The notes below the pieces were generated by a model, which ran no database searches, was not told the DNA's origin, and saw only the letters and a list, made by a program, of their open reading frames with translations. Positions 1 through 64,000 of a stretch of 64,000 nt of DNA are shown in pieces. Position 1 is the first letter of the stretch. Each line of letters begins with the position of its first letter. Source of the stretch: Agrococcus carbonis (GTDB lineage Bacteria; Actinomycetota; Actinomycetes; Actinomycetales; Microbacteriaceae); assembly GCF_900104705.1 (NCBI RefSeq), contig NZ_LT629734.1, forward strand, positions 2,294,001 to 2,358,000. The letters run 5' to 3'. The position numbers were made by a program, and so were the translations under genes.

Positions 1-430
1 CGACAAGGCCGGCTACGACCTCAAGGAGATCCTGAAGGGCGAGCTGGAGGGCCACGAGCGCGTGGCATGCATCACCGACGTCGGCGTCGACGACCCCGAG
101 GGCTCGACCTCCTACCCGAAGGTGGCGATCGAGGCCGCGGAGCGCGTCGCGCGCGGCGAGGCCGATCGCGCGCTGCTCGTCTGCGGCACCGGGATCGGCG
201 TCGCGATCGCGGCGAACAAGGTGGCCGGCATCCGCGCGACCGTCGCGCACGACTCCTACTCCGTCGAGCGCTCGATCCTGTCGAACGACTGCCAGATCCT
301 CACGATGGGCCAGCGCGTCATCGGCCCCGAGCTCGCCAAGCGGCTCGCGAAGGAGTGGCTGACCTACACGTTCGACCCGTCGAGCCACTCGCAGGCCAAC
401 GTCGACGACATCTGCGCATACGAGGGCTGA
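1..430 (+). CDS. RpiB/LacAB-family sugar-phosphate isomerase, 5' end cut by window edge
   Basis: The reading frame is open from base 2, so the gene begins upstream; only about ten N-terminal residues are missing, because the visible 142 residues match the usual 150-160 aa of RpiB-type aldose-ketose isomerases. The family marks are CGTGIG (the Cys-containing phosphate/active-site loop) and a NDCQILTMGQRVIG stretch equivalent to the usual ND(A)N.L..G.R. segment. RpiB proteins interconvert ribose-5-P and ribulose-5-P, but a subgroup isomerises D-erythrulose-4-P to D-erythrose-4-P. The next gene, 8 nt downstream, is a TIM-like protein of the kind paired with that subgroup in tetritol catabolism, so a tetrulose-phosphate role is inferred. 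A ribose role cannot be excluded. Confidence 0.85.
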   Translation, partial: DKAGYDLKEILKGELEGHERVACITDVGVDDPEGSTSYPKVAIEAAERVARGEADRALLVCGTGIGVAIAANKVAGIRATVAHDSYSVERSILSNDCQILTMGQRVIGPELAKRLAKEWLTYTFDPSSHSQANVDDICAYEG

Positions 431-438
431 GGCCCGCG

Positions 439-1212
439 ATGCTCATCGGCTCGAGCCTGAAGATGTACTTCGGGCGCGCCCGCACGCTCGAGTGGACGCG
501 CGCCGTCGCCGCGATCTGCGCCGAGCACCCCGCCGTGCGGCGGGGGCTGGTCGAGCCGTTCGTCATCCCGACCTTCCCCTCGATCCCCGACGTCGTGACG
601 GTGCTGCAGGAGACGGGCGCAGCGGATGCGGGCATGCTCGTGGGTGCCCAGGACCTCCACTGGGAGGACGCGGGCGCGTTCACGGGCGAGGTCTCCGCGC
701 CCGAGCTCGCCGAGCACGGCGTCGCGCTCGCCGAGATCGGGCACGCCGAGCGGCGCCGCATGTTCGGCGAGACCGATGCGACCGTCGCCCGGAAGGTGGC
801 GGCCGCGCTGCGGCACGGCATCGCCCCGGTGCTGTGCATCGGCGAGGAGGCGGCGGGCGACCACCGCGCCGCCGCGGCTGCGTGCATCGCCCAGCTCGAC
901 GCATCCGTCGCCCTCGCCGTGCGCGAGGGGCTCACGGGCCGGCTCGTCGTCGCGTACGAGCCCGTCTGGGCGATCGGCGCGCCCGAGCCCGCGGGGGAGG
1001 AGCACATCCGCGCGGTGGCCGGGGCGCTGCGCGCGCACGCCGCCGCGGGCCCGTTCGACGCGCAGGTCATCTACGGCGGCAGCGCCGGCCCGGGGCTCCT
1101 GCCGCGCATCGCGGACTCGGTCGACGGCATGTTCCTCGGGCGTTTCGCGCACGATCCGGCGGCGTTCGGGGCGATCCTCGACGAAGCGCTCGCTCTCGAG
1201 GAGGACCGATGA
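439..1212 (+). CDS. Triosephosphate-isomerase-like protein, probable L-erythrulose-1-phosphate isomerase type
   Basis: A 257-aa TIM barrel. The TIM catalytic set is kept: Lys8 in GSSLKMYFG, His102 in EIGHAERR, Glu174 in AYEPVWAIG, and the phosphate loop YGGSAGPG near residue 215. The N-terminal loop reads GSSLKM rather than the GNWKMN of glycolytic TpiA, which is typical of the EryH/LerI branch that isomerises L-erythrulose-1-P to D-erythrulose-4-P. ATG at 439 is taken because the longer open frame upstream is only the antisense-like shadow of the preceding gene. It lies 8 nt after the RpiB-like gene and overlaps the regulator that follows by ATGA, so the three are one transcript. A true second TpiA is the main alternative. 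Confidence 0.8.
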   Translation: MLIGSSLKMYFGRARTLEWTRAVAAICAEHPAVRRGLVEPFVIPTFPSIPDVVTVLQETGAADAGMLVGAQDLHWEDAGAFTGEVSAPELAEHGVALAEIGHAERRRMFGETDATVARKVAAALRHGIAPVLCIGEEAAGDHRAAAAACIAQLDASVALAVREGLTGRLVVAYEPVWAIGAPEPAGEEHIRAVAGALRAHAAAGPFDAQVIYGGSAGPGLLPRIADSVDGMFLGRFAHDPAAFGAILDEALALEEDR

Positions 1213-1928
1213 CCACCACCCGCCTGCCGCTGCGCGTCGGAGAGATCGAGCGGCGCGGCCTGCGCGACCGGGTCTACGAGCTCATCCTCGACATGCTGCT
1301 CACCGGCGGCGTCGAGCCGGGCTCGCGGCTCTCGATCGACACCCTCGCGAAGCAGCTCGACGTCTCGCCGACGCCCGTGCGCGAGGCGATGGTGCAGCTC
1401 GAGCGCACGGGCCTCGTCACGCGCGAGGCGCTCAAGGGCTACCGGGTCGCGCCGCCGCTCGGGCCCCAGGAGCTCACCGAGCTCTTCGACGCGCGCGTCA
1501 TGCTCGAGGTCGAGGCCGCGAGACTCGTGACGCCGCGCGTCGAGGCGCTGCTGCCGCAGCTGCGCGACGCGCACGAGCTGCACGGCGCGTGGGCGCAGCA
1601 GGTGACCGAGGCGATGACGCAGGGCGCCGACAGCACGCCCGTCACGCAGGAGTACTTCGCCGCCGACGCCGCCTTCCACCGCGCGATCTTCGAGGGCACG
1701 GCCAACCGGTTCCTGCTCGCGATGCACGACGACCTCGGAGCCCTGACGCACCGCCTGCGCCAGGCCGTCATCCGCGGCGTGCACGACGTCGAGGAGGCGC
1801 ACGCCGAGCACGGGCGCGTGCTCGAGGCCTTCGAGCGCGGCGACGCCGCCGCGGCGGCGGATGCGATGCGCGCGCACATCGAGGGCGTCCGCACCCGCTC
1901 GATGCGGGACGCCGCGCCCCAGGACTAG
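1209..1928 (+). CDS. GntR-family (FadR subfamily) transcriptional regulator
   Basis: A 239-aa regulator. Residues about 10-80 form a winged helix with the GntR pattern (LRDRVYELIL, SPTPVREAMVQLERTGLV). Residues about 90-230 are the all-helical FCD ligand domain with the metal-binding type pattern (D.AFHRAIFEGTAN, AEHGRVLEAFERGD...AM..HI). It overlaps the TIM-like gene by 4 nt (ATGA), so it is co-transcribed with it. The likely role is a metabolite-responsive repressor of this sugar cluster; the perfect palindrome at 1984-1993, next to the promoter of the following operon, is a candidate binding site. The effector is not visible from sequence. Confidence 0.85.
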   Translation: MTTTRLPLRVGEIERRGLRDRVYELILDMLLTGGVEPGSRLSIDTLAKQLDVSPTPVREAMVQLERTGLVTREALKGYRVAPPLGPQELTELFDARVMLEVEAARLVTPRVEALLPQLRDAHELHGAWAQQVTEAMTQGADSTPVTQEYFAADAAFHRAIFEGTANRFLLAMHDDLGALTHRLRQAVIRGVHDVEEAHAEHGRVLEAFERGDAAAAADAMRAHIEGVRTRSMRDAAPQD

Positions 1929-1954
1929 GCCCCGCGGGGCGACGCGCCGTCGCC

Positions 1955-1993
1955 TTGCACCCCGGCCGCTATCTGACTACATTTCCTATAGGA
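1955..1993 (+). promoter_or_regulatory. Candidate sigma-A-type promoter with overlapping palindromic operator
   Basis: TTGCAC (1955-1960) and TACATT (1978-1983) are separated by exactly 17 bp. The perfect 10-bp palindrome TCCTATAGGA (1984-1993) starts one base after the -10 box, where a bound repressor would block transcription. It is the AT-richest patch of the 108-bp gap and precedes the TIM-barrel/dehydrogenase/MFS operon. Control by the adjacent GntR protein is an inference from position. Confidence 0.5.
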
Positions 1994-2042
1994 TCTTTTC
2001 CCGGACGTCCCCGTCCGAAGCGATGCAACGGAGCAGATGACC

Positions 2043-2975
2043 ATGGCACAGCAGGCAGCCTTCACCGCAGACACGTGGCCGATCGCCACCTGCCTGCACG
2101 GGATCCCGGCCGTCTCGGACGGCGTCGCCCTGCACGACGCCGACGCCGAGGTGTGGGACGCCGCGTTCGCGCAGGTCGCCGACGTGGGCTTCACGCTCGC
2201 GGAGCTCGCCGACAGCCACATCCGCCCCGCCGACCTCGAGGCGAGCCGCAAGGACGAGCTCTTCGACATCCTCGGGCGCCACGGCATCCGCATCCCCTCG
2301 GTGCACCTGCAGCGCCAGAGCGTCATCATGCCCGGGCACGAGGAGCGCAACCTCGCGTACGCGCACCGCACGATCGACGCCGCGGCCGAGTGGGGCATGG
2401 AGGTCTTCTCGACTGGCCTGCACCAGCCGTTCAACCAGGCGCAGCGCGAGGCGCTGTGGTTCTGGACCGCGCAGGGCCCGAAGGACCCAGAGGACCCCGA
2501 GGTGTGGGATGCGGCGGTCACGCGCCTGCGCGAGCTCGGCCGCCACGCCGCCGAGGTCGGCCTCAAGATGTCGCTCGAGATGTACGAGGACACCTACCTC
2601 GGCACCGCCGACTCCGCCGTGCGGCTCGTCGAGGAGATCGGCCTCGACAACGTCGGCCTCAATCCCGACATCGCCAACCTCATCCGCCTGCACCGGCCCA
2701 TCGAGGACTGGCGCGAGATGCACGCGAAGACGCTGCCGTACGCCAACTACTGGCACGTCAAGAACTACACGCGCGACGAGGCCGCCGACGGCTCGTGGGC
2801 GACGAGCGTGCCCTCGACGATGGAGGGCGGCCTCATCAACTACCGCCAGGTCGTGCGCGACGCGCTCGAGCTCGGCTTCGACGGCATCTTCCTGATGGAG
2901 CACTACGGCGGCGACAGCCTCGGCAACTGCTCCACCAACGCGCGCTACCTGCGCACGCTCCTCCCGAAGGGATGA
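2043..2975 (+). CDS. TIM-barrel sugar isomerase/epimerase or dehydratase-like protein (AP-endonuclease 2 fold)
   Basis: 310 aa. The sequence shows the metal-site pattern of xylose-isomerase-like TIM barrels: Glu in SLEMYED, Asp/Asn in GLNPDIAN, His in YWHVKNY and Glu in FLMEHYGGD, spaced along the C-terminal half. Such proteins isomerise or epimerise sugars or dehydrate sugar acids. It lacks the signature segments of classical UxuA mannonate dehydratase, so the exact reaction is unknown. GGAG at 2030-2033 is 9 nt before ATG 2043 and only 3 nt before the in-frame ATG 2037, so 2043 is chosen. First gene of an operon that continues with two dehydrogenases and an importer for a small organic acid or sugar acid. 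Confidence 0.75.
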   Translation: MAQQAAFTADTWPIATCLHGIPAVSDGVALHDADAEVWDAAFAQVADVGFTLAELADSHIRPADLEASRKDELFDILGRHGIRIPSVHLQRQSVIMPGHEERNLAYAHRTIDAAAEWGMEVFSTGLHQPFNQAQREALWFWTAQGPKDPEDPEVWDAAVTRLRELGRHAAEVGLKMSLEMYEDTYLGTADSAVRLVEEIGLDNVGLNPDIANLIRLHRPIEDWREMHAKTLPYANYWHVKNYTRDEAADGSWATSVPSTMEGGLINYRQVVRDALELGFDGIFLMEHYGGDSLGNCSTNARYLRTLLPKG

Positions 2976-2977
2976 TC

Positions 2978-3931
2978 ATGACCACGAAGACCATCGCCGT
3001 CGTCGGCTCCGGCTACATGGGCGGCGGCATCGCCCAGGTGCTCGCGCTCGCCGGCTACGACGTGAAGATCGCCGACGTCTCGGCGGAGATCGCCCAGCAG
3101 AACCGCCAGCGGCTGCTCGACGAGGCCGCCGCGTTCGTCGCCGACGAGCTCTTCCCCGCCGACGCGGTCGAGCGCATCGAGGCGCGCCTCACCGCCGCCG
3201 AGTCGATCGAGGAGGCCGTCGCCGACGCCGACTTCATCGAGGAGGCCGTGCCCGAGAAGGTCGAGATCAAGCACGCGACGCTCGCGCGCATCTCGGCCGT
3301 CGCCCGCCCCGACGCGATCATCGGCTCGAACACGTCGACGATCCTCATCGGCACCCTCGCCGAGGCCGTCGAGCACCCCGAGCGCTTCCTCGGCGTGCAC
3401 TTCTCGAACCCCGCGCCGTTCATCCCGGGCGTCGAGCTGATCGCGCACGCCGGCACCGACGAGGCCGTGCTGCCCGTCGTCGAGGAGATCGTCGCGGCGA
3501 CCGGCAAGGAGACCGCGCGCGTCGGCGACGCGACCGGCTTCGTGCTCAACCGCCTGCAGTACGCGCTCTTCCACGAGGCGACGCAGCTCGTCGAGGAGGG
3601 CGTCGCGACCCCGGACGACATCGACACGATCGTGCGCACGACCTTCGGCTTCCGCCTGCCGGTCTTCGGGCCGTTCGCGATCGCCGACATGGCGGGCCTC
3701 GACGTCTACGCGTTCTGCTACGCCTCGCTCCAGACCCGCTGGCCCGAGCGCTTCGCCACGCCCGACTCGCTCAAGGAGCTCGTCGACGCCGGCAAGTTCG
3801 GCACCAAGTCGGGCGCCGGCTACCTCGACGTGCCGGCCGAGCGCACCGCCGAGCTCGTCGCCTACCGCAACAAGGCCTACGTCGCCATCAAGCAGCTCAT
3901 GGACGAGCTCGGCCCGGCCCCCATCCACTGA
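2978..3931 (+). CDS. 3-hydroxyacyl-CoA dehydrogenase-family NAD(P) dehydrogenase
   Basis: 317 aa. An N-terminal Rossmann fold starts at once (VVGSGYMGGGIAQ, residues 9-21) with an acidic residue ending strand 2 (IADVS) that favours NAD. The family loop SNTST and the segment GVHFSNPAPFIPG (His-x-x-x-Pro region) lie near residues 115-150, and the C-terminal helical domain has the usual D.TGF.LNR motif. The fold covers 3-hydroxybutyryl-CoA dehydrogenases but also L-gulonate 3-dehydrogenase and related sugar-acid enzymes. With a sugar-type isomerase before it and an ACS-type importer after it, sugar-acid oxidation is more likely than fatty-acid metabolism. ATG 2978 is preferred over ATG 2972 because GAAGGG ends directly at 2971. 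Confidence 0.78.
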   Translation: MTTKTIAVVGSGYMGGGIAQVLALAGYDVKIADVSAEIAQQNRQRLLDEAAAFVADELFPADAVERIEARLTAAESIEEAVADADFIEEAVPEKVEIKHATLARISAVARPDAIIGSNTSTILIGTLAEAVEHPERFLGVHFSNPAPFIPGVELIAHAGTDEAVLPVVEEIVAATGKETARVGDATGFVLNRLQYALFHEATQLVEEGVATPDDIDTIVRTTFGFRLPVFGPFAIADMAGLDVYAFCYASLQTRWPERFATPDSLKELVDAGKFGTKSGAGYLDVPAERTAELVAYRNKAYVAIKQLMDELGPAPIH

Positions 3932-3958
3932 TCCACCGCGAGACCTAGGAGTCCTCCC

Positions 3959-4729
3959 ATGGCAACCGCATTCCCCGAGGTGCGCACCGTCGTCCTCACC
4001 GGCGCGGCATCCCCGCGCGGCATCGGCCGCGCATCCGCCCACTTCCTCGCCGAGCAGGGCTGGAACATCGGCATCATCGACCTCGACGCGGATGCGGCGA
4101 GGGCCGTCGCCGCCGAGATCGCCGAGCAGCACGGCGTGCAGGCCGCGGGCGCCGGCGCGAACGTCGCCGACGAGGCGCAGGTGCGCGCGGCGTACGACGA
4201 GCTCGAGGCCGCGCTGCCGCAGATCGTCGCGCTCGTGAACCTCGCGGGCGTCTCGAGCCCCGTGCCGTACCTCGAGGTGACCGCCGACGAGTGGAAGCGC
4301 GTCATGGACATCAACATGAACGGCGTCCACTACGCGACCCGCCGGGCCGTCGAGTCGATGGTCGAGCACGGCGTCGGCCGCGTCGTGAGCCTCTCGTCCG
4401 TCTCCGCCCAGCGGGGCGGCGGCACGTTCTCGAAGACGGTGTACTCGGCCGCGAAGGCGGGCGTCATCGGCTTCACGCGCTCGGTCGCGCGCGAGCTGGG
4501 CCACCAGGGCATCACCGTCAACGCGATCTCGCCCGGCCCGATCGACACCGACATCATGGGCGGCACCCTCACCGAGGAGCGCAAGACCGCGATGGCCGCC
4601 GACGGCGTGCTGCCGCGCATCGGCACCCCGCGCGACATCGCCGCCGCCATCGCCTACCTGATCTCCGAGGACGCCGGATTCGTGACGGGGCAGACCCTGA
4701 ACGTCGACGGCGGCCTCTACATGCACTGA
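3959..4729 (+). CDS. Short-chain dehydrogenase/reductase (SDR)
   Basis: 256 aa, classical SDR length. The cofactor motif is TGAASPRGIG (residues 14-23), the stabilising motif is NLAG (94-97), and the catalytic triad is Ser146/147, Tyr162 and Lys166 (YSAAK). Asp41 after strand 2 (IIDLD) favours NAD(H). The C-terminus ends VTGQTLNVDGG as in FabG-like enzymes. It lies 27 nt after the preceding dehydrogenase with GGAG at 3948-3951. Two different dehydrogenases in series fit an oxidation/reduction pair on one sugar or sugar acid. The substrate is not known. Confidence 0.8.
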   Translation: MATAFPEVRTVVLTGAASPRGIGRASAHFLAEQGWNIGIIDLDADAARAVAAEIAEQHGVQAAGAGANVADEAQVRAAYDELEAALPQIVALVNLAGVSSPVPYLEVTADEWKRVMDINMNGVHYATRRAVESMVEHGVGRVVSLSSVSAQRGGGTFSKTVYSAAKAGVIGFTRSVARELGHQGITVNAISPGPIDTDIMGGTLTEERKTAMAADGVLPRIGTPRDIAAAIAYLISEDAGFVTGQTLNVDGGLYMH

Positions 4730-4732
4730 GCC

Positions 4733-4840
4733 ATGGCTGGCCAAGGCCCCTGGTCCAAGTCCCGCATCCTCTTCCTCGCACTGGGCGTCGTCCTGGTCGG
4801 GGTGGGGCTGTGGCTCATCCTCCCCACGCTCCTCGGCTGA
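4733..4840 (+). CDS. 35-aa single-span membrane peptide
   Basis: ATG at 4733, 3 nt after the SDR stop, opens a 35-codon frame ending at TGA 4838-4840. The product has a short polar start (MAGQGPWSKSR) followed by an unbroken hydrophobic span of about 24 residues (ILFLALGVVLVGVGLWLILP) and ends LLG. No charged residue occurs in the span, and a positive N-terminus suggests N-in topology. It sits 44 nt before the MFS importer. A small helper of the transporter is possible but unproven. No clear Shine-Dalgarno is present, so expression would depend on coupling to the SDR stop codon. Too short to assign to any family. Confidence 0.5.
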   Translation: MAGQGPWSKSRILFLALGVVLVGVGLWLILPTLLG

Positions 4841-4884
4841 CGCCGAGCGATCCGAACAGCACCACCCGCTCAAAGGAGAGTCCC

Positions 4885-6270
4885 GTGTCAGATTCGACAC
4901 TGACCGCCACGTCGAAGGGCGGCACCGCCCTCGACTCGGCCATCAAGAAGGCCGCGAAGCATCTCATGCCGATGCTCGTGATCCTCTACTTCGTCGCGTT
5001 CCTCGACCGCACCAACGTCGGCTTCGCCGAGGAGGCGCTGAAGATCGATCGCGGCATCTCGGCCGGAGCCTTCGCGCTCGGCGCCGGCATCTTCTTCATC
5101 GGCTACGCGATCTTCGAGATCCCCTCGAACCTGCTGCTGAAGAAGTTCGGCGCGCGCTTCTGGCTCGCGCGCATCGCGATCACGTGGGGCCTCGTGGCCT
5201 CCGCGTTCGCGTTCGTCACCGACGACACCTCGTTCATCGTGCTGCGCTTCCTGCTCGGCGTGACGGAGGCGGGCCTCTTCCCGGGCGTCATCCTCTTCCT
5301 CTCGGAGTGGTTCCCGAACAAGCACCGCGTGCAGATGTTCGCGATCTTCTACCTCGCGCAGCCCTTCTCGCAGATGCTCGGCGCTCCGCTCTCGGGCGGC
5401 CTGATCAGCTTCGGTGACACCCTGACGCCGTGGCACGGCTGGCAGGTCATGTTCTTCGTCGAGGGCATGATGGCCGTCGTCGCGGGCATCGCCGCCATCT
5501 TCCTGCTCATCAACGGGCCGCAGGACGCGAAGTGGCTCAACCAGGCCGAGAAGGATGCGCTCATCGACGTGATGGCGAAGGAGGACTCGGTGCGCGAGTC
5601 CGACGGCCCCTCCGGCGTCTGGCGCGCGATGGGCAACTGGAAGGTGTGGTACTTCACCATCATCTACTTCTGCCTGCAGATCGCGGTCTACGGCACCACG
5701 TTCTACCTGCCGCAGCAGGTCGCTGGCCTGCTGGGCCAGGACGTCGGCTGGCAGGTCGGCCTCGTCGCGGCCATCCCGTGGCTCGTCGGCCTCTTCGCCT
5801 GCTACTTCTTCGGCAAGGCGGCCAACACGATCATCCGCCGCCGCAACTGGGGCACGATGTTCTACGTCATCACCGGCGTCGCGATCCTCGGCTCGGCCTG
5901 GGCCGGCACCGCCGGGCAGCCGATCCTCGGCATCCTGTTCATCACGATCGCGGTGGCGAGCTTCCTCTCGGTCGGCCCGATCACGTGGTCGTACCCGACG
6001 GCGTTCCTCACCGGCACCGCGGCCGCCGCGGGCATCGGCCTCATCAACTCGCTCGGCAACCTGGGCGGCTTCGTCGCCCCGCTGATGCGCACGGGCATCA
6101 ACGAGGCGGTCCCGACCGAGTCGGGCGCCTGGGGCGTCGTCTCGCTCGGCGTGTTCGCGTTCCTCGCGGCCGTGATGCTCTTCTGCACGAAGTTCTTCTC
6201 GGCGAAGGCGGATGCGCTGCTCACGTCGGAGAAGGACGCCGACGTGGAGGCAGCCGCACCCGGTCACTGA
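4885..6270 (+). CDS. MFS transporter, anion:cation symporter (ACS) family
   Basis: 461 aa with about 12 predicted membrane spans and a central cytoplasmic loop around residues 215-250. FLDRTNVGFA (residues 37-46) is the span-1 signature of ACS members such as hexuronate, tartrate and phthalate importers, and GVTEAGLFPG follows in span 4. GTG 4885 is the start: AAAGGAGA ends 5 nt upstream and the open frame before it is a shadow. It closes the operon and is followed by a strong hairpin. Import of a monocarboxylate sugar acid by proton symport is the family expectation and fits the two dehydrogenases upstream. Confidence 0.85.
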   Translation: MSDSTLTATSKGGTALDSAIKKAAKHLMPMLVILYFVAFLDRTNVGFAEEALKIDRGISAGAFALGAGIFFIGYAIFEIPSNLLLKKFGARFWLARIAITWGLVASAFAFVTDDTSFIVLRFLLGVTEAGLFPGVILFLSEWFPNKHRVQMFAIFYLAQPFSQMLGAPLSGGLISFGDTLTPWHGWQVMFFVEGMMAVVAGIAAIFLLINGPQDAKWLNQAEKDALIDVMAKEDSVRESDGPSGVWRAMGNWKVWYFTIIYFCLQIAVYGTTFYLPQQVAGLLGQDVGWQVGLVAAIPWLVGLFACYFFGKAANTIIRRRNWGTMFYVITGVAILGSAWAGTAGQPILGILFITIAVASFLSVGPITWSYPTAFLTGTAAAAGIGLINSLGNLGGFVAPLMRTGINEAVPTESGAWGVVSLGVFAFLAAVMLFCTKFFSAKADALLTSEKDADVEAAAPGH

Positions 6271-6304
6271 GCCGAGGCACATCGTGCACCCCTGCGGTGC
6301 ACCC

Positions 6305-6345
6305 ACAGGCCGGATCGGGACCCGCGACACCCCGATCCGGCCTGT
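6305..6345 (+). terminator. Strong hairpin terminator after the MFS operon
   Basis: A perfect 15-bp stem (ACAGGCCGGATCGGG paired with CCCGATCCGGCCTGT) with an 11-nt loop, 34 nt after the MFS stop. There is no T-tract, which is common for high-GC actinobacterial terminators. Confidence 0.7.
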
Positions 6346-6383
6346 CGCCTCTGCGCCCGGGGTGACCGCGCGGCTGGTGCGGC

Positions 6384-6389
6384 TAGGCT
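6384..6389 (+). promoter_or_regulatory. TAGGCT -10 box for the DhaL-like gene
   Basis: TAGGCT stands 48 nt before the start codon. GGTGAC at 6361-6366 is a weak -35 at 17 bp. A GAGGAGGG ribosome site follows at 6422-6429, so a leader of about 40 nt is expected. Confidence 0.4.
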
Positions 6390-6436
6390 TCAGGCGCGCG
6401 GCCGGGACGCCGGTCTCGGCCGAGGAGGGCAGCACC

Positions 6437-7027
6437 ATGCAGCACGACGACATCGTCCGCGCGGCGCTCGAGCGCATCGTCGCGGCGCTCGAGGAGGCGC
6501 GCGAGGAGCTCGACGAGCTCGACGCGGTCGCCGACGACGGCAACCACGGCACCCACATGCTCGCCGGCGCCAGCGCCGCCCGCGACGCCGCCGCATCCGC
6601 CCCCGCGGGCACGGCGCTCGCCGCCGCGTCGCAGGCCTGGGGTGCCGAGGAGGGCAGCGCGAACTCCCTCTGGGGCGCGATGGGGGCAGCTGCCGCCGCA
6701 GCGCTCCCGGCCGGGCCCCTCGCGATGGTCGACGCGGCCCTGCAGGCGCTCGAGACCTCGACCGACGCGTCGATCGGCGACAAGTCGATCGTCGACACCC
6801 TCGCTCCCGCGCTCGGCGACGCGCACGTGCACCTGCGGCGCGGCGAGCCGGGGGCGGATGCGGCGGCGCACGCCGCCGGGGTCGCCGAGGAGGCGGCGGT
6901 CGAGACCGCCGCCATCGAGGACCGCTTCGACGCCTCCACCCCCGACCTCGGCTTCCCCGACCCCGGAGCGACCTCGTCGGCGGTCATCCTCGCCGCGATC
7001 GCCGACGTGCTCGCCGAGCACAGCTGA
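6437..7027 (+). CDS. DhaL-like (DAK phosphatase/ADP-binding domain) protein
   Basis: 196 aa, the size of a stand-alone DhaL. DhaL binds ADP-Mg and phosphorylates the hydrated ketose held by DhaK. The metal site region reads LDAVADDGNHGTHM at about residues 26-39: the first two ligands are kept but the third, normally Asp (D.D.HG), is Asn. A GAS/TSTDASIGDKSIVDTL segment matches the second conserved DhaL block. No DhaK gene is adjacent in the window. It may be the L subunit for a tetrulose kinase whose partner lies upstream, or a non-catalytic relative. ATG 6437 has GAGGAGGG 7 nt upstream; the longer frame is not coding. Confidence 0.7.
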   Translation: MQHDDIVRAALERIVAALEEAREELDELDAVADDGNHGTHMLAGASAARDAAASAPAGTALAAASQAWGAEEGSANSLWGAMGAAAAAALPAGPLAMVDAALQALETSTDASIGDKSIVDTLAPALGDAHVHLRRGEPGADAAAHAAGVAEEAAVETAAIEDRFDASTPDLGFPDPGATSSAVILAAIADVLAEHS

Positions 7028-7100
7028 GCTCGGGCTCGCCCGCGCGAAGGAAGCGCGGGACTTTCGCGGCGCTCGTGCCGGGCGCCGCGCATCCGCTCAC

Positions 7101-7106
7101 TAGGCT
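7101..7106 (+). promoter_or_regulatory. TAGGCT -10 box upstream of glpX
   Basis: TAGGCT is 33 nt before the GTG start of glpX and is followed by a GGAGGAGA ribosome site at 7128-7135. No convincing -35 was found. Confidence 0.4.
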
Positions 7107-7139
7107 CGTGGGGAGCCCTGTTCCGATGGAGGAGACCCC

Positions 7140-8153
7140 GTGCCCCAGAGCGAGACCCCGAAGGCCCCGGTCTTCGACAACCCCGACCGCAACCTCGCGA
7201 TGGAGCTCGTGCGAGCCACCGAGGCCGCCGCGATCCGGGCGGTGCCGTTCATCGGCCGCGGCGACAAGAACGCCGCCGACGGCGCGGCGGTCGACGCGAT
7301 GCGCACGTTCCTCGCGACCGTCGCGTTCGACGGCGTGATCGTCATCGGCGAGGGCGAGAAGGACGAGGCGCCCATGCTCTTCAACGGCGAGCACGTCGGC
7401 AACGGCCGCGGCCCCTCGGCAGACATCGCCGTCGACCCGATCGACGGCACCTCGCTCACCGCCGCCGGGCGCCAGAACGCGCTGAGCGTCATCGCCGTCG
7501 CCGACCGCGGCACGATGTACGACCCGGTCGACGCCTTCTACATGGACAAGCTCGTCGCGGGGCCCGAGGCGCGCGGCGTCATCTCGCTCGACCAGTCGAT
7601 CGGCGACAACATCCGCGAGTACGCGAAGGCGACGGGCAAGGACGTCGGCGACGTCGTCGTCGCCGTGCTCGACCGGCCCCGTCACGCCGAGCTCATCGAC
7701 GAGATCCGCTCGGCGGGCGCGGGCACGCGCCTCATGCGCGACGGCGACGTGGCGGGCGGCATCAACGCCGCGCGCTGGGAGAGCCGCATCGACATGTGCG
7801 CCGGCGCGGGCGGCACCCCCGAGGGCGTCATCACCGCGTGCGCGATCAAGGCGCTCGGCGGCTTCATGGAGGGCCGCCTCTCGCCGCAGAGCGACGAGGA
7901 GCACCGGAAGGTGGTCGCCGCAGGGCACGACCTGCAGCGCATCCTCGGCCTCGACGACCTCGTCGCGAGCGACAACACCTACTTCGTCGCCACCGGCGTC
8001 ACCGACGGGCAGCTCCTCGACGGCGTGCGCCGCAAGGGGCCGCTCATCCGCACCGAGTCGCTCGTCCTGCGCTCCAAGACCGGCACCGCGCGCCGCGTGA
8101 TCGCCGAGCACCGCGCCTCCAAGTGGCTCGAGAAGGACTCCGCGAAGGGCTGA
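7140..8153 (+). CDS. glpX: Fructose-1,6-bisphosphatase class II
   Basis: 337 aa, full family length. It hydrolyses fructose-1,6-P2 to fructose-6-P in the gluconeogenic direction and is the sole FBPase in many actinobacteria. The metal-binding motifs of the Li-sensitive phosphatase fold are present: GEGEKDEAPML (residues about 70-80) and DPIDGTSL (98-105), with GGTPEGVITA near 225 for substrate binding. Start is GTG 7140 behind GGAGGAGA. A separate transcription unit. GTP-dependent PEP carboxykinase, found at the far end of this window, would feed the same pathway. Confidence 0.95.
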   Translation: MPQSETPKAPVFDNPDRNLAMELVRATEAAAIRAVPFIGRGDKNAADGAAVDAMRTFLATVAFDGVIVIGEGEKDEAPMLFNGEHVGNGRGPSADIAVDPIDGTSLTAAGRQNALSVIAVADRGTMYDPVDAFYMDKLVAGPEARGVISLDQSIGDNIREYAKATGKDVGDVVVAVLDRPRHAELIDEIRSAGAGTRLMRDGDVAGGINAARWESRIDMCAGAGGTPEGVITACAIKALGGFMEGRLSPQSDEEHRKVVAAGHDLQRILGLDDLVASDNTYFVATGVTDGQLLDGVRRKGPLIRTESLVLRSKTGTARRVIAEHRASKWLEKDSAKG

Positions 8154-8177
8154 TCCGCCGCGGCCGACCTACGCTCG

Positions 8178-8205
8178 GGATCCTCAGTCGATCCTGAGGG
8201 GATCC
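8178..8205 (+). terminator. Hairpin after glpX
   Basis: GGATCCTCAG and CTGAGGGGATCC pair around a 6-nt loop with a 2-nt bulge. TACGCT at 8170-8175 just before it could also make this hairpin part of the leader of the next gene, so its role as terminator is not certain. Confidence 0.45.
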
Positions 8206-8242
8206 GCTCGCGCGCCTCGTGCGGGAGCGGCAAGATTGCCGC

Positions 8243-9853
8243 ATGAGCGGCGGTCGGCACCTGGGCGCCGATCTCGCGCGCTTCGTCGCGCTGCTCGGGC
8301 TCATCGGGATGGTCGTGGCCGAGGGCGAGCCGGAATGGCTCGCCTGGGTCGTCGACGGGCCGCCCGTGCTGCTGCTCGCGGTCGTGCTGGGCGTCGACGC
8401 CGTGCTCGCGGCGGAGCGCAGGCTCGCGCGCGGCGACGCGGGCGGCGCGGTGCGCGCCATGATGCTGCGCGGCATGCTGCTCGCCGCGCTCGGGCTCGTG
8501 CTCGGCACCGCGACCTTCTGGGTGTGGGGCTTCCTCGTGCCGCTCGGCGCGGCGGTCGCCACCGCATCCGTCGCGCTCCTGCTGCCGACGTGGGCGGTCG
8601 GCGCGCTCGCGACAGGGGTGCTGCTCGGCGCGGGCTGGTGCATCGCGGCGGCCCGCGCGGTGCTGCCGACGCTCGAGCACACGCACTCCATCACCACGCT
8701 GGTGCGCGAGCCGTACGCCACCGTCGCCGACGTCGCCCTCACCGGCATGCATCCCGCGATCGCGCTGCTCGGCGGGGTGCTGCTGGGCGTCGCGGTCGGA
8801 CGGCTGCTCGCCGCGCGCGAGGGCGAGCGCGAGCGGAGCCTGCTCGCCGGCGCCGCCGTGGTGGGCGCAGCCCTGCTCGCGCTCGCGGTCGCGATCGACC
8901 AGCTCACCGAGGCGTGGCTGCGCGGCGACCTGGATGCGGCGCTCTCGCCCGCGGCGCTCGAGATGCTGCTCGGCCTGTGGTCGGCGCTCGTGCCGCACAC
9001 CGTCGAGCTGCAGCTGCTCGCCGAGCCCTACTCGGCCTCGGCGGTCGAGCTCGCCCGCATGGTGGGCCTCGCGCTCTTGGCGCTCGGCAGCGTGGGCCTG
9101 CTGGCGGGAGCGCTGCGGGGCAGCGCCCTCGCGTGGGCCGACATCCCGCGCAGCTTCGGGAACGCGACGATCACGATGTGGTCGGTCGCCGCGGTGCTGC
9201 GGACGGCGACGATCGAGGTCGGGGAGCTGGCACCGTGGCTCGAGGGCTGGGCCGGCTGGGTGACCAGCACCGGTGTCGGCGTGATCGTCGTCAGCGCGGC
9301 GATGCGCGGCGGCAGAGGGGCGATCGAGGCGGGGATCGACGCGCTCGCCGAGCGCGGCGCGGGCGGGCGCCGTCCCGCGCTCGGGCCGGTGTCGCTGCCC
9401 GACGACGTGAGCTTCGAGTACGAGACGCAGCTGCGCGCGCCGATCGGCGTGGTGTGGCGCGCGCTGACCGAGCCCGCGCACATCCTGCAGTGGATGCACG
9501 AGCCGGCGCGGGCGGCCGAGATGCGCTTCGACGTGCGTCCCGGCGGGTCGATGTCGTGGCGCACGCCGCTGCTGTTCAGCACGCACCGGGTCGTCATCGA
9601 CCTCGTGCGGATGGATGCGCCCACGACGCTCGTGCAGGCGCTGCGGTACGAGGGCGGTCCCGTCATCCTCACGAGCGTCGACCGGCTGTTCGAGTTCGAC
9701 GGCGTCACGACCATCCGCACGCGCAACACGTGCCCGGATCGCAGGATCCGCGATCGCGCGCTCGCGGCGCGCTGGGCGACCGCGCGCATGCACGAGCGGC
9801 TCGCGACGTTCGTCGAGCGGCAGGCGGCGGGATCGGGCACCATGGTGGGATGA
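8243..9853 (+). CDS. Polytopic membrane protein fused to a C-terminal SRPBCC (AHSA1-like) domain
   Basis: 536 aa. Residues 1-365 contain about nine or ten hydrophobic spans and begin with the pattern G.DLARFVALLGLIGM, similar to the start of HGSNAT/DUF418-type membrane acyltransferase-like proteins. From residue 384 (LPDDVSFEYET) to about 530 there is an SRPBCC/START fold with the AHSA1 hallmarks: P..VWRALTEP, ILQWM, RPGGSMSW. The fused domain resembles the free SRPBCC protein encoded at 11530-12006. AAGATT 5 nt before the ATG suggests a leaderless start. It overlaps the next, paralogous gene by 4 nt. Function unknown; the soluble domain may bind a hydrophobic ligand at the membrane. Confidence 0.7.
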   Translation: MSGGRHLGADLARFVALLGLIGMVVAEGEPEWLAWVVDGPPVLLLAVVLGVDAVLAAERRLARGDAGGAVRAMMLRGMLLAALGLVLGTATFWVWGFLVPLGAAVATASVALLLPTWAVGALATGVLLGAGWCIAAARAVLPTLEHTHSITTLVREPYATVADVALTGMHPAIALLGGVLLGVAVGRLLAAREGERERSLLAGAAVVGAALLALAVAIDQLTEAWLRGDLDAALSPAALEMLLGLWSALVPHTVELQLLAEPYSASAVELARMVGLALLALGSVGLLAGALRGSALAWADIPRSFGNATITMWSVAAVLRTATIEVGELAPWLEGWAGWVTSTGVGVIVVSAAMRGGRGAIEAGIDALAERGAGGRRPALGPVSLPDDVSFEYETQLRAPIGVVWRALTEPAHILQWMHEPARAAEMRFDVRPGGSMSWRTPLLFSTHRVVIDLVRMDAPTTLVQALRYEGGPVILTSVDRLFEFDGVTTIRTRNTCPDRRIRDRALAARWATARMHERLATFVERQAAGSGTMVG

Positions 9854-11085
9854 GCGCCTCCGCGCGTCCGCCTGCCGACGTCACCGGGGACACGGCGGGC
9901 CGGCTGGTCGGCATCGACCTCGCGCGCCTCGTCGCCATCGTCGGCATGATGGCCGCGCACACGCTCGGCTGGGACGAGCCCGCGCCGGCAGCGGTCGTCG
10001 CACTCATCGACGGGCCGCCGTCGACGCTCTTCGCGGTGCTCGGCGGCGTGAGCGTCGTGCTCGCGGCGCGCGCGCGGCTCCTGGCAGGGGACCGCGGGGG
10101 AGCGGTGCGCTCGACCCTCATGCGAGGGCTGCTCGTGGCGGCGCTCGGGCTCGTCGTCATCCCCTTCGCGCCCGCCGTCTACGTCGTGCTCGTGCCCTTC
10201 GGTGTGGCGATCGCGGCGGCGGCGGCGCTCGTGCTCCTGCCCACCTGGCTGCTGGCGGCCGTCGCGGTCGCGATCGCCGGTGCGGGCGGCTGGCTCGTCG
10301 TGGTGTCGCGCGAGGCGCTCCCCGGGCTCGACGACGCCGGCACGCACTCGCTCGCGACCCTCCTCGGCGAGCCGCTCGCGACGGCGCTCGACGTGCTGCT
10401 CACGGGCGTCTACCCGGCGCTCGTCTGGGTCGGCTACCTCGCGATCGGCATGGTCGTCGCCCGGGGCCTGCTGACGGCGCGCGCCGCGGGCGGCGAGCGG
10501 GTCGCGCTCGCGGCGATCGGCGCGCTGGGCGCGGCGCTGCTCGCGGCGGCGCTCGTCGCGACCGAGGCGGCGCTGCGGATCGTCGACGGCGACCTCGCCG
10601 GTCCGCTCTCCGTCGCCCGCGACCTCGCGCTCGAGAACGGCTATGGCGCGGCCCAGGGCGACGAGCCCGTGTGGCAGCTGCTCTCGACCCCGCACAGCGG
10701 CACCCCCGCCGACATCGCGCGCACGGTCGGCATCGCGCTCCTCGTCATCGCGGTGCTCGGCCTCGCGACTGCGGCGCTCCGGCCCCGCGCGCTGCGCGCG
10801 CTCGAGCCGATCCGGGCGGCCGGCGCCGCACCGCTGACCATTTACGTCGTGCACGTGATCCTGGTGTCGCTGCTGCTCGTCACCGTCGAGCCCGTCGCTG
10901 CCGAGGTCGTGACCGGATGGGTCGGCTGGGCGCTGCAGGTCGCCGTCGCGCTCGCGATCGGGGCGCTGCTGGCGGCGACGCGGTCGAAGGGCCCGCTCGA
11001 GCGCCTCGTGGCGCGCGCTGCCGACGCAGCCGCCGGCTGGGCCGCGCGTCCGCGCCCGGCCGGGCCCCCGCATCCGCAGCCCTGA
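9850..11085 (+). CDS. Polytopic membrane protein, HGSNAT/DUF418-like
   Basis: 411 aa with about ten predicted spans. The opening VGIDLARLVAIVGMMAAH and the late LTIYVVHVILV segment are the conserved ends of HGSNAT/DUF418-type integral membrane proteins, some of which transfer acyl groups across the membrane. It shares layout and several segments (GPP..L.AV..G, AGDRGGAVR, TH SLATLL.EP) with the preceding protein but has no SRPBCC domain and ends in a Pro-rich tail. ATGA overlap indicates translational coupling to the gene before it. The gene is followed by a promoter, not by an operon partner. Confidence 0.7.
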   Translation: MSASARPPADVTGDTAGRLVGIDLARLVAIVGMMAAHTLGWDEPAPAAVVALIDGPPSTLFAVLGGVSVVLAARARLLAGDRGGAVRSTLMRGLLVAALGLVVIPFAPAVYVVLVPFGVAIAAAAALVLLPTWLLAAVAVAIAGAGGWLVVVSREALPGLDDAGTHSLATLLGEPLATALDVLLTGVYPALVWVGYLAIGMVVARGLLTARAAGGERVALAAIGALGAALLAAALVATEAALRIVDGDLAGPLSVARDLALENGYGAAQGDEPVWQLLSTPHSGTPADIARTVGIALLVIAVLGLATAALRPRALRALEPIRAAGAAPLTIYVVHVILVSLLLVTVEPVAAEVVTGWVGWALQVAVALAIGALLAATRSKGPLERLVARAADAAAGWAARPRPAGPPHPQP

Positions 11086-11099
11086 TCGCGGAGGAGGGG

Positions 11100-11146
11100 T
11101 TGACCTCATCCCACGCGCGGGTTAGATTGCCGATCAGTTATAGAAC
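11100..11146 (+). promoter_or_regulatory. Promoter of the ArsR-SRPBCC operon
   Basis: TTGACC (11100-11105), 17-bp spacer, TAGATT (11123-11128): one of the best consensus promoters in the window. The AT-rich GTTATAGAAC at 11137-11146 near the expected transcript start is a possible self-regulation site for the ArsR protein. Confidence 0.65.
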
Positions 11147-11161
11147 CAGGTGGTGATGAAT

Positions 11162-11527
11162 ATGCGCGAGGATCTCGACGACGAGGCGCTCGACCGCATC
11201 TTCGCCGCGCTCTCGGATCGCACGCGCCGTCGCATCCTGCTGCGGCTGCGCTCCGGCCCGGCCACCGTCACCGAGCTCACCGCGCTCGCCGGGCTCAGCC
11301 AGCCCGCCGTCTCGAAGCACCTCAAGGTGCTGGGGGAGGCCGGGCTCGTGCGGGCCGAGCGCGATGCGCAGCGCATCCACCGGCTGATCGAGCTGGCGCC
11401 GCTCATCCGCGCCGCCGTCTTCGTCAGCCGGTTCGAGGTCGACGTCGACGCCCGACTCGACCGCCTCGAGGCGCACCTCACGTCGGGAACCCGGCCGGAC
11501 GCATCCGGCACCCCCACGAAGGAATGA
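11162..11527 (+). CDS. ArsR-family winged-helix regulator
   Basis: 121 aa. A single winged helix: FAALSDRTRRRILLRL (residues about 14-29), recognition helix SQPAVSKHLKVL and wing AGLVRAERDAQRIHR. The Cys metal ligands of arsenic- or zinc-sensing members are absent; this is the SdpR-like/AHSA1-associated type that is usually encoded with an SRPBCC protein, as here. ATG 11162 is chosen since AGGTGG (11148-11153) is 8 nt upstream; GTG 11150 and ATG 11156 are too close. Overlaps the SRPBCC gene reading region at ATGA. Confidence 0.85.
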   Translation: MREDLDDEALDRIFAALSDRTRRRILLRLRSGPATVTELTALAGLSQPAVSKHLKVLGEAGLVRAERDAQRIHRLIELAPLIRAAVFVSRFEVDVDARLDRLEAHLTSGTRPDASGTPTKE

Positions 11528-11529
11528 TC

Positions 11530-12006
11530 ATGAAGACCCGATTCAGCCTGCCCGACGACACCTCGATCGCGTACGAGCGCGACTTCGCCGCACCGGCGGC
11601 CGAGGTCTGGAAGGCCCACACCGACCCCGAGGTCGTGCGCACGTGGATGCTCGGGCCGAACCCCGAGACCGAGTTCACCCGGTGCGAGATGGACGTGCGC
11701 GAGGGCGGCAGCTTCCACTGGGAGTGGGTGGACCGCGACGGCGACCTCTCCATCTCGGGCGACGTGCTCGAGGTCGATGCGCCGCACCGCCTCGTCACGA
11801 CCGAGACGATGGGCGGCTCCGCGATGCAGGGCATGGAGTTCCCGCCCACCACGAACACCGTCACGCTCACCGAGCACGACGGCATCACGACGCTGCGCAC
11901 GGTCACCGTCTACGACTCGAAGGAGTCGCGCGACGGGGTCTACGCGAGCGGCATGGATGCGGGCGTCGAGGCGAGCTACGACCGGCTCGCGAGCCGCTGG
12001 GCCTGA
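11530..12006 (+). CDS. SRPBCC (AHSA1-like) domain protein
   Basis: 158 aa forming one SRPBCC/START domain. Motifs: FAAPAAEVWKAHTDPEVVRTWM near the N-terminus, DVREGGSFHWEWVDRDG in the middle, and a long C-terminal helix (ASGMDAGVEASYDRLA) that closes the ligand cavity. These proteins bind hydrophobic ligands; the partner in ArsR-AHSA1 pairs is generally unknown. ATG 11530 follows GAAGGA with 6-nt spacing; ATG 11524 overlaps the ArsR stop and is too close. The opening LPDDTSIAYERDF resembles LPDDVSFEYETQL of the domain fused at 8243-9853, so the two are likely duplicates. Confidence 0.85.
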   Translation: MKTRFSLPDDTSIAYERDFAAPAAEVWKAHTDPEVVRTWMLGPNPETEFTRCEMDVREGGSFHWEWVDRDGDLSISGDVLEVDAPHRLVTTETMGGSAMQGMEFPPTTNTVTLTEHDGITTLRTVTVYDSKESRDGVYASGMDAGVEASYDRLASRWA

Positions 12007-12026
12007 GCCCCCGCGTTCGCGCCCGA

Positions 12027-12065
12027 GCAGCGTGCCCGCCGGCGGATGCCCGGCGGGCACGCTGC
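12027..12065 (+). terminator. Hairpin terminator after the SRPBCC gene
   Basis: A perfect 16-bp stem (GCAGCGTGCCCGCCGG with CCGGCGGGCACGCTGC) and a 7-nt loop, 20 nt after the stop codon. Confidence 0.75.
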
Positions 12066-12103
12066 GCGGTACATCACGATCCGGTCACGGAGGCGTCGCC
12101 GGT

Positions 12104-12162
12104 TTGACAGCGCAGGCGAGCCCCTCCATGCTGGAACCTGAAACCTGAACCACCTGTCAGGT
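12104..12162 (+). promoter_or_regulatory. Promoter and candidate operator of the ABC/3-hydroxybutyrate operon
   Basis: TTGACA (12104-12109), 17-bp spacer, CATGCT (12127-12132). Directly downstream stand three ACCTG repeats at 12136, 12143 and 12152; the last forms the inverted repeat ACCTGTCAGGT (12152-12162). The repeats overlap the expected transcript start, the usual place for a repressor. The TetR protein encoded inside the operon is the natural candidate. Confidence 0.55.
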
Positions 12163-12247
12163 CATTGGGAACCGTGAAGCCGCACGAGGGAGTGCTCGCC
12201 CAGCCGAGCTGCGCCCGAGGGGGCTCGCACCGCTCGAAAGGCAACTC

Positions 12248-13453
12248 ATGCGCAGGACAACGAAGTTCGCGGGAGTGGGCGTCGCCATCGCCGCGCTCGC
12301 GCTCACGGCGTGCGCGCCGACCACCGCGACGCCCGACGCCACCGAAGGCGCCGACGGCACCGAGTCGGTCGCCGTCAGCGTCGGCATGATCACGTCGATC
12401 ACCGGCCCGCTCGCCGCCTACGGCGCCAGCTACCAGCAGGGCTTCGAGGCCGGGCTCGACTACGCGACCGACGGCACCGGCGAGATCGACGGCGTCGAGC
12501 TGAAGATCGACTGGCTCGACGACCAGGGCAACCCCGACACGGCGGTCAACCTGGCGAAGGACGTCATCGGCCAGGGCTACCAGGTCATCGGCGGCTCCGC
12601 GGCCTCGGGCGTCGCGCTCGCGGTCGCCGAGCAGGCAGCGCAGAACAACGTGCTGTTCCTCTCGGGTCCCGCCGCCGCCGACGCCATCACCGGCATCAAC
12701 GACCAGACGTTCCGCTCGGGTCGCCAGACGCTGCAGGACGTCGCGACCGCCGCGACGTTCCTCGACTCGGTCGAGGGCTCGAACATCGTCGTCTTCGGCC
12801 AGGACAACGCGTTCGGCCAGGGCAACGTCGCCTCGGTCGAGGCCGTCCTCGGCGCCGAGGGCGCCGAGGTCACGCCGATCCTCGTGCCCGAGGACGCGAC
12901 GGAGTTCACGCCGTTCGCGCAGCAGATCTCCGGCGCGAGCCCCGACATGGTGTTCGTCGCCTGGGCAGGCGCCACGACCGGTGCGATGTGGGAGGCGCTC
13001 GCGCAGCAGCAGGTGCTCGAGTCGACGACCGTCGTCACCGGCCTCGCCGACCGCGCGTCGTACCAGGCCTACGGCCCGGGCTCGGCCGACATCCAGTTCC
13101 TCAACCACTACTTCCCGGGCGCGACCGACAACGAGGCGGCGCAGGCGATGGACGCCTACCTCGAGGAGCACGGCCACGAGGCCGACCTGTTCACGGTCGA
13201 CGGCTTCGCGGGTGCGCAGATGCTCGTGCACGCGATCACCGAGGGCAAGGGCGACGTCGACGCGATGATCGGCGCGCTCGAGGGCTGGACCTTCGAGTCG
13301 GTCAAGGGCGAGATGACCATCCGCCCCGAGGACCACGCGCTCATCCAGCCGATGTTCCAGGTCTCCCTGGTCGATGACGGCGGCACCTGGGTGCCCGAGC
13401 TCATCGAGGTCGCCGACGCCGAGGCGGTCGCACCGCCGGTCGCGGGCGAGTGA
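12248..13453 (+). CDS. Branched-chain amino acid-type ABC transporter, substrate-binding lipoprotein
   Basis: 401 aa. The leader MRRTTKFAGVGVAIAALALTAC ends in a lipobox (LTAC) with Cys at residue 22, so the protein is anchored on the outer face of the membrane. The mature part has the LivJ/periplasmic type I fold (GMITSITGPLAAYGASYQQGFEAGL, GGSAASGVALAVAEQA, VVFGQDNAFGQG). Members bind amino acids, amides, urea, or aromatic and short-chain acids. It is the first of twelve genes on the same strand, with 3-hydroxybutyrate and CoA-transfer enzymes at the end, so a short hydroxy- or keto-acid, or ester, is the likely ligand. GAAAGG precedes ATG 12248. Confidence 0.88.
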   Translation: MRRTTKFAGVGVAIAALALTACAPTTATPDATEGADGTESVAVSVGMITSITGPLAAYGASYQQGFEAGLDYATDGTGEIDGVELKIDWLDDQGNPDTAVNLAKDVIGQGYQVIGGSAASGVALAVAEQAAQNNVLFLSGPAAADAITGINDQTFRSGRQTLQDVATAATFLDSVEGSNIVVFGQDNAFGQGNVASVEAVLGAEGAEVTPILVPEDATEFTPFAQQISGASPDMVFVAWAGATTGAMWEALAQQQVLESTTVVTGLADRASYQAYGPGSADIQFLNHYFPGATDNEAAQAMDAYLEEHGHEADLFTVDGFAGAQMLVHAITEGKGDVDAMIGALEGWTFESVKGEMTIRPEDHALIQPMFQVSLVDDGGTWVPELIEVADAEAVAPPVAGE

Positions 13454-14208
13454 TGGCAGACCGACCCGCGCTCGTCCTGGACTCCGTCGACCTGCAGATC
13501 GGAGGCGCGCGCATCCTGCACGACGTCTCGTTCGAGGTCGCGACTGGAGAGATGGTCGGGGTCATCGGCCCCAACGGCGCCGGCAAGACGACGCTGTTCA
13601 ACATCATCTCCGGCGTCATGATCCCCACGGGCGGCCGCGTGCTGCTCCAGGGCGACGACGTCACCAGCCGCAAGGTCTACCAGCGGGCGCGGGTCGGTCT
13701 CGGCCGCACCTTCCAGACCTCGAGCGTCTTCGCCGGCCTCACCGCGACCGAGAACGTCCGGCAGGCGGCGCAGGCGAAGCTCGGGGGAGCGGTCAGCCCG
13801 TGGCTGTTCCCCCGAGCCGCCGACGAGGCGCACGAGGTGGCCGCGCGCTGCCTCGCCGAGGTCGACCTCGCGCACCACGCGCAGACCGAGGCGGGCGTGC
13901 TCTCGCACGGCGACAAGCGCAAGCTCGAGATCGCGATGCTGCTCGCGACCGAGCCGCGGGTCGTGCTGCTCGACGAGCCGATGGCCGGCGTCGGCTCCGG
14001 CGACGTCGCGGGCCTCGTCGAGGTCATCCGCCGCCTCCACGAGTCCGGCCGCACCGTACTGATGGTCGAGCACCACATGGAGGTGCTGCTCGGCCTCGTC
14101 GACCGCGTCGCGGTGATGCACCACGGCGAGCTCCTCGCGATCGACACCCCGAAGGCCGTCATGGCCGATCCCGACGTCCAGAAGGCCTACCTGGGGGAGA
14201 CCGTATGA
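13453..14208 (+). CDS. ABC transporter ATP-binding protein, LivG type
   Basis: 251 aa. Walker A GPNGAGKTT, Q-loop in FQTSSVF, Walker B VVLLDEPMAG and H-loop VEHHMEV are all present. The signature motif reads LSHGDKRKLEIA, not LSGGQ; LSHG-type signatures are usual in the UrtD/LivG branch. TGATG overlap with the binding-protein gene gives ATG 13453; the GTG 3 nt before it would lie inside the stop overlap. It powers import with the LivF-type partner encoded next. Confidence 0.9.
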   Translation: MADRPALVLDSVDLQIGGARILHDVSFEVATGEMVGVIGPNGAGKTTLFNIISGVMIPTGGRVLLQGDDVTSRKVYQRARVGLGRTFQTSSVFAGLTATENVRQAAQAKLGGAVSPWLFPRAADEAHEVAARCLAEVDLAHHAQTEAGVLSHGDKRKLEIAMLLATEPRVVLLDEPMAGVGSGDVAGLVEVIRRLHESGRTVLMVEHHMEVLLGLVDRVAVMHHGELLAIDTPKAVMADPDVQKAYLGETV

Positions 14209-14912
14209 CCGCCATCCTGACCGTCCGCGGCCTCCATGCGCGGATCGCCGGCCAGCAGGTCGTCGAGGACGTCTCCTTCGACGTCGCCGCGACGGGCGTC
14301 ACCGCGCTCCTCGGCCGCAACGGCGTCGGCAAGTCGTCGACCATCAAGGCGCTCCTCGGCCTCTACGAGCGCACCGGCGAGATCACCTTCGACGGCGAGC
14401 GCATCGACCGGCTCATGACGCACCGCGTCGTGCAGCGGGGCATCGCCTACGTGCCCGAGGATCGCGAGGTCTTCGGCCAGCTCACCGTCGAGGAGAACCT
14501 GCGCCTCGCCGAGCGCGGCGGCGCGCCCAACCGCGCGATCGTCGGCGACCTCTTCCCCGAGCTCATCCAGCGCGCCAAGCAGCAGGCCGGCACCCTCTCG
14601 GGCGGCCAGCAGCAGATGGTCTCGCTCTCCCGCGCGCTCATGAACGACAACAAGCTGCTGCTCGTCGACGAGCCGACGAAGGGCCTCGCGCCGCTCATCG
14701 TCGGCACGGTCACGAAGGCCCTCGAGGCCGCCGCTGAGCGCACGCCCATGCTGCTCGTCGAGCAGAACCTGCAGGTCGTGCGCGCCCTCGCGCACACCGT
14801 CATCGTCCTCTCCGGCGGCCGGGTGGTCCACACGGGCCCGGCCGCGGAGTTCCTCGACTCCGACCTGGTGCACCGCCACCTCGGCGTCTCGACCGACCAG
14901 GAGGCCGCATGA
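14205..14912 (+). CDS. ABC transporter ATP-binding protein, LivF type
   Basis: 235 aa. Walker A GRNGVGKSS, signature LSGGQQQM, Walker B LLLVDEPTKGLAP, H-loop LVEQNLQV. The Walker A Arg-Asn-Gly-Val-Gly form and the TKGLAP segment are typical of LivF/UrtE. ATGA overlap with the LivG-type gene upstream and with the LivH-type gene downstream means tight translational coupling of the importer genes. Confidence 0.92.
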   Translation: MTAILTVRGLHARIAGQQVVEDVSFDVAATGVTALLGRNGVGKSSTIKALLGLYERTGEITFDGERIDRLMTHRVVQRGIAYVPEDREVFGQLTVEENLRLAERGGAPNRAIVGDLFPELIQRAKQQAGTLSGGQQQMVSLSRALMNDNKLLLVDEPTKGLAPLIVGTVTKALEAAAERTPMLLVEQNLQVVRALAHTVIVLSGGRVVHTGPAAEFLDSDLVHRHLGVSTDQEAA

Positions 14913-15784
14913 GCACCATCCTGCTCCTGCTCATCACCGGCGTCGGCCTGGGTGCGCTCTACTTCCTCGTCGCGAGCGGGCTCTCGCTCATCTACGGCCT
15001 CATGGGCGTGCTGAACTTCGCGCACGGCTCGTTCCTCACCCTCGCCGGCTTCCTCGGCTGGGAGGTGAGCCGCCGCATCGGCGACGGCTCGTGGCCCGGG
15101 CTCATCGCCGGCATGCTCGTCGGCCTCGTCGTCGGCGCGCTCGTCGCCGCCATCACCGAGCTCGTCTTCATCCGCAGGCTCTACAACCGGCACATCGAAC
15201 AGGTGCTCGTGACCGTCGGCCTCGGCCTCGCGACCGTCGCGCTCTTCGAGGGCATCTGGGGCAGCGACCCCATCCAGATCCGCCTCCCCGAGTGGCTCGG
15301 GCAGACGACCGAGGTGCTCGGCACGCACGTGCCGAACGACCGCTGGCTGCTCATCGGCGCGGCCGTGCTCGTGCTCGTGCTCATCGTGCTGTTCCTGCAG
15401 AAGACGAGCTACGGCCTCGTCATCCGCGCCGGCGTCGAGAACCGCACGATGGTGACGGCGCTCGGCATCGACGTGCGCCGCGCCTTCACGATCGTCTTCG
15501 CGATCGGCGGTGCCGCGGCCGGCCTCGGCGGCGTGCTCGCCTCCGTCTACTTCGGCACCGTCTCGCCCCACCAGGGCACGTCGCTGCTCATCTACGCGTT
15601 CATCGTCACCGTCATCGGCGGCCTCGGCTCCCTCTCGGGCGCCGCGATCGCATCCGTGCTCGTGGCCGTGATCCAGCAGTTCGCGAACTACTACTGGGGC
15701 ATCGGCGATCTCGCGATCGTGCTCGCGCTCGCGGTGGTCGTGCTCGTCCGACCGACCGGCCTCATGGGCAAGGTCAAGCACTAG
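14909..15784 (+). CDS. ABC transporter permease, LivH type
   Basis: 291 aa, about eight membrane spans. Family marks are GLSLIYGLMGVLNFAHG (residues about 25-41) and the cytoplasmic loop RAGVENRTMVTALGIDVRR that contacts the ATPase. It forms the translocation pore together with the LivM-type protein encoded directly after it. Confidence 0.92.
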   Translation: MSTILLLLITGVGLGALYFLVASGLSLIYGLMGVLNFAHGSFLTLAGFLGWEVSRRIGDGSWPGLIAGMLVGLVVGALVAAITELVFIRRLYNRHIEQVLVTVGLGLATVALFEGIWGSDPIQIRLPEWLGQTTEVLGTHVPNDRWLLIGAAVLVLVLIVLFLQKTSYGLVIRAGVENRTMVTALGIDVRRAFTIVFAIGGAAAGLGGVLASVYFGTVSPHQGTSLLIYAFIVTVIGGLGSLSGAAIASVLVAVIQQFANYYWGIGDLAIVLALAVVVLVRPTGLMGKVKH

Positions 15785-15793
15785 GAGATGACG

Positions 15794-16900
15794 ATGCGCA
15801 CCTTCTTCTCGTCCGTCTGGGGCAAGCTCGCCGTCGGCGCCGCGATCGTCGTCGCGGCCCTGCTGCCGCTGCTGAACATCACGATCCCCGGGGTCCTGCC
15901 CGGCCCCACCTACACGCCGGGCGCACTGTCGGTGATGGCCTACGCGATGCTCATCGCCGCCCTCGCGCTCAGCTACCACCTCATCTTCGGCGTCGCCGGG
16001 ATGCTGTCGTTCGGCCACGCGATGTTCTTCGCCGCGGGCGCGTACGGGCTCGGCATCCTGCTGAAGCTGCTCGCGCCCTCGGGCATGCCGAGCGAGGCGG
16101 TCTTCCTGCTCGCGATCGTCATCACCCTCGTCATCGCGCTCGTGCTCGGCAACCTCGTCGGGGCGCTCGCCCTGCGGGTCACCGGCATCTCGTTCGCGAT
16201 GGTGACGCTCGCGTTCGCGCAGGCCGCGAACGTGATGATCCGCCGCAACACCGGCGGCCTCACGGGCGGCGAGGAGGGCGTCACCCTGACCGTCTCGATG
16301 GTGCCCGACGCGCTCGTGGGGGTCGTGAACACCCGCAACCTCTACTGGATGGCGCTCGCCATCCTCGTGCTCGTCTACCTCGCCTCGCTCTGGGTCGAGC
16401 GCTCGCGCCTCGGCCACGTCGTCGTCGCGGCGCGCGAGAACGAGCTGCGCGTCACCGTGCTGGGGCTGCGGCCGTACCACGTGCGGCTGTTCGTCTTCGG
16501 AGCCGCCGCGGTGCTCGCGGCCGTCGCCGGGATGGGCTTCATGCTGCTGCAGTCGAGCGCGACGCCGCGCATCTCGACGGCCGACTTCACCCTGACGCTC
16601 CTCGTGATCGTCGTGCTCGGCGGCGTCGGCTACCGCTGGGGCGCGATCGTCGGCGGCATCGTCTACACGATCCTCGACCAGCGCCTCGCGGCCCTCGCGT
16701 CGAGCTCGTGGATCGCCGACCTGCCGGCGGTGCTGCGCATCCCGCTCTCGGAGCCGCTGTTCATCCTCGGCATGCTCTTCGTCCTCGTGGTGATGTTCGC
16801 CCCGGGCGGCATCGTCGGCATCACGCACCGCCTCACGCGGCGCGCGGGCGGCAAGCGCGACGCCAAGGCGCCCGAAGTGCTGCAGGACGTGGAAGCCTAG
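15794..16900 (+). CDS. ABC transporter permease, LivM type
   Basis: 368 aa, about ten spans. Conserved LivM segments are ALSYHLIFGVAGMLSFGHA (near residue 57), MIRRNTGGLTGGEEG and the coupling loop RENELRVTVLGLRPYHVRLF. ATG 15794 is used: TAGGAG at 15782-15787 is 6 nt upstream, whereas ATG 15788 follows it with no spacing. The C-terminal tail carries charged residues and faces the cytoplasm. Confidence 0.9.
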   Translation: MRTFFSSVWGKLAVGAAIVVAALLPLLNITIPGVLPGPTYTPGALSVMAYAMLIAALALSYHLIFGVAGMLSFGHAMFFAAGAYGLGILLKLLAPSGMPSEAVFLLAIVITLVIALVLGNLVGALALRVTGISFAMVTLAFAQAANVMIRRNTGGLTGGEEGVTLTVSMVPDALVGVVNTRNLYWMALAILVLVYLASLWVERSRLGHVVVAARENELRVTVLGLRPYHVRLFVFGAAAVLAAVAGMGFMLLQSSATPRISTADFTLTLLVIVVLGGVGYRWGAIVGGIVYTILDQRLAALASSSWIADLPAVLRIPLSEPLFILGMLFVLVVMFAPGGIVGITHRLTRRAGGKRDAKAPEVLQDVEA

Positions 16901-16904
16901 ACCG

Positions 16905-18446
16905 ATGGCACCCGAGGCGATGACGCAGGGCGGGCCGGCGGCGGGGCCGCTGACGCTCGGCCGCTGGACGAGCGACCGCGCAGCGACGGATCCGTCGCGA
17001 CCCGCGATCGTCGACCGCGGCGTCGTCGTCTCCTACGGCGAGCTCGAGGCGCGCGCCACCGCGCTCGCGCACGCGCTCGGCGAGGCGGGGCACGGGCGCG
17101 GCGCCCGCATCGCGACCGTCACCGGCTCGACCGCCGACCAGGTCGTGCTGCTGTTCGCGTGCGCGAAGGCCGGGGCGATGCTCGTGCCGCTGTCGTGGCG
17201 GCTGACGGCGGGCGAGCTCGCCGCGCAGCTCACGATCGCCGACCCGTCGCTCCTGCTCGTCGAGGACGACCACCTGCCGGTCGCCGAGGCCGCGCTCGAG
17301 CGCCTGGGCGGCCCCGGCATCCCCGTGACGTCGCTCGGCGCCGCCGGCGCCGAGGCGCATGTGCCGGATGCATCGGTGCCGCTCGGGCACGGCACCCCGG
17401 CCGACGACGACGGCCTCCTCATGCTCTTCACGTCGGGCACGACGAGCGAGCCGAAGGCGGTCGTGCTCACGCACGCGAACTGCGCCTGGAACAACCTCGC
17501 GCTCTCGCGCGCGACGCCGCTCACCCCCGAGGACGTCGTGCTGCAGGTGCTCCCGCAGCACCACGTCGCCGGCTGGAACATCCAGCCGCTCCTCGCGTGG
17601 TGGGTGGGCGCGCGCGTGGTGCTCGAGCGCACCTTCGACGCGGGGCGCGCGCTCGCGCTCATCGAGCGGCACCGCATCACGGCGACCATGGGCGTGCCGA
17701 CGACCTACCGCGCGCTCATCCAGCACCCCGACTTCGCCGCGCGCGACCTCTCGAGCATCCGCACCGCCATCGTCGGCGGCGGCATGCTCGACCCGCGCGC
17801 GACCGAGCTGCTCGCGCAGCGCGGCGTGCGCGTGCAGCAGGGCTACGGCCTCACCGAGGCCTCGCCCAACGTCGCGATCTGCTACGACGAGAGCGACGCG
17901 GGCACCGCCGGCCGCGCCTACCCGCACGTCGACCTCGCGCTGCTCGTCGACGGCCGCGTCGAGCACGGACCCGGCGTGGGCGAGCTGCTCGTGCACGGGC
18001 CCACCGTCTTCCAGGGCTACTTCCGCGACCCCGAGGCGACCGCCGCCGCGCACCACGGGCCGTGGCTGCGCACGGGCGACCTCGTCTCGCGCGACGCGGC
18101 CGGCCGCATCCGCATCGTCGATCGCGTGAAGGACATCGTGCGCTCGGGCGCCGAGTCGATCGCGCCGATCGAGGTCGAGCTCGCGCTGCTCGAGCACCCG
18201 GCCGTCGCCGACGCCGCCGTCGCGGGCGTGCCGAGCGAGCGCTGGGGCGAGGAGCTCGTCGCATGGCTCGTGCTCGCCGAGCCGGTCGACGAGCGGGCGC
18301 TGCGCGCGCACCTCGACGGCCGCATCGCCGACTTCAAGCACCCCAAGCAGTACATGTTCGTCGAGAGCATCCCGCGCACGACGAGCGGCAAGCCGCTGCG
18401 GCGGGCGCTGACAGCCGCGCACGCGGGGGAAGGGGCGCGCGCATGA
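16905..18446 (+). CDS. Acyl-CoA synthetase (AMP-forming)
   Basis: 513 aa. ANL-superfamily motifs in order: LFTSGTTSEPKAV (A3, residue ~178), GYGLTEAS (A5, ~315), RTGDLVSRD (A7, ~387), VDRVKDIVRSGAESI (A8 hinge) and SGKPLRR with the catalytic Lys (A10) near the C-terminus. It activates a carboxylic acid with ATP and CoA. Its place between the importer and 3-hydroxybutyrate dehydrogenase suggests a short or medium hydroxy- or keto-acid substrate. ATG 16905 lies 4 nt after livM; an in-frame ATG at 16920 is a weaker alternative. Confidence 0.88.
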   Translation: MAPEAMTQGGPAAGPLTLGRWTSDRAATDPSRPAIVDRGVVVSYGELEARATALAHALGEAGHGRGARIATVTGSTADQVVLLFACAKAGAMLVPLSWRLTAGELAAQLTIADPSLLLVEDDHLPVAEAALERLGGPGIPVTSLGAAGAEAHVPDASVPLGHGTPADDDGLLMLFTSGTTSEPKAVVLTHANCAWNNLALSRATPLTPEDVVLQVLPQHHVAGWNIQPLLAWWVGARVVLERTFDAGRALALIERHRITATMGVPTTYRALIQHPDFAARDLSSIRTAIVGGGMLDPRATELLAQRGVRVQQGYGLTEASPNVAICYDESDAGTAGRAYPHVDLALLVDGRVEHGPGVGELLVHGPTVFQGYFRDPEATAAAHHGPWLRTGDLVSRDAAGRIRIVDRVKDIVRSGAESIAPIEVELALLEHPAVADAAVAGVPSERWGEELVAWLVLAEPVDERALRAHLDGRIADFKHPKQYMFVESIPRTTSGKPLRRALTAAHAGEGARA

Positions 18447-19174
18447 CCGCCGAGCCGAGGACCAAGCGGGGCGAGCAGACGAAGGCCAAGCTGCTCGCGG
18501 CCGCCGAGGCGATCTTCGCCGAGCAGGGCTACCAGGCTGCGTCGATCTCGCGCATCACCGATCGCGCGCACGTCGCGCAGGGCACGTTCTACCTCTACTT
18601 CTCGTCGAAGCTCGACCTCTTCGAGCAGCTCGTCGAGGACCTCAACCGGCGCGTGCGGAAGGCGATGAGCGACGGCGCGGCACGCGGCACGAACCGCGCC
18701 GAGGCCGAGCGCGAGGGCTTCCGCGGCTTCTTCGCCTTCACCGCCGAGCACCCCGCGCTCTACCGCGTCGTGCGGGAGGCCGAGTACGTCGCTCCGGGCG
18801 CGATGCGCAACCACTACGAGCGCATCGTCGAGGGCTACATCGAGGGCCTCACGCGCGCGAAGGCCGCGGGCGAGATCGGCGACGTCGACCCCGAGGTCGC
18901 CGCGTGGGCGCTCATGGGCGTCGGCGAGATGATCGGCATGCGCTACGTGCTCTGGCCCACGGGCGATGCGGGCCCCTACGGCACCGGCGCGACGCCCGTG
19001 CCCGAGCACGTGTTCGACGAGATGGTCGCGTTCGTGCAGCGCGCGCTCGGCACGCCCGCCGCAGCCCCTGCATCCCCCGGCCTCGCGGTTGCCGCGTCCG
19101 CCACCACTGTCGCCGCCCACCCGGCGGCCGCCCAGCCCGTCGCGATCGCGACGCCGACGAAGGAGGAACCATGA
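18443..19174 (+). CDS. TetR-family transcriptional regulator
   Basis: 243 aa. N-terminal HTH (residues about 10-57): AKLLAAAEAIFAEQGYQAASISRITDRAHVAQGTFYLYF, with the QGTFYLYF recognition-helix end typical of TetR/FadR-type acyl-CoA sensors. The ligand domain runs to about residue 200 and is followed by an Ala/Pro-rich, probably unstructured tail of about 40 residues. ATGA overlaps at both ends place it inside the operon it probably controls. The ACCTG repeats at 12136-12162 are the candidate target. The effector is likely an acyl-CoA or the imported acid. Confidence 0.85.
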   Translation: MTAEPRTKRGEQTKAKLLAAAEAIFAEQGYQAASISRITDRAHVAQGTFYLYFSSKLDLFEQLVEDLNRRVRKAMSDGAARGTNRAEAEREGFRGFFAFTAEHPALYRVVREAEYVAPGAMRNHYERIVEGYIEGLTRAKAAGEIGDVDPEVAAWALMGVGEMIGMRYVLWPTGDAGPYGTGATPVPEHVFDEMVAFVQRALGTPAAAPASPGLAVAASATTVAAHPAAAQPVAIATPTKEEP

Positions 19175-19917
19175 GCACGCTCTCCGGCCGCAGGGCCGTC
19201 ATCACCGGAGGCGGCGCCGGCATCGGCGCCGCGATCGCTCGCTCCTTCGCGGCGGAGGGCGCCGAGGTCGTCATCGCCGACCGCGACGGCGACGCCGCCG
19301 AGGCGCTCGCCGCCGAGCTGGGCGGCGAGGCCTGGCAGGTCGACCTGACCGACGTCGCCGCGCTCGAGTCACTCGAGCTGCGCGCCGACATCCTCGTCAA
19401 CAATGCTGGCATCCAGCGCGTCGCCCCCATCCACGAGTACGAGCCCGAGATGTGGCGCCGCATCCACACGCTCATGCTCGAGGCGCCGTTCCTGCTCATC
19501 CGCGCGGCGCTGCCCGGCATGTACGAGCGCGGCTTCGGGCGCATCCTCAACCTCTCGAGCGTGCACGGCCTCCGGGCATCCGCCTTCAAGTCGGCGTACG
19601 TCGCCGCGAAGCACGGGCTCGAGGGGCTCTCGAAGGTCACGGCGCTCGAGGGCGCCCCGCACGGCGTCACCTCGAACTGCATCAACCCCGGCTACGTGAA
19701 GACGGCGCTCGTCGAGCAGCAGATCGCCGACCAGGCGAAGACCCACGGCATCCCCGAGAGCGAGGTGCTCGAGAAGGTCATGCTCACCGAGGCGGCCATC
19801 AAGCGCCTCGTCGAGCCCGAGGAGGTCGCCTCGCTCGCCACGTGGCTCGCCGGCCCCCACGCCGGCATGGTCACGGGCACCTCGTACGTCATGGACGGCG
19901 GATGGAGCGCCCGATGA
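19171..19917 (+). CDS. bdhA: 3-hydroxybutyrate dehydrogenase (SDR)
   Basis: 248 aa. SDR motifs TGGGAGIG (residues 11-18), NNAG (~76), catalytic Ser in LNLSSVHG, and YVAAKHG. The segments HGLEGLSKVTALEG, SNCINPGYVKTALVEQQIADQAK and the C-terminal MDGGW match D-3-hydroxybutyrate dehydrogenases, including the Gln residues that bind the substrate carboxylate. It oxidises D-3-hydroxybutyrate to acetoacetate with NAD. AGGAGGAA precedes ATG 19171, which overlaps the TetR stop. The CoA-transferase encoded downstream would take the product. Confidence 0.87.
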   Translation: MSTLSGRRAVITGGGAGIGAAIARSFAAEGAEVVIADRDGDAAEALAAELGGEAWQVDLTDVAALESLELRADILVNNAGIQRVAPIHEYEPEMWRRIHTLMLEAPFLLIRAALPGMYERGFGRILNLSSVHGLRASAFKSAYVAAKHGLEGLSKVTALEGAPHGVTSNCINPGYVKTALVEQQIADQAKTHGIPESEVLEKVMLTEAAIKRLVEPEEVASLATWLAGPHAGMVTGTSYVMDGGWSAR

Positions 19918-20837
19918 CCGAGCATGCCGCGCCCGCTCGCGAGGCGGCGCGCGCGTTCGTCGTCGCGGGAGGCTCGCTCACCGGCACCGTGTGGGGTGCG
20001 GATGCGGCGGGCACGCCCGTCGTCGCCATCCACGGGATCACGGCCAACCACCGCTCGTTCTCGTCGCTCGCGTCGCGCCTCGATGCGCGCGTGCTCGCCG
20101 TCGACCTGCGCGGCCGCGGCGGCTCGCGCGACCTGCCCGGCCCGTACGGGCTCGCGCAGCACGCCGACGACGTCGCCGACGCCATGCGTGCCGAGGGCAT
20201 CGCGAGCGCGATCGTCGTCGGCCACTCGATGGGCGCCTACGTCGCCGTGCGGCTCGCCGCCGCGCACCCGGAGCTCGTGCGTGCGCTCGTGCTCGTCGAC
20301 GGCGGGCTGCCGCTGCGGCCCTCGCCGGCCGGCGCGGAGCTCGCGCCCGAGGACGTGCTCGGGCCGGCGATCGACCGGCTGCGGATGACCTTCGAGAGCG
20401 CCGAGGCCTACCGCGACTTCTGGCACCAGCATCCGGCCTTCGGCCCCTACTGGAACCCGCAGATCGAGGAGTACGTCGACTACGACCTGCAGCGCATCGA
20501 CGGGCAGCTGCGGCCCTCGGCCAACCCCGACGCCGTCGTCGCGAACCTCGTCGAGCTCGACGGCCGCGACGGCTACGCCGCGGCGCTCGAGTCGCTCACG
20601 CAGCCGATCGAGCTGCTGCGCAGCCCGCGCGGCCTGTTCGACGAAGCACCCGGCCTCTACGATGACGAGTGGCTCGCGACGTGGACGTCGCGCCTGCCCG
20701 CCCTCGCCGTCACCGACGTCGAGGACACGAACCACTACACGATCCTGCTGGGACGCGGCGTGGACGCGGTGGCCGATGCGGCCATCCGTGCCGACGCGCC
20801 CCCGACGGATCGCGCACCGGAGAGAGAGGCACGCTGA
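19914..20837 (+). CDS. Alpha/beta hydrolase
   Basis: 307 aa. HG in [11 protein letters not shown] forms the oxyanion hole, [10 protein letters not shown] is the nucleophile elbow (Ser near residue 105), DG in LVDGGLPL follows strand 6, and the late NHYTILLG gives the catalytic His. No signal peptide, so it acts in the cytoplasm. It sits between bdhA and the CoA-transferase with ATGA/TGATG overlaps, which suggests cleavage of an ester of 3-hydroxybutyrate (oligomer or mixed ester) after uptake. Specificity cannot be read from the sequence. Confidence 0.8.
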
Positions 20838-21607
20838 TGGCCATCGACAAGACCTACGCGTCCGCCGCGGAGGCGGTCGCAGACATCCCCGATGGGGCAA
20901 CCCTCGCCGTGGGAGGCTTCGGCCTCTCGGGCAACCCGATGGCGCTCATCCGGGCGATCGAGGATCGCGGCATCACGGGCCTCAAGGTGGTCTCGAACAA
21001 CTGCGGCGTCGACGACTGGGGCCTCGGGCTCCTGCTGCGCAACGGCCAGATCGACAAGATGACCTCCTCCTACGTGGGCGAGAACAAGGAGTTCGAGCGC
21101 CGCTACCTCACGGGCGAGCTCGAGCTCGAGCTCACGCCGCAGGGCACGCTCGCCGAGAAGCTCCGCGCCGGCGGCAGCGGCATCGCCGCCTTCTACACCC
21201 GCACGGGCGTCGGCACCCAGGTGCAGGAGGGCGGGCTGCCCCAGCGCTACAACGCCGACGGCACCGTCGCCAAGGCATCCGCCCCCAAGCCCACCGCGAC
21301 GTTCGAGGTGAACGGCGAGCCCAAGGAGTTCGTGCTCGAGGAGGCCATCACGACCGACTTCGCGCTCGTGCACGCGCTGCGCGGCGACCGCCACGGCAAT
21401 CTCGTCTTCAACAAGGCCGCGCGCCAGTTCTCGCCCAACGCGGCCATGGCCGGCCGCATCTGCATCGCTCAGGTCGAGGAGCTCGTCGAGCCGGGCGAGA
21501 TCGACCCGGATGCGGTGCACCTGCCGGGCGTGTTCGTGCACCGGATCATCGAGGTCGGCACCGACATCGAGAAGCGCATCGAGCGCCGCACCGTTTCCGA
21601 GCAGTAG
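20837..21607 (+). CDS. scoA: Succinyl-CoA:3-ketoacid CoA-transferase subunit A
   Basis: 256 aa. Family I CoA-transferase alpha subunit: [18 protein letters not shown] near the N-terminus, [28 protein letters not shown], and FYTRTGVGT before residue 120. Transfers CoA from succinyl-CoA to acetoacetate together with subunit B. GAGAGAGG precedes the start; the stop of the hydrolase gene overlaps by one base (TGATG). Confidence 0.92.
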
Positions 21608-21627
21608 AGAGCACGAGGAGAGCTGAG

Positions 21628-22257
21628 ATGGCACTGACCCGCAACGAGATGGCCGCGCGCGCAGCCAAGGAGCTCGAGGACGGCATGTACGTCAACCTCG
21701 GCATCGGCCTGCCGACGCTCGTGCCGAACTACGTGCCCGACGACGTGACCGTCGTGCTGCAGAGCGAGAACGGCATCCTCGGCGTCGGCCCGTACCCGAC
21801 CGAGGACAAGGTCGATCCCGACCTCATCAACGCCGGCAAGGAGACCGTCACGACCCTGCCGGGCACGTCGTTCTTCGACTCGGCGACGTCGTTCGCGATG
21901 ATCCGCGGCGGCAAGATCGACGCCGCGATCCTCGGCGCGATGCAGGTGTCGGCATCGGGCGACATCGCGAACTGGATGATCCCCGGCAAGATGGTGAAGG
22001 GCCCGGGCGGCGCGATGGACCTCGTGCACGGCGCCGCGAAGGTCATCGTGCTCATGGAGCACGTCGCGAAGGACGGCTCGGCGAAGATCGTGAACGCGTG
22101 CTCGCTGCCGCTCACCGGCAAGGCCGTCGTCGACCGGATCATCACCGACCTCGCGGTGCTCGACGTGACGCCCGAGGGGCTGCGGCTCGTCGAGCTCGCG
22201 CCGGGCGTCACGCTCGAGGAGGTCCGCGAGAAGACCGAGCCGGAGATCCTCGCGTGA
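21628..22257 (+). CDS. scoB: Succinyl-CoA:3-ketoacid CoA-transferase subunit B
   Basis: 209 aa. The catalytic Glu lies in [12 protein letters not shown] (about residue 47), the standard family I motif; [11 protein letters not shown] precedes it and [18 protein letters not shown] follows. With ScoA it makes acetoacetyl-CoA, which a thiolase elsewhere in the genome would split to acetyl-CoA. GAGGAG 21615-21620 is the ribosome site. Confidence 0.93.
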
Positions 22258-23303
22258 GCACCCTGCTGGACGGCATCGTCCAGGAGGCCGTCACGACCGA
22301 CCGGCTCACCGCATCCGTCCTCCGGCGCACGCCCGAGGGCGCGGTCGGCGCGCCGATCGTGCTCATCCACGGCAACGTCTCGTCGTCGCTGTTCTTCCAG
22401 CCGCTCATGCTCGCGCTGCCGCGCGAGACCGTCGCGATCGACCTGCGCGGCTACGGCGACAGCGAGACGCTGCCGGTCGACGCCACGCGGGGCCTCGGCG
22501 ACTTCGCCGACGACGTCGCGAGCGTGCTGGATGCGCTGGGCCTGACCGACGTGCACATCGTCGGCTGGTCGATGGGCGGCGGCGTCGTCATGCAGCTCAT
22601 GCTCGACCGGCCGGGGCTCATCCGCTCGGCGACGCTCATCGCGCCCGTGCCGCCGCAGGGCTTCGGCACGCGGCTCGACGGCTCGCTGTGCACGCCCGAC
22701 GGCGCGGGCACGGGCGGCCTCGGCGCCAACCCCGACTTCATCGCGCGGCTCGCGGCCGGCGACACCACCGACGACGAGCCGACGAGCCCGCGGAGCGTCT
22801 TCCGCTCGAGCTACGTCGCGCCGGGCTTCTCCGACGGGCGCGAGGACCTCTGGGTCGAGTCGATGCTGTCGACGAAGACGGGGGAGGGGAACCAGCCCGG
22901 CGACGGCGTCGCGTCGGACTCGTGGCCCGGCTTCGCGGCCGGCGGGCGCGGGGTGCTCAACACGATGTCGGCGGTGCACCTGGACCTCACCGGCATCGTC
23001 GATCTCGAGCGCAAGCCGTCGATCCTCTGGGTGCGCGGCGCGCACGACGCGATCGTGGGCGACGAGTCGTTCTTCGACTTCAACACCCTCGGCAAGCACG
23101 GCGTCGTGCCGGGCTGGCCCGGCGAGGAGGCGGCGCCGCCGCAGCCGATGATCGCGCAGACCCGCGCGGTGCTCGACGAGTATGCGGCCAACGGCGGCGC
23201 GTACCGCGAGGAGGTCTTCGAGGACGCGGGCCACTCTCCCCACATCGAGGACCCGGAGCGCTTCGAGCGCCTGCTGCTCGAGCACGTCGCCGCCGCCGAC
23301 TGA
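22254..23303 (+). CDS. Alpha/beta hydrolase, second in the operon
   Basis: 349 aa, GTG start overlapping the scoB stop (GTGA). Motifs: [14 protein letters not shown] (oxyanion hole), [12 protein letters not shown] (nucleophile elbow, Ser near residue 109), [12 protein letters not shown] (acid) and [12 protein letters not shown] (catalytic His near 330). An insertion of about 100 residues after the elbow (residues 135-240) forms a large cap, unlike the first hydrolase. Last gene of the block. Two dissimilar hydrolases in one operon with bdhA and SCOT fit sequential cleavage of 3-hydroxybutyrate oligomers or esters. Confidence 0.8.
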
Positions 23304-23343
23304 CCCCGCCGCAGGTCGAGGAGGCCGCGGCCGTCCCCTCGCT

Positions 23344-23378
23344 GGTCGAGTAGGCCGCGGAGCGGCCGTATCGAGATC
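23344..23378 (+). repeat. REP-like palindrome, GTATCGAGATC type
   Basis: GGTCGAGTAG, a core of GCCGCGGAGCGGCC, then GTATCGAGATC. The core is self-complementary and the ends pair with each other. A partial GGTCGAGGAG copy lies just upstream at 23314. Related elements occur at 39.3, 47.3 and 54.7 kb. Confidence 0.7.
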
Positions 23379-23427
23379 GCACCGCTGCTCGTCTCACAGA
23401 GGTCCCGCTGGCTACGACCGCATCCAC

Positions 23428-23468
23428 GCACGAGGGCCCCGCATCCACCGGATGCGGGGCCCTCGTGC
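23428..23468. terminator. Bidirectional terminator between convergent operons
   Basis: A perfect 19-bp stem with a 3-nt loop (arms 23428-23446 and 23450-23468, core GGGCCCCGCATCC). It lies between the plus-strand hydrolase stop at 23303 and the minus-strand binding-protein stop at 23483. Confidence 0.85.
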
Positions 23469-23482
23469 TGCGCGGGTTGCGC

Positions 23483-24400
23483 CTACTCGGCCGCGGGAGC
23501 CGTGAGCGTGTCGACCCACTCGCGGTTCTCGTCGATCCAGGCCTCGACGATCTCGGGGTAGTCGCTCGGGTCGGCGTCGCTGTTGAACATCGCGTTCTCG
23601 AGCGAGAACAGCAGCTCCGAGTCCATCTCGAACGCCGAGAACCACTCGGTCAGCTGCGGGAAGTCCTCAGCGAAGCCCGTGCGGGCGATCGTGTGGATGC
23701 CCTCGGCCTCGCCGAGCGAGCCCTCCGGGTCCTCGAGGTCGCGGATGGCGAACTCGTCGTAGGCCCAGTGCGGGCGCCAGAGCGTGACGACGACGTTCTC
23801 GCCCGACTCGATCGCGCCGCTGAGCTCCGCGAGCATCGCGGGCGTCGAGGAGGTCTGGAACTCCATGCCCTCGAGGCCGTAGGTCGGGATGACCTCGTTC
23901 TGGGTCGCCTGCGTGAGGCCGGCGCCCGGTTCGATGCCGACGATGCGGTTGCCGAACGCATCCGCGTTCTCGGCGAGCTCGGCGATCGACTGGATCGGCG
24001 CATCCTCGTTGACGGCGAAGGTCAGCACCGCGTCGTCGTTCCAGGAGCCGAGGTCCTCGATCGAGTCGCCGTACTCCTCGAGGTAGCCCGCGTGGGTCAT
24101 CGGCAGCCAGGCGTCGAAGTTGACGTCGTAGCTGCCGCTGCCGACCGCAGCCCAGACGGGGCCCGCGTCGGCGTACTCGAGCGTGACGTCGTAGCCCTGC
24201 TCCTCGAGCACGGCCTCCCACAGGTAGGAGACGGCCTCGCCCTCGGGCCAGCCGTTGAAGACGCCGACGGTCAGGTCGGTCTGGTCCGAGCCGGTGGCGC
24301 CCTCGGGCGCCTCGTCCGCCGCGTCGGTGCTCGCGCAGCCGGTCAGGGCGATCGCGGCAGCGCCGACGAGCGCCGCTCCGCGAAGGAATCGCTTCTGCAT
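23483..24400 (-). CDS. Glycine betaine/proline-type ABC transporter, substrate-binding lipoprotein
   Basis: 305 aa, OpuAC/ProX type. Signal sequence and lipobox: MQKRFLRGAALVGAAAIALTGC, Cys near residue 22. The binding domain opens TVGVFNGWPEGEAVSYLW and includes YDVNFDAWLPMTH and VVVTLWRPHWAYD; the Trp residues in these segments are in position to form the aromatic cage for a quaternary ammonium group. ATG 24400 has GAGGA just upstream; the frame extends 8 codons further but without a ribosome site. Last gene of the osmoprotectant operon, transcribed leftwards, 59 nt after the permease. Confidence 0.9.
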   Translation of the reverse strand: MQKRFLRGAALVGAAAIALTGCASTDAADEAPEGATGSDQTDLTVGVFNGWPEGEAVSYLWEAVLEEQGYDVTLEYADAGPVWAAVGSGSYDVNFDAWLPMTHAGYLEEYGDSIEDLGSWNDDAVLTFAVNEDAPIQSIAELAENADAFGNRIVGIEPGAGLTQATQNEVIPTYGLEGMEFQTSSTPAMLAELSGAIESGENVVVTLWRPHWAYDEFAIRDLEDPEGSLGEAEGIHTIARTGFAEDFPQLTEWFSAFEMDSELLFSLENAMFNSDADPSDYPEIVEAWIDENREWVDTLTAPAAE

Positions 24401-24459
24401 GTGTCCTCTTTCGTTTCGTGTCATATCTCTCTGGGTGGCCGCCGAAGCGGCCGGGGGGA

Positions 24460-25416
24460 CTAGGCGCCGCGCGTGGTGGCGGGCGCGACGCGCTCAGCCT
24501 GAGCGGTCGCGCCGGCAGCGGCTGCCGTGCCCGCGTCCGCCGCCGCTGCGGCGCGCCGGCCGCGCAGCCGCGCGACCGGGCTGTGCTCCTGCAGGCTCCC
24601 GAGCGCGTTCGTGATGCGGTCGAGGATGATCGCGAGGATCACGACCGACAGGCCCGCCTCGGTGCCGAGGCCGACGTCGATGCGCTGCAGCGCCTGCACG
24701 ATCGGCTGGCCGAGGCCGCCGGCGCCGACCATGGCGGCGATGACCACCATCGACAGCGACAGCATGATGATCTGGTTGACGCCCGTCATGATCGTCGGGA
24801 GCGCGAGCGGCAGCTGGATCTGGCGCAGGATGCGGCCGGGGGAGGCGCCGAAGGCGGTGCCCGCCTCGACGATCTCCTTGTCGACGCCGCGGATGCCGAG
24901 CTCGGTCAGGCGCACCCCGGGTGCCATGGCGAACGCGATCGTGGCGATGATGCCGGGCACGACGCCGATGCTGAACAGGATGATCGCGGGGATCAGGTAG
25001 ACGAAGGCGGGCATCGTCTGCAGGAAGTCGAGCACCGGGCGCACGATCGTCGAGACGGTGTCGTTGCGCGCCGCCCAGATGCCGAGCGGGATCGCGATGG
25101 CGAGTGCGAAGAACGCCGCGACGAGCGTGAGCGCGAGCGTCGCCATCGCGTTGTCCCACTGGCCCACGAGGACGATCGCGAAGAGCCCGACGGCGGTGCC
25201 GACGCCCATCTTCCAGCCCCGCACCGCGAACGCGATCGCCGCGAGCACGAGGATGAGCACGATGGCCGGGGGCTCGGTGAGCACGAGCTCGACGACGTCG
25301 TAGAGCGCGCTCACGATCGCCTTGATGACGTCGAAGACGACCTTGACGTTGTCGGTCACCCAGTCGACGCCGGCCTCGACCCAGTCGCCGAGGGGGATGC
25401 GGAGATCATCGAGCAT
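24460..25416 (-). CDS. Glycine betaine/proline-type ABC transporter permease
   Basis: 318 aa, six to seven spans. ProW/OpuAB features: GIWAARNDTVSTIVRPVLDFLQTMPAFVYLIPA and the EAA loop GIRGVDKEIVEAGTAFGAS near residue 190. The N-terminus carries an amphipathic stretch (LRIPLGDWVEAGVDWV) as in ProW. The C-terminal ~35 residues are Ala-rich and charged and probably disordered. Its start lies inside the ATPase gene (11-nt overlap), so the two are translationally coupled. Confidence 0.9.
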   Translation of the reverse strand: MLDDLRIPLGDWVEAGVDWVTDNVKVVFDVIKAIVSALYDVVELVLTEPPAIVLILVLAAIAFAVRGWKMGVGTAVGLFAIVLVGQWDNAMATLALTLVAAFFALAIAIPLGIWAARNDTVSTIVRPVLDFLQTMPAFVYLIPAIILFSIGVVPGIIATIAFAMAPGVRLTELGIRGVDKEIVEAGTAFGASPGRILRQIQLPLALPTIMTGVNQIIMLSLSMVVIAAMVGAGGLGQPIVQALQRIDVGLGTEAGLSVVILAIILDRITNALGSLQEHSPVARLRGRRAAAAADAGTAAAAGATAQAERVAPATTRGA

Positions 25417-26722
25417 CGGGCACCTCCGTGGCGTCCAGGGTCTGCGTGACGAGGAGCGGATCGATCGCGGGCGGCATGTCGACCACCGCGAACTCCGAGG
25501 TGTCGGTCGAGACGTTGCCGAGCGCCGCGAGCAGCAGCACGCGCGGGATCACGCCGAGCAGCCGGCCGTCCTCGCCGACGACGGCGATCGGCATGCCGCT
25601 CGTGATGGCGATCTCCGGCAGGTCGGACAGGCTCGTGTCGGGCGCGACGGTCGGCACCGAGGTGTCGACGAGCGAGCCGAGGTCGGCGACGCCGCGCTGG
25701 ATCGCGCGCAGCACGTCGCGGTCCTTCACGGCGCCGAGCACCTTGCGGCCCGTGCCCGTCACGAGCAGCCCGGAGATCTGCATGTCCCGCATGGTGCGGA
25801 GCGCGCCGCGCGGGCCGACGGTCACCGGCACGGCGGCGGCCGGCGGCTCCATGACGCTCGCTGCGGTCAGCACGCGCGTGCGGTCGACGTCCTGCACGAA
25901 CTGCGCGACGTAGTCGTTCGCGGGGTCGGTCAGGATCTCCTCCGGCGTGCCGATCTGCACGATGCGGCCGTCGCGCATGACGGCGATCCGGTCGCCGAGG
26001 AACATCGCCTCGTTGAGGTCGTGGGTGATGAAGACGATCGTCTTGCCGAGCTCGGCCTGCAGCTCGACGAGCTGCTCCTGCATCTCGCGGCGGATGAGGG
26101 GGTCGAGCGCGCTGAACGCCTCGTCCATGAGCAGCACCGGGGTGTCGGCGCAGAGCGCGCGGGCGATGCCGACGCGCTGCTGCATGCCGCCGGAGAGCTC
26201 GCTCGGGAGCCGCTGCTCCCAGCCCTCGAGCCCGACGCGGCGCACGACGTCGCGGGCGAGCTCGAGCCGGCGTGCGCGCTCGACGCCCTGGATCTCGAGG
26301 CCGTACGCGACGTTCTCGAGCACCGTGCGGTGGGGCAGCAGCGCGAAGTGCTGGAACACCATCGACACCTGCGAGCGCCGCACGGCGCGGAGCCGCTTGG
26401 GGTCGACGCCCGTGACGCGCTCGCCCTCGATCTCGACCGTGCCGCTCGTCGCGTCGAGCAGTCCGTTGAGCATGCGGATGAGCGTCGACTTTCCGGAGCC
26501 CGACAGGCCCATGACGACGAAGATCTCGCCGCGCCGCACCTCGAACGAGGCGTCGATGACGGCGGCGGTGCCGAGCTTCGCGACATCGTCGCGGCTCGCA
26601 CCGGAGGCCAGTCGGTCGGCGGCCTCTCTCGCGCGCCTGCCGAACACCTTGGTCAGATGCTCGACGCGCACGACGGTCTCGTCGACGGCCGGCCGCTCGC
26701 CGGTCGCGCGGGATTCGCTCAC
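25406..26722 (-). CDS. Glycine betaine/proline-type ABC transporter ATPase with tandem CBS domains
   Basis: 438 aa. ABC domain: Walker A GLSGSGKST, Q-loop FQHFALLPH, signature LSGGMQQR, Walker B VLLMDEAFSALDP, H-loop ITHDLNEA. Residues about 285-400 form two CBS repeats (MRDMQISGLLVTGTGRKVLGAVKDRDVL; GMPIAVVGEDGRLLGVIPRVLLLAAL). In OpuA the tandem CBS senses ionic strength and c-di-AMP, so direct control of uptake by osmotic state is inferred. GTG start at 26722 with AGGAGCGA upstream. First gene of the operon. Confidence 0.92.
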   Translation of the reverse strand: MSESRATGERPAVDETVVRVEHLTKVFGRRAREAADRLASGASRDDVAKLGTAAVIDASFEVRRGEIFVVMGLSGSGKSTLIRMLNGLLDATSGTVEIEGERVTGVDPKRLRAVRRSQVSMVFQHFALLPHRTVLENVAYGLEIQGVERARRLELARDVVRRVGLEGWEQRLPSELSGGMQQRVGIARALCADTPVLLMDEAFSALDPLIRREMQEQLVELQAELGKTIVFITHDLNEAMFLGDRIAVMRDGRIVQIGTPEEILTDPANDYVAQFVQDVDRTRVLTAASVMEPPAAAVPVTVGPRGALRTMRDMQISGLLVTGTGRKVLGAVKDRDVLRAIQRGVADLGSLVDTSVPTVAPDTSLSDLPEIAITSGMPIAVVGEDGRLLGVIPRVLLLAALGNVSTDTSEFAVVDMPPAIDPLLVTQTLDATEVPDAR

Positions 26723-27045
26723 GTTCGCTCCTGTCGCCCCGATCGGGGTCTCAGTCGTGGACGGGTGCAGCCGCGTGCGCGGTGATTCGTCTGCCGTTCT
26801 CGCACGAATCAGCTCGTTCGCGAAGCGGCACCATACGCTCGCCAGCGGCTGGGATGCCGGCGGTCGCGTCCGTTGGAAGCGGGCGGCCGGATATGGCGGC
26901 CCGCTCCTCTACGTAACCATGCGCTACAACGAGGAGTTGGGAGGTGGAAACCCGGTTTTCGCGAGAAATCAACGGATGCGACGGATCCTCAGGCGAGGAT
27001 CGTGATGGTTTCGTTATGGGTTGGGGGACAAGCAGCGGCGCAGGC
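26723..27045 (-). promoter_or_regulatory. Leader and promoter region of the betaine operon (323 nt without a gene)
   Basis: Read on the minus strand: TATGGT (26835-26830) is a possible -10. Between it and the start codon lie an 8-bp inverted repeat (TGATTCGT 26783-26790 with ACGAATCA 26804-26811) and a 12-nt palindrome CCCCGATCGGGG (26737-26748), just before the ribosome site. They could be an operator or leader hairpins. A 73-codon minus-strand frame at 26751-26972 lacks coding character. The right end holds the terminator-like hairpin of the exonuclease gene. Confidence 0.4.
26984..27001 (-). terminator. Short hairpin after the exonuclease gene
   Basis: GATCCTC and GAGGATC form a 7-bp stem with a 4-nt loop, 44 nt past the stop of the exonuclease gene; T-rich DNA follows on the minus strand. 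Confidence 0.45.
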
Positions 27046-27684
27046 TCACTGCCACCACGGGCGTTCGCGCTGCGCCGCGCGCCGCTGCGCGGCCAGCTCG
27101 GCGACCTGCTCGTGCCGCTCGCCGATCTCGTGGATGGCCGAGACGCACCGCTGCACGAGGGCGTCGATGTCGTCGCACTCGTGGCGGCGGGACGCCCCGA
27201 TCACGATCGCCGCGCACGCCTCGGCGTCGCCCGCCGCGTCGTGATGCCGGAAGTCGTCGAAGCCGGCCGCGAGCGCCGCGACCGGCAGCCGGTACGACTC
27301 GAGCGCGTAGGTCTTGCGCGCAATGCGCAGCGAGTCGGTCCAGCGCATGTCGGGCACCGGCAGCCGCGCGGCCTTCGCCGCGGCCCGCATGACGCCCTTG
27401 TCGAAGCCGGCGTTGTGCGCGACGTAGACGTCGTCGCCGCCGAACTCGAGGATCCGGCGCTGGGCCTCGGCCCAGTCGGGCGCGTCGAGCACGTCGATCG
27501 CCCGGATGCCGTGGATGCGGATGTTCCACTCCCAGAACTCGTCGTAGGGGGCGGGCGGTCGGATCAGCGTCGACCACCGATCCACGATGAGGCCGTCCCG
27601 GACCTTCACGAGACCCACCGCGCACGCGGACGCGGCGTTGCCGTTGGCGGTCTCGAAATCGATCGCGGTGAAGTCGAGTGCCAT
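27046..27684 (-). CDS. DnaQ-like 3'-5' exonuclease (DEDDh family)
   Basis: 212 aa, a single exonuclease domain. DEDDh residues: Asp and Glu in AIDFETANG (residues 7-15), Asp in VAHNAGFDKGVM (~88), His and Asp in HHDAAGDAEACA (~145-150). It has no polymerase or BRCT part, so it is a stand-alone DNA repair or proofreading exonuclease of the PolC-epsilon-like type found in many actinobacteria. ATG 27684 is chosen because GGGAGG lies 9 nt upstream; ATG 27693 directly abuts that site. Confidence 0.85.
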   Translation of the reverse strand: MALDFTAIDFETANGNAASACAVGLVKVRDGLIVDRWSTLIRPPAPYDEFWEWNIRIHGIRAIDVLDAPDWAEAQRRILEFGGDDVYVAHNAGFDKGVMRAAAKAARLPVPDMRWTDSLRIARKTYALESYRLPVAALAAGFDDFRHHDAAGDAEACAAIVIGASRRHECDDIDALVQRCVSAIHEIGERHEQVAELAAQRRAAQRERPWWQ

Positions 27685-27764
27685 GCCTGTCATCCTCCCA
27701 GGCCGCACCCACACCGCCCGCGAGCGCCGCGCATCCGCCCGCCGTCGTCTGCGAGCATTGGAGC

Positions 27765-28127
27765 ATGGCCAACCCCACGCTCGACGCCCTGCACGCCATC
27801 GACGCCGCCGACCACGCGGGTGCGTGGGCGGTCGTGCGCGAAGCAGAGCTCGTCGTGCCCGCGGTGGTCGAGAACCCGCGCGACCCCGGCTCCGGCCGCT
27901 TCCTCGTGCTGCCGCACAAGGACATGCAGCTCGTCGTCGCCTTCACCGCCACGTCGCGCATCGGCGGCTTCGCGACGCGCACGCGCCGCCACCTCAAGCT
28001 CACGGGCGCCGAGCTCGCCGCGGGCATCCCGGCCGGGCACGCGATCGTGCTCGACCCGGGCCACGACGACGGGCGCGTCTTCCTGCCCGAGGTGATCGCG
28101 GCCGACGCCGCGCCCGCGGACGACTAG
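27765..28127 (+). CDS. SseB-like N-terminal domain protein
   Basis: 120 aa. The pattern of an early LVVPAVVEN strand, FLVLPHKDMQLVVAFTATSRI and a later LAAGIPAGHAIVLDPG matches the SseB N-terminal domain, a small fold of unknown biochemical role (named for serine sensitivity in E. coli). No signal peptide. Its stop shares the tetranucleotide CTAG with the stop of the convergent lipoprotein gene. Family assignment is moderate. Confidence 0.65.
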   Translation: MANPTLDALHAIDAADHAGAWAVVREAELVVPAVVENPRDPGSGRFLVLPHKDMQLVVAFTATSRIGGFATRTRRHLKLTGAELAAGIPAGHAIVLDPGHDDGRVFLPEVIAADAAPADD

Positions 28128-28585
28128 CTGCAGGCGCCGACGCGCTCGGTGCGGTCGACGGCGCCGGAGACGGCCTCGAGGGCCGTGACCGTGCTGACCG
28201 CGGTCGTGTCGATGACGATCTCGGTCGCGGGGGAGCGGCCGTAGGAGATGAACGTCCAGACGTCCTCCTCCTGGGCCACCTCGAGCCAGTCGACGCCGCC
28301 GACCTCGATGCACCGCTGGGCCGAGGGGGCGGGCACGGGCATGCCGCAGCGCAGGGTCACCGCGCTCGGGTCGCCCCACGCCGCCGTGCCCTGCGCCGTG
28401 GTGTCGCGGCGCTCGAGCGCCTCGTTGCCCGTCTGCTCGCCGATCTGCTCCGGCAGCGTCAGCACGACGTGGGCGCAGCCGGGGTCGGAGGCCTCCTCGG
28501 CGGGCGGCAGCGACACCGCGCTCGCGCAGCCGCTGAGCACCAGCGCGGCGGCCGCAGCGGCGGCGAGGAGGAGGGGGCGGGGCAC
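28124..28585 (-). CDS. DUF3515-like lipoprotein
   Basis: 153 aa. Lipoprotein leader MPRPLLLAAAAAAALVLSGC with Cys at 20. The mature region has paired cysteines (DPGCAHV, LRCGMPVP, QRCIEVGGVDW, VGACS) and ends in a run TEIVIDTTAVSTVTALEAVSGAV, the layout of the actinobacterial DUF3515 family, which is often encoded next to thiL as here. Function unknown. It overlaps the convergent SseB-like gene by 4 nt. Confidence 0.75.
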   Translation of the reverse strand: MPRPLLLAAAAAAALVLSGCASAVSLPPAEEASDPGCAHVVLTLPEQIGEQTGNEALERRDTTAQGTAAWGDPSAVTLRCGMPVPAPSAQRCIEVGGVDWLEVAQEEDVWTFISYGRSPATEIVIDTTAVSTVTALEAVSGAVDRTERVGACS

Positions 28586-28605
28586 CTCACGAGCCTACCG
28601 GCGGC

Positions 28606-28611
28606 TACGGT
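28606..28611 (+). promoter_or_regulatory. -10 box TACGGT of thiL, leaderless arrangement
   Basis: TACGGT ends 7 nt before ATG 28619, so transcription should begin at or next to the start codon. No ribosome site is present. Confidence 0.5.
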
Positions 28612-28618
28612 GGCGCTC

Positions 28619-29677
28619 ATGGACGACGCCGCGCCCCACGATCCGACCCTCCACGAGGTGGGCGAGCTCGAGGCGCTGCGGCGCTTTCTGCCGCTGCTGC
28701 CCGCGGGCGACGCGACCGACGTCGGCCCGGGCGACGACGCCGCGGTCGTGCGCGCGGGCGACGGCCGCTTCGTCGTGACGACCGACACGATGCTCGAGGG
28801 CGCCGACTTCCGGCTCGGCTGGTCGACGTGGCACGACCTCGGCTGGAAGGCTGTCGCCACCAACCTCATCGACGTCGCCGCGATGGGCGCGCGGCCGACG
28901 TCGCTCGTCGTGGCGCTCGCAGTCGCGCCCTCGACGCGCGTCTCGGCCCTCGAGGGGTTCGCGCGCGGGCTCGCGGATGCGGTCGCGGCGATGGCGCCCG
29001 GCTGCGGCGTCGTCGGCGGCGACCTCGGCACCGCGCCGCACGCGACGGTCGCGGTCACCGCGTTCGGCGACCTCGAGGGGCGAGCGCCCGTGCTCCGCTC
29101 GGGCGCGAGGGCGACGGATGCGGTGTGGCTCGTCGGGCGGGTCGGCGCGGCCGCCGCGGGCCTCCGCCACCTCTTCGCGCAGGCCCAGGACGAGGCGGCG
29201 GTGCCGGTCGCCGCCGCCGTCGAGCGCCTGCGCGCCGGAGCCCGCGGCGCCGTCCTCGAGGCGCAGCTCGCGCCCGTGACGCCGATCGGGGCGGGCACCC
29301 TCCTCGCCGACCTCGGGGCGACCGCGATGCTCGACGTCTCCGACGGCCTCGCGCTCGACGCCGCCCGCGTCGCCCGCGCATCCGGGGTGCGGATCGCGCT
29401 CGAGCGCGCCGGCGTCGAGGCGGCGGCCGCAGACGTGCTCGCCGACGGGGCGGCGCCGGATGCGGCGCTCGAGGCGGCGCTGCACGGCGGGGAGGACCAC
29501 GCGCTGCTCGTGACGCTGCCCGACGGCGTGCGGCCGCCCGCCGAGCTCGCCGGCCACCGGGTGCACCGCATCGGCCGCGTCGAGCCGCTCGCCGCGGGTG
29601 ACGCGCCGGGCGTGACGCTCGACGGCGGCGCGGTCGAGCCGCGCGGCTGGGACCCGTATCGCGCGGTGGAGCTCTAG
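28619..29677 (+). CDS. thiL: Thiamine-monophosphate kinase
   Basis: 352 aa. ThiL motifs: VGPGDDAAVV (residues ~35-44, ATP/Mg site), TTDTMLEGADFRL, LIDVAAMGARP, GGDLG (~140) and MLDVSDGLALDAARVA (~240). It phosphorylates thiamine monophosphate to the diphosphate cofactor. Start ATG 28619 stands 7 nt after a -10 box, without Shine-Dalgarno. The end is short of the common Lys/Arg tail. Confidence 0.92.
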   Translation: MDDAAPHDPTLHEVGELEALRRFLPLLPAGDATDVGPGDDAAVVRAGDGRFVVTTDTMLEGADFRLGWSTWHDLGWKAVATNLIDVAAMGARPTSLVVALAVAPSTRVSALEGFARGLADAVAAMAPGCGVVGGDLGTAPHATVAVTAFGDLEGRAPVLRSGARATDAVWLVGRVGAAAAGLRHLFAQAQDEAAVPVAAAVERLRAGARGAVLEAQLAPVTPIGAGTLLADLGATAMLDVSDGLALDAARVARASGVRIALERAGVEAAAADVLADGAAPDAALEAALHGGEDHALLVTLPDGVRPPAELAGHRVHRIGRVEPLAAGDAPGVTLDGGAVEPRGWDPYRAVEL

Positions 29678-29685
29678 GGCGCTCC

Positions 29686-30264
29686 TCAGCCCCCGTGATC
29701 CGCGAACGAGCCGGTCGTCGTCAGGAAGTGCAGCGCCGTGTCGCCGTAGTCGCGCGTGCGCTCGAGCGCGAGGTCGCCGGGCGGCTCGAGCGGCCCCGCC
29801 TTGCGCGATCGCTCGACGACGACGGTCGCGGGATGCCGCAGCAGCGGCGCGAGGTCGACGAGCACGGCCGTGAGCGCCGCATCGGGCAGGTCGTACGGCG
29901 GGTCGACGAACACGAGGTCGAAGCTGCGCCCCGACCGCTGCAGGTACGACGAGACCGCCACCTGCTCGACGAGCGCGCGCGCCGCCCCCGCCTTCGCGAC
30001 CGTCTCGGCGTTGCGCGACGCGACCTTCGCGGCGGCGCGGTCGCGCTCGACGAGCACGACGGTCTCGGCGCCTCGGCTCGCCGCCTCGAGCCCGAGCGCC
30101 CCCGAGCCCGCGAAGAGGTCGAGCACCGTCGCGCCGTCGCACAGGCTGCGCGCGTCGAGTGCGCCGAAGAGCGCCTCCCGCACGCGCTCGGAGGTCGGCC
30201 GGGTGCCGCGCAGCGGCACGTGCAGCCGCGCTCCTCCCGCGAGGCCCCCGATGATGCGCGTCAT
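29686..30264 (-). CDS. rsmD: 16S rRNA (guanine(966)-N(2))-methyltransferase
   Basis: 192 aa. Starts MTRIIGGLAGG.RLHVP as in RsmD; RPTSERVREALFGAL, SAM-binding DLFAGSGALGLEAASRG (residues ~47-63) and the catalytic DPPYDLP (~125) are all present. Methylates G966 of 16S rRNA in the 30S subunit. It converges with thiL (8-nt gap), and its usual neighbours recG and coaD follow on the opposite strand. GGAGG stands about 15 nt before the ATG, rather far. Confidence 0.93.
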   Translation of the reverse strand: MTRIIGGLAGGARLHVPLRGTRPTSERVREALFGALDARSLCDGATVLDLFAGSGALGLEAASRGAETVVLVERDRAAAKVASRNAETVAKAGAARALVEQVAVSSYLQRSGRSFDLVFVDPPYDLPDAALTAVLVDLAPLLRHPATVVVERSRKAGPLEPPGDLALERTRDYGDTALHFLTTTGSFADHGG

Positions 30265-30391
30265 GCGGCTATCGTCGCACCTCCGCGCCACCCGACGCGA
30301 CGGGGGAGCGCGGTGAGCGCACCGCCCGCGGCCCGCGACCGCGCCTCCACAGCGCGGGCCCGGATGCGCCGCGCGCGTCGGCCGCGCCGCA

Positions 30392-30397
30392 TACGCT
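30392..30397 (+). promoter_or_regulatory. -10 box TACGCT of recG, leaderless arrangement
   Basis: TACGCT ends 6 nt before GTG 30404; no ribosome site lies between. Confidence 0.5.
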
Positions 30398-30403
30398 GGG
30401 CGG

Positions 30404-32635
30404 GTGGCGAAGCAGGAGCCGAGCGGCGGGGCCGCATCGCGGGGCGCGGCGCCCGGCGGCGCCGTGCCGAGCGGGTTCGACCGCCCCCTCGAGCGCGTGC
30501 TCGGGAAGGCGGCCGCGGGCAAGCTCGAGCGCGCCTTCGGGATGACGACGCTCCGCGACCTCGCGTGGCATCTGCCGCGGCGCTACGCGAAGCGCGGCGA
30601 GCTCACCGACCTCGCGAGCCTCGTGCCGGGCGAGCACGTGACGGTCGTCGCGAAGGTGCGCTCGGTCGAGACGCGCCAGCTGCAGCGCGACGCGAAGGGC
30701 CGTCGCCGCTCGCTCACGACCATCACGATCACCGACGGCACGTCGAGCCTCGACCTGGCGTTCTTCAACCAGGAGTTCCGCGGCACGCAGCTGCACCAGG
30801 GCGTCACGGCGCTCTTCTCCGGCACCGTCGGCGTCTACAAGGGCAAGCGGCAGCTCGCCCACCCCGACCTCGAGCTCTTCGACGAGGCCGAGGGCATCGA
30901 CGCCGAGGAGTGGGCGAACCAGCCGGTGCCGATCTACCCGGCGACCGCGAGCCTCGCGACGACGAAGATCCAGGCGCTCGTGGCGCAGGTGCTCGACGCG
31001 CTCGGCGACGTGCCCGATCCCGTGCCCGAGACGATCCGGCGCGAGCACGGGCTCCTGCCGCTCGCGGACGCGCTGCGCTCCGCCCACCAGCCGAAGACCG
31101 AGCAGGAGGCCTACCGCGCGCGCCACACGCTCGCGTGGCACGAGGCGTTCCTGCTGCAGACCTACCTGCTCGCGACGCGCGCGTGGTTCGACACCCTGCC
31201 CACCCAGCCGCGGCATCCGGGAGCCCTGCTCGAGCGCTTCGACGCCGCCCTCCCGTGGCAGCTCACCGACGACCAGCGCGCCGCCGGCGCGGCGATCGCC
31301 GCGGATCTCGCGAGCGGCACCGCGATGCACCGGCTCGTGCAGGGCGAGGTGGGCTCGGGCAAGACGGTGGTCGCGACGCGCGCGATGCTCACCGTCGCCG
31401 AGTCGGGCGGGCAGGCGGCGCTCCTCGCGCCGACCGAGGTGCTCGCCGTGCAGCACCTGCGCTCCATCACCCGCTCGCTCGGCCCCGATCTCGCCGCCGA
31501 GGTGCAGCCGACCCTGCTCACCGGCCAGATGCCGGCCGCCGACCGCCGCCGCGCCATGCTGCGCATCGCCGCCGGCCAGGCGCGCATCGTCGTCGGCACG
31601 CACGCGCTCCTGAGCGAGAAGACGTCGTTCGCCGAGCTCGCGCTCGTCGTCATCGACGAGCAGCACCGCTTCGGCGTCGCCCAGCGCGAGGCGCTGCGGG
31701 CGAAGGGCATCCACCCGCACACGCTCGTCCTCACCGCGACGCCCATCCCGCGCACGATCGCGATGACCGCGTTCGGCGACCTCGACGTCTCCACGATCCG
31801 CTCGCTCCCGGCGGGCCGCAGCCCCATCCAGACCTTCGTGGTCGACCGCGCCGCGCATCCGCAGCGCTTCGGGCGAGTCTGGCAGCGCATGCACGAGGAG
31901 GTCGAGGCGGGCCGCCAGGCGTTCGTCGTCTGCCCGGCGATCGCGCCCGGGCGGCTCGAGGGCATCGACCCGCGCGGCGACGAGGCGGCGGATGCGTCGG
32001 CCGACGCCGCAGAGGCCGCCCCCGTCGACGACGTCGAGACGACGCTCGCCCAGCTGCAGCGCGCCTCGGCCATCAGCGGGCACCGGATCGCGGCGCTCCA
32101 CGGCGGCATGACGACCGACGAGAAGGATGCGGTGATGCGCGAGTTCCGCGACCGCCGCATCGACGTGCTCGTCGCGACGACGGTCATCGAGGTGGGCGTC
32201 GACGTGCCGAACGCGACGATGATGGTCGTGCTCTCCGCAGATCGCTTCGGCGTCTCCCAGCTGCACCAGTTGCGCGGGCGCGTGGGCCGCGGCGAGCACG
32301 CGGGCCTGTGCATGCTCGTGACCGCCGCGGACGAGCTCGGCGAGGCCCGAGCGCGGCTCGACGCGGTCGCCGGCACGCTCGACGGCTTCGCGCTCGCCGA
32401 GGTCGACCTCGAGCAGCGCGGCGAGGGCGACGTGCTCGGCGCCGCGCAGTCGGGCGTGCGCAGCGGCCTGCGGGTGCTGCGCGTCGCGCGCGACGGCGCG
32501 ATCATCGACGCCGCCCGCGACGCCGCGGCCGCCGTCCTCGCCGAGGACCCGCTGCTCGAGCGGCACACGGCGCTGCGCCTCGCCGTCCACGGCCGCCTCG
32601 ACCCCGACGCGCGCGCCGCCCTCGTCACCGCCTGA
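30404..32635 (+). CDS. recG: ATP-dependent DNA helicase RecG
   Basis: 743 aa, within the usual range. N-terminal wedge domain (OB fold, residues ~60-150: YAKRGELTDLASLVPGEHVTV) binds branched DNA. Helicase motifs: I GEVGSGKTVVA (~322), Ia APTEVLAVQH, II DEQHRFGV, III TATPIPRT, then V VIEVGVDVPNA and VI QLRGRVGRG. An acidic/Ala insertion (DEAADASADAAEAAPVDD, ~525-542) in the linker of helicase domain 2 is common in actinobacterial RecG. It remodels stalled forks and Holliday junctions. GTG 30404 is set by the leaderless -10. Confidence 0.95.
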   Translation: MAKQEPSGGAASRGAAPGGAVPSGFDRPLERVLGKAAAGKLERAFGMTTLRDLAWHLPRRYAKRGELTDLASLVPGEHVTVVAKVRSVETRQLQRDAKGRRRSLTTITITDGTSSLDLAFFNQEFRGTQLHQGVTALFSGTVGVYKGKRQLAHPDLELFDEAEGIDAEEWANQPVPIYPATASLATTKIQALVAQVLDALGDVPDPVPETIRREHGLLPLADALRSAHQPKTEQEAYRARHTLAWHEAFLLQTYLLATRAWFDTLPTQPRHPGALLERFDAALPWQLTDDQRAAGAAIAADLASGTAMHRLVQGEVGSGKTVVATRAMLTVAESGGQAALLAPTEVLAVQHLRSITRSLGPDLAAEVQPTLLTGQMPAADRRRAMLRIAAGQARIVVGTHALLSEKTSFAELALVVIDEQHRFGVAQREALRAKGIHPHTLVLTATPIPRTIAMTAFGDLDVSTIRSLPAGRSPIQTFVVDRAAHPQRFGRVWQRMHEEVEAGRQAFVVCPAIAPGRLEGIDPRGDEAADASADAAEAAPVDDVETTLAQLQRASAISGHRIAALHGGMTTDEKDAVMREFRDRRIDVLVATTVIEVGVDVPNATMMVVLSADRFGVSQLHQLRGRVGRGEHAGLCMLVTAADELGEARARLDAVAGTLDGFALAEVDLEQRGEGDVLGAAQSGVRSGLRVLRVARDGAIIDAARDAAAAVLAEDPLLERHTALRLAVHGRLDPDARAALVTA

Positions 32636-32783
32636 CCCGCCTGCCCCGCCGCGCCTGCCCCGCCGTGCCCGCCCAGGACGCACCGCCCGCACCCCGCACT
32701 CCCACCGCGCCCAGCCCATCCGTCCGACCGCAGGAATCCTCGACTTCCCCCTCCCGTGGCCCAACCGCATCCCGCGCGTGACC

Positions 32784-32789
32784 TAGGCT
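32784..32789 (+). promoter_or_regulatory. -10 box TAGGCT of coaD, leaderless arrangement
   Basis: TAGGCT ends 6 nt before ATG 32796. The GGAGG between the box and the ATG could act as a ribosome site only if transcription began earlier. Confidence 0.5.
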
Positions 32790-32795
32790 GGAGGC

Positions 32796-33278
32796 ATGCC
32801 TCGCATCGCCGTCGTGCCCGGTTCGTTCGACCCCGTCACCCTGGGGCACCTCGATGTCGTGGAGCGTGCCGCGAAGCTCTTCGACGAGGTGCACGTCGTC
32901 GTCACGCACAACCCCGACAAGCAGGCGTTCCTCCCGGTCGTCGAGCGCGAGCAGCTCATTGAGCGGGCGATCGAGGAGGCCCGGATCGAGGGCGAGATCC
33001 GCATCGCCAACTGGTCGATGGGCCTGCTCGTCGACTACTGCCAGCAGGTGGGCGCGCAGGTGCTCGTCAAGGGGATCCGCACGTCGACCGACCTCGCCTA
33101 CGAGACCCCGATGTCCATCGTCAACCGCAACCTCGCGGGCGTCGAGACGATCTTCATGCTGCCCAACCCCGAGAACGCGCACGTCTCGTCGAGCCTCGTG
33201 CGCCAGGTGTCCGAGCTCGGCGGCGACGTGAGCCCCTACGTGCCGCGCGCCGTCGCCACCTTCCTGCAGCAGCGATGA
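32796..33278 (+). CDS. coaD: Phosphopantetheine adenylyltransferase
   Basis: 160 aa. [14 protein letters not shown] (residues 8-21, the T/HxGH nucleotidyltransferase motif), [14 protein letters not shown] (~88), and VSSSLVR near 130. It converts 4'-phosphopantetheine to dephospho-CoA, the fourth step of CoA synthesis. The 160 bases between recG and this gene carry no other feature than the -10 box. Its stop overlaps the start of cofE (ATGA). Confidence 0.96.
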
Positions 33279-34093
33279 CCGAGCGCGAGCGCGGCGAGGC
33301 GGAGCGCGGTCCCGACCTCGAGCTCCGCGCGGTGCGCGGGATGGGCGAGATCCGGCCGGGCGACGACCTGCCTGCGCTCATCGGCGATGCGCTCGCCCCG
33401 CTCGGGCCCGCCGAGGGCGACATCGTGGTCGTGACGAGCAAGATCATCTCGAAGGCCGAGGGCCGCATCCGCCCCGCAGCCGAGCGCGAGCAGGCGATCG
33501 ACGACGAATCGGTGCGCCTCGTCGCGAGCCGCGAGCACCCGGGCGGCGTCACGCGCATCGTCGAGCACCGCACCGGGCTCGTGCTCGCCGCGGCCGGCGT
33601 CGACGCGTCGAACACCGACGAGGGCACGATCCTGCTGCTGCCCGAGGACTCGGATGCGTCGGCTCGCGCGATCGCCGCCGCGCTGCGGTCGCGCTTCGGG
33701 GTCGCCGTCGGCGTGGTCGTGAGCGACACCCTCGGGCGCGCGTGGCGGGTCGGGCAGACGGATGCGGCGATCGGCGCAGCGGGCGTGCGCGTGCTCGAGC
33801 CGCTCGCGGGCCAGGTCGACGCGAGCGGGCGGCCGCTCACGGTGACGGCGCCGGCGATCGCCGACGAGATCGCCGCGGCCGCCGACCTCGTCGCGGGCAA
33901 GGCCACCGGCGTGCCGGTCGTGCTCGTGCGCGGACTCGCGCGGCACGTGACGGGGCTCGACGAGCCCGGGGCGCGGCGGCTCGTGCGCCCCGCCGCCGAC
34001 GACATGTTCCGGCAGGGCGCCGACGAGGCATACCGCGCAGGGCTCGAGGCCGGCCGCCGCGAGGCGATGGCGACGACGGGGAGCGGCACGTGA
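33275..34093 (+). CDS. cofE: Coenzyme F420-0:L-glutamate ligase
   Basis: 272 aa. Adds glutamate to F420-0 with GTP. Motifs: [14 protein letters not shown] (residues ~50-63), [15 protein letters not shown] (~110) and [21 protein letters not shown] (~150), all family-defining. It has only the ligase domain; the C-terminal FMN nitroreductase-like domain of mycobacterial FbiB, which reduces dehydro-F420-0, is absent. Coupled to coaD and to the MoxR gene by 4-nt overlaps, and separated by about 5 kb from cofC and cofD. Confidence 0.93.
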
Positions 34094-35115
34094 GCGACGA
34101 CGCAGGACGCCCGGCGGCGAGGTCGGGCGAGGGGCGGGCAGCCGTCGCGGGCCCGCAGCCGATGCTCGACCTCGCGCCGGAGCTCCCGGCGACGGCGGGC
34201 GAGCGGATCGAGCGTGCGGTCGCGAGCGTCATCGCCGGCAAGCGCGAGGAGATCCGCACGGTGCTCACGGTGCTGCTCGCCGAGGGGCACGTGCTGCTCG
34301 AGGATGTGCCGGGCGTCGGCAAGACGCAGCTCGCCCGCGCCTTCGCCGCGGCCGTCGGCGGCACCGTGCGCCGCATCCAGTGCACCCCCGACCTGCTGCC
34401 GAGCGACATCACCGGCATGTCGATGCTCGACCAGCGCTCGGGCGAGCTGCGCTTCCAGCCGGGCCCGGTGTTCGCCAACATCGTCATCGCCGACGAGATC
34501 AACCGCGCGAGCCCCAAGACGCAGGCGGCGCTGCTCGAGTGCATGGCCGAGGGGCAGGTGACCGTCGACGGCGTCACGCACGTGCTGCCGAAGCCGTTCC
34601 TCGTCGTCGCGACGCAGAACCCCATCGACATGGAGGGCACCTACGCGCTGCCCGAGGCGCAGCGCGACCGCTTCATGGCTCGGCTCGAGCTCGGCTACCC
34701 CGACGAGGACGCCGAGCACGCGATGGTGTCGGCGCGCGAGACGGCACAGCCGCTCGACTCGGTGACCGCGGTGACGACGCAGGAGCAGTTCCAGGCCGAG
34801 ATCGACGCCGCGCACGCGGTGCGCGCGCACGAGCTCGTCGAGCGCTACGCCGTGCGGCTCGCCCGCGCGACCCGCGCCCACCCCGACGTGCGGCTCGGCG
34901 CGAGCCCGCGCGCGACGCTGCAGCTCGTGCGCGCGGCGAAGGCGCACGCGCACCTGAGCGGCCGCGACTGGCTCTCGCCCGACGACGTGCGCGCGCTCGC
35001 CGTGCACGTGCTGCCGCACCACCTCGTGATGCACGACCCGCACGCGCGCTACCAGGACGCGCGCGACGTGGTCTCTCAGGCGCTCGCCCAGACGGTCGCC
35101 CCCGTCATGCGCTGA
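34090..35115 (+). CDS. MoxR-family AAA+ ATPase
   Basis: 341 aa, GTG start overlapping the cofE stop. Walker [13 protein letters not shown] (residues ~72-83), Walker [28 protein letters not shown], sensor 1 [20 protein letters not shown], Arg finger DRF, and the C-terminal lid [19 protein letters not shown]. MoxR ATPases act as chaperones for partner proteins, commonly a DUF58 and a transglutaminase protein encoded alongside, exactly as in this operon. Confidence 0.92.
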
Positions 35116-36323
35116 TGGCCGGCGATCGCGGGCGCGCGCGGCGCAGGGGCGCCGCGGGAGCCCCGCGCGGCGCCGGCGCTCGCGAGCGCCTGCGGGTGCG
35201 GCCGACCGCGCGCGGTGTCGCCCTCGTGCTCGTCGGCGCGGCGCTCGCGGTGGGCGCCTACTGGGAGCGGCAGATCGTGCTGCTCGTGCCCGCGGCGCTG
35301 TGCCTCGCGGTGGTCGTGCTGGGCGTGTGGTGGGCCGCCGGCGCCGTCGGCCAGGTGCGGCTGCGGGTGCCGGGCGTCATCGCCGAGGGCGAGGATGCGT
35401 GGCTCAGCATCGCGAGCGAGCGCCCGCAGGCGGGCGCTCGGTGGGAGACGTGGGGGCCGGGGCCCGAGCGCTACCTGCTGCTCGAGGGCGAGCTCGACGA
35501 CGAGGGCCGCGCGGAGCTGCCGCTCGGCGACCATCCGCGGGGGCGGTGGCGGCTCGCGCCGGTCGCGATCACGGCGTTCGACCCCTTCCGGGTGGCGCGC
35601 AGCGCCCGCACGATCGACCCGGGCGCGAGCCTCGTCGTGGGGCCCGAGATCGTGACGATCCCGCCGACGGCGCTGCGCTCCGACCGCGAGCAGGGGCGCG
35701 TCGCGCAGTCGCGCACCGCCGACGACGTCGACGCGATGGTGCGCGAGTGGCGGCACGGCGACCCGCAGCGGCGCGTGCACTGGCGCCAGACCGCCAAGCG
35801 CGGCTACCTCATGGTGCGGCAGGAGGCGAACCCTGCGAGCGATGACGACATCGTCGTGGTCGACACGGCCGGCGCCGCCGACCTCGACCGCGACGCACAC
35901 GACCGCCTCGCGCGAGCCGCGTGCTCGATCGTGCGCGCACTCGCCGGCGGGGACCGGCGCGTCGTCGTGCGCGAGACCGGCGAGCCGTCGATCGCCGCCG
36001 CCGACTGGCGCGACCGGGCGGCGGCGCTCGCGGCCTTCGCGTCGATGGAGGCGGTGGCGCCGGTGGAGGAGGGTGAGGGCACCCGCGAGCCCGGCGATGA
36101 GCACAGGTCGCGGGAGAGGTCGGAAAGGACCTCTCCTCTCAACGCCACCGCGCACGTCGTCGCGCTCGAGGAGGCCGCACCCGAGACCTGGCGCCTCGCG
36201 CCCGGCTCCACCCTGTGGCTCGTGGCGCGTGCCGACGCGCCGCCGCGCAGCAGCGCATCCGCCTCGCGCGTGCGCGTCCAGCGCTGGATCGACCACCGCG
36301 GTCCCGTGCGGGAGCTCGTGTGA
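35115..36323 (+). CDS. DUF58 membrane-anchored protein
   Basis: 402 aa. An Arg-rich N-terminus, two membrane spans (ALVLVGAALAVGAYW; IVLLVPAALCLAVVVLGVWW, residues ~38-80) and a cytoplasmic part with the DUF58 motif REWRHGDPQRRVHWRQTAKRG near residue 215, followed by a vWA-like region starting IVVVDTAG. A charged insertion (~residues 317-345) is poorly conserved. It is the usual partner of MoxR. Overlaps the MoxR gene by one base (TGATG) and the next gene by 4. Confidence 0.88.
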   Translation: MAGDRGRARRRGAAGAPRGAGARERLRVRPTARGVALVLVGAALAVGAYWERQIVLLVPAALCLAVVVLGVWWAAGAVGQVRLRVPGVIAEGEDAWLSIASERPQAGARWETWGPGPERYLLLEGELDDEGRAELPLGDHPRGRWRLAPVAITAFDPFRVARSARTIDPGASLVVGPEIVTIPPTALRSDREQGRVAQSRTADDVDAMVREWRHGDPQRRVHWRQTAKRGYLMVRQEANPASDDDIVVVDTAGAADLDRDAHDRLARAACSIVRALAGGDRRVVVRETGEPSIAAADWRDRAAALAAFASMEAVAPVEEGEGTREPGDEHRSRERSERTSPLNATAHVVALEEAAPETWRLAPGSTLWLVARADAPPRSSASASRVRVQRWIDHRGPVRELV

Positions 36324-38584
36324 GCGGCGTGACGGAGCAGCGGCGCTCGACCGGTCCGGCGCCCGCGGCCCCCGCATCCGACCCTGCGCCCCGGCGGGAG
36401 CCTCGCCTCCGCGCGCGCGGCGCGGGCGTGGTCGAGACGCTCGCGCTCGCGGCGCTGCCGGTCGCGTGGCTGTGGTCGGCGATCACGGTGCTCGGCGAGG
36501 CGTGGCTGTGGCCGGTGGCCGGCGCCGTCGGCTCGATGGCGGTCGCGGCGGCGCTCGTGCGGCAGGCGGGCGCGCCGGTGTTCGGCTCCGCAGCGGCGGC
36601 GATCGTGGGGTTCGGATGGGTGACCGCGCTCACGGCTCCCGAGGAGGCGCTGCTCGGCGTCGTGCCGACGCCGGAGTCGTTCCCGGTGTCGATGCAGGTG
36701 CTGAGCGACGGGGTGCTCGCGATCGCGTGGGCGCCGTCGACGCCGATCGACGCGCGCGGCGCGGTGCTCGCGGCCGTCGTGGCCGCAGCCGTCATGATCG
36801 CGGCGATCGTCGACCTCATGGCGCACGCGCTGCGGCTGCCGGCCGTCGCGGTGGCGTTCGCGGCCGTGCCGCTGCTGCTGCCGATCGCCTTCCGCATCGA
36901 CGTGCCGTGGTGGCACGCGCTGCCCGGCGTCGTCGCCACGGCGTGCGTGCTCGCGGCGCCCGCGCTCGATGAGCGGCTGCTCGCGCGCCGCGGGTGGCTC
37001 GCGCCCATCGCGCTCGTCGGCGCCGCCGCGGTGCTCGCGGCCGCGGTGCCGCTCATCGCCCCGGCGCCCCGCGACGTCGACTGGGACCTGCCGACGCTCG
37101 ACGAGGTCTTCACCCCCGCGACGCCCGTCCTCAGCACCGAGATCGACCTGGGCGACGAGCTGCGCCGGCCCGCCGACCGGCCGGTGTTCACCTACTCGAC
37201 CGCCGACGGGCAGCCGATGCCGACGCGCCTCATGACGCTGCCGCAGGCGGGGGAGTCGGGCTTCGAGGCCGTGACGCCGCAAGCCGGCAGCCCCGGGGCG
37301 CTCGTCGAGGGGGCGGCGAGCGTCGAGGCGACGCAGATGACGGTGCGGATGGGCGCCGTGCAGGCCGAGAGCCTGCCGATGCCCGAGCGCGCGCTCGGTG
37401 CGCGCGTGCCCGAGGGATCGAGCTGGGACGACGCGAACGACGCGCTGCGGCTGAGCGCCGACATCGACACGCAGGGCCTCGAGTACACCGCCTCGGGGAC
37501 CCGGTCGCCGCCGCTCGTGGCGCTGCCGGCCGCGGGCGCCTCGAGCGGCCACGATGCCGAGCGCGCGCTGCCCGAGGCCGCGGCCGCGATCGCGGCGCGG
37601 GGCGCGGCGCTCGTCGACGACGGCATGAGCGCCACCCAGCGCGTGCTCGCCGTGCACGGGGCGATGACGAGCGGCCTCTGGAACTACTCCGAGGAGCTCG
37701 ACCTGCCCGGCTTCGGCGGCTCGGGCGGCGGCGACGGCTGGGCGGCGCTCGAGGGCTTCCTCGAGACGCGCAGCGGCTACTGCGTGCACTACGCGAGCGC
37801 GACCGCCGCGCTGCTGCGCGGCGCGGGCGTGCCCTCGCGCGTCGTCGTCGGCTTCCTGCCCGGCTCCGAGATCTCGGGCGGCTGGGCGGTCTCGACCAAC
37901 GAGATGCACGCGTGGGCCGAGGCCTGGCTCGACGACTTCGGATGGGTGCGCGTCGAGACGACGCCCGGCGCCGGCACGGGCGCCGCGAGCCCGACGGGCG
38001 ATGTGCCGACCCGCAGCCCCGAGCCGCAGCCGACCGAGACCGAGGAGCCCGTCGAGAGCGAGGAGCCGAGCCCGTCGCCGACACCCTCGGCCACGGCGAC
38101 CGCTCCGGCGCCCACCGCGTCAGCGACGCCCGCGCCCCAGGTGGAGCGCGGGCCGGCGATCGACCCGGCGCTCGTGCGCGGGATCCTCCTCGCGCTCGGC
38201 ATCGCCCTGCTGCTCGCGCTGCCCGCGCTCGTGCGGCTCGCGCAGCGCCGGCTGCGCCTGCGCCGCGGTGCGCCGGGCGGCTGGCACGAGCTGCGCGCGA
38301 CGCTCGCCGACCTCGGTACCAGGCTGCCCGCATCCGCGACGCCGGGCGCACTGCAGGCGGCGATCGCGGCGCGTGCGCCGGATGCGGCTGCCGCGGCCGA
38401 CCGGGTGCGGCTCGCCGCGGAGCGCGCGGTGTTCGACGCGGGTCCGCGCGAGCCCGGCGTCGTCGACGACGACGTGCGGTCGGTGCGGCGGTCGCTCGCC
38501 GCGGCGTCGCCGCCGTGGCGACGCGCGATCGCGGTCATCCTGCCGCCGAGCCTGCTGGGCGTGGTGCGCCGGAGCGAGGATTGA
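36320..38584 (+). CDS. Transglutaminase-like membrane protein
   Basis: 754 aa. About seven N-terminal spans (residues 35-245), an outside domain with the transglutaminase core: Cys in RSGYCVHYASATAALLRGAG (~residue 488), His in NEMHAWAEAWLDDFGW (~528), and VRVETTPG where Asp is commonly replaced. A Pro/Thr/Glu-rich linker (~560-610) leads to a last span (ILLALGIALLLALPALV) and a C-terminal DUF4129-like cytoplasmic tail. Third member of the MoxR-DUF58-transglutaminase set, thought to act on the cell envelope. GTG start at 36320 overlaps the DUF58 stop. Confidence 0.87.
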   Translation: MSGVTEQRRSTGPAPAAPASDPAPRREPRLRARGAGVVETLALAALPVAWLWSAITVLGEAWLWPVAGAVGSMAVAAALVRQAGAPVFGSAAAAIVGFGWVTALTAPEEALLGVVPTPESFPVSMQVLSDGVLAIAWAPSTPIDARGAVLAAVVAAAVMIAAIVDLMAHALRLPAVAVAFAAVPLLLPIAFRIDVPWWHALPGVVATACVLAAPALDERLLARRGWLAPIALVGAAAVLAAAVPLIAPAPRDVDWDLPTLDEVFTPATPVLSTEIDLGDELRRPADRPVFTYSTADGQPMPTRLMTLPQAGESGFEAVTPQAGSPGALVEGAASVEATQMTVRMGAVQAESLPMPERALGARVPEGSSWDDANDALRLSADIDTQGLEYTASGTRSPPLVALPAAGASSGHDAERALPEAAAAIAARGAALVDDGMSATQRVLAVHGAMTSGLWNYSEELDLPGFGGSGGGDGWAALEGFLETRSGYCVHYASATAALLRGAGVPSRVVVGFLPGSEISGGWAVSTNEMHAWAEAWLDDFGWVRVETTPGAGTGAASPTGDVPTRSPEPQPTETEEPVESEEPSPSPTPSATATAPAPTASATPAPQVERGPAIDPALVRGILLALGIALLLALPALVRLAQRRLRLRRGAPGGWHELRATLADLGTRLPASATPGALQAAIAARAPDAAAAADRVRLAAERAVFDAGPREPGVVDDDVRSVRRSLAAASPPWRRAIAVILPPSLLGVVRRSED

Positions 38585-38629
38585 GTGGTTCCTGAGCCGC
38601 GGCGGCCGATCGCGGCATCCGCGGGCGCT

Positions 38630-38635
38630 TAGGCT
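38630..38635 (+). promoter_or_regulatory. -10 box TAGGCT of cofC, leaderless arrangement
   Basis: TAGGCT ends 7 nt before ATG 38643, with no ribosome site other than weak GGGCGG. Confidence 0.5.
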
Positions 38636-38642
38636 GGGCGGC

Positions 38643-39248
38643 ATGCTGTGGTCGGTCGTGATCCCCGTGAAGGGCTCGATCGGCAAGTCGCGCCTTCGCG
38701 CGGGCGACGCCCGGGCCGCGCTCGCGGTCGCGTTCGCGCGCGACACGATCGCTGCGGCCCGAGCCGCCGCGTGCGTCGACCGCGTCGTCGTCGTCACCGC
38801 CGACCGCGACGTCGTGCGCGGGATCGCCGGCGTCGACCTCGTTCCGGACCCCGAGGCCGGCCTGCGCGGCGCGATCGCCGCCGGCACCGATGCGCTCGCG
38901 CCCGACGCCCCGGCCGCGGTCATGCTCGGCGACCTCCCCGCGCTGACGCCGGAGGCGCTCGAGGGCGCGCTGGCGCTCGCAGAGCAGCATCCGCGCTCGT
39001 ACGTCGCCGACGCGCTCGCGACCGGCACGACCCTCCTCGCCGCGAGGCGAGCGGATGCGCTGCGACCGCACTTCGGCCCCGGCTCCGCCGAGCTGCACCA
39101 GCAGGCGGGGCACGTCGAGCTGCCCGTCGCGCCCGACTCGGGGCTGCGCGTCGACGTCGACGAGCTCGCCGACCTGCACCTCGCGATCGACCTCGGCGTC
39201 GGCCCGCACACGCAGGCGGTGCTGCGCGAGGCGTCCGCCGCCGCCTGA
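38643..39248 (+). CDS. cofC: 2-phospho-L-lactate/phosphoenolpyruvate guanylyltransferase
   Basis: 201 aa. Motifs: SVVIPVKGSIGKSRL (residues 4-18, nucleotide binding), VMLGDLPALTPEAL (~98) and FGPGSAELHQQAG (~142), which match CofC/FbiD. It activates phosphoenolpyruvate (actinobacteria) or 2-phospholactate with GTP for transfer to Fo by CofD. Own leaderless promoter. It faces cofD across a 389-bp repeat-filled gap, so the two converge. Confidence 0.93.
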   Translation: MLWSVVIPVKGSIGKSRLRAGDARAALAVAFARDTIAAARAAACVDRVVVVTADRDVVRGIAGVDLVPDPEAGLRGAIAAGTDALAPDAPAAVMLGDLPALTPEALEGALALAEQHPRSYVADALATGTTLLAARRADALRPHFGPGSAELHQQAGHVELPVAPDSGLRVDVDELADLHLAIDLGVGPHTQAVLREASAAA

Positions 39249-39637
39249 GGGCCCCGGGTCAAAGGGGGTCCCCTCCGCCCGCGGGGTTCGCCCACGCTCG
39301 CTGATCGAGTAGGGCCGCAGGAGCCGGCCGTCGTAGGTCGAGGAGCGCGCGCCGCAGGCGCACGCGTCACGAGACCGCCCGCGGGGTTCGCCCACGCTCG
39401 CTGATCGAGTAGGGCCGTAGGCCCGTATCGAGATCCCGGGTGTGTCGTCTCGATACGCCCTGCGGGCTACTCGACGACCGAGGGGAGTCCCCTCGCTGAT
39501 CGAGTAGAGCCGCAGGAGGCCGCCGTAGGTCGACGAGCGCGCGCCGCAGGCGCACGCGTCACGAGACCGGAGGCAGCGGATAGCCGGCCCTGCGGCCTCG
39601 TGACGGCAGCGACGCTGCGCGTCGCGGACTCCTCGAC
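39249..39637. repeat. Cluster of REP-like palindromes between cofC and cofD
   Basis: No gene in 389 nt. Seven elements in both orientations: GATCGAGTAG type at 39303, GGTCGAGGAG...CGTCACGAGACC at 39336-39376, GATCGAGTAG...GTATCGAGATC at 39403-39435, an inverted copy 39447-39475, GATCGAGTAG at 39499, GGTCGACGAG...CGTCACGAGACC at 39528-39568, and an inverted copy 39596-39638 that touches the cofD stop codon. The 27-nt lead GCGGGGTTCGCCCACGCTCG is duplicated (39281 and 39381). It probably also ends both transcripts. Confidence 0.8.
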
Positions 39638-40594
39638 CTACGGGCGCGCTGCGGCCGCGAGCGCGAGCGCCTCGCGCGCGACCTGCGCCGCCGGCCCGCC
39701 CGGCGTCAGCAGCAGCGGGCGCGCCTCCGCCGGCATGCCGAGCGCGCGGATCGCCTCGAGCGATCCCGCGTCCTCCTCGGCGACGAGCCAGCCGTCGAGC
39801 AGCCCGCCCGCCGACCGCGCGCCGTAGTGCGCGGCGACCGCAGCCGCATCCGGCTCGACCCCGATCACCTCGAGGCACGTGACGGCCATGCCGCGCACGA
39901 CCCGACCGCCGATGATGGGGGAGACCCCGACGACGGGTGCCGCCGCCGTCTCGAGCGCGTCCCGCACGCCCGGGATGCCCACGATCGTTCCGATCGAGAC
40001 GACCGGGTTCGACGGTGCGACGAGCACGACGTCGGCGTGGGCGATCGCCGCGTGCGCCGCGTCCGAGATGCGGGCGCGCTCGGCACCGTGCTGCACGAAC
40101 CGGTGCGCGGGCGCCGTCGCGCGCGTGCGCACCCACCACTCCTCGAAGTGCAGGATGCCTTCGTCGGTCACGACGTGCGTCGGCACCTCGTCGTCGGTGA
40201 CGGGCAGCAGCGTGACGCCGAGCGGCCAGCGCGCCGCGAGCCGCGCCGTCGCCTCGGTGAGCGTCGCCCCGTCGCGCAGCAGCGCCGTGCGCGCGAGGTG
40301 GGTGCCGAGGTCGAGGTCGCCGAGCGTGAACCACGGCCAGCCGACCCCGTAGGCGGCGAGCTCGCCCGCCACCCGCTCGCTCTCGCCCGCGCGGCCCCAG
40401 CCCCGCTCGGTGTCGCCGACGCCCGCGAGCGCGTACATGAGCGAGTCGAGATCGGGGCACACCTTCACGCCCGCGAGCCACATGTCGTCGCCGACGTTCG
40501 CGACCACGGTGATGTGCGCGTCGGGTGCGGCCTCCCGCAGCCCGAGCGCGAAGCGCGCCCCGCCGACGCCGCCGGCGAGCACGGTGATCCTCAT
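39638..40594 (-). CDS. cofD: 2-phospho-L-lactate transferase (Fo to F420-0/dehydro-F420-0)
   Basis: 318 aa. CofD/FbiA motifs: LAGGVGGARFALGL (residues 5-18), VANVGDDMWLAGVKVCPDLDSLMYALAG (~38-65) and APSNPVVSIGTIVGIPGVRDAL (~205-226). It joins the activated three-carbon acid made by CofC to the deazaflavin Fo. ATG 40594 has GAGGAGGG 6 nt upstream; the longer frame is not supported. It follows the ABC cassette on the same strand with a 25-nt gap and is probably part of that transcript. Confidence 0.94.
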   Translation of the reverse strand: MRITVLAGGVGGARFALGLREAAPDAHITVVANVGDDMWLAGVKVCPDLDSLMYALAGVGDTERGWGRAGESERVAGELAAYGVGWPWFTLGDLDLGTHLARTALLRDGATLTEATARLAARWPLGVTLLPVTDDEVPTHVVTDEGILHFEEWWVRTRATAPAHRFVQHGAERARISDAAHAAIAHADVVLVAPSNPVVSIGTIVGIPGVRDALETAAAPVVGVSPIIGGRVVRGMAVTCLEVIGVEPDAAAVAAHYGARSAGGLLDGWLVAEEDAGSLEAIRALGMPAEARPLLLTPGGPAAQVAREALALAAAARP

Positions 40595-40619
40595 GCGCCG
40601 TCCCTCCTCGCGCGCGCCC

Positions 40620-41479
<860 letters not shown>

Positions 41480-41483
<4 letters not shown>

Positions 41484-42601
41484 GTGCGCACCCGCCCGGT
41501 CAGCATGAGCGCCGCGAAGAGGGGCGCGCCGATGAGCGCCGTCACGATGCCCACCGGCAGCTCGCGCGGGTCGAACGCCGAGCGCGCCACGGTGTCGGCG
41601 AGCAGCAGCACGACGCCGCCCGCGAGCCCCGACGCCGGCAGCAGCAGCGCGTGCGACGCGCCCACGACGAGCCGCACCGCGTGCGGCACGACGAGCCCCA
41701 CGAACCCGATCGCCCCCGACACCGACACGAGCACGCCCGTCACGAGCGCGCACGCGACGAGCAGCGCCCAGCGGGTGCGGCGCGCGTCGATGCCGAGCGC
41801 GCCCGCCGCGTCGTCGCCGAGCGCGAGCGCGTCGAGCATGCGGCCGCTCAGCAGCAGCGGCACGGTGAGCGCGGCGCCGACGAGGGCGATCGCCGCGCTC
41901 GGCCACGTGATCGCGGCGAGCGAGCCGAGCAGCCACGCGAGGATCTGCCGGAACGCGTCGCCCGACGCGCTCCAGAAGATGACGAGCGAGACGACGGCGG
42001 TGGCGGCGGATGCGACGACGACGCCCGCGAGCACGGTGCGGGTGGGCGTCGCCCCGCCCGCCGCGGCCGCGAGCCCGAGCGTCGCGAGCAGCGCGAGCAG
42101 CGCACCGGCGAAGGCCGCGACCGGCAGGAGCACCCCGAGCCCCGCGATGAGCACGAGCACGGCGCCGACCGACGCGCCCGAGGAGACGCCGAGTAGGTAG
42201 GGGTCGGCGAGCGGGTTGCGCACGAGCGCCTGCATGACGGCGCCGGCGATCGCGAGCCCCGCGCCCACCGCGACCGCGGCGAGCACGCGCGGCAGGCGCA
42301 GGTCGGCGACGATCGCGTCGTCGATGCGCCCGAGCGGCGTCTCGCCGATGCCGAGCCGGGCCGCGAGCGCGGCGAGCGCATCGCCGGGCGCGATGCCCGC
42401 GGCGCCGAAGCACACCGCGGCGAGCACGAGCGCGACGAGCAGCGCGCCGAGCGCCGGCAGCGCCCAGCGCCGCCGTCCGCGGCCGCGGCTCGGCACGCCG
42501 CGGGCAGACCCGTCGCTGACCACCGGACCCACGGCGGACGTCCCGGCGACCGGCGGCGCCGCCGCCGGGGCCTCATGCCCCGCAGAGCCCAGCGTGGTCA
42601 C
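41480..42601 (-). CDS. FecCD-family ABC permease, proposed F420-0 importer
   Basis: 373 aa with about ten spans. Family motifs: RLPRVLAAVAVGAGLAIAGAVMQ (residues ~85-107), NPLADPYLLGVSSGAS, the coupling region GIDARRTRW and GAIGFVGLVVPH. The start is uncertain: GTG 42601 has GAGGGG about 9 nt upstream, but GTG 42523 and GTG 42634 are possible. The DNA for the extra N-terminus lies in the triple GTGGTCACGACACGCCG repeat, so part of the 5' region may be untranslated leader. Confidence 0.82.
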
Positions 42602-42678
42602 GACACGCCGCCCCTCGTCGGCTGGGGTGGTCACGACACGCCGTCCGTGCGACGCGGGCGCGGCGTGTCCTGACCACC
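42594..42678 (-). repeat. Triple GTGGTCACGACACGCCG module in the permease leader
   Basis: Plus-strand copies GTGGTCACGACACGCCG at 42594-42610 and 42627-42643, and an inverted copy CGGCGTGTCCTGACCAC from 42661. The second and third form an 18-bp stem with one mismatch and a 17-nt loop. It lies between the binding-protein gene (stop at 42729) and the permease, so it may attenuate transcription or be a mobile repeat. Confidence 0.6.
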
Positions 42679-42728
42679 CAACCGGCCGTCGGTTCGATCC
42701 GCGAGCTGCCGCCCTGTGGTGCCGCGCG

Positions 42729-43727
42729 TCACCCCAGCCCCATCTCCCGCGCGCCGTCGGCGACGAGCCGCGCGGCCGCGACCGACCCGACGCCCGCCTC
42801 GGCCATCGGGAACGGCACGACGACGAAGCGCTCCTCGCGCACGGCGGCGAGCTCCGCCGTCGCCGGGTTCGCCCGCAGCCGCTCGATCTTCGACTCGGCC
42901 GTGTGCCAAGGCGCGTCGACGAGCACGATGAGGTCGGGATCGCTCGCCGCGACCGCCTCCCACGACAGCGTCGTCCAGGTCTCGTCGACGCCCGCGGCGA
43001 CGTTCGTGAGCCCGGCGGTCTCGAGCACGAGCTGCGGGGCGCCCGAGCCCGCGCCGACGTAGGGCGCGTCCTCGCCCGACGAGTACCAGAGGGCGGATGC
43101 GTCGGAGGCGACGGGCTCGATCGTCGCGAGATCCTGGCGCTGCTCCGCCGCGAGCGCGGCGCCCGCCTCCGGCACGCCGAGCGCCGACGCGGCGGCCCCG
43201 AACTCGTCGAGCAGCGCCTCCCACGTGAGCGGCGCGACGTCGGTCGACCAGCACGCGGCGGGCGAGACCCACGTCGTGATCCCGAGCGCCTCGAGCTGCG
43301 CGCGGTCGCCGACCGCCTCGGGGGCGAAGGCCGACTCCCACCCCGCCACCACGGCATCCGGCTCGAGCTCGAGCACCGATTCGCGCGAGGGCATGCCCTC
43401 GATCGCCGCGGCGTCGCTCGGCACGCCCGCCGGCGCGGGGCCGTCGAGGAACGCGGTCGCGACGAGCGCGTCGCCCAGGCCGAGCGCGACGACGAGCTCG
43501 GCGGCGGTCGACTTGATCGCGACGATGCGCTCTGCGGGCGCGGCCCTCGGCGTCACCGCGACGCCGCAGTCCTCGATCGTCGCGGCGGTCGGCGTCGCTC
43601 CGGGGTCGACGGGACCGGCGGCCGGTGCCGAGCAGCCGGCGAGGGCGACGGCGAGGCCGAGGGCGAGTGCGCTGGCGGCGAGGGAGGAGGCGCGGCGCGA
43701 CGGGCGCGGGCGGCGGGGTGCGGGCAT
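42729..43727 (-). CDS. Substrate-binding lipoprotein, FecB/BtuF type, proposed F420-0 importer
   Basis: 332 aa. Twin-Arg-like basic start and lipobox: PSRRASSLAASALALGLAVALAGC, Cys near 33. The mature part has the type III binding-protein layout: IVAIKSTAAELVVALGLGDALVA, ESVLELEPDAVVAGWES, and SWEAVAASDPDLIVLVDAPWHT. AGGAG precedes ATG 43727. First gene of the minus-strand run that leads through permease and ATPase to cofD. A type like this was proposed to bind F420-0 in actinobacteria. Confidence 0.83.
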   Translation of the reverse strand: MPAPRRPRPSRRASSLAASALALGLAVALAGCSAPAAGPVDPGATPTAATIEDCGVAVTPRAAPAERIVAIKSTAAELVVALGLGDALVATAFLDGPAPAGVPSDAAAIEGMPSRESVLELEPDAVVAGWESAFAPEAVGDRAQLEALGITTWVSPAACWSTDVAPLTWEALLDEFGAAASALGVPEAGAALAAEQRQDLATIEPVASDASALWYSSGEDAPYVGAGSGAPQLVLETAGLTNVAAGVDETWTTLSWEAVAASDPDLIVLVDAPWHTAESKIERLRANPATAELAAVREERFVVVPFPMAEAGVGSVAAARLVADGAREMGLG

Positions 43728-43921
43728 CGGTGTGGCTCCTGGGCAGGCTGACGCGATCGGTCGGATCGGGGTCGCGCGCGGAGGTGATGCCCGGCGCACC
43801 TCCGAGTGTAATCCCGCTCGAACCCGCCACGGGCATCCCGACCCCCTACCGCGCGGCGCGCGACTGGGGTTGACTGGGCGTCCGGCGACTGCCGGTCCGC
43901 GACGAGGAAGCCGAGGACAGC
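43728..43921. promoter_or_regulatory. Divergent promoter region of the ABC cassette and the pyrimidine-type operon
   Basis: Minus strand: TACACT (43810-43805) is a likely -10 for the binding-protein gene; its leader contains the hairpin GGAGGTG/CACCTCC (43780-43803). Plus strand: TTGACT at 43870-43875 resembles a -35, but no matching -10 was found. No cobalamin-riboswitch-like conserved box was seen. Confidence 0.4.
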
Positions 43922-44770
43922 ATGACGACAGTGCGCGCAGCCATCTCCCAGACCACCTGGACGGGCGACAAGGCATCGATGCTCGACCGCCACGAGGCGT
44001 TCCAACGGGAGGCGGCCGCGCAGGGCGCGCAGGTCATCTGCTTCCAGGAGCTCTTCTACGGCCCCTACTTCGGCATCACGCAGGATCAGAAGTACTACCG
44101 CTACGCCGAGCCCGCCGACGGTCCGATCGTGCAGCGCTTCGCGGCGCTCGCGAAGGAGCTCGGCATGGTGACGATCCTCCCGATCTACGAGGAGGAGCAG
44201 ACGGGCGTGTACTACAACTCGGCCGTCGTCGTCGACGCGGACGGGTCGATCCTCGGCACCTACCGCAAGCACCACCTGCCGCACCTCGACCGGTTCTGGG
44301 AGAAGTTCTACTTCCGCCCGGGCAACCTCGGCTACCCGGTCTTCGACACCGCCGTCGGCAAGGTCGGCGTCTACATCTGCTACGACCGGCACTTCCCCGA
44401 GGGGTGGCGCGAGCTCGGCCTCGGCGGCGCCCACATGGTCTTCAACCCCAACGCCACGAAGCCCGGGCTGTCGAACCGGCTGTGGGAGATCGAGGGCCCG
44501 GCCGCGGCCGTCGCGAACGGCTACTTCGTGCTGCAGCCCAACCGCGTCGGCCGCGAGGACAACGAGTACGGCGAGCTCGCCGTCGACTTCTACGGCACGA
44601 GCCAGGTGATCGACCCGCGCGGCAACTTCGTGGGGGAGAAGGGCTCGAGCGAGCACGAGGAGCTGCTCGTGCGCGATCTCGACCTCGACCTCGTGCAGCA
44701 GATGCGCGACGACTGGCAGTTCTACCGGGATCGCCGCCCCGACTCGTACACCCGGATCGCGAAGCCGTAG
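43922..44770 (+). CDS. Nitrilase-superfamily amidohydrolase, beta-ureidopropionase type
   Basis: 282 aa. Catalytic Glu in CFQELFYGPYFG (residue ~43), Lys in TYRKHHLPH (~117) and Cys in GVYICYDRHFPEGWR (~156) form the Glu-Lys-Cys triad. FYGPYFG and the HLPHLDRFWEKFYF segment match N-carbamoyl-beta-alanine or N-carbamoyl-amino-acid amidohydrolases. It would release ammonia and CO2 from N-carbamoyl-beta-alanine, the product of the enzyme encoded next. GAGGA stands close before ATG 43922. Confidence 0.85.
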   Translation: MTTVRAAISQTTWTGDKASMLDRHEAFQREAAAQGAQVICFQELFYGPYFGITQDQKYYRYAEPADGPIVQRFAALAKELGMVTILPIYEEEQTGVYYNSAVVVDADGSILGTYRKHHLPHLDRFWEKFYFRPGNLGYPVFDTAVGKVGVYICYDRHFPEGWRELGLGGAHMVFNPNATKPGLSNRLWEIEGPAAAVANGYFVLQPNRVGREDNEYGELAVDFYGTSQVIDPRGNFVGEKGSSEHEELLVRDLDLDLVQQMRDDWQFYRDRRPDSYTRIAKP

Positions 44771-44779
44771 GAGGCGACC

Positions 44780-46216
44780 ATGGCGACCACACTCATCTCC
44801 GGCGGCACCGTCGTGAGCGCCACCGGCGCATCCGCCGCCGACGTGCTCATCGACGGCGAGACCATCCGCGCCGTGCTGCAGCCGGGCAGCGAGCTGCTCG
44901 GGGTCGACCTCGCGCGCTCGGTCGACCGGGTCGTGGACGCGACGGGCAAGTACGTGATCCCCGGCGGCATCGATGCCCACACGCACATGCAGATGCCCTT
45001 CGGCGGCACGGAGGCGAGCGACACGTTCGAGACCGGGACCCGGGCCGCGGCGTGGGGCGGCACGACGACGATCGTCGACTTCGTGGTGCAGACCGTCGGG
45101 CAGCGGGTCGAGGACACGCTCGCGGCGTGGCACGAGAAGGCGGCCGGCAACTGCGCGATCGACTACGGCTTCCACCAGATCATCGGCGAGGTGAACGACG
45201 CGTCGCTGACGGCCCTGCGGGGGCTCGAGGCGGAGGGCGTCACGAGCTACAAGCTCTTCATGGCCTACCCGGGCGTCTTCTACTCCGACGACGCGCAGAT
45301 CCTGCGCGCCATGCAGGTCGGGGCCGAGACGGGCCTCATGACGATGATGCACGCCGAGAACGGGCCGGCGATCGACGTGCTCGTGCAGCAGCTCGTGGCC
45401 GAGGGCAAGACCGATCCGTACTTCCACGGCATCGCCCGCGCGTGGCAGATGGAGGAGGAGGCGACGCACCGCGCGATCATGCTCGCGCACCTCACGGGCG
45501 CGCCGCTCTACGTCGTGCACGTGAGCGCGAAGCAGGCGGTCGCGCAGCTCGCCGCCGCGCGCGACAAGGGCCAGAACGTCTTCGGCGAGACGTGCCCGCA
45601 GTACCTCTACCTCTCGCTCGAGGATCAGCTGGGCGCCTCGAGCGACGAGTGGGGCGCCTTCGAGGGCGCGAAGTACGTGTGCTCGACGCCGCTGCGCTCG
45701 AAGCACGAGCACCACCAGGACGAGCTGTGGACGGCGCTGGGCACCAACGACCTGCAGATGGTCTCGACCGATCACTGCCCCTTCTGCATGAAGGACCAGA
45801 AGGAGCTCGGCCGCGGCGACTTCTCCAAGATCCCCAACGGCATCGGCGGCGTCGAGCACCGCATGAACCTGCTCTACCAGGGGGTCGTCGACGGGCACCT
45901 GACGCTCGAGCGCTGGGTCGAGATCACCGCCACGACGCCCGCCCGCATGTTCGGCATGTACGGCAAGAAGGGCGTCATCCAGCCCGGCGCCGACGCCGAC
46001 ATCGTCGTCTACGACCCCGCCGGCCGCACGAAGCTCGGCATCGACGAGACGCACCACATGAACATGGACTACTCGGCGTGGGAGGGCTTCGAGATCGCCG
46101 GGCACGTCGACACGGTGCTGAGCCGCGGCCGCGTGATCGTCGATGCGGATGCGTACCTGGGCCGGGCCGGCGACGGCGCGTACGTGCGCCGCGGGCTCAG
46201 CCAGTACCTGCGGTGA
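44780..46216 (+). CDS. Dihydropyrimidinase/D-hydantoinase
   Basis: 478 aa. Binuclear zinc site: DAHTHMQMP (residues ~64-72), carboxylated Lys in SYKLFMAYPG (~157), His in MMHAENG (~190) and VVHVSAKQA (~247), Asp in VSTDHCPF (~330). These are the full set of the hydantoinase/dihydropyrimidinase family, and CPFCMKDQKE is typical for dihydropyrimidinases. It opens dihydrouracil or hydantoin rings to carbamoyl acids. TAGGAGG begins at the stop codon of the preceding gene and serves ATG 44780. Confidence 0.92.
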   Translation: MATTLISGGTVVSATGASAADVLIDGETIRAVLQPGSELLGVDLARSVDRVVDATGKYVIPGGIDAHTHMQMPFGGTEASDTFETGTRAAAWGGTTTIVDFVVQTVGQRVEDTLAAWHEKAAGNCAIDYGFHQIIGEVNDASLTALRGLEAEGVTSYKLFMAYPGVFYSDDAQILRAMQVGAETGLMTMMHAENGPAIDVLVQQLVAEGKTDPYFHGIARAWQMEEEATHRAIMLAHLTGAPLYVVHVSAKQAVAQLAAARDKGQNVFGETCPQYLYLSLEDQLGASSDEWGAFEGAKYVCSTPLRSKHEHHQDELWTALGTNDLQMVSTDHCPFCMKDQKELGRGDFSKIPNGIGGVEHRMNLLYQGVVDGHLTLERWVEITATTPARMFGMYGKKGVIQPGADADIVVYDPAGRTKLGIDETHHMNMDYSAWEGFEIAGHVDTVLSRGRVIVDADAYLGRAGDGAYVRRGLSQYLR

Positions 46217-46220
46217 CCCG

Positions 46221-47273
46221 ATGGACTTCGGCGCCGTCTTCCAGACCAACCCGCCCGCGAGCCGCGTGGTGCAGCTCGCGCAGCTCGCGGAGGTGCACGG
46301 CTTCAGCCACGTGTGGACGTTCGACTCGCACATCCTCTGGCAGGAGCCGTACGTCATCCTGTCGCAGGTGCTCGCCGCGACGCGGCGCGTGCACGTCGGC
46401 CCGTTCGTCACGAACCCTGCCACGCGCGACTGGGCGGTCACCGCATCCGCCTTCGCGACCCTCAACGACATGTTCGGCAACCGCACGATCTGCGGCATCG
46501 GCCGCGGCGACTCGGCCGTGCGGGTCGGCGGCGGCGAGCCGACGACGCTCGCGACGCTGCGCGAGGCGGTGCACGTCATCCGCGAGCTCGGCTCGTCGCG
46601 GGCGGTCGAGGTGGGCACCGCGGGAGGCGAGCCCGTCACGCTGCGGCTGCCGTGGTCGAACGGCTCCGAGCTGCCGGTGTGGATCGCCGCGTACGGGCCG
46701 CGCGCCCTGCAGCTCGCGGGCGAGGTGGGCGACGGCTTCATCCTGCAGCTCGCCGACGTCGACATCACCAAGTGGATGATCGACCACGTGCGCAGCGCCG
46801 CGAGCGACGCGGGCAGAGACCCGGACGCGGTGAAGATCTGCGTCGCCGCCCCCGCCTACGTCGGCGACGACCTCGCGCACCAGCGCGAGCAGTCCCGCTG
46901 GTTCGGCGGCATGGTCGGCAACCACGTCGCCGACATCGTCGCCCGCTACGGGAAGGCTGCGGGCACCGACGGCACGGCGGGCGCGATCCCCACCGACCTC
47001 GCCGACTACATCGCGAAGCGCGAGGGCTACGACTACAACACCCACGGCAAGGCCGAGAACGACCACGTCGACTTCGTGCCGGATGCGATCGTCGACCGGT
47101 TCTGCGTGCTCGGCACCGCCGACGACCACATCGAGAAGCTCACGCGGCTGCGCGAGCTCGGCGTCGACCAGTTCGCCGCCTACGTCATGCACGACGACAA
47201 GGAGGAGACGCTGCGCCAGTACGGCGAGCGCATCATCCCTGCGCTGCGAGAGCACGCGCGCGCCCGCAGCTGA
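46221..47273 (+). CDS. Luciferase-like (LLM) flavin/F420-dependent oxidoreductase
   Basis: 350 aa. The LLM TIM barrel is recognised by MDFGAVFQTNPPASRVVQLA, GFSHVWTFDSHI, VGPFVTNPATRDW, ICGIGRGDSAVRVGG and VWIAAYGPRALQLAGEVGDGFILQ. The overall type resembles Mer-like F420 enzymes seen with dihydropyrimidinase genes. It lies 4 nt after the dihydropyrimidinase, in the operon position where a dihydropyrimidine dehydrogenase might be expected. F420 use fits the cof genes nearby but FMN is possible. Substrate unknown. Confidence 0.82.
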   Translation: MDFGAVFQTNPPASRVVQLAQLAEVHGFSHVWTFDSHILWQEPYVILSQVLAATRRVHVGPFVTNPATRDWAVTASAFATLNDMFGNRTICGIGRGDSAVRVGGGEPTTLATLREAVHVIRELGSSRAVEVGTAGGEPVTLRLPWSNGSELPVWIAAYGPRALQLAGEVGDGFILQLADVDITKWMIDHVRSAASDAGRDPDAVKICVAAPAYVGDDLAHQREQSRWFGGMVGNHVADIVARYGKAAGTDGTAGAIPTDLADYIAKREGYDYNTHGKAENDHVDFVPDAIVDRFCVLGTADDHIEKLTRLRELGVDQFAAYVMHDDKEETLRQYGERIIPALREHARARS

Positions 47274-47306
47274 GCCCCGCCGGCCCCCGCATCCGCCCCT
47301 TCCGCC

Positions 47307-47349
47307 GGTCGAGGAGCGCCCGGCCTCTGGCCGGACGCGTCACGAGACC
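47307..47349 (+). repeat. REP-like element, CGTCACGAGACC type
   Basis: GGTCGAGGAGC, a core of GCCCGGCCTCTGGCCGGACG, then CGTCACGAGACC. The CCGGCC/GGCCGG core pairs with itself. Confidence 0.75.
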
Positions 47350-47379
47350 CCCGCCCCCCCCGCATCCGCCCCTCTCGCC

Positions 47380-47474
47380 GGTCGAGGAGCGCCCGGCCCC
47401 TGGCCGGACGCGTCACGCCCGGCCCCTGGCCGGACGCGTCACGCCCGGCCCCTGGCCGGACGCGTCACGAGACC
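47380..47474 (+). repeat. REP-like element with its core tripled (26-bp tandem repeats)
   Basis: Begins GGTCGAGGAG and ends CGTCACGAGACC as the element 70 bp upstream, but the 26-bp unit starting GCCCGGCCCCTGGCCGGACG occurs three times (47391-47416, 47417-47442, 47443-47468) without any difference. Confidence 0.85.
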
Positions 47475-47543
47475 CCGCTTGCCCCCGCATCCGCCCCGCT
47501 TCGGTACGGTGGCCCCAGACCCCCACCCCGCGAGGAGGACCCC

Positions 47544-48860
47544 TTGACGCTGCACGACCTCGACCCCGCCGACGGCGACCGCGCGCGAGCGCTCGACGCG
47601 CACATCCTGCACTCGTGGTCGAAGCACGGCACGACCAATCCGTTCACCGTCGCGCGCGGCGAGGGCGTGCGGCTGTGGGATCACGACGGCCGCGAGTACC
47701 TCGACTTCTCGAGCCAGCTCGTCAACACCAACATCGGCCACTCGCACCCCAAGGTCGTCGAGGCCATCCAGCGGCAGGCGGCCGAGCTCGCGACCGTCGC
47801 GCCCGCCACCACGAACCTCGTGCGCGGCGAGGCGGCCGAGCGCATCCTGTCGAAGATCGACGACATGGCCGCCGTGTTCTTCACGAACGGCGGGGCGGAT
47901 GCGGTGGAGAACGCCATCCGCATGGCCCGCGTGCACACGGGGCGCACGAAGGTGCTGACGCACTACCGCTCGTACCACGGCAACACCGGCGCGGCGATCA
48001 ACGCGACCGGCGACCACCGGCGGCTCGGCAACGAGTTCGCCACCGGCCACGTGCACTGCTTCGGGCCGTTCCTGTACCGCTCGGAGTTCTGGGCCGAGAC
48101 CGAGGAGCAGGAGGCCGAGCGCGCCCTGCAGCACGCGCGGCGCGTGATCGAGGCCGAGGGGCCGTCGACGTTCGCGGCGATCATGGTCGAGGCGGTGCCC
48201 GGCACCGCCGGCATCCTGCCGCCGCCGCCCGGCTACCTGCAGGGGCTGCGCGAGCTGGCCGACCGGCACGGCATCGTGTTGATCCTCGACGAGGTGATGG
48301 CCGGCTTCGGGCGCACCGGCCACTGGTTCGCGCACCAGCACGACGGCGTGCGCCCCGACCTCGTCACCTTCGCGAAGGGCGTCAACTCCGGCTACGTGCC
48401 GGTCGGCGGCGTCATCCTGAGCGACGAGATCCTCGGCACCTTCCGCGAGCGAGCCATCCCCGGCGGCCTCACCTACGCCGGCCACCCGCTCGCCGCGGCC
48501 TCGATCGTCGCCGCGATCGACGCGATGACCGACGAGGGCATCGTCGAGCACGCCGCACACCTGGGCGAGGACATCCTCGGGCCGGGCCTGCGCGAGCTCG
48601 CCGAGCGGCACGAGATCATCGGCGAGGTGCGCGGCCGCGGCTGCTTCTGGGCGCTCGACCTCGTGACCGACCGTGCCACGCGCGAGCCGGTCGACGCATC
48701 CGTCGTCGCGGGCCTCAAGGGCAAGCTGCTCGAGCGCGGCTACGTGCCGTTCACGGCTGACAACCGCATCCACGTCGTGCCGCCGCTCGTCATCTCAGAC
48801 GACGACGCGCGCCGCGGGCTCGAGATCCTCGACGAGGTGCTGGGGGCGCACGCCGCCTGA
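47544..48860 (+). CDS. Class III (omega) aminotransferase, probable beta-alanine type
   Basis: 438 aa. PLP-binding Lys in [15 protein letters not shown] (residue ~276), Asp in [15 protein letters not shown] (~250), and the phosphate-binding [17 protein letters not shown] (~112). [17 protein letters not shown] and the [16 protein letters not shown] region match beta-alanine/taurine-type or 4-aminobutyrate-type transaminases. After dihydropyrimidinase and ureidopropionase the natural substrate is beta-alanine. The start is TTG 47544 with GAGGAGGA 4 nt upstream. It is cut off from the preceding genes by the repeat block. Confidence 0.88.
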
Positions 48861-48901
48861 CGGCGCCCACGCGCCCAGCCGCACCTGCCAGACTGGCCCG
48901 C

Positions 48902-49612
48902 ATGAGCATCCACCTGCTGGGCGGCGGCTGGGCCGAGGACGAGTCGGGCTGGACCGGCCGCTTCGTGGACGAGGCGCGGGAGCGCGCGGGCGGGCCGCCC
49001 GTCATCGCGGTCGTGCTGTGGGCCGAGGACGCCGACGAGGGCGAGGCGTGGCACGACGACTACCGCGACGACCTCGGGAAGGTCGGCGCGGGGGAGGTGC
49101 GCGTCGTGCAGCTGACGGCGGAGCGCACGCTCGTGCCGACCGACCTCGGCGGCGCCGACGGCATCTTCGTCGGCGGTGGGCTCACCCCCGGCTACCACGC
49201 GGCGATCATGCCCGCGGCCGACACGATCCGCGGCCTCGTCGCCTCGGGCGTGCCCTACGCCGGCTACTCGGCGGGCGCGATGATCTCCGGCGACGTGGCG
49301 CTGCTGGGCGGCTGGCGCATCGGCGGCGTGCCGGTCGTCGCCGAGCGCAACGGCGAGGGGCTCGACGACGTCACGCTCGACGCGGGCCTCGGCCTCGTCG
49401 ACCTCGTCGTCGACGTGCACTGCGCGCAGTACGGCAACCTCTCGCGAGCGGTCGCGATCGTGCACGCGGGCCTGGCCGAGCGCGTCGTCGCGATCGACGA
49501 GAACACGTCCCTCATCGTCGGCCCTGGCGGCCTCGAGGTCGCGGGGCTCGGGAGCGTCTGGACGGCGGATCGCGACGGCGAGCGCGTGAGCGTCGGGGTG
49601 CTCGCGGCATGA
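48902..49612 (+). CDS. Peptidase S51-like (dipeptidase E/cyanophycinase type) protein
   Basis: 236 aa. [13 protein letters not shown] (residues ~88-100) and the nucleophile elbow [12 protein letters not shown] (Ser ~123) are the S51 hallmarks, and [14 protein letters not shown] gives the His region. S51 enzymes cleave Asp-X dipeptides or cyanophycin products. CAGACT 7 nt before ATG 48902 suggests a leaderless start. It overlaps ung by ATGA, so the two are co-transcribed, though no functional link is evident. Confidence 0.78.
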
Positions 49613-50340
49613 CGGCGCGCCCGCTCGCCGAGCTCGTCGACGCGGGGTGGGCGGACGCGCTGGCGCCCGTCGAGCACGTCGTGCACGACCTGGGCGAGCG
49701 GTTGCGTGCCGAGGCCGCGGCGGGGCGCCCGTTCCTGCCCACCGGCGACGCGGTGCTGCGCGCCTTCCGGCAGCCGATGGATGCGGTGCGCGTGCTCGTC
49801 GTGGGGCAGGATCCCTACCCGACGCCCGGCCACTCGGTCGGGCTCGCGTTCGCCGTCGAGCGGCACGTGCGGCCGCTGCCGCGCTCGCTCGCGAACATCT
49901 ACCGCGAGCTGCACGACGACCTGGGCATCGAGCCCGCGCCGCACGGCGACCTCAGCGCGTGGGCCGAGCAGGGCGTGCTGCTGCTCAACCGGGTGCTGAC
50001 GGTCGGCGCCGGGCAGACGGACTCGCATCGGGGCTGGGGCTGGGAGCAGGTGACGGAGGCGGCGATCCGCGCGCTCGTCGAGCGGCGGCGTCCCGACGGC
50101 TCGCCCGAGCCGCTCGTCGCGATCCTCTGGGGCGCGAAGGCGCAGACCCTCGCGCCGCTGCTCGGCGCGACCCCGATCATCGCGTCGCCCCACCCGTCGC
50201 CGCTCAGCGCCCGCCGCGGCTTCTTCGGCTCGCGGCCCTTCTCGCGGGCGAACGCCGCGCTCGAGGCGCAAGGCGCTGCGCCGATCGATTGGCGCATCCC
50301 GGCCGATATCCCCGCCGACATCCCGGCCGATCCCGCGTGA
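49609..50340 (+). CDS. ung: Uracil-DNA glycosylase family 1
   Basis: 243 aa. Water-activating Asp in [18 protein letters not shown] (residue ~69), uracil-recognising Asn in [10 protein letters not shown] (~127), and the DNA intercalation loop [18 protein letters not shown] (~195). It removes uracil from DNA in base excision repair. The C-terminus carries an unusual short repeat, [14 protein letters not shown]. Start overlaps the S51 gene stop. Confidence 0.95.
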
Positions 50341-50446
50341 GGCCGACCCTCGCCGCGCCGGCAGCGACCGGCGACGCGCGAATCGCCGCTGAGCCATCCA
50401 TCGGCCTTCGGCGTCCCCCAAGGCCCGCTGTGCGCACGCCGAGGGT

Positions 50447-50466
50447 TTCGTAACAGCGGTTGCGAA
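50447..50466. promoter_or_regulatory. Imperfect palindrome upstream of the small membrane protein gene
   Basis: TTCGTAAC and GTTGCGAA are inverted repeats with one mismatch, spaced by 4 nt, in the 189-nt gap after ung. Possible operator; no promoter boxes could be fixed with confidence. Confidence 0.3.
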
Positions 50467-50529
50467 TCGGAGGTGCGCCCGGCACGCTGGCGCCAGCGGA
50501 GGCAGAGGCCGCCGCAGGAAGGCCCCGCC

Positions 50530-50952
50530 ATGACCGTCGCCCAGCACCGAGCGCCCATCGTCTACGCCGTCTCGACCCGCGCCGCCGTGTGGCTCGCCAT
50601 CGCGGTCGGGCTCGTGAGCGGCATGTCCGCCGCGCTCGCGAGCGCGCCCGAGCAGCAGCGCGTCACCGCCGGCATCGCGCTCGGCCTCGCCCTCGGGCTG
50701 CCCGCCGCCGTCGCCGTCGTCCTCACCCGCCGCGCGGTCGAGCAGGGCGCGCATCCGCTGCGGGTCGCCGCGATGGCGCTCGCCGGCATCGTCGTAGCCG
50801 CAGCGCTGCTCTTCGGCCTCGTGCAGGTCGACGCCGGCATGGCGGCGATCGGCGCCCTGCTCGGCGTCACGACCGGCGTCGTGACCCTGCTCGCGGCCCT
50901 GTGGCTCGCCCACACGAGGCGGCGCGACGGCGCTTCCGCCAGGCGCCACTGA
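50530..50952 (+). CDS. Small four-span membrane protein of unknown function
   Basis: 140 aa. Four hydrophobic segments: AAVWLAIAVGLVSGMSAAL, VTAGIALGLALGLPAAVAVVL, VAAMALAGIVVAAALLFGL and AIGALLGVTTGVVTLLAALWL. Basic loops at both ends (TRRAVEQ, HTRRRDGASARRH) predict cytoplasmic termini. GGAAGG stands 6 nt before ATG 50530. No family recognised; a transporter or holin role cannot be inferred. Confidence 0.65.
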   Translation: MTVAQHRAPIVYAVSTRAAVWLAIAVGLVSGMSAALASAPEQQRVTAGIALGLALGLPAAVAVVLTRRAVEQGAHPLRVAAMALAGIVVAAALLFGLVQVDAGMAAIGALLGVTTGVVTLLAALWLAHTRRRDGASARRH

Positions 50953-51020
50953 GGAGCAGGTGACGCGCGCCGCGGGAGCACCGCGGCGCGTCCGTCGGCG
51001 CCCGGTGGCACGATGGGGGC

Positions 51021-51416
51021 ATGACCGAGTTCGAGGCGTGGCGCGAAGCCCGGCAGCGCACCGATGCGCAGGCCGCGGCAGCCGCCGCGGACGTGCGCGC
51101 GACCGTCACCGACCTCGGCCCGGGCTTCTGGATGGTGTCGGTCGCCGGCGTGACGCGCGGCTTCATCGTGCAGGTCGCCGTGCGCGACGAGATCCGCTTC
51201 GAGGCGCGCCTGCGGCACATCAACCCGGGCCAGGGCACGCGCATCGGCGAGTACTGGGAGCTCGAGAAGGCGATCGCGGCGATCATCGCCGAGCCGCCGC
51301 GCTTCACCGGCCGCGACCCGTTCCGCGAGCTGACGAACTACGCCTCGCGCGACCAGATGCGCGAGCGCACGGAGCGGAAGCGACTGCAGCGTCGAGCCGG
51401 GCGGTACCTCGGTTGA
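51021..51416 (+). CDS. Conserved-type hypothetical protein, 131 aa
   Basis: 131 aa, soluble, rich in charged residues at both ends. The central part (LGPGFWMVSVAGVTRGFIVQVAVRDEIRFEARLRHINPGQGTRIGEYW) looks like a compact beta-rich domain, and the C-terminal tail is basic (ERTERKRLQRRAGRYLG). CACGAT 6 nt before the ATG is a possible leaderless -10. It overlaps the amidase gene by 4 nt (TTGA), so the two are coupled. No family recognised. Confidence 0.6.
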   Translation: MTEFEAWREARQRTDAQAAAAAADVRATVTDLGPGFWMVSVAGVTRGFIVQVAVRDEIRFEARLRHINPGQGTRIGEYWELEKAIAAIIAEPPRFTGRDPFRELTNYASRDQMRERTERKRLQRRAGRYLG

Positions 51417-52873
51417 CCGCGATCCACGAGCTGGGCGCGCTCGAGCTGTGGCGCCTGCTGCACGCGCGCGAGCTGAGCGCGGTGCAGGTCGCCGAGCACC
51501 TCCTCGAGCGCATCGAGCGCGTCGACGACGCGCACGCGTTCGTGCACGTCGACGCCGAGCTCGCGCTCGATCGGGCGCGCGCCGCCGACGCGGCCGACGA
51601 TCGCACCGCGATCATCCATGGGCTGCCCTTCGCCGACAAGGACCTCACCGCGCGCGCCGGCCAGCCGGCCGCGATGGCGTCGCGCTGGCTCGAGGGCGCG
51701 GTCGCCGAGCAGACGCACCCCGTCGCCCGCGTGCTCGACGCCGGCGGCGGCGTCGTGCTGGGCCGCACCGCGGCGCCCGAGTTCGGCTTCGCGGGGTACA
51801 CGCGCTCCGCCGTGCACGGCGCGACGACGCTCCCCGGGCATCCCGAGCTGCACGCGGGCGGCTCCTCGGGCGGTGCCGCGGCTGCGGTCGCGCAGGGGCT
51901 GCTGCCGTTCGCGCCCGGCTCCGACGGCGGCGGCTCGATCCGCATCCCCGCCGCGACGTGCGGGCTCGTCGGCCTCAAGCCCACACGCGGCCGCATCCCG
52001 GCGCAGGGCGGCGTGGGCGTCGTCGGCGGCCTCGTGACCGCGGGCGCCATCGCCCGCTCGGTCATCGACGCGGCGCTCCTCACCGATGCGCTCATCGGGC
52101 GGGTGAACGGCGTGACACCGCATCCGCTCACCCTCCGCTCGCCGGAGCGCGACGACGGCTCGCTGCTCGCCGCGGCGATGCGCGGGCAGGGGCGCTTCCG
52201 CGTCGCCGTGCTCACCGGCGGCACCCCGTGGGACTCGGTCGCCGACATCCGCATCGACCCCGAGGCGACGGCCGCGGTCGATGCGACCATCGCGGCGCTC
52301 GAGGCATTCGGGCACGAGGTCGGCGAGGTCGCGCTGCCGGAGGCCGCGGGCGACCTCGGCGTGCCGGGCGTCGCGGGCTACCCGGGCGCCTTCACCGACC
52401 TGTGGCGCGGGGGAGCGGCGACGATCCCGATCCCGCGCGACGAGCGCCACCTGCTCGAGCCGCTCGCCCGCTGGATCATCGAGACGAGCGACGACCTCAC
52501 CGCGGCCGGCCTCGCCCGCGCCCAGCTGTGGGCGACCGAGTACGAGCGGCGCGTCCTCGCCGCCTTCCGCCCCTGGGACGCCGTGCTGACGCCCGCGACC
52601 GCGCTCACGCCGCGGCCCCTCGACTGGTATCCGGTCGACGACGGCGAGGCCGACTTCCACCACCAGGTGCTGCACACGCCGCACACCTCGTTCGTGAACC
52701 TCACGGGCCTGCCCGCGCTCGCGCTGCCCGTACACCGCACGGATGCTGGCCTGCCGATGGGCGTGCAGCTCATCGGCCGCCCGGGGGAGGAGGCGACGCT
52801 GCTCGCGATCGGGCGCCAGCTCGAGCGCCGCATCCCCTGGACGCAGCGCGTCGTCGACCGCATGCGCCCCTGA
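51413..52873 (+). CDS. Amidase signature-family enzyme
   Basis: 486 aa from TTG 51413, which overlaps the stop before it. The Ser-cisSer-Lys triad is visible: Lys in LPFADKDLTARAG (residue ~77), cis-Ser in AGGSSGGAAAAVA (~148) and nucleophile Ser in GSDGGGSIRIPAATCGLVGLKPT (~173). LPALALPVHRTDAGLPMGVQLIGRPGEE closes the domain. Such enzymes hydrolyse amides, including nitrile-derived amides, 6-aminohexanoate oligomers or Glu-tRNA. Stand-alone, so not GatA. Substrate unknown. Confidence 0.88.
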   Translation: MTAIHELGALELWRLLHARELSAVQVAEHLLERIERVDDAHAFVHVDAELALDRARAADAADDRTAIIHGLPFADKDLTARAGQPAAMASRWLEGAVAEQTHPVARVLDAGGGVVLGRTAAPEFGFAGYTRSAVHGATTLPGHPELHAGGSSGGAAAAVAQGLLPFAPGSDGGGSIRIPAATCGLVGLKPTRGRIPAQGGVGVVGGLVTAGAIARSVIDAALLTDALIGRVNGVTPHPLTLRSPERDDGSLLAAAMRGQGRFRVAVLTGGTPWDSVADIRIDPEATAAVDATIAALEAFGHEVGEVALPEAAGDLGVPGVAGYPGAFTDLWRGGAATIPIPRDERHLLEPLARWIIETSDDLTAAGLARAQLWATEYERRVLAAFRPWDAVLTPATALTPRPLDWYPVDDGEADFHHQVLHTPHTSFVNLTGLPALALPVHRTDAGLPMGVQLIGRPGEEATLLAIGRQLERRIPWTQRVVDRMRP

Positions 52874-52922
52874 CGCGCTCCGCGCACGCGGGCCGCCTCA
52901 GCCGGATCGCGGCGCGTGCGAG

Positions 52923-53396
52923 TCAGGCGCCGTCGCTCTGTCCGGGCGCCCCGCGCTTGGGCAGGTAGCCGCCCGCCTCGAGCCCCGCCTCGACCTCGAA
53001 CCGGTTGCGCAGCGCATCCTGGCCCGCCGCGACGTACATGGGGATGAACCACAGGCCGTAGCGCTCCCACTGCTGCCGGTGCACGTCCTCGTGCTCGAGC
53101 ACCTCGGGCGAGTCGGATGCGGTGGTGAGGTACGCGGCGCCCACGGTCGTGCCGCCCCTGCCGTACGCCCAGCGCGGCAGCCCTGTGATGACGTGCAGCG
53201 CGCCCTCTCGCCGCTCCTGCCCGCCGAGCAGTCGGCCCCACAGCCGTGCGCCCGCGGTCGCGATCCGCGCGCCCGCTCGTGCGATCGGCGGCGCGGTGAC
53301 CGCGCGGAACGCCGGACCGCTCACGTTCCGGCCGAGCGCACCGATGCCGCGGCCGAGCGCGGCGAGCGGTGCCTGCGGTGCCTGCGGACGAGCCAT
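52923..53396 (-). CDS. HExxH-containing hypothetical protein
   Basis: 157 aa. The N-terminal half is basic and Ala-rich (LAALGRGIGALGRNVSGP; APPIARAGARIATAG), and the C-terminal half has VLEHEDVHRQQWERYGLWFIPMYVAAG, where HEDVH is a zinc-metallopeptidase-type HExxH and the Glu of RFEVEAGLEAGG could be the third ligand. No signal peptide. It is divergent from mshA with only 34 nt between the start codons. A remnant or inactive metallopeptidase is possible. Confidence 0.65.
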   Translation of the reverse strand: MARPQAPQAPLAALGRGIGALGRNVSGPAFRAVTAPPIARAGARIATAGARLWGRLLGGQERREGALHVITGLPRWAYGRGGTTVGAAYLTTASDSPEVLEHEDVHRQQWERYGLWFIPMYVAAGQDALRNRFEVEAGLEAGGYLPKRGAPGQSDGA

Positions 53397-53403
53397 GCGG
53401 CCG

Positions 53404-53424
53404 ACGATAGCGCGCCGATACCCT
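53404..53424. promoter_or_regulatory. Overlapping divergent leaderless promoters
   Basis: Minus strand: TATCGT (53409-53404) is 7 nt before the ATG at 53396. Plus strand: TACCCT (53419-53424) is 6 nt before ATG 53431. Both -10 boxes lie within 21 bp, so polymerases on the two promoters would exclude each other. Confidence 0.5.
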
Positions 53425-53430
53425 GGGAGC

Positions 53431-54696
53431 ATGCGCCCGGAGCCGTACGGCCACCCCGATCAGGCGCCCGTGCAGCCGCCGCTGCGGGTCGCGCTGGTGT
53501 CGATGCACACCTCCCCGGCCGACCGCCCCGGCAAGGGCGATGCGGGCGGCATGAACGTCGTGGTGCTCGAGAGCGCGATGGCGCTCGCCGCCCGCGGCAA
53601 CCTCGTCGACATCTTCACCCGCGCGGCGGGCGCACCGCGCACCGAGTCGCTCGCGCCGGGCGTGACGCTCTACGCGCTCGAGGCGGGCGGCGGCGTCGTG
53701 CGCAAGCACGAGCTGCCCAACCTCGCCGATGCCTTCGGCCAGCAGCTCGAGCGCGCCGCGTGGGCCGCCGACCAGCCGTACGACGTGCTCCACGCGCACT
53801 ACTGGCTCTCCGGCCTCGCGGCGCTGCCGGTCTCCCTCTCGCTCGGCATGCCGATCGTCCAGACGTTCCACACGCTCGCGCACGAGAAGAACCGCCGCAT
53901 CGGCGACGCCGACCGCGCCGAGCCCGAGCGCCGCCTGCTCACCGAGCGCTACCTGGCCGGCGAGGTGGATGCGATCGCGGCCGTCTCGCGCGCCGAGGTC
54001 GACATGCTGTGCGACGGCCTCGGGGCGGCGCCCGGACGCGTCTGGCTCGTGCCGCCGGCGGTCGACACGCTCCTGTTCCATCCCGAGCCGCTCGCGACGC
54101 GGGCCGACGTCCGCACCCGACTGGGCGTGCGCCCGGACGACGGTCTCATCGCGTGCGTCGGCCGCGTGCAGCCGCTCAAGGGCCAGGATCTCGCGGTGCG
54201 CATGCTCCAGCACCTGCCCGGCGCGGTCCTCGTGCTCGCCGGCGATGCCACCCCCGGCGACGAGCGCTACCTCGAGTCGCTGCACGACCTCGCGCGCGAC
54301 CTCGGCGTCGAGGGCCGCGTGCGGCACATCGGCAGCGTCGACCGCGAGGCGCTCGCGCAGCTGCTCGACGCCGCCGACGTCGTGGTGGTGCCGAGCCGTA
54401 CCGAGACGTTCGGCCTCGTGCCGCTCGAAGCCGCGGCAAGCGGCACGCCGGTCGTGGCGTCCCGCGTCGGCGGGCTCACCGAGTCGGTGCTCGACGGCGA
54501 GACCGGCATCCTGGTCGACGGCCGCGACCCCATGGACTGGGCGGATGCGGTGGGCTCGATCCTCGAGGACGTCGACCTGCAGGTCTCGCTCGGCCTCGCA
54601 GGACGGCGCGCCGCGACCCGCCGCGACTGGCAGGACGTCGCGCACGAGCTCGAGACGGTCTACCGCGCGACGATCGCCGCCCGCGCCACCCCGTAG
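53431..54696 (+). CDS. mshA: Family 4 glycosyltransferase, D-inositol-3-phosphate glycosyltransferase-like
   Basis: 421 aa. MSMHTSPADRPGKGDAGGMNVVV-like opening (residues ~18-40) is the MshA signature for UDP-GlcNAc:inositol-3-P transferases, the first step of mycothiol synthesis. GT-B features follow: VLHAHYWLSG, VQTFHTLAHEKN, ACVGRVQPLKGQD (~245), and the EX7E motif in SRTETFGLVPLEAAASGTPVV (~325). A sucrose-phosphate-synthase-like or other GT4 role is the alternative. Leaderless start by the TACCCT box. The repeat array follows directly after its stop. Confidence 0.83.
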   Translation: MRPEPYGHPDQAPVQPPLRVALVSMHTSPADRPGKGDAGGMNVVVLESAMALAARGNLVDIFTRAAGAPRTESLAPGVTLYALEAGGGVVRKHELPNLADAFGQQLERAAWAADQPYDVLHAHYWLSGLAALPVSLSLGMPIVQTFHTLAHEKNRRIGDADRAEPERRLLTERYLAGEVDAIAAVSRAEVDMLCDGLGAAPGRVWLVPPAVDTLLFHPEPLATRADVRTRLGVRPDDGLIACVGRVQPLKGQDLAVRMLQHLPGAVLVLAGDATPGDERYLESLHDLARDLGVEGRVRHIGSVDREALAQLLDAADVVVVPSRTETFGLVPLEAAASGTPVVASRVGGLTESVLDGETGILVDGRDPMDWADAVGSILEDVDLQVSLGLAGRRAATRRDWQDVAHELETVYRATIAARATP

Positions 54697-54713
54697 CGGC
54701 TGCCGACCCCTCC

Positions 54714-55322
54714 GGTTTCGTGACGGCAGCGGCCTGCGGCCGCGGCCTCCTCAACCTGCGGCGCTCGCCGCCCTGTCCGTCGGTCGAGGAGCGTGTCGCG
54801 GCGCCTCGCCCTGTCCGTCGGTCGAGGAGCGTGTCGCGGCGCCTCGCCCTGTCCGTCGGTCGAGGAGCGCGCCGGCGGAGCCGGCTCGCGTCACGAGACC
54901 AGAGGAGCGATCCGCTGGCGCCTGCGGTTTCGTGACGGCAGCGGCCTGCGGCCGCGGCCTCCTCAACCTACGGCGCGATCCGCTGGCGCCTGCGGTTTCG
55001 TGACGGCAGTGGCCTGCGGCCGCGGCCCCCTCAACCCACGGCGCTCGCCGCCCTGTCCGTCGGTCGAGGAGCGCGCCGGCGGAGCCGGCTCGCGTCACGA
55101 GACCAGAGGAGCGATCCGCTGGCGCCTGCGGTCTCGTGACGGCAGCGGCCTGCAGCCGCGGCCTCCTCAAGCTGCGGCGCTCGCCGCCCTGTCCGTCGGT
55201 CGAGGAGCGCGCCGGCGGAGCCGGCTCGCGTCACGAGACCAGAGGAGCGATCCGCTGGCCCCCGCGGTCTCGTGACGGCAGCGGCCTGCGGCCGCGGCCC
55301 CCTCAACCCACGGGGCTCGCCC
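54714..55322. repeat. 136-bp tandem array of REP-like composite units
   Basis: The motif GGT(T/C)TCGTGACGGCAG recurs at 54714, 54926, 54994, 55130 and 55266, i.e. at steps of 212, 68, 136 and 136 bp. The full unit is 136 bp: a 68-bp half starting with this motif and a half containing GGTCGAGGAGCGCGCCGG and ending CGCGTCACGAGACC, the reverse complement of the start. The first unit has a 38-bp segment (CTGTCCGTCGGTCGAGGAGC) repeated at 54773, 54811 and 54849, and 212 = 136 + 2x38. The one 68-bp step is a half-unit deletion. No gene lies in 54697-55464. Confidence 0.85.
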
Positions 55323-55357
55323 AGAATTCGGTGCTTTCCCGCCCCTGCGCCCCGCAC

Positions 55358-55376
55358 TACCCTCTGCCCAGGGCAG
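55358..55376 (+). promoter_or_regulatory. Candidate -10 and small hairpin upstream of the secreted protein gene
   Basis: TACCCT (55358-55363) without a clear -35, followed by CTGCCC-A-GGGCAG (55364-55376). About 90 nt of leader precede ATG 55465. Confidence 0.3.
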
Positions 55377-55464
55377 GGCCGCCGGCGCAGCCGGTTCTGT
55401 TGTGGATGTGTGGGTCACGAGGTGGACGCTGTCCGTCCGATTCCGTTCCTCGAAGGGCCCCACC

Positions 55465-56013
55465 ATGTTCAAGAAGCACGCCGCGGTGCTCGCCACCGCC
55501 CTCCTCGTCAGCGGTCTCGTCGCCGCCGGCGCAGCCCCCGCGAGCGCTCGCGTCCTCGATCGCTACAGCCTCGACTACTCCGAGAGCGGCACGGTGGAAG
55601 GCGGCTTCTGCGGCGCCGACATCGAGCCGACCTACACGTACGACCAGACGGGGACGGGCGTCGTCAGGACGCGCGGCGACGACATCGAGTGGTTCCACGA
55701 GCGGCTCCGCGTCGTCCAGACCTTCACCTACAACGGCCTCACCGTCACCGACATCCAGCCCAACACGCTCGCCAAGGACCACAAGATCGTCGTCAACGAC
55801 GACGGCACGCTGACGATCACGGTCCTGTTCACGGGCGGCGGCCGACTGCTCGACGACGACGGGCGGATCATCGCGAAGGGCAGCGGCCAGATCCGCATCC
55901 GCCTCGTCATCGACCCCGACGAGGAGGAGCCGATCAGCGAAGAGGTCGTCTTCGGGTCGACCGGCACGAACGACGACTACTGCGCGGCGATCCTCGACTA
56001 CTGGGGCGTCTGA
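55465..56013 (+). CDS. Secreted protein of unknown function
   Basis: 182 aa. A classical signal peptide: FKKHAAVLATALLVSGLVAAGAAPASA, cleavage expected after ASA near residue 28. The mature part is acidic and beta-rich (SLDYSESGTVEGGFCGADIEPTYTYDQTG; TITVLFTGGGRLLDDDGRIIAKGSGQI), with two cysteines (FCGAD and DDYCAAI) that could bond after export. No lipobox. ATG 55465 begins the signal peptide; GAAGGG is 9 nt before it. The G+C at codon ends is lower than in neighbours. No known family recognised. Confidence 0.75.
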   Translation: MFKKHAAVLATALLVSGLVAAGAAPASARVLDRYSLDYSESGTVEGGFCGADIEPTYTYDQTGTGVVRTRGDDIEWFHERLRVVQTFTYNGLTVTDIQPNTLAKDHKIVVNDDGTLTITVLFTGGGRLLDDDGRIIAKGSGQIRIRLVIDPDEEEPISEEVVFGSTGTNDDYCAAILDYWGV

Positions 56014-56026
56014 CCGACCCCACGCG

Positions 56027-56064
56027 CGAGGGAGGGGAGGCCCATCCGGACCTCCCCTCCCTCG
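56027..56064. terminator. Bidirectional terminator between convergent genes
   Basis: A perfect 14-bp stem (CGAGGGAGGGGAGG with CCTCCCCTCCCTCG) and a 10-nt loop, between the secreted protein stop (56013) and the pspA stop (56077). Confidence 0.8.
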
Positions 56065-56076
56065 ACGCGCCGTGAT

Positions 56077-56874
56077 CTAGCGGTCGACGACCTCGGCCTC
56101 GACGCTGCCGTCGCCGTGGTCGGCCGTGGCACCGTTGCCCGTGCCGAGCTGCCCCTGCGAGCCCGAGCCGCCGTGCTTGAGCGCCGCGAGCCGCGCCTCG
56201 ATCTCCGTCTGGCGGCCGACGTCCTCGAGCGCCTCGAACTGCGCGTCGAGCGTCGAGGCGGCGAGCTCCTGCTGGCCCATCACCTTCGCCTCCTCGCGGC
56301 GGATCTTCTCCTCGAAGCGGCCGATCTCGCTCGTGGGGTCGAGGATGTCGATCGACTTGACCGCGTCGTGCACCTGCGACTGCGCCTGAGCGACCTTCGC
56401 GCGCGCGATGAGCTGCGAGCGCTTGGCCTTGAGCTCGTCGAGCTTGCCCTTCATGGTCTCGAGGCCCGTCTTCAGGCGGTCGACGACCTCGTTCTGCGAC
56501 TGGATCGAGGGCTCGGCGGCGCGCGCCTCCGACTCCGACTGCATCTGCTTGCCGATCGCGACCTTCGCGAGGTTGTCGAACTTGTCGGCGTCGGGCTTGC
56601 CGGCGGCGCGCAGCTCCTCGGCGCGCTGCGACGCGGCGAGCGCCTTGCGGCCCCAGTCCTCAGCGGCCCGCACGTCCTCCTGGTAGTCCTGCTCCTGCAT
56701 CCGCAGGTTGCCGATGGTCTGCGCGATGGCCGCCTCGGCCTCGGCGATCGAGTTGGTGTAGTCGCGGACCATCTGGTCGAGCATCTTCTGCGGATCCTCG
56801 GCCTGGTCGAGCAGCGCGTTGATGTTGGCCTTCGCGAGCTGCGCGATGCGACCGAGGATGGACTGCTTGGACAT
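56077..56874 (-). CDS. pspA: PspA/IM30 family membrane-stress protein
   Basis: 265 aa. Almost entirely helical: SILGRIAQLAKANINALLDQAEDPQKMLDQMVRDY at the N-terminus (the amphipathic membrane-binding helix and the DPEK/L-type motif of the family), then long coiled-coil segments to residue ~225 and a Gly/Ser-rich tail. It oligomerises on damaged membranes. ATG 56874 has GGGAGGAA 6 nt upstream; the Ala-rich frame before it overlaps the TPM gene and is not used. It follows the TPM-domain gene by 169 nt on the same strand, probably one transcript. Confidence 0.9.
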   Translation of the reverse strand: MSKQSILGRIAQLAKANINALLDQAEDPQKMLDQMVRDYTNSIAEAEAAIAQTIGNLRMQEQDYQEDVRAAEDWGRKALAASQRAEELRAAGKPDADKFDNLAKVAIGKQMQSESEARAAEPSIQSQNEVVDRLKTGLETMKGKLDELKAKRSQLIARAKVAQAQSQVHDAVKSIDILDPTSEIGRFEEKIRREEAKVMGQQELAASTLDAQFEALEDVGRQTEIEARLAALKHGGSGSQGQLGTGNGATADHGDGSVEAEVVDR

Positions 56875-57043
56875 GGTGTTCCTCCCTGCGAGTGCCGCGG
56901 GCTGCGGCTGATGGGTCGATCTCTGGCTGGTGGTCGGTGGTCGATTGGTCGTGGGTCGGATGCGTCGTGGTCGGATGCGTGGTGGTCGCCGGTGCGCTGG
57001 TGCGGTGGCGGGGCGGTCGCGGGCGCTCCGCGGCGGCTGGGCG

Positions 57044-59161
57044 CTAGTCGCCGAAGCTCCCGCCTCCGCCGCCGAAGCCGCCGCCTCCGCCGCCGAAGCC
57101 GCCGCCGAAGAAGCCGCCGCCCCCACCGCCGAAGGAGCCGCCGCCGCCGGAGAAGAGGTCGCCGAGGCCGCCGCCGCCGCCGCCTCCGCCGCCGCCGCCG
57201 AACGGGTCGGTGAAGCCGCCGCTGTGGCCGCCCCGGCTCGCGTCGTTCATGATGTCGCCGAGGATGTAGCCGAGCAGGCCGCCGGTGAGCATGTCCTGCC
57301 CGCGGCCGCCGCCTCCCCAGCCGCCCTGGCGGTAGTAGGGGTTGCGGGCCTGGCCGCCCCAGCCGACGACGTCGCCCGACGCATCCTGCATCGCCTGCTC
57401 GGCGTGCTGGGAGGACGACTGCGCGTACTGCATCGCCGCCTGCGGGTCGGCCTGCTGCAAGCGCAGCGCCTGCGCGAGCTCCTGCTGGGCCGTCGCGAGC
57501 AGCTGTCGCGCGTGCGGCCCGACGCCGATGCGGCGCGTGGCGATGTAGTCCTCGGCGCGGTCGACGTTGGCGCGCGCGGAGGCGATCCAGCGGCCGAGGT
57601 CGGCCTGCATGCGCTGCGCCTGCATGCCCGCCTGGCGCGCGTGGCCGGTGGCCTCATCGAGCCGCTGGTTGGCGCGCTGCAGGTTGGCGAGCACGCTCAG
57701 CGTGTCGGTCGGGCGTCGCTGCGCGGCGGCGACCTGCTCCTCGACGTGCGCGATGAGCGGCGCGAGGTCGGTCGTCTGCGTGCTGCGGAGCGTCTTCGCC
57801 GCTGCGATGTCGCCGAGCGAGTCCTGCACGAGGTCGTGCAGCTGCTGGGCGGAGGTCGAGAGGTCGCCCTCCGCGCGCTCGACGGCCGCGAGCAGGCCCG
57901 AGGCCTGCGCGAGCGCGGCCTCGGCGGCGTGCACCGCGAGCGCCGCGTCGGCGCCGTTCGAGGCCTGCACCGCGGCGCGGCCCGCCGCGATCGACTGGTC
58001 GATGTTGGGCAGCTGCCGCTCGGCGCCGGCGATGTTCTCGCGCACCGGGTCGATCGAGGCGCCCGCGTGCACGTCGTCGAGCCGGTCGAGGATCCGCTTC
58101 GCATTCGCGATCCGCCCGTCGAGCGCCGCCCGCGACTGCGCGACCGACTCGAGCACCTGCGGGGCGTTCCGCTCGAGGTCGCGCAACTGCTCGAACGACG
58201 TCGCGTGGCTCGCGAGCTCGTTGCCGGCGCCCTCGGCGATCTGCAGGATGCGACTCGACCAGTCGTGCACCTCCTGATCGGTGTCGGGGAACGCGTCGTC
58301 GAGCTGCTGCTGCAGGCCGAACGCCTCGGCGAGGCCCCGCTTCGCCTTGTCGAGCGCCTCGCGGTACGGGCGCACCGCATCCTCGCCGAACTGCGCGCCC
58401 GCGAACGCGAGCTCCTGCTCGCTCTGCTGCACCGTGTCGTCGAGTTGCACGAGCGCGATGTCGGCGCGCTGGCGCAGCTCCTCGAGGCTCAGCTGCTGCT
58501 GCTTCTGCTGCGCCTGCACGCTCTTGCGGCGGCGGTTCGCGCGCATCCCGCGGGTGACGGCCCACGCGCCGCCGCCGACGACCGCCGCGCCGCCCACGAG
58601 CGCGACGACCGGCCACACGGCCGAGCCGTCGACGTTGACCTCGGTGCCGCCATCGCCGCCGACGCCACCGGCCTCGACGGCGTCGCCCACCGCATCCGCC
58701 ATCGCCATCACGCCGCCGGCGACGTCGCCGTTGTTGAGCGCGGGCACGAGCGACCGCTGCGCGAGCTGGTCGACCTCGGTGCCCGAGAGCGGGTAGCCGC
58801 TCGCGACGGCGCGGCCCCACTGGCCGTCCTGCATCGCGATCGTGATGAGCAGCGCGTCCTGCGGCAGGCCTGAAGCCTCGGCGCTCTGCACGGCCCAGTC
58901 GCCGCGGTCGACACCGTCGAACGAGTCGACCACGACTGCGTACACGTCGGCGTCGGAGGCGGCGTTGTGCTCCTCGAGGTGCGCGTTGACCTCGGCCACG
59001 TCGCTCGCGAAGTCGCCGGTCGCGTCGACGAACGCGTCGCCGCCGAGGTCGACGGGGTCCTCGAGCCCGAGGCCTGGGGCGAGCGCGCCTGCCGAGAGCC
59101 CGAGCATGGCGGCCGCGCCCAGGGCGGCAACGACCAGCGGGCGGACGATCCGGACGTGCAT
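57044..59161 (-). CDS. TPM-domain membrane protein with coiled-coil and Gly-rich tail
   Basis: 705 aa. Signal/anchor peptide at residues 1-30 (VVAALGAAAMLGLSAGALA), a TPM (toast-rack) domain at ~35-165 (VDATGDFASDVAEVNAHLEEHN; DWAVQSAEASGLPQDALLITIAMQDGQWGRAV), one membrane span at ~180-205 (VWPVVALVGGAAVVGGGAWAV), a long helical part to ~570 rich in Gln, and a tail of nearly pure Gly/Phe/Ser (~630-705) with short GGGGG runs. TPM proteins are linked to PspA-type envelope stress in actinobacteria, as the following gene suggests. ATG 59161 with GAGGGAG upstream. Confidence 0.85.
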   Translation of the reverse strand: MHVRIVRPLVVAALGAAAMLGLSAGALAPGLGLEDPVDLGGDAFVDATGDFASDVAEVNAHLEEHNAASDADVYAVVVDSFDGVDRGDWAVQSAEASGLPQDALLITIAMQDGQWGRAVASGYPLSGTEVDQLAQRSLVPALNNGDVAGGVMAMADAVGDAVEAGGVGGDGGTEVNVDGSAVWPVVALVGGAAVVGGGAWAVTRGMRANRRRKSVQAQQKQQQLSLEELRQRADIALVQLDDTVQQSEQELAFAGAQFGEDAVRPYREALDKAKRGLAEAFGLQQQLDDAFPDTDQEVHDWSSRILQIAEGAGNELASHATSFEQLRDLERNAPQVLESVAQSRAALDGRIANAKRILDRLDDVHAGASIDPVRENIAGAERQLPNIDQSIAAGRAAVQASNGADAALAVHAAEAALAQASGLLAAVERAEGDLSTSAQQLHDLVQDSLGDIAAAKTLRSTQTTDLAPLIAHVEEQVAAAQRRPTDTLSVLANLQRANQRLDEATGHARQAGMQAQRMQADLGRWIASARANVDRAEDYIATRRIGVGPHARQLLATAQQELAQALRLQQADPQAAMQYAQSSSQHAEQAMQDASGDVVGWGGQARNPYYRQGGWGGGGRGQDMLTGGLLGYILGDIMNDASRGGHSGGFTDPFGGGGGGGGGGGLGDLFSGGGGSFGGGGGGFFGGGFGGGGGGFGGGGGSFGD

Positions 59162-59262
59162 CTGCGCTCCCTCGTGCCGGCGTCGGAACGTGCCGGCGTG
59201 CGGTGAGTCTAGCCAGCGCAAGTAGCCGGCAGCCTGGGGGATGGCCCCCGCATCCGCCGCTC

Positions 59263-60000
59263 TCAGCGAACGCCGCCGGGCTCGCCGACGACCCCGCGCG
59301 CCTGCCCGTCGAGCTCGACGAGCAGCAGCGGCGCCTCGCTGCTCTCGCCGCCGACGCCGCAGTCGACCGGCGGGGCGTCGTCGAGCACGAACGTCCCGAG
59401 GCGGACGAGGCCGCCGGCACCGGATGCCTGGCTGCGCGTGCCGCTGTCGTCGAACGCCGCGACCTCGGGCGCTGAGACGATCGCGCCGTCGGCGGCGACG
59501 TGCGCGATCGCGACCCCGAGCACCACGACCTCGCCGCCCGAGGCGGGCAGCTCGAACGCGATGTCGACGCGGCCGTCGCCCGGGTCGTCGGCGAACGTCG
59601 CCCGGATGCCGGTCTCGGCCAGCAGCGAGGGGTAGCGGCACGCCGCGGCGAGGTCGGTGTCGGATGCGGCGGGGGCCTCCCCGGCCTCCGTCGCGCCCGC
59701 GTCCCCCGGCTCGGTCGCGCCGCCGGCCGACTCCTCGCCCGAGCCGTCCGCGCCGGCGTCCGACTCCGGCGCGGCCGCGTCCATCGGTGAGCCCACCTCG
59801 CTCGCGGGCCGCAGCGGCGAGAGCCCCGGCGTGACGAAGGGCGCGACGATCAGCACCGCGGCCGCGGTCGCCGCCGACGACAGCGCGATGGTCTTCGGCC
59901 GCCGGCGCCGCTTGGCGCTCGCGACGATCGCGTCGGCGTCGAGCCGGGCACCCGGACCCGGCACCTCCTGGAGGCGCCGCCGCAGCTCGTCGTCGCTCAC
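59263..60000 (-). CDS. Membrane-anchored partner of the ECF sigma factor (putative anti-sigma)
   Basis: 245 aa, GTG start overlapping the sigma-factor stop (GTGA). Short cytoplasmic N-terminus (DDELRRRLQEVPGPGARLDADAIVASAKRRRR), one span at ~40-58 (TIALSSAATAAAVLIVAPFV), an acidic linker (~75-110, Glu/Asp/Gly/Ala-rich) and an outside domain with two cysteines (ACRYPSLLAETG; VDCGVGGESS). No zinc HxxxCxxC motif. Position and topology suggest regulation of the sigma factor, but this is inferred from context. Confidence 0.72.
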   Translation of the reverse strand: MSDDELRRRLQEVPGPGARLDADAIVASAKRRRRPKTIALSSAATAAAVLIVAPFVTPGLSPLRPASEVGSPMDAAAPESDAGADGSGEESAGGATEPGDAGATEAGEAPAASDTDLAAACRYPSLLAETGIRATFADDPGDGRVDIAFELPASGGEVVVLGVAIAHVAADGAIVSAPEVAAFDDSGTRSQASGAGGLVRLGTFVLDDAPPVDCGVGGESSEAPLLLVELDGQARGVVGEPGGVR

Positions 60001-60536
60001 AGCCCGCCCCCGATCGTCTGGCCGTCGGCGCGGCGATCCCGATCGCGCTCCCGCTCGAGCATCCCGCGCAGCTTGCCGAGCGCATCCGAGAGGTACCGCT
60101 TGACGGCGCCGGGGGAGATGCCGAGCTCGGCGGCGACCTGCTCGACGGTGCGGTCCTCGTCGTAGCGCAGCACGATGCACGCGCGCTCGCGGGGGCTGAG
60201 GCGCTGCAGCCGCGCGGCCATGTCGAGCCGCTCGCCCGTGAGGGTCGAGCCCGAGTCGACGCGCTCGCGCTCGCCCACGAGCGGGGCGATGCGCCGCCAG
60301 CGCTGCCCGCGGCGGGCGCGGTCGAGGAAGCGGTTCGCGATCGCGCGCCGCACGTACGCCTCGGCCTGCTCGACCTCGAAGCCGTTGCGCAGCCTGCCGA
60401 ACGTCGCGGTCAGGGCATCCTGCACCATGTCGCGCGCCTCCTCCTCGTCGCCGGTCAGGAGCATCGCGTACCGCACGAGCGCGTCGCCGCGCTCGGCGAC
60501 CAGCTCGGCCACCACCAGCTCCCACCTGGCTGCCAC
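59997..60536 (-). CDS. ECF RNA polymerase sigma factor, SigE family
   Basis: 179 aa. Region 2: LVRYAMLLTGDEEEARDMVQDALTATFGRL (residues ~20-49); region 4: SPRERACIVLRYDEDRTVEQVAAELGISPGAVKRYLSDALGKLR (~113-156), with AVKR in the recognition helix. The YAMLLTGD..EA.D.VQ.AL pattern is typical of the actinobacterial SigE (ECF41/SigE-like) group. GTG 60536 has GGAGGAG 7 nt upstream. Co-transcribed with the membrane-anchored protein after it; its target may include the TPM-pspA unit. Confidence 0.9.
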   Translation of the reverse strand: MAARWELVVAELVAERGDALVRYAMLLTGDEEEARDMVQDALTATFGRLRNGFEVEQAEAYVRRAIANRFLDRARRGQRWRRIAPLVGERERVDSGSTLTGERLDMAARLQRLSPRERACIVLRYDEDRTVEQVAAELGISPGAVKRYLSDALGKLRGMLERERDRDRRADGQTIGGGL

Positions 60537-60587
60537 GCGATGCTCCTCCTGCCCTCTACGACGAACGACCGCGGTCGGGGGTTGGGG

Positions 60588-61250
60588 TCAGCCCGCCACT
60601 CGGGCGTCGGCGTCGGCCGCGCGCATCCGCGCCGCGAGCGACGGGTTGGATGCGTCGAGGTGCGCGAGCACCTCGGCCCGCGTCTCCTCCGACTTGTTCT
60701 GGCTCATCTTCGACTTCGCGTCGAAGCCGCGCACGGTGAGGCGCAGGCCCACGGTGCCCATCGCCATCCCGCGGTTGCCGTCGTCGTCGAGGTCGAGCCG
60801 CACGCCGTGCTCGGGCGCGTAGCGCGACTCGAAGTGCTCGACGAGGCGCCGCAGCGTCTCGAGGTTGGCCTGCGCGTCGAGCAGCTCGACCTCGCACGTG
60901 AGGTTGGCCTGCTCGAAGTTCCACGTCGGCACCTGACCGCGGTCGTTGCCGACGTACCAGCTGGGCGAGATGTAGCCGTGGTCGCCCGCGACGATCACCA
61001 GCAGCGTGTGCGGCGCGCCGTCCTCGCGCGGCTGCAGCAGCCCGTGCAGCCGCGCGTCGGCGCGCCCGAGGTGCGTCTCGAGCACGATGCGCTCGTCGTC
61101 GCCGCCGGGATCCTCGGGCGCGAGCAGCACCGGCGAGGGCGAGGCGACGGGGCCGGATGCGGGGTGCGACACGAGCTGCGCCCACGGCGCGCGCTCGAGC
61201 ATCTCGCGCACCGCTTCGGCGCCGATGCGATAGAGCGGGTTCGGCTGCAT
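60588..61250 (-). CDS. PaiB-like FMN-binding protein
   Basis: 220 aa. The split-barrel flavin-binding fold shows ERAPWAQLVSHPASGPVASPSPVLL, ETHLGRADARLHGLLQ, LLVIVAGDHGYISPSWYVGND (residues ~85-105) and VPTWNFEQANLTCEVELLD, which match PaiB-type 'FMN-binding negative transcriptional regulators'. The B. subtilis member affects sporulation and protease genes; biochemical role is unclear. ATG 61250 has GGGAGGATGAGG upstream; the upstream frame is low-complexity Arg/Ala. Confidence 0.87.
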   Translation of the reverse strand: MQPNPLYRIGAEAVREMLERAPWAQLVSHPASGPVASPSPVLLAPEDPGGDDERIVLETHLGRADARLHGLLQPREDGAPHTLLVIVAGDHGYISPSWYVGNDRGQVPTWNFEQANLTCEVELLDAQANLETLRRLVEHFESRYAPEHGVRLDLDDDGNRGMAMGTVGLRLTVRGFDAKSKMSQNKSEETRAEVLAHLDASNPSLAARMRAADADARVAG

Positions 61251-61585
61251 GGCCTCATCCTCCCCGACAACTCGCCGCCGCGGGGGACATCCGCCCCTCC
61301 CGCGCGCCGCGCCGTGCCGTGCGCCCGCTCCGCGCCGCGCGGCTGCCCGCACCTCGCCGCGCGGGGCGCCGCGCGCCTACCCCTCGCGCCGCCCCGCGCC
61401 GCGCGGCCTCGCGGTGCGCGCCTCCGCCCCGCGCCGCGCGCGCCGCCAGGAGTTGCGGCGAGTCGTGCATCGGCGGCGCGTATCGGCGCAACTCGCCGCA
61501 ACTCCGCGGGACGGCGGGTGCGACGCTGTCCACAGCGACGGCCGAGCGACGAGCGCGAGCCGTGCGCAGCCCGCATCCTGCGCCC
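61251..61585. other. 335-nt gene-free gap, very GC-rich, with a perfect inverted repeat
   Basis: 61262-61440 is a monotonous CGCGCC-rich stretch without stop-free frames of coding type. The only structure is the inverted repeat described at 61449-61505. Confidence 0.6.
61449..61505. repeat. Inverted repeat upstream of the DUF559-type gene
   Basis: GGAGTTGCGGCGAGT (61449-61463) and ACTCGCCGCAACTCC (61491-61505) are perfect 15-nt reverse complements, 27 nt apart. The GTTGCGGCG core recurs in the hairpin after the gene. Confidence 0.75.
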
Positions 61586-62527
61586 ATGCCGGCCAAGCAA
61601 CCGCTGCCCGAACCATTCCACCAGGGAGCGTTCCGCGTGCGGGACGCCATGCGCGCTGGCGTCAGCGCCGATCGGCTTCGCCACGGCTCCCTCATCGCCC
61701 CGTTCCGGCAGGTGCGCGCGCACGCGATCGATACCGTCCTCGACCTCTCGACCGCGTACGCGACGGTCATGGCAGCGCATCATGCGTTCGGCGGCATCAC
61801 CGCGGCGCGCCTCTGGGGATTGCCGATCGCCGAGCGGTGGACGAAGGACGAGCCGCTCGTCATCGCGCGTCCGCGGGGCTCCACGCGCGGCTTCACCCGC
61901 GGCACGCGCCACATCGCCGTCGACCCGGTCCGCACGACCGTCGTGGAGGTCGACGGCCTGCGGCTGCTCGATCCGTGGGGCACAACGCGCACGCTCGCCC
62001 GCGAGCTCTCTCACGAGGCGCTGGTGCAGGTGCTCGACGCGCTCCTGACGCCGTCGCAGCGATACCCGGGGCTGGCTCTGCGCCGAGATGCGGGCCGGCC
62101 GTGGGCCACACCGGAGCGCCTCGCCGCGCTGCTCCGCCGCGACCGAGGGCTCGCGGGCGTCGCCGCGCTGCGCGCCGCGGCAGCCCACGCGCGAGTCGGC
62201 GTCGACTCCCGCTTCGAGACCATCGTGCGGCTGCTGCTGGTGGAGGCCGGTCTCCCTGAGCCTGCGGTGCATCCGCTGGTCGTCGTCGACGGCATCGAGA
62301 GCCGCCCCGACCTCGGCTACCCCGACAGCCGCATCGCCATCGAGTACGAGGGCGACGGGCACCGCGAGGAGCGGCAGTGGCACGTGGACATCGATCGGTA
62401 CGCGCGCCTCGAGTCCGCGGGCTGGATCACGATCCGCGTCACCCGCGCGCACATGGCGCGGCGAGGCGCCCACTTCGTGCAGCGCGTGCGCGCGGCACTC
62501 GCGCGGCGCGCGCCTGGATCCCGCTGA
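61586..62527 (+). CDS. DUF559-type (Vsr-like nuclease fold) protein with N-terminal helix-turn-helix
   Basis: 313 aa. The N-terminus (GAFRVRDAMRAGVSADRLRHGSLIAPFRQVRA, residues ~10-41) resembles the winged-helix start of AbiEi-like antitoxins. The C-terminal ~90 residues carry a PD-(D/E)xK-type core: ESRPDLGYPDSRIAIEYEGDGHREERQWHVDIDRYARLESAGWITIRV, with Asp, Glu and Gln/His in the usual places. CATCCT 6 nt before ATG 61586 suggests a leaderless start. It is bracketed by related GTTGCGGCG inverted repeats. DNA cleavage or binding is the fold expectation; no partner toxin is adjacent. Confidence 0.78.
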   Translation: MPAKQPLPEPFHQGAFRVRDAMRAGVSADRLRHGSLIAPFRQVRAHAIDTVLDLSTAYATVMAAHHAFGGITAARLWGLPIAERWTKDEPLVIARPRGSTRGFTRGTRHIAVDPVRTTVVEVDGLRLLDPWGTTRTLARELSHEALVQVLDALLTPSQRYPGLALRRDAGRPWATPERLAALLRRDRGLAGVAALRAAAAHARVGVDSRFETIVRLLLVEAGLPEPAVHPLVVVDGIESRPDLGYPDSRIAIEYEGDGHREERQWHVDIDRYARLESAGWITIRVTRAHMARRGAHFVQRVRAALARRAPGSR

Positions 62528-62530
62528 AGT

Positions 62531-62581
62531 GTTGCGGCGTGTGGGGCTGCACGAACCGTGCAAGCCCCAACACGCCGCAAC
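62531..62581. terminator. Long hairpin between convergent genes, repeat-related
   Basis: GTTGCGGCGTG-TGGGGC pairs with GCCCCAACACGCCGCAAC, and TGCAC with GTGCA, around a 5-nt apex, with small bulges. It serves as terminator for the DUF559-type gene and pckG, and shares the GTTGCGGCG arm with the repeat at 61449. Confidence 0.65.
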
Positions 62582-62617
62582 TCTCCGCTGCGCCCTGCGC
62601 GCTGCGCGCTGGGACGG

Positions 62618-64000
62618 TCAGGCGGCCGCGACCGGCTGCGCCTGCTGCACGTGCTCGAGGCGCCACCGCACGTGGTTGAGCTGGCGCACGAGGCCCGTGG
62701 GCAGCGCGTGGCCGAACTGGCCGAAGAACGCCTCGACGTCGACGAGCTCGGTGAGCCACGCCTTCGGGTCGATCTCGAACAGCTCGTCGACGACCTCGGC
62801 GTCGAGGTCGAGCCCCTCGAGGTTGAGCGAGCCCTCGGCCGGCATGATGCCGATCGCGGTGTCGACGCCCGCCGCGGTGCCGGCGACGCGGCCGGCGATC
62901 CACTCGAGCACGCGGGCGTTCTCGCCGAAGCCCGGCCACAGGAAGCCGCCGTCGGCGTCGCGGCGGAACCAGTTGACCGAGAAGATCTTCGGCGCGTGGC
63001 GGCCGAGCCGGTGGCCCATGTCGATCCAGTGCGAGAAGTAGTCGCCCATGTTGTAGCCGCAGAACGGCAGCATCGCGAAGGGGTCGCGCCGGATCTCGCC
63101 GACGGTGCCCTCGGCGGCGGCGGTCTGCTGGCTCGAGACCGTCGAGCCGACGTAGACGCCGTGCTCCCAGTCGCGCGCCTGCAGCACGAGCGGCACCTGC
63201 GTGGGGCGGCGACCGCCGAAGATGATCGCGTCGAGCGGCACCGCCTCCTCCCAATCGGGAGCGATCGAGGGCGCCTGCTCGGCGCGCACGGTGAAGCGGG
63301 CGTTCGGGTGCGCGGCCGGGCCGTTGGCCGGGTCGTAGGGGCGGCCCTGCCAGTCGATGAGGCCCTCGGGGGCCTCCTTCGTCATGCCCTCCCACCACAC
63401 GTCGCCGTCGGCGGTGAGCGCGACGTTCGTGAAGATCGTGTCGTGCTCCATCATCGCCATCGCGGTGGCGTTGGTCTTCTCCGAGGTGCCGGGGGCGACG
63501 CCGAAGAAGCCGTTCTCGGGGTTGATGGCCCACAGCCGGCCGTCCTCGCCGGGGCGCATCCAGACGATGTCGTCGCCGAGCGTCTCGACCTTCCAGCCCG
63601 GGATGGTCGGCTGCAGCATCGCGAGGTTCGTCTTGCCGCACGCCGAGGGGAAGGCGCCGGCGAGGTGCATGACCCGGCCGTCCTCGTGCTTCATGCGCAG
63701 CAGCAGCATGTGCTCGGCGAGCCAGCCCTCGTCGCGCGCCTGCACCGAGGCGATGCGCAGCGCGAAGCACTTCTTCGCCAGTAGCGCGTTGCCGCCGTAG
63801 GCGGAGCCGAACGACCAGATCTCGCGCGTCTCGGGGAAGTGCGAGATGTAGCGGGTCGAGTTGCACGGCCACGCGACGTCCTGCTCGCCCTCGGCGAGCG
63901 GCGCCCCGATCGAGTGCACCGCGGGCACCCAGTCGGTCGTGCCGCGCATCGCCTCGAGCGCGGCGGTGCCGACGCGCGTCATCGCGTGCATCGACGCGAC
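62618..64000 (-). CDS. pckG: Phosphoenolpyruvate carboxykinase (GTP), N-terminal part outside window
   Basis: 461 codons are visible and the frame runs off the right edge; GTP-type enzymes have about 600 residues, so roughly 140 N-terminal residues are missing. Motifs: the P-loop [18 protein letters not shown] with the reactive Cys, [21 protein letters not shown] (metal/GTP), [24 protein letters not shown], and [25 protein letters not shown] (nucleotide-base binding). It makes PEP from oxaloacetate with GTP, for gluconeogenesis on acids such as acetoacetate or 3-hydroxybutyrate. The internal ATG at 63991 is not the start. Confidence 0.95.

What the first reader, a model, noticed from the sequence alone, without database searches (positions are those of the whole stretch)
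33275..43727. F420-0-type ABC importer beside cofC, cofD and cofE: possible Fo salvage
Seen: a FecB/FecCD/FecE-like cassette (40620-43727) runs into cofD with a 25-nt gap, with cofC next to it and cofE about 5 kb away. Known: such actinobacterial cassettes were proposed as F420-0 importers because they occur in genomes that keep cofE but lack the earlier steps. Inference: here CofC and CofD are present, so importing finished F420-0 would be partly redundant; a more economical cargo is the deazaflavin Fo, which CofC/D/E would turn into F420. That would make this an Fo-scavenging route if the genome has no Fo synthase.
Basis: partly seen in the sequence, partly recalled or inferred. Interest (0 to 1): 0.75.

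Follow-up and report, generated by a model that had tools for sequence, protein, structure and literature searches.

The report
Deazaflavin (Fo) importer replacing Fo synthase
This actinobacterium uses the rare redox cofactor F420 but lacks the enzyme that builds its core ring (Fo), and it most likely imports Fo made by other microbes through a dedicated transporter and finishes the cofactor itself, a vitamin-like dependence that seems to recur in many related bacteria.

Summary
In detail: a lipoprotein/permease/ATPase cassette (40620-43727) ends 25 nt before cofD, beside cofC and 4.5 kb from cofE. The genome (Agrococcus, one contig, 99.97% complete) has no cofG/cofH match; its three radical-SAM proteins are MiaB, HemW and Rv2578c-type. 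It still encodes F420-dependent enzymes, so Fo must come from outside.

In 179 family genomes, 36 carry transporter+CofC/D/E without FbiC, 16 transporter+CofE only, 40 FbiC; none carries the strong transporter and FbiC together. In the order, 4 of 93 do. But 5 family and 21-38 order genomes keep CofD with neither.

Binding-protein residues split the two transporter states: K/R80, S241 and K248 mark genomes without CofD, fitting anionic F420-0. A rule fixed on 51 proteins flags, among 84 unseen ones, 34 of 40 without CofD and 3 of 44 with it; a phylogeny-aware test on 69 gives p 5e-5. The window protein is of the CofD-keeping type (G80, A241, S248).

Best reading: an Fo importer in an Fo auxotroph, a cargo variant of the family annotated "putative F420-0 ABC transporter". 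Binding is untested; Fo may also diffuse.

The parts
33275..34093 (+). cofE, F420-0:L-glutamate ligase (single domain, 272 aa)
   Evidence: TIGR01916 218.9 bits, cut-off 180.65; PF01996
38643..39248 (+). cofC (fbiD-like) guanylyltransferase
   Evidence: TIGR03552 118.8 bits, cut-off 105; start codon candidate
39638..40594 (-). cofD (fbiA-like), transfers the phospho-lactyl/enolpyruvyl group to Fo
   Evidence: TIGR01819 325.5 bits, cut-off 257.45; start; CofD mostly conserved between species of transporter genomes
40620..41483 (-). ABC importer ATPase (start inferred)
   Evidence: best NCBIfam hit TIGR03873 254.8 bits, below cut-off 372.4; start
41480..42634 (-). ABC importer permease (FecCD type); start uncertain, GTG codons from 42634 to 42496 possible
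   Evidence: PF01032; best NCBIfam hit TIGR03869 399.1 bits, below cut-off 437.35; starts listed
42729..43727 (-). substrate-binding lipoprotein; proposed Fo type (G80, A241, S248 in mature numbering, lipidated Cys = 1)
   Evidence: best NCBIfam hit TIGR03868 325.6 bits, below cut-off 392.4; lipobox; residues; AlphaFold model mean pLDDT 91.4
46221..47273 (+). F420-dependent LLM oxidoreductase TIGR03842, a likely local user of F420, after an amidase-like and a dihydropyrimidinase gene
   Evidence: TIGR03842 562.5 bits, cut-off 295.45; start read from the frame

Best explanation
The organism (an Agrococcus) is an Fo auxotroph. The lipoprotein captures the neutral deazaflavin Fo released by other microbes, the permease/ATPase pair imports it, CofC/CofD add the phospho-lactyl (or enolpyruvyl) group to give F420-0, and CofE adds glutamates to give F420 for its F420-dependent enzymes. 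The cassette functionally replaces Fo synthase (FbiC). In relatives that also lack CofC and CofD, the same transporter family has repeatedly the residues K/R80, S241 and often K248, which fits a shift to the anionic F420-0. Shown: gene content, adjacency, exclusion with FbiC (complete in the family sample, partial in the order), residue correlation. Inferred: the cargo, the direction of the shifts, and that these residues touch the ligand.
For: No cofH or cofG match in a closed genome; the three radical-SAM matches are MiaB, HemW and Rv2578c-type. F420 demand: two F420-G6P dehydrogenases and further F420-LLM enzymes over curated cut-offs. Family: strong transporter and FbiC never together in 179 genomes; among 97 CofE genomes 52 have the transporter, 40 FbiC, 5 neither (Fisher p 4e-22, not corrected for kinship). 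36 of the 52 keep CofC and CofD, 30 of the 36 with CofD within 6 kb. CofD is conserved in transporter genomes: the 4 of 14 pairs for which YN00 ran give dN/dS about 0.04-0.05. FbiC, where within 8 kb of cofD, lies on cofD's strand (14 of 14), as the transporter does here. Residue rule: training 0 of 36 with CofD, 12 of 15 without; hold-out 3 of 44 and 34 of 40; Pagel-type test on 69 hold-out tips p 4.6e-5.
Against: No ligand has been measured. Fo is stated to diffuse through membranes (PMC8498797), so an importer may not be needed: 5 of 179 family genomes and 21 of 337 order genomes, or 38 if short CofH matches are not taken as FbiC, have CofD with neither transporter nor FbiC. Four of 93 order transporter genomes have FbiC. 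Weaker members of the same model (below 294 bits) do coexist with FbiC: 5 of 26 in the family, 8 of 19 in the order. Binding proteins of the two states interleave on the tree. NG86 dN/dS of CofD is somewhat higher in transporter genomes (0.11-0.36 in 12 pairs, 0.68-0.72 in two distant pairs) than in FbiC genomes (0.08-0.24 in 8 pairs). The window's clade sits on a long branch (0.98) with G at position 80 rather than the usual F/Q. Treekit's pair tests had only 4-5 starred pairs and did not reach 0.05.
Confidence: 0.7

Rival explanations
1. The cassette imports F420-0 in all genomes, as NCBIfam's name says; CofC/CofD serve Fo that enters by diffusion. The cell salvages two precursors by two routes.
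For: The family is named for F420-0. Fo is said to cross membranes unaided. Genomes with CofD but no transporter and no FbiC exist. Binding proteins of both states interleave.
Against: The residue rule separates CofD-keeping from CofD-lacking genomes on unseen data and after correction for kinship; one constant cargo does not predict that.
Confidence: 0.16
2. The importer is broad: it takes any deazaflavin head group (Fo and F420-0), and the residues only tune preference. (This overlaps with the best explanation as far as Fo import goes.)
For: CofD status changes at least 15 times on the tree of 120 proteins; a broad ancestor would make such losses easy. Four CofD genomes of the training set have K80.
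Against: S241 is nearly absent in CofD genomes (1 of 65), which suggests more than mild tuning.
Confidence: 0.25
3. An ordinary cobalamin, heme or siderophore importer that happens to lie beside cofD.
For: General FecB/FecCD/FecE homology; EitA, BtuF, heme and other models score below cut-off; heme and siderophore binders are structural neighbours.
Against: All three subunits match the F420-0 models best, the closest structure by far is 4mlz (40% identity), and presence tracks FbiC absence in the family.
Confidence: 0.03
4. The genome makes Fo by an unrelated, unknown route and the transporter has nothing to do with it.
For: Only homology searches were done.
Against: Known Fo synthesis uses two radical-SAM domains (PMC8498797, passage), and the genome's three radical-SAM matches are assigned elsewhere.
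Confidence: 0.04

Closest known systems
NCBIfam TIGR03868/TIGR03869/TIGR03873, putative F420-0 ABC transporter
   Same: Same three-gene architecture and best-hit families for all three subunits; lipoprotein model close to 4mlz of Jonesia denitrificans (Foldseek TM 0.86-0.88, 40% identity).
   Different: All three subunits fall below the curated cut-offs. CofC and CofD are present. Residues are G80/A241/S248, whereas 4mlz reads R80/S241/K248 in the HMMER alignment.
FbiC / CofG-CofH Fo synthase route to F420
   Same: Both would feed Fo to CofD; in the 14 of 39 FbiC genomes with cofH within 8 kb of cofD it lies on cofD's strand.
   Different: Here no Fo synthase is found in the genome.
BtuCD-F vitamin B12 importer
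   Same: Works like it: a lipoprotein captures a scarce cofactor precursor, a FecCD-type permease and an ATPase import it.
   Different: The BtuF model reaches 32.3 bits against a cut-off of 234.

Membership tests
TIGR03868-type F420-0 importer (as curated) | binding protein, permease and ATPase over curated cut-offs | tested here: not met
   325.6<392.4, 399.1<437.35, 254.8<372.4, though best hits
TIGR03868-type F420-0 importer (as curated) | genome keeps cofE but lacks the earlier F420 steps (recalled from the family's description, from no call) | tested here: not met
   CofC and CofD present, only Fo synthase not found
TIGR03868-type F420-0 importer (as curated) | binds F420-0 | not testable with these tools
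   no biochemical data; residue state is that of CofD-keeping genomes
Class III (FecB/BtuF) substrate-binding lipoprotein | PF01497 domain, lipobox, fold | tested here: met
   PF01497 66.2 bits, cut-off 27.5, LAGC lipobox, model pLDDT 91.4, 4mlz TM 0.86-0.88
Fo importer (proposed here) | no Fo synthase in the genome, CofC+CofD+CofE present over cut-off | tested here: met
Fo importer (proposed here) | binding protein without the anion-type residues (fewer than 2 of K/R80, S241, K248) | tested here: met
   window: G80, A241, S248, score 0; note that the window protein was part of the training set
Fo importer (proposed here) | binds and transports Fo | not testable with these tools
   needs purified protein and an uptake assay
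Cobalamin importer BtuCDF | BtuF/BtuC/BtuD models over cut-off | tested here: not met
   BtuF 32.3<234, BtuC 232.5<334, BtuD 129<281

The most novel reading that the evidence does not exclude
One ABC importer family in actinobacteria holds two cargo types, neutral Fo and anionic F420-0, and has switched between them many times in step with loss of CofC/CofD. A small residue code of the binding protein (80 and 241, with 248, perhaps 224 and 252) tells from sequence which deazaflavin a bacterium scavenges. F420 would then be a traded vitamin in these communities, at two different hand-over points, and the NCBIfam name F420-0 would be wrong for about half of the strong members (36 of 52 in the family sample and 52 of 93 in the order sample have CofD).
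Probability: 0.55. Interest if true: 0.85.

Novelty: new variant of a known kind. Interest (0 to 1): 0.74.

Why it matters
F420 is usually treated as a cofactor that cells make for themselves. Here a set of actinobacterial genomes seems to have outsourced either the Fo ring or the finished F420-0. In the library searched, six phrases naming an F420, F420-0, Fo or deazaflavin transporter or F420 uptake gave 0 papers; in the listings (26 and 52 showed 20 of 41 and 20 of 241) I saw no title or abstract start describing such an importer. A sequence code for the cargo makes the question directly testable with two or three purified proteins, since Fo and F420-0 are fluorescent (recalled), and it would correct the reading of genomes taken for F420 producers because they carry cofCDE.

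Tried and rejected
Rejected: a cobalamin or siderophore importer by chance (family models, structure, exclusion with FbiC). Rejected: a missed Fo synthase; CofH, CofG and the radical-SAM family were searched in a closed genome. Rejected, with less certainty: CofD as a decaying relic in transporter genomes. YN00 ran for 4 of 14 same-genus transporter pairs (0.04-0.05) and 2 of 8 FbiC pairs (0.05, 0.09); NG86 gives 0.11-0.36 for 12 transporter pairs, 0.68 and 0.72 for the two pairs at 58% identity, and 0.08-0.24 for 8 FbiC pairs. Seven of 55 CofD sequences were dropped there because my start motif missed them (G129, G032, G009, G053, G006, G089, G152). Considered: a clean split of binding-protein clades by state; it is not there, the CofE-only state is scattered (7 changes, 4 forced by starred branches, bootstrap 5-8). 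Led nowhere: treekit's independent-pair test (too few starred pairs); position 188, good in training (0.93) but 0.71 on hold-out; position 248, which is in the rule but not among the 15 best hold-out columns: K248 is in 13 of 38 CofD-lacking hold-out genomes, H is common there, and the K-or-H reading was made after seeing the hold-out.

Counting rules. Strong transporter: in the family at least 325 bits, plus G049 (one open frame, two model pieces) and G022 (cut by contig ends), 52 of 78 matches; in the order at least 294 bits plus G049, 93 of 112. The weaker matches were left out; 5 of 26 (family) and 8 of 19 (order) of their genomes have a CofH match. FbiC in the family is any CofH match at E<=1e-10: 40, of which 10 pass the curated cut-off and 37 pass it or have an open frame of 700 aa or more; the other three are G155, G099 and G177. 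In the order 58 at E<=1e-40, of which 30 pass the cut-off and 41 pass it or have a long frame; the 17 others may be other radical-SAM enzymes (the control genomes ring in species not known to me for F420). With the 41, transporter and FbiC still meet in 4 (11.3 expected, Fisher p 0.005) and CofD without either rises from 21 to 38. CofD in the order counts the 125 of 136 matches over cut-off. In one search my motif filter missed three hold-out rows; they were added. The class called D-adj/near also holds G472, G500 and G271, whose CofD is far off or on another contig. Not tested: CofE and CofC in the order sample; whether a separate dehydro-F420-0 reductase exists (CofE here is a single domain).
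Full report
Observation. CofE (33275-34093 +), CofC (about 38643-39248 +) and CofD (39638-40594 -) pass their curated NCBIfam cut-offs. The ATPase, permease and lipoprotein (40620-43727, -) have TIGR03873, TIGR03869 and TIGR03868, the putative F420-0 transporter models, as best hits, but all three score below the cut-offs. The ATPase ends at 40620 and CofD starts at 40594, a gap of 25 nt.

Is Fo made here? The genome is one contig of 2,773,210 bases, 99.97% complete. The CofH and CofG models find nothing at E<=0.001. Three radical-SAM matches exist, and they are MiaB, HemW and an Rv2578c-family protein. Yet F420 is used: 18 luciferase-like matches, of which two pass the F420-dependent glucose-6-phosphate dehydrogenase model, and others pass TIGR03559, TIGR03560 (two), TIGR03557 (L224) and TIGR03856; TIGR03842 lies in the window. 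A further TIGR03557 pass (L229) fits an FMN-type model better, and several of the 18 are FMN-type. That these enzymes use F420 is by family name, not by test. The cell thus appears to need F420, to be able to run Fo to F420, and to be unable to make Fo by the known route.

Distribution. Five models were run over the same 179 genomes of the family (tally). With the binding protein counted at about the window's own strength or better (52 of 78 matches), the classes are: transporter+CofC+CofD+CofE without FbiC 36; transporter+CofE alone 16; FbiC+CofC+CofD+CofE 39, plus one genome with a CofH fragment, CofC and CofE; CofC+CofD+CofE with neither 5; none of these genes 82. Strong transporter and FbiC never meet. 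Only 10 of the 40 CofH matches pass the curated cut-off, but 37 pass it or lie in frames of 700 aa or more, as a two-domain FbiC does. Weaker members of the transporter model do meet FbiC in 5 of 26 genomes. All four genomes sampled from the window's genus are of the first class. In the order (337 genomes) 93 have the strong transporter and 58 a CofH match; they meet in 4, where chance would give 16. 48 of the 93 have CofD without FbiC, 4 have both, 41 have neither. 21 have CofD with neither CofH match nor transporter. If only CofH matches over cut-off or in long frames count (41), the overlap is still 4 (11.3 expected) and the 21 become 38. The p-values of these tables are not corrected for kinship.

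Neighbourhood. In 30 of 36 first-class family genomes CofD lies within 6 kb of the binding protein; by the map it is beside the ATPase, as in the window, in 20 and on the binding-protein side in 10. Of 80 named loci (80 of 477 relatives were returned) 53 show CofD and 56 CofE inside the fetched stretch, some of which are short: Agrococcus, Cellulomonas, Cryobacterium, Agromyces, Arthrobacter, Naasia and others. In 14 of 39 FbiC genomes cofH lies within 8 kb of cofD, always on the same strand, so transporter and FbiC can hold similar places. CofD is conserved between species of transporter genomes: YN00 dN/dS is 0.04-0.05 in the 4 of 14 pairs where it ran; NG86 gives 0.11-0.36 in 12 pairs (0.68-0.72 in two distant ones), somewhat above the 0.08-0.24 of 8 FbiC pairs.

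A residue code for the cargo. A tree of 51 family binding proteins does not split by state: CofE-only genomes are scattered. Comparing columns showed positions (mature numbering of the window protein, lipidated Cys = 1) that do split: K/R at 80 in 13 of 15 CofE-only and 4 of 36 CofD genomes, S at 241 in 11 of 15 and 0 of 36, K at 248 in 11 of 15 and 1 of 36; two or more of the three in 12 of 15 and 0 of 36. Before fetching more I wrote the rule down (note) and applied it to all 84 other strong-transporter genomes of the order sample, 78 of them from other families. Without CofD, 34 of 40 fit the anion type; with CofD at any distance, 3 of 44 (Fisher p 6e-14). Position 241 ranked first and 80 second of 301 columns on the hold-out; 248 was not among the best 15. 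On a tree of all 135 with these columns masked, a Pagel-type test on 69 hold-out tips gives p 4.9e-5 for S241, 4.6e-5 for the rule and 0.013 for K/R80; on 120 tips 1e-9, 2e-10 and 4e-8. The 15 genomes left out of that test have a CofD that is remote or odd. The test assumes the tree, many of whose forks are weak, and treekit's stricter pair test had only 5 usable pairs (about 4.4 the same way, none or almost none the other way, median p 0.125).

Meaning. F420-0 carries a phosphodiester and a carboxylate; Fo carries neither (established chemistry, recalled). Positive or polar groups where CofC/CofD are gone, and their absence where CofD is kept, is what one expects if the first group imports F420-0 and the second Fo. 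The positions lie in loops or at ends of strands or helices of the modelled fold (80 between strand 76-78 and helix 84-89, 241 at the end of strand 235-241, 248 in helix 246-255), near invariant residues such as P82, W99-S101, S185-G187 and W243. The Jonesia denitrificans protein 4mlz is the nearest solved structure and reads R80, S241, K248 in the HMMER alignment, the anion type. That Jonesia lacks CofC/CofD is recalled from the family description, not tested. The window protein has G80, A241, S248: the CofD-keeping type, though G at 80 is unusual and its clade sits on a long branch.

Literature. Passages of a 2021 review (PMC8498797) say that Fo readily diffuses across lipid membranes; [quoted passage not shown] Passages of PMC11104420 say that Fo is present in the supernatant of Mycetohabitans and restores host sporulation when added. 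Passages of PMC3012119 and PMC5408115 held nothing on uptake. So free Fo exists to be taken up, and diffusion is a rival route. Six transporter or uptake phrases found 0 papers; other searches listed none that I recognised as describing an importer (listings only, two of them capped at 20 rows).

Verdict. I file the cassette as a cargo variant of the TIGR03868-type importer, not as an F420-0 importer, because two defining features of the latter were tested and not met. Cargo binding remains to be measured.

Noticed in passing
window 34090-38590: Between cofE and cofC lie a MoxR-like ATPase frame, a DUF58-like protein and a transglutaminase-like frame (named from reading the frames; only DUF58 was scored, 21.5 bits, below its cut-off of 23.4). 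A cofE-cofC distance of about 5 kb is also seen in other Agrococcus loci.
   Followed up: no
window 43922-47273: A carbamoylputrescine-amidase-like protein (below cut-off), a dihydropyrimidinase (over cut-off) and the F420-dependent TIGR03842 enzyme form a run beside the importer; an enzyme 64-90% identical to the last lies near the importer in many relatives, also in CofE-only genomes.
   Followed up: partly
G016, G027, G053, G153, G163 (L110-L114) and 21-38 order genomes: CofC/D/E (family) or CofD (order) without FbiC and without this transporter: another Fo source, diffusion or an unknown carrier.
   Followed up: no
G370, G453, G471, G499: Genomes with both FbiC and the strong transporter; their binding proteins are not of the anion type, which would fit recapture of leaked Fo.
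   Followed up: partly
G191, G238, G362, G455, G186, G204, G220, G248, G359 and others: A CofD far from the transporter, with intermediate binding-protein residues (E/Q80, S188, A/S241), possibly a separate CofD subfamily.
   Followed up: no
e.g. G175, G120, G050, G109, e.g. G234, G164: A more distant binding-protein group at about 190-233 bits to TIGR03868 that, unlike the strong group, coexists with a CofH match in several genomes; cargo unknown.
   Followed up: partly
window 32796-33278: coaD (pantetheine-phosphate adenylyltransferase) overlaps the start of cofE by 4 nt.
   Followed up: no
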